From Lachnospiraceae bacterium (GTDB lineage Bacteria > Bacillota_A > Clostridia > Lachnospirales > Lachnospiraceae), in contig JAEEJD010000214.1 in the NCBI GenBank assembly GCA_016281675.1, positions 1 through 6,566 of the forward strand: a stretch of 6,566 nt of DNA, given 5' to 3'. The translations under genes were made by a program, and so were the position numbers. This document shows, in pieces, positions 1-6,566 of the stretch. Positions within the stretch are counted from its first letter, which is position 1. Each line of letters opens with the position of its first letter. The notes beneath the pieces were generated by a model. It worked only from the letters and a program-made list of their open reading frames with translations, had not been told where the DNA came from and made no database searches.

Positions 1-609
1 AGCAGTTGCGGTCTGTTCGAACAGGCGGTGTATATTCTTGTCCTTTTCATCTCTTCGGAACAGACTGATCCAGAACGTGATAAGTGTATACACGATCCCG
101 CTGACGATCAAAAGGCCCGCGATCGAATCGAAATAGTTCTGCCCCCTCGAATACTCCGTAACAAACTGCGGATACTTATATCCGACTATCCAGCATATCG
201 TGATGATAAGCGCATTGAGGATGAGCATGACCACTCTCATCCTGCCCTCAAGGATCAACCCTATGTATATCGTTCCGAGAAGGAGCCATATCGGCGCACC
301 GCCCGGTGCTCCGCCGTTCGTGAAGAACATGGCCGGGAAGAACAGCACAACAACCACTATCGACAGAACGATCTTGGCCTGATCTATCTTATTCTTACGG
401 AACACATAATAAACATATACAGAAAAAACAACCGCCCCGATCAATGTGGATACTGTTGCGGATACCGGCTCTTTCATCACCATTCCGAACGGTACCGCCG
501 CATAAAGGGCGATCAGAACAAGCAAAGAAAATACGACGAATGATCTGTCCTGCAGCCTGACGGACGGATTGAAAATATATGCATTGATTCGTTTGAAAAG
601 AGACTTCAT
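1..609 (-). CDS. Multi-pass membrane sensor protein, C-terminal part outside the window (probable HD- or GGDEF-type signalling enzyme)
   Basis: An open frame runs from ATG at 609 to the window edge (203 codons, no stop), so the gene is cut off. The ATG is preceded by AGAGGAAG at 613-620. The protein has about six hydrophobic helices (roughly residues 23-42, 51-70, 78-95, 104-120, 124-143 and 162-183), with a glycine-rich FFTNGGAPGGAPIW motif between helices 3 and 4, then a charged linker RRDEKDKNIHRLFEQTATA. Such six-helix sensors with a GG-x-x-G-x-PIW loop are, from memory, N-terminal modules of clostridial GGDEF, HD-GYP or histidine-kinase proteins. The linker resembles the helix that precedes an HD phosphohydrolase domain (FEQTA-x-ALxNAIDAKDxYTxGHS), so HD or HD-GYP is my first guess, but no catalytic residue is visible. 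It is transcribed divergently from the SOS polymerase, probably from the extended -10 at 643-651. Confidence 0.8.
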   Translation of the reverse strand, partial: MKSLFKRINAYIFNPSVRLQDRSFVVFSLLVLIALYAAVPFGMVMKEPVSATVSTLIGAVVFSVYVYYVFRKNKIDQAKIVLSIVVVVLFFPAMFFTNGGAPGGAPIWLLLGTIYIGLILEGRMRVVMLILNALIITICWIVGYKYPQFVTEYSRGQNYFDSIAGLLIVSGIVYTLITFWISLFRRDEKDKNIHRLFEQTATA

Positions 610-642
610 AATCTTCCTCTTAGGCTGAAAACTTTTCTGATT

Positions 643-651
643 ATTATAACA
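643..651 (-). promoter_or_regulatory. Extended -10 promoter of the membrane sensor gene
   Basis: On the minus strand this reads TGTTATAAT, a perfect TATAAT with the TG of an extended -10 element. It lies 33 nt upstream of the ATG at 609. No good -35 box is seen 16-18 nt further upstream (CAGCAA or TTCAGC at best), which fits an extended -10 promoter. Inferred from consensus only. Confidence 0.6.
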
Positions 652-685
652 TTTTTCACTGCCGTTTGCTGAATTAATTTCCCGA

Positions 686-714
686 TTGACATCCGGGAAC
701 GTCTGTTCGATAAT
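686..714 (+). promoter_or_regulatory. Sigma-A promoter of the Y-family polymerase gene
   Basis: TTGACA at 686-691 and GATAAT at 709-714 are separated by exactly 17 nt. Transcription would start near 721, giving a leader of about 20 nt that holds the ribosome site GGAGGG (730-735), 5 nt before the GTG start. The LexA operator lies inside the spacer, so bound LexA would occlude polymerase. Confidence 0.85.
697..708 (+). promoter_or_regulatory. LexA (DinR) SOS operator
   Basis: GAACGTCTGTTC is a perfect GAAC-N4-GTTC dyad, the core of the Gram-positive LexA/DinR box (CGAACRNRYGTTYG). The 3' flank continues with the expected G; the 5' flank is G rather than C. It fills the spacer between the -35 and -10 boxes of the downstream translesion polymerase, a typical LexA-regulated target. 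The site and its position are seen directly; binding is inferred from the family of sites. Confidence 0.88.
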
Positions 715-740
715 GTTTATGTAAGATACGGAGGGTTATC

Positions 741-2237
741 GTGGATCGCATATATATCGCAATAGATCTTAAAAGCTTCTATGCCTCGGTCGAATGTGTC
801 GACCGGGACCTGGATCCGCTTACGACCAACCTCGTTGTGGCCGACGCTTCCCGAACGGAGAAGACCATATGTCTTGCGGTCTCCCCCGGTCTGAAGTCAT
901 ACGGACTGCCGGGTCGCCCGAGGCTGTTTGAGGTCGTCCAGGCGGTCAAAACAGTAAATGCTTCCCGCCGAATGCATGCCCATAACCGCACGTTTACAGG
1001 AAAATCATCAAATTCGGCCGAACTTAATGCCAATCCCGATCTGGAACTCGATTACATAGTCGCGACTCCCCGTATGTCACTCTACATGAAGTTCAGCACC
1101 GATATATACAGGATATACCTTAAATATGTCGCCCCGGAGGACATCCTTGTATATTCATGCGATGAGGTGTTTATTGACGCAACGTCATATCTTGCCACTT
1201 ACCGTATGACAGCCCACGAACTGGCTCTTGCGATGATCCGCGATGTTTTGTCAAATACCGGCATAACCGCCACCGCGGGGATCGGAACCAATATGTTCCT
1301 GAGCAAGGTTGCGATGGACATCGTAGCCAAGCACATGAGGGCGGACAAAGACGGAGTCCGCATCGCGGAACTTGATGAGATGGGATTTCGAAGGAAGCTC
1401 TGGTCTCATACTCCGATAACAGATTTCTGGAGGATCGGTGCGGGAACGGCTCGTAAGCTTGCCAAGCTCGGACTGTACACAATGGGTGATATAGCCGCGT
1501 GCTCGGAGAAGTTCGAGGATATCCTCTATAAAGCATTCGGCGTTAATGCCGAACTCATAATAGATCATGCATGGGGATGGGAGCCGTGTACGATAGCGGA
1601 TACAAGACTGTACAAGCCTCAGAACAACAGCATCAGTTCCGGGCAGGTTCTTCAGCGCCCGTATTCTTATGATGAGGGAGCGATAATAGTACGTGAGATG
1701 ACAGACCTTCTTACACTTGACCTTGTGAAGAAAGGACTGGTTACGGATCAGATGGTTCTGACGATAGGATACGAACATATCAGTGATCCGAAGGAACTGG
1801 AAGCCTATTCGGGAGAGATCGGACAGGACCGGTACGGAAGATACATCCCCAAGCATGCCCACGGAACGGCCAATCTGGGCCGTCAGACCGCTTCAACGCG
1901 ACTCATCACGGATGCGGTAATGAAGCTGTATGAACGCATAATCGATCCGTCCCTTTTCATCAGACGCGTATGTATAGCTGCCTGTCGGGTGGTTCCTGAA
2001 GAAGATGCGGCTGTGAAGGACTCATATGAACAGCTTGACCTTTTCACCGATTACGAAGAGACCGAGAAGATGCGTCGAAACGAAGAAGAGATGCTGACCA
2101 AAGAGAAGGCTCTTCAGAAAGCGACAATAGATATCAAAAACAAGTTCGGGAAAAACGCGATACTGAAAGGAACCAACTTCCTTGAAGGAGCGATGACGAT
2201 AGAACGTAACAAACAGGTCGGAGGACACAAAGCATGA
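741..2237 (+). CDS. Y-family translesion DNA polymerase (UmuC/ImpB/UvrX-like)
   Basis: A 498-aa protein of the DinB/UmuC superfamily that would copy damaged DNA in the cytoplasm. The N-terminus IAIDLKSFYASVEC (residues 6-19) carries the first metal-binding aspartate D9. The palm motif SCDEVFID (139-146) has the catalytic pair D141/E142. A region around 258-285 would hold the DNA-binding fingers/thumb, and the C-terminal little-finger part follows. QLDLF at 431-435 matches the beta-clamp binding pentapeptide (QLxLF). The tail with FGKNAILKG and ERNKQVGGHKA is typical of the clostridial UvrX-like branch. Length exceeds E. coli DinB (351 aa) because of an insertion around 72-104 and the C-terminal tail. 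The start is GTG at 741: the conserved N-terminus begins there and GGAGGG sits 5 nt upstream. Its promoter contains a LexA box, and the stop overlaps the start of the YolD-like gene by 4 nt. Confidence 0.95.
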   Translation: MDRIYIAIDLKSFYASVECVDRDLDPLTTNLVVADASRTEKTICLAVSPGLKSYGLPGRPRLFEVVQAVKTVNASRRMHAHNRTFTGKSSNSAELNANPDLELDYIVATPRMSLYMKFSTDIYRIYLKYVAPEDILVYSCDEVFIDATSYLATYRMTAHELALAMIRDVLSNTGITATAGIGTNMFLSKVAMDIVAKHMRADKDGVRIAELDEMGFRRKLWSHTPITDFWRIGAGTARKLAKLGLYTMGDIAACSEKFEDILYKAFGVNAELIIDHAWGWEPCTIADTRLYKPQNNSISSGQVLQRPYSYDEGAIIVREMTDLLTLDLVKKGLVTDQMVLTIGYEHISDPKELEAYSGEIGQDRYGRYIPKHAHGTANLGRQTASTRLITDAVMKLYERIIDPSLFIRRVCIAACRVVPEEDAAVKDSYEQLDLFTDYEETEKMRRNEEEMLTKEKALQKATIDIKNKFGKNAILKGTNFLEGAMTIERNKQVGGHKA

Positions 2238-2626
2238 GTGACTACAGCAACATAATAGACCATCCGCACCATCAATCCGCCACCCGTCCTCATATGTCCA
2301 TGACGGCGCGTGCCGCCCAGTTCTCGCCTTTTGCGGCACTTACCGGATACGGTGATGCCGTTGAAGAGACCGGCCGCCTCACATCCGAGAAGATCATACT
2401 CGACAACGATGCCGTTGCCGAACTTGACCGCAAGCTTCGTATGATCGAAGACGGAAAGCGTCTCGTTGCGATAACTTTTTTTGCTCCCGATCCTTTTAAG
2501 GAAGGCGGGGAATATACGATAATATCCGGAGAAGTTAAAAAGATAGACGTTATAGAAAGCAAAGTCGTCCTGACCGATGGCACGCTTATACCGATCGACG
2601 ACATCTTCGATATCGGTTTCCTGTAG
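2234..2626 (+). CDS. YolD-like protein coupled to the SOS polymerase
   Basis: A 130-aa protein starting in an ATGA overlap with the polymerase stop, with GGAGG at 2220-2224, 9 nt upstream. The N-terminal part has the signature HPHHQSATRPHMSMTARAAQF (around residues 10-30) followed by SPFAALTGYGDAVEETGRLT (31-50), as found in YolD-like proteins of clostridia. The rest is a charged helix (61-75) and a beta-rich C-terminal part with IISGEVKKID and VVLTDGTLIPIDDI. No signal peptide, membrane segment or catalytic motif is seen. In Bacillus, YolD is encoded next to the Y-family polymerase UvrX; here it lies downstream. Its role is not established, though co-transcription argues for work in the same SOS response, perhaps as an accessory to the polymerase. 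Family assignment is from recalled motif similarity. Confidence 0.82.
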   Translation: MSDYSNIIDHPHHQSATRPHMSMTARAAQFSPFAALTGYGDAVEETGRLTSEKIILDNDAVAELDRKLRMIEDGKRLVAITFFAPDPFKEGGEYTIISGEVKKIDVIESKVVLTDGTLIPIDDIFDIGFL

Positions 2627-2629
2627 GAC

Positions 2630-3049
2630 TTACGGAGCTTTTTTCAGCATTTCATCCACTTCATCGGCTGTGTATTCGTAAGCACCAAGCTCTTTCCTGA
2701 GATTCTTCGCCTTTTCTCTGTTTAAAGATGCCTTCCCGGAATCCCCTTTTTCATCATAGACCCTGCTCATAAAAGCAGCATGCGCATACTCCCCGACCCG
2801 GTAAAGATCTTCATAGCCGGCTGTCGGAGTAAAGCTCTGCATCCTGCGCGAATAATAGCTCCCCATGATCTCGCCGTAAGCTCTGTGTTCAAGTTCGTAT
2901 TCAAACACTTGCGCATACGTCTTTGCCGGATCTTCCGTCTCCCGGTTCGCATATTGGATCGAAAAGATCAGATCGATGAGACTGACGGCAACGGCGATCG
3001 ATGCTGCAACAAGCAGTATATTCAGGATCACTTTAAGAATTTTATTCAT
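2630..3049 (-). CDS. Small single-pass membrane protein, second copy of the small partner (cassette 2)
   Basis: A 139-aa protein of unknown function and last gene of the five-gene operon. It has a short positive N-terminus (MNKILK), one hydrophobic helix at about 6-30, and a 105-residue helical, TPR-like C-terminal part predicted outside the membrane. It is a paralogue of the 4152-4568 product: LExxxYG (53-59), GEYA (86-89) and a following basic helix occur in the same order and spacing. The start ATG overlaps the end of the preceding zinc-ribbon gene by 8 nt, with GAGGT 8 nt upstream. Conserved pairing with a long zinc-ribbon protein in both cassettes suggests that the two form a membrane complex (inference). 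Its stop is 3 nt from the convergent YolD-like stop, with no visible terminator between. Confidence 0.85.
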   Translation of the reverse strand: MNKILKVILNILLVAASIAVAVSLIDLIFSIQYANRETEDPAKTYAQVFEYELEHRAYGEIMGSYYSRRMQSFTPTAGYEDLYRVGEYAHAAFMSRVYDEKGDSGKASLNREKAKNLRKELGAYEYTADEVDEMLKKAP

Positions 3050-3794
3050 GTCTTAATACCTCACTAAGCTTCACTGCCTTCTGTGCACGGCTCATATTCA
3101 AAAAATCCTGCAATCCCTGCTCATCCATTGAAAAATAGGTACGCATTGCAGCCCGGAGTTGATCGTCCATATCCAGGATGTATGCCAGATACTTCTCGTC
3201 ATTTTCCGATTCCTTCTGAACTTCCAGGACTTCACAATAGTCATCCACATACATGCAGAAATTCCGAATGTCCGTATCAAGGCCGTCAAAATACTCCGGA
3301 TCATCCGATCGCAGTATCATTTCCTCCATCAGCTCGATGCACTCATAATAGTCTTTTGCGACATAGCTCACTTTGCGGAAGCGATCAAACTCTTTCGGCG
3401 GAATATTCATCAGTTCATGCGCGTACAGGAAGCTCACATACTCCACATACTCTCCGCGTTCAAGGAATCCGTCCGCTTCTTCGGCATAGGAAGCCGCATT
3501 TTTCATCGAATCACGCCTTGTAGCTTCATCCTCATCGGGATCGGCGTAATTTGCGGAAGCGATCATTTTAAAAACGATGACCAGGATCAGAAGTACTACA
3601 AGGATCGCCGCCTTTCTGCCCAGTCCCTCAACTGCTTTGGCAAAGACGGAAACCTCTTTTTCCGTATCTTCGTATTCCTTTTTAAACCCGCGCATGTTCT
3701 CCTCATGCTTTACGGCAAAAGGATTAACCTCGCCGCAGTACGGGCATTTTAATTCCTCGGGCCCGACCTCATGTTTGCATTTTTCGCATATCAT
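3042..3794 (-). CDS. Zinc-ribbon single-pass membrane protein, long form (cassette 2)
   Basis: A 250-aa protein. An N-terminal zinc ribbon has C3, C6, C17 and C20 (CEKC and CPYC), then a charged linker (30-60), a membrane helix at about 62-80, and an acidic helical C-terminal region of about 165 residues. A zinc ribbon in the cytoplasm implies an N-in, C-out arrangement. The layout recalls TcaA/YvbJ-type envelope proteins of Firmicutes, but I see no TcaA-like repeats. It is homologous along its length to the 4561-5301 product: the RxDxM segment after the membrane helix, a GEY/GDY turn near 114, and the closing DM-x-x-x-x-x-AA/II-x-x-Y-x-x-MD segment at 208-224. ATG 3794 overlaps the stop of the previous gene by 4 nt and has AGGAGG at 3805-3810. 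Function unknown. Confidence 0.88.
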   Translation of the reverse strand: MICEKCKHEVGPEELKCPYCGEVNPFAVKHEENMRGFKKEYEDTEKEVSVFAKAVEGLGRKAAILVVLLILVIVFKMIASANYADPDEDEATRRDSMKNAASYAEEADGFLERGEYVEYVSFLYAHELMNIPPKEFDRFRKVSYVAKDYYECIELMEEMILRSDDPEYFDGLDTDIRNFCMYVDDYCEVLEVQKESENDEKYLAYILDMDDQLRAAMRTYFSMDEQGLQDFLNMSRAQKAVKLSEVLRHE

Positions 3795-4168
3795 TGGTTA
3801 TTATCCTCCTGCTGCGTTGTTATCCCCTGATCCTGCAGGAACTCCTCTTTTTTCCGGTCACTTCGGCTTCGTTCACTTCTTCCCGAAAGCCACAGGAAGC
3901 CGAATAAGAGCATGATTATCACGATGGCCGCCAGAAGAACGGCACGTACCGTAGAGCTCATCCCCTTTTTGATCCGCTTTTCGCTCCGCTCTGTTTCCAT
4001 GTGAAGATCTTCGCGTATATCCTCCAGCTTATTCATGTATTCCTCTTCTTCAACAGGAGCATGGGCCGTCCCGCAAAACGGACAGCGGACAAGCGCCGCA
4101 TCATATTCCGCTCCGCAGCTTCTGCATATCAACTTTTTTTCGGTTATTGTCTCACTTTGGGATCGCAT
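3791..4168 (-). CDS. Short zinc-ribbon single-pass membrane protein
   Basis: A 125-aa protein. The zinc ribbon has C15, C18, C29 and C32 (CRSC, CPFC), followed by a charged linker with KRIKKG, a membrane helix at about 74-95, and only about 30 hydrophilic residues after it. It looks like the long zinc-ribbon paralogues cut off just after the membrane: a related RSD motif follows the helix, then the protein ends. It may be a stripped third copy or a distinct cytoplasmic-side partner. I chose ATG 4168 over the upstream in-frame GTG at 4177 because the only ribosome site, GGAG at 4177-4180, is 8 nt before this ATG and overlaps the GTG. With this start it overlaps the preceding gene by 17 nt; its stop overlaps the next start (ATGA). 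Function unknown. Confidence 0.85.
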   Translation of the reverse strand: MRSQSETITEKKLICRSCGAEYDAALVRCPFCGTAHAPVEEEEYMNKLEDIREDLHMETERSEKRIKKGMSSTVRAVLLAAIVIIMLLFGFLWLSGRSERSRSDRKKEEFLQDQGITTQQEDNNQ

Positions 4169-4568
4169 TTTGGGCACTCCATTCTATCTTGTCAAAAAGA
4201 CTGCCGTAGTCCGGCATCTTGTTTCGTATCTCACCAAGACGCTCCCTGCATGTTTCTAACGTCTGTGTATTTCCGGCCTCTGCAAAGATCTCTTTCAAAA
4301 ACAGCAGATCCGCATATTCTCCGAGCATATAGTAATCCACGTATTCATCCGCAACCTCGGCTCCGCCCCTTATCGGATGGGAAACCGCCGCCGCAACACC
4401 GTAGTTTTCCCGTTCAAGATTTGACCTGATCGTGTCCGGTGCGATCGTGTCCTCTTCCACATAATTAAACTCAAGCTCCTCACCCGCTCGTTTTGCGGTC
4501 ACAACAAATACAAGCGCCAGGATGATGTTAAGAGCGATCGAAATACCGAAAATCGTTTTTTTATTCAT
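4152..4568 (-). CDS. Small single-pass membrane protein, first copy of the small partner (cassette 1)
   Basis: A 138-aa protein with N-terminal MNKK, one hydrophobic helix at about 6-25, and a helical, mostly acidic C-terminal region predicted outside the membrane. It shares LExxNYG (51-57), GEYA (83-86) and a downstream basic helix with the 2630-3049 product, so the two are paralogues despite low overall identity. The ATG lies 8 nt inside the preceding zinc-ribbon gene, and GGAGGGGGTGATC (4573-4585), an unusually long match to the 16S anti-Shine-Dalgarno, precedes it. No enzyme motif or cysteine pair is visible, only one cysteine (C107). Operon position and the same junction in both cassettes argue for a fixed complex with the long zinc-ribbon protein (inference). 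Confidence 0.86.
   Translation of the reverse strand: MNKKTIFGISIALNIILALVFVVTAKRAGEELEFNYVEEDTIAPDTIRSNLERENYGVAAAVSHPIRGGAEVADEYVDYYMLGEYADLLFLKEIFAEAGNTQTLETCRERLGEIRNKMPDYGSLFDKIEWSAQNAIPK
4177..4180 (-). promoter_or_regulatory. Ribosome binding site deciding the start of the short zinc-ribbon gene
   Basis: GGAG on the minus strand, 8 nt before ATG 4168. The alternative GTG at 4177 shares the last G of this site and has no other Shine-Dalgarno, so the ATG is preferred. The site lies inside the 3' end of the preceding gene. Confidence 0.7.
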
Positions 4569-5301
4569 TTACGATCACCCCCTCCAGATATGCCTCCTGT
4601 TCGATATCTGATGAAGCCAGGTATGCTTCCCTTGCCGCATCATCCATTCCCAGATAAACCTTGAGAATGATATCCGCTTTCTTCTTCATGTCACGGATAT
4701 ATTCCCCATACGGATCCGATTCGATCTCCGACTGCTTGTCTTCATATTCTTGATAAAATTCATAGATCGAATATCTGCAGTCCCTGACATCTCCCTCGGG
4801 GTTGTATCTGTCTGCCTCCGGTCCGAACATGACCGACGACTCGATTTCCGAAACAAGATCATTGTAATCATGAGCCATCTCCCACAGCAGATTCAGATCG
4901 TCATAGGGAGCCTCCCATTCCGCAATGTTATGATATTCTTTAAAGGCCGCAAAGCCTGTATAATCCCCGGCCTCCAGATATTTTTTGATCTGCGCCGAGT
5001 ACTCATCGTATTTTTTTACCGACTCTTTTCGCATGGCATCCGAACGGAAACTGTAGGCATTGTCCTTTACGTAATAAGCAATGCCTATGGCGACCAAAAG
5101 CACAACCATCACAACCGCACTGATGGCAAGCGGAATATTCTCGGAAAGAGTCTCCGAGAGTTTTCGCTTTGTTCTTTCGCTTCTGTTCTTATATTCATTC
5201 AGATCGGCCCTGTGTCCGGACGTTTCCGTAACGGGTCTGCCGCAATAGGGGCATTTCTCAACCGTAAGTCCTATCTCGGCGCCGCAACTGGTACACTTCA
5301 T
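4561..5301 (-). CDS. Zinc-ribbon single-pass membrane protein, long form (cassette 1), first gene of the operon
   Basis: A 246-aa protein with a zinc ribbon at C3, C6, C17 and C20 (CTSC, CPYC), a strongly basic juxtamembrane stretch (residues 40-48), a membrane helix at about 56-78, and an acidic helical region of about 165 residues. Basic residues before the helix predict cytoplasmic zinc ribbon and exported C-terminus. It is a paralogue of the 3042-3794 product. The same Cys spacing, helix position and C-terminal order (GDY near 113, DMKKKAD near 204, YLGMDD near 216) are seen. ATG 5301 has AAGGAG at 5313-5318 with an 11-nt gap, longer than usual. It is followed by its small partner with an 8-nt overlap. 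The tRNA-Trp terminator ends only about 30 nt upstream, which leaves little room for a promoter of its own. Function unknown. Confidence 0.88.
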   Translation of the reverse strand: MKCTSCGAEIGLTVEKCPYCGRPVTETSGHRADLNEYKNRSERTKRKLSETLSENIPLAISAVVMVVLLVAIGIAYYVKDNAYSFRSDAMRKESVKKYDEYSAQIKKYLEAGDYTGFAAFKEYHNIAEWEAPYDDLNLLWEMAHDYNDLVSEIESSVMFGPEADRYNPEGDVRDCRYSIYEFYQEYEDKQSEIESDPYGEYIRDMKKKADIILKVYLGMDDAAREAYLASSDIEQEAYLEGVIVNE

Positions 5302-5331
5302 GATCCGATTTTCTCCTTTATCTGTTTATTG

Positions 5332-5364
5332 AATAAAAACCGCCTAACCTTTGAGGTTAAGCGG
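5332..5364 (-). terminator. Rho-independent terminator after tRNA-Trp
   Basis: Read on the minus strand, CCGCTTAACCT (5354-5364) pairs with AGGTTAGGCGG (5340-5350) as an 11-bp stem with one G-T wobble and a CAA loop, followed directly by TTTTTATT. It starts 11 nt after the tRNA 3' end and would end the tRNA transcript; read-through would be needed to reach the downstream zinc-ribbon operon. Confidence 0.88.
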
Positions 5365-5375
5365 CTTTCCTGTAA

Positions 5376-5446
5376 CAGGGGATGAGAGAATCGAACTCCC
5401 ACCAAAGGTTTTGGAGACCCCTATCATACCATTTGACCAATCCCCT
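5376..5446 (-). tRNA. tRNA-Trp (anticodon CCA)
   Basis: A 71-nt cloverleaf can be drawn in full. The acceptor AGGGGAT pairs with ATCCCCT in seven Watson-Crick pairs. The D stem is GTCA/TGAT. The anticodon stem GGGGT/ACCTT (two G-U pairs) closes the loop CTCCAAA with anticodon CCA at 5412-5414. The variable loop is TGGT, and the T stem GGGAG/CTCTC (one G-U) has loop TTCGATT. Discriminator G73 with A1-U72 matches Bacillus tRNA-Trp. The 3' CCA is not encoded (TTA follows), so it must be added by nucleotidyltransferase. It has its own promoter (5492-5521) and terminator (5332-5364). Confidence 0.97.
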
Positions 5447-5466
5447 GAGTTGCCGATAAAAGCGAC

Positions 5467-5488
5467 TAGGCGGCAAAAAAGCCGCCTA
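5467..5488 (-). repeat. Perfect inverted repeat between the tRNA promoter and tRNA-Trp
   Basis: TAGGCGGC and GCCGCCTA form a perfect 8-bp stem around a loop of six T on the minus strand. It lies directly after the -10 box, so the tRNA precursor would begin within or just before this hairpin. No T-run follows, so it is a poor terminator for the flagellin transcript. It could be an RNA leader hairpin or a DNA operator. TTAGGCGG recurs in the terminator beyond the tRNA. Confidence 0.75.
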
Positions 5489-5491
5489 ATC

Positions 5492-5521
5492 TTTATATCA
5501 CACACAAACACCAACTGTCAA
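5492..5521 (-). promoter_or_regulatory. Strong sigma-A promoter of tRNA-Trp
   Basis: On the minus strand TTGACA (5516-5521) is followed after 18 nt by TATAAA (5492-5497), a perfect -35 and a 5/6 -10. Shifting the -10 by one gives 17 nt. It begins 13 nt after the flagellin stop and points at the tRNA; the start is expected near 5485. Confidence 0.82.
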
Positions 5522-5533
5522 GTTAGGAGATTA

Positions 5534-6301
5534 TCAGAATCTCATGATGGACATCGCGTTGTTACGCTCTTCCTGTTCGCGCCTCTTCTGCATCATAATC
5601 TGATACTGATTCAGCGTTTCCTGTTTCTTCATCTCGCTGATCGCCTTTGCCATATCAAGATCCTCAAGTCTTGATCTTGCCGACAACGTATTCTCAGCGG
5701 CATAATCATTATATCTTATCGCAGATTCGAGAGCGTTGGTCTGTGCTCCCATGCTGCTCCTGCCTTCCGAAACCTTCGATATCGCATCGGTGATCTTACT
5801 CAGATCGAAATCCTTTGTAACATCAAATCCCTCAATACCAAGTTCAGATAAGGTTGCATTTACCATCTGTATCTTCTGTCCGGTTCCGTCGGGCTTGGTG
5901 GCGAGATTGATATCCGCCATACTGCCGTCAAGTATCTTAAGCGTATTGAATTCGGTGTTCTTGCCGATGCCTTCTATATCAGACAAAAGCTGATCCACTT
6001 CTTTCTGGATGGCTCCGAGCTCCTCGCCCGTATTGAGTCCGCTGCTTGCCTTAACACCGAGTTCGTATATTCTCTGAAGACTGTCGGTGATCTGTCCGAG
6101 AGCACCGTCGGCAACATTGAGAAGACTGACTCCGTCCTTTGCGTTATCGCTTCCGACCGTAAGACCCGTCTCCTGGCTGTTCATCTTCTCGGCAATGGTA
6201 AGTCCTGCCGCATCGTCGGCAGCGGAATTGATCCTCTTACCGCTTGCGATCTGAGAATACATCATATTGTTTTGAGAAGAAACACCACTTACTCCTGCCA
6301 T
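5534..6301 (-). CDS. Atypical flagellin-family protein
   Basis: A 255-aa flagellin relative. The N-terminal flagellin domain is clear: SQIASGKRINSAADDAAGL (16-34), an NAKDGVSLLNVADGAL core (53-68) and the LQRIYELGVKASSG helix (75-88). The C-terminal flagellin domain shows SSMGAQTNALE (182-192) and NTLSARSRLEDLDMAKAISE (204-223). The variable middle is short. Both D0 ends deviate: the usual MxIN-x-N-x-x-x-L-x-A start is replaced by MAGVSGVSSQNNMMY, and the hydrophobic tail ending in LSLL by a charged end QKRREQEERNNAMSIMRF. This resembles a flagellin subgroup I recall from Lachnospiraceae. It may be a minor filament or hook-filament subunit; exported by the flagellar type III system, so no signal peptide is expected. 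ATG 6301 has AAGGAGG (6309-6315) 7 nt upstream. Confidence 0.9.
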   Translation of the reverse strand: MAGVSGVSSQNNMMYSQIASGKRINSAADDAAGLTIAEKMNSQETGLTVGSDNAKDGVSLLNVADGALGQITDSLQRIYELGVKASSGLNTGEELGAIQKEVDQLLSDIEGIGKNTEFNTLKILDGSMADINLATKPDGTGQKIQMVNATLSELGIEGFDVTKDFDLSKITDAISKVSEGRSSMGAQTNALESAIRYNDYAAENTLSARSRLEDLDMAKAISEMKKQETLNQYQIMMQKRREQEERNNAMSIMRF

Positions 6302-6358
6302 GATAACTCCTCCTTAAAGACCTGTCACAAATGAGGCGATGCGTAACAATCCATTGGG

Positions 6359-6392
6359 ATTATATTCTACCACCGATCGAACGCGATATCAA
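6359..6392 (-). promoter_or_regulatory. Sigma-A promoter of the flagellin gene
   Basis: TTGATA (6387-6392) and TAGAAT (6364-6369) are 17 nt apart on the minus strand; an overlapping perfect TATAAT lies at 6359-6364. The -35 overlaps the stop codon of the histidine kinase. No flagellar sigma-D/28 element (TAAA-N15-GCCGATAA) is visible upstream, unlike most major flagellin genes. Leader about 55 nt. Confidence 0.75.
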
Positions 6393-6566
6393 GCATTTTC
6401 GGCGTTCTTTTCCGCGTTGTCCGTCCTTCTGAGCATGATCCTTATCCTTGTTCCGAGCTCTTCCCTGGATGTGATCTCAAAATGCCCCTCATGCTTGTCG
6501 ACTATCCACTTGGCGATCGAAAGTCCCAGTCCGGTCCCGCCGAAGCTCCTTGCTTCATCCGAACGG
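6389..6566 (-). CDS. Sensor histidine kinase, C-terminal end only
   Basis: The last 58 residues of a protein whose upstream part lies outside the window. The fragment carries the G2 ATP-lid box GGTGLGLSIAKWIVDKH (residues 9-25), then HFEITSREELGTRIRIMLR, the closing beta strands of a HATPase_c domain in HisKA-type sensor kinases, followed by a polar tail NAEKNAENA and TGA at 6389-6391. It would autophosphorylate on a histidine upstream and pass the phosphate to a response regulator, probably encoded further upstream. The stop sits in the -35 box of the flagellin promoter. Family assignment is firm; the signal and partner cannot be told. Confidence 0.93.
   Translation of the reverse strand, partial: RSDEARSFGGTGLGLSIAKWIVDKHEGHFEITSREELGTRIRIMLRRTDNAEKNAENA

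Follow-up and report, generated by a model that had tools for sequence, protein, structure and literature searches.

A Lachnospiraceae operon of zinc-ribbon and small membrane proteins comprises three families, two of them duplicated, and may encode an envelope complex

The window, by which we mean the whole 6,566-nt stretch of DNA analysed, carries on its minus strand (5301-2630) an operon of five genes, A to E, whose products fall into three families that we call X, Y and Z. The operon and its upstream features are as follows, in the direction of reading:

5534-6301, minus strand: flagellin gene, upstream of A and on the same strand
5375-5447, minus strand: tRNA-Trp, upstream of A
About 5333..5369 (coordinates approximate), minus strand: terminator-like hairpin with a U tail, between tRNA-Trp and A
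4561..5301, minus strand: gene A, 246 aa; Y family, first copy; zinc ribbon, long membrane-crossing helix and acidic helical outer domain
4152..4568, minus strand: gene B, 138 aa; Z family, first copy; one transmembrane helix (TM) and helical outer domain
3791..4168, minus strand: gene C, 125 aa from its ATG; most likely a truncated X family member; zinc ribbon, helix and TM
3042..3794, minus strand: gene D, 250 aa; Y family, second copy; paralogue of A
2630..3049, minus strand: gene E, 139 aa; Z family, second copy; paralogue of B

As originally predicted, consecutive genes overlap, by 8 nt (A/B), 17 nt (B/C), 4 nt (C/D) and 8 nt (D/E); with an alternative GTG start of gene C at 4177, which gives a protein of 128 aa, the B/C overlap becomes 26 nt. 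The zinc ribbon predicted for three of the genes is likewise present, as an exact CxxC-x10-CxxC motif at the N-terminus of A, C and D, and genes B and E are without it. Because the identical five genes occur in the identical order in 8 other sequences, the operon is not a chance stack of open reading frames (ORFs). Compared with their orthologues at locus L001, the genes have dN/dS values of 0.137 (A), 0.227 (B), 0.145 (C), 0.151 (D) and 0.187 (E), which are rough since dS is 0.77-1.59; values in this range (0.14-0.23) point to purifying selection on all five and thus to maintained proteins.

The region 5301-5375 upstream of A folds at -23.3 kcal/mol (z -5.46), and the hairpin at 5333..5369 is not among the results of a consensus terminator scan. 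It ends approximately 32 nt before the start codon of A, leaving little space for a separate promoter. Elsewhere in the window, a frame at 6391-6566 (minus strand) resembles, by eye, a sensor histidine kinase at its C-terminal ATPase end (GGTGLGLSIAK). The plus strand at 741-2626 encodes a DNA polymerase of the Y family, with IMS domains, and a YolD-like protein (match at 0.006, below the cut-off); the second gene overlaps the first by 4 nt, and 4 nt separate its end from gene E, which is convergent with it. At 1-609 (minus strand), a gene begins whose product has six predicted TMs and a weak match to MASE11 (0.0015, below the cut-off).

All five products had been predicted to be single-pass membrane proteins with helical, mostly acidic C-terminal parts, a description that fits most of them. 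By hydropathy, A, D, E and the shorter C ORF each have a single TM (the B ORF was uncalled), and the tails of A, B, D and E are acidic (pI 4.35, 4.38, 4.29 and 5.24, respectively). Gene C departs from this description, as it has no outer domain and its tail after the TM consists of 30 residues with a net charge of -1. Helicity, examined in A and B alone, is borne out by their AF2 models: that of A (pLDDT 91.6, pTM 0.69) has one helix at 28-96 followed by eight shorter helices, and that of B (pLDDT 87.3, pTM 0.70) has a TM helix, residues 3-31, which spans the hydrophobic N-terminus, and six shorter helices. Neither model has a significant fold match in Foldseek (bar E <=0.001); TPR proteins recur among the weak matches of B, none of them significant, and were not used. 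The Y and Z profiles find no PDB sequence at E <=0.01.

No enzyme or transporter had been recognised in the operon, and indeed no such match lies above a curated cut-off. The Pfam matches above curated cut-offs are ribbons only, in A (of the five proteins of the window) and in relatives, and the Z proteins give nothing usable at that level. Zn_Ribbon_1 (PF13240; gathering cut-off 25 bits) scores 25.8 bits on A, 14.5 on C and 12.2 on D, despite the exact four-cysteine motif in all three. Below the cut-offs and outside the ribbon, Pfam matches DUF6237 and PBC on C, DUF357 on D and DUF6724 on one Z protein.

Instead of five separate families, BLASTP, profiles and trees reveal three, two of which are duplicated, so that A with B and D with E, already singled out as pairs in the original prediction, are two copies of one Y-Z pair. 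In BLASTP, A and D align end to end (25% over 252 columns), B and E over 123 columns (23%), and C with the N-terminal third of both A and D; since these comparisons used a five-sequence database without composition correction, their E-values are support and not proof, and the argument for paralogy is carried by the profiles and trees. In the Y tree, from which Y rows outside 215-300 aa were omitted and in which 8 of 49 X rows were included, A-type and D-type proteins (11 rows each) form two clades, each supported at 100/99, that are sisters at 99/95 and nested among single-copy Y. Branches of the Z tree set apart, each as one full side, the 11 B-type proteins, the 11 E-type proteins and the 47 single-copy Z proteins (the last at 99/94). 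A single duplication of the Y-Z pair accounts for both patterns, apart from the Y pair of locus L052, which lies outside the A and D clades on long branches.

Gene C belongs with X. All 13 of the 13 C proteins score higher with the X profile, which was built without C rows, than with the Y profile (75-89 versus 28-44 bits; window gene C, 78 versus 37), and C is therefore best read as X minus its outer domain, a domain that it has most likely lost. Truncated X also occurs without duplication (L051, L105 and L110), so the form of C is not simply a consequence of the duplication. The outer domains of X and Y are, judged from a profile comparison (probability 97%, with no unrelated helical family as control), homologous; the same comparison gives 26% for the outer domains of Y and Z, too low to demonstrate homology. 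Two in-frame fusions join parts of these proteins, namely a 291-aa protein at L106, combining a C-type ribbon region (77 bits) with Y from model position 32 (147 bits), and the natural fusion P0242 of the ribbon-TM half of Y with Z; as one sequence each, both could be deletions or assembly artefacts.

A search of genome contigs found five relatives of A, and we ran first a profile of A relatives and then a wider-family profile over 397 Lachnospiraceae genomes. Matches at 1e-8 occur in 61 of the 397 and extend over at least 200 positions in 53; the eight genomes with shorter matches (G031, G161, G171, G652, G676, G694, G699 and G780) were left unfetched. Genes were called with the X, Y, Z and C profiles at 64 places (59 fetched regions, the window and L001-L005), where the orders are X-Y-Z (38, including L110 with an X of only 117 aa), Y-Z-C-Y-Z (9), Y-Y-Z (4), X-Y (4), Y-Z-Y-Z (2), C-Y-Z (2) and, once each, Y-C-Y-Z, X-Y-Y, Y-Y, X-Y-Y-Z and Y-Z. 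In the divergent group, where X and Y score alike, Y-Y-Z is X-Y-Z by position. As all places were picked for a Y-type match, this tally describes the companions of Y and not the frequency of lone X or Z genes, and it leaves aside hits below 20 bits other than Z, ORFs above 360 aa and isolated single members, namely L004 (at the end of its contig), L134 and, in L002, an X-like protein of 185 aa. At L004 (5734-9842), the A-type gene at the contig end follows genes for a DUF3160 protein and a PGA_cap protein.

That the genes travel together, as the original prediction assumed, is evident from the 69 Y genes, out of 76, that are directly followed by a Z profile match; in 66 of these cases the two overlap, and as start codons were assigned mechanically, long overlaps are upper bounds. 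In the window, A-B and D-E repeat this Y-then-Z arrangement, and the X-type gene directly before Y is the truncated C before D. Five of the seven Y genes without a Z match are followed by a 150-190-aa ORF that is Z-like by eye (L124, L125, L128, L131 and L135); of the other two, L052 has C next and L122 is a mislabelled Z. The named strain [Eubacterium] eligens ATCC 27750 carries X, Y and Z as EUBELI_RS12375, RS12370 and RS12365 (187, 212 and 83 bits; annotated twice as 'zinc ribbon domain-containing protein' and once as 'hypothetical protein') on the 626,744-bp plasmid NC_012780.1, and X-Y-Z is also present in a second L. eligens record. Genome G727 has, around L122, a pair of X-Y-Z units in facing orientation with about 1.2 kb between them; in G754, three different contigs each carry a unit (L105, L106 and L107); and at L136 (743-2725), the Y between X and Z is split into ORFs of 109 and 147 aa, either a broken gene or an assembly error. 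We found no description of the X-Y-Z unit in the open-licence literature.

The distribution of Lys and Arg around the TM favours, only moderately, a topology with the N-terminus inside and the C-terminus outside. More of these residues precede the TM than follow it in 57 of the 76 Y proteins, 31 of the 49 X proteins and 47 of the 69 Z proteins, and the bias is reversed in 9, 13 and 12, respectively; among the C proteins, only 8 of 14 show the expected direction.

The surroundings of the unit are mostly unshared. When 631 proteins encoded in the flanks, within six genes on either side, were clustered, no widely shared neighbour emerged, the largest group occurring in at most six loci; by eye, the two largest groups are ABC-like and MATE-like, and one four-locus group is divergent Z itself. 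An ilvN-like group adjoins L049, L050, L099 and L100, and L051 and L105 have both neighbours in common. Genome G116 has two copies of the operon (L045 and L046), separated by about 18 kb, and immediately upstream of each is a giant ORF; these ORFs, of at least 2,561 and 3,080 aa, contain surface-protein repeats, with List_Bact in both, BspA LRR in one and Ig, CBM_X2 and cadherin in the other. Carriage is associated neither with flagellin (PF00669; 26/40 carriers versus 22/40 non-carriers, p 0.49) nor with SpoIVA (PF09547; 26/40 versus 31/40, p 0.32), in a comparison, uncontrolled for phylogeny, of 40 of the 53 carriers with 40 non-carriers drawn from no-match or short-match genomes. A link to flagella or to sporulation was rejected on these chance-like frequencies.

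The usual adjacency of the genes suggests that their proteins work as one membrane complex, and near-constant adjacency combined with few shared neighbours is what would be expected of the subunits of one complex with a general role. We consider a physical X-Y-Z complex probable, and put an envelope role, given such a complex, at about an even chance. Our overall reading, held with slightly better than even confidence, is an obligate X-Y-Z membrane complex in which cytoplasmic zinc ribbons are linked to acidic helical outer domains, the window representing its duplicated form. In such an adaptor, each subunit would cross the membrane by one helix, the ribbons would dock to a partner inside the cell, and the outer acidic helical modules might bind or position envelope components. 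Nothing in the data is specific to the envelope, as flanks are mostly unshared, only 53 of 397 genomes are carriers, and flagellin and SpoIVA are unassociated; neighbours, fold comparisons and phyletic pattern likewise lend no support to any one specific role. A bolder version, which we offer tentatively and hold to be the less probable, is a Lachnospiraceae-specific X-Y-Z complex with a new helical outer fold that in one lineage went from three parts to a pseudo-symmetric five, in which a ribbon-only X, its outer domain ceded to the second Y, is surrounded by two Y-Z arms. The gut and the rumen are rich in Lachnospiraceae, a family whose envelope biology is poorly known. What appeared as five unknown genes resolves into three families with a clear history and defines a compact three-gene unit; the named carrier strain makes this unit testable, and the carriers among the sampled relatives permit natural comparisons.

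Other readings have to be weighed against such a complex. The outer domains could sense a ligand or wall stress and the ribbons signal to a regulator encoded elsewhere, as the ribbon and the large helical domain are joined by a single predicted helix in the A model; in E. eligens, the unit is immediately preceded by a hybrid histidine kinase gene, and within six genes, by eye, kinase-like neighbours occur in four loci and response-regulator-like ones in three (at L005 on both sides). However, these groups concern a small minority of loci, at varying distances and on varying strands, and we regard a signal-transducing sensor as unlikely. Less likely still is an accessory, mobile or conflict-related cassette moving between Lachnospiraceae, to which the patchy carriage (53/397), the differing flanks of most loci, the E. 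eligens plasmid (627 kb), the tRNA-Trp beside the window unit and a serine-recombinase-like ORF (by eye) 2.6 kb upstream of the L001 unit would be suited. Against it, the nine ORFs of the window include no integrase match, no PADLOC match is better than 0.022 (defence), and viral contigs give a single 25-residue ribbon match (phage origin). A tRNA lies directly upstream of the unit in none of the 45 other loci, which speaks against tRNA-linked insertion; any tRNA is found in five of the 45, and in one of these, L115, it lies about 100 bases downstream of the unit. Moreover, the A/D and B/E trees split alike, as shared descent predicts, and the flanks common to L049, L050, L099 and L100 and to L051 and L105 are as would be expected under vertical descent.

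The original prediction had also pointed to TcaA/YvbJ-type proteins, a likeness that holds for the ribbon-TM N-terminus and leaves the rest of the TcaA model unmatched. In A and D, as in TcaA, an N-terminal zinc ribbon is followed by a single TM, a layout matching that reported for TcaA (PMC10328498), and the NCBIfam model (NF053815) weakly matches 11 of 20 Y proteins, with 21.4 bits for A (positions 3-67) and 16.0 bits for D (positions 4-75). The located matches nevertheless comprise only ribbon and TM (positions 1-82 of 463) at 16-31 bits, far below the cut-off of 550 bits over 463 positions, by which A and D are rejected as members. This cut-off is exceeded in 0 of 6 carrier and 0 of 14 control genomes and is narrow, since B. 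subtilis, in the control, matches yet stays below it. The window holds no tcaR- or tcaB-like neighbour, and that its proteins are true TcaA/YvbJ members acting in wall teichoic acid ligation is, in our judgement, highly improbable.

For the X-Y-Z complex that we favour, TcaA and YvbJ are, on our analysis, leads by layout that carry no membership. TcaA is described as a protein that crosses the membrane once, with a zinc finger on the inner side and most of its mass on the outer side, and that affects wall teichoic acid ligation (PMC10328498); the 454-residue S. aureus protein is encoded in tcaRAB, together with an MFS transporter and a regulator of the MarR type (PMC10611510). The ribbon proteins described here share with TcaA the N-terminal zinc ribbon, single TM and bulk predicted outside, but the tail as modelled, of about 170 residues, consists of helices throughout, and the three-gene unit includes a ribbonless partner. 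YvbJ of Bacillus and Enterococcus is likewise a zinc-ribbon membrane protein, and a beta-lactam-selected E. faecalis variant combines a yvbJ frameshift with an ireP change (PMC13377840). The phage family phrog_6586, with no assigned function, matches A at 1-50, C at 13-100 and D at 1-81 (best 1.2e-05, for D), but has 129 positions and no outer domain. According to PMC11237479, YdjG and PSP-associated ZnR proteins are also ribbon-bearing membrane proteins of multi-gene envelope units, and B. subtilis YdjG is set apart from the proteins of the X-Y-Z unit by its two ribbons and its YpeB-related NTF2-like domain.
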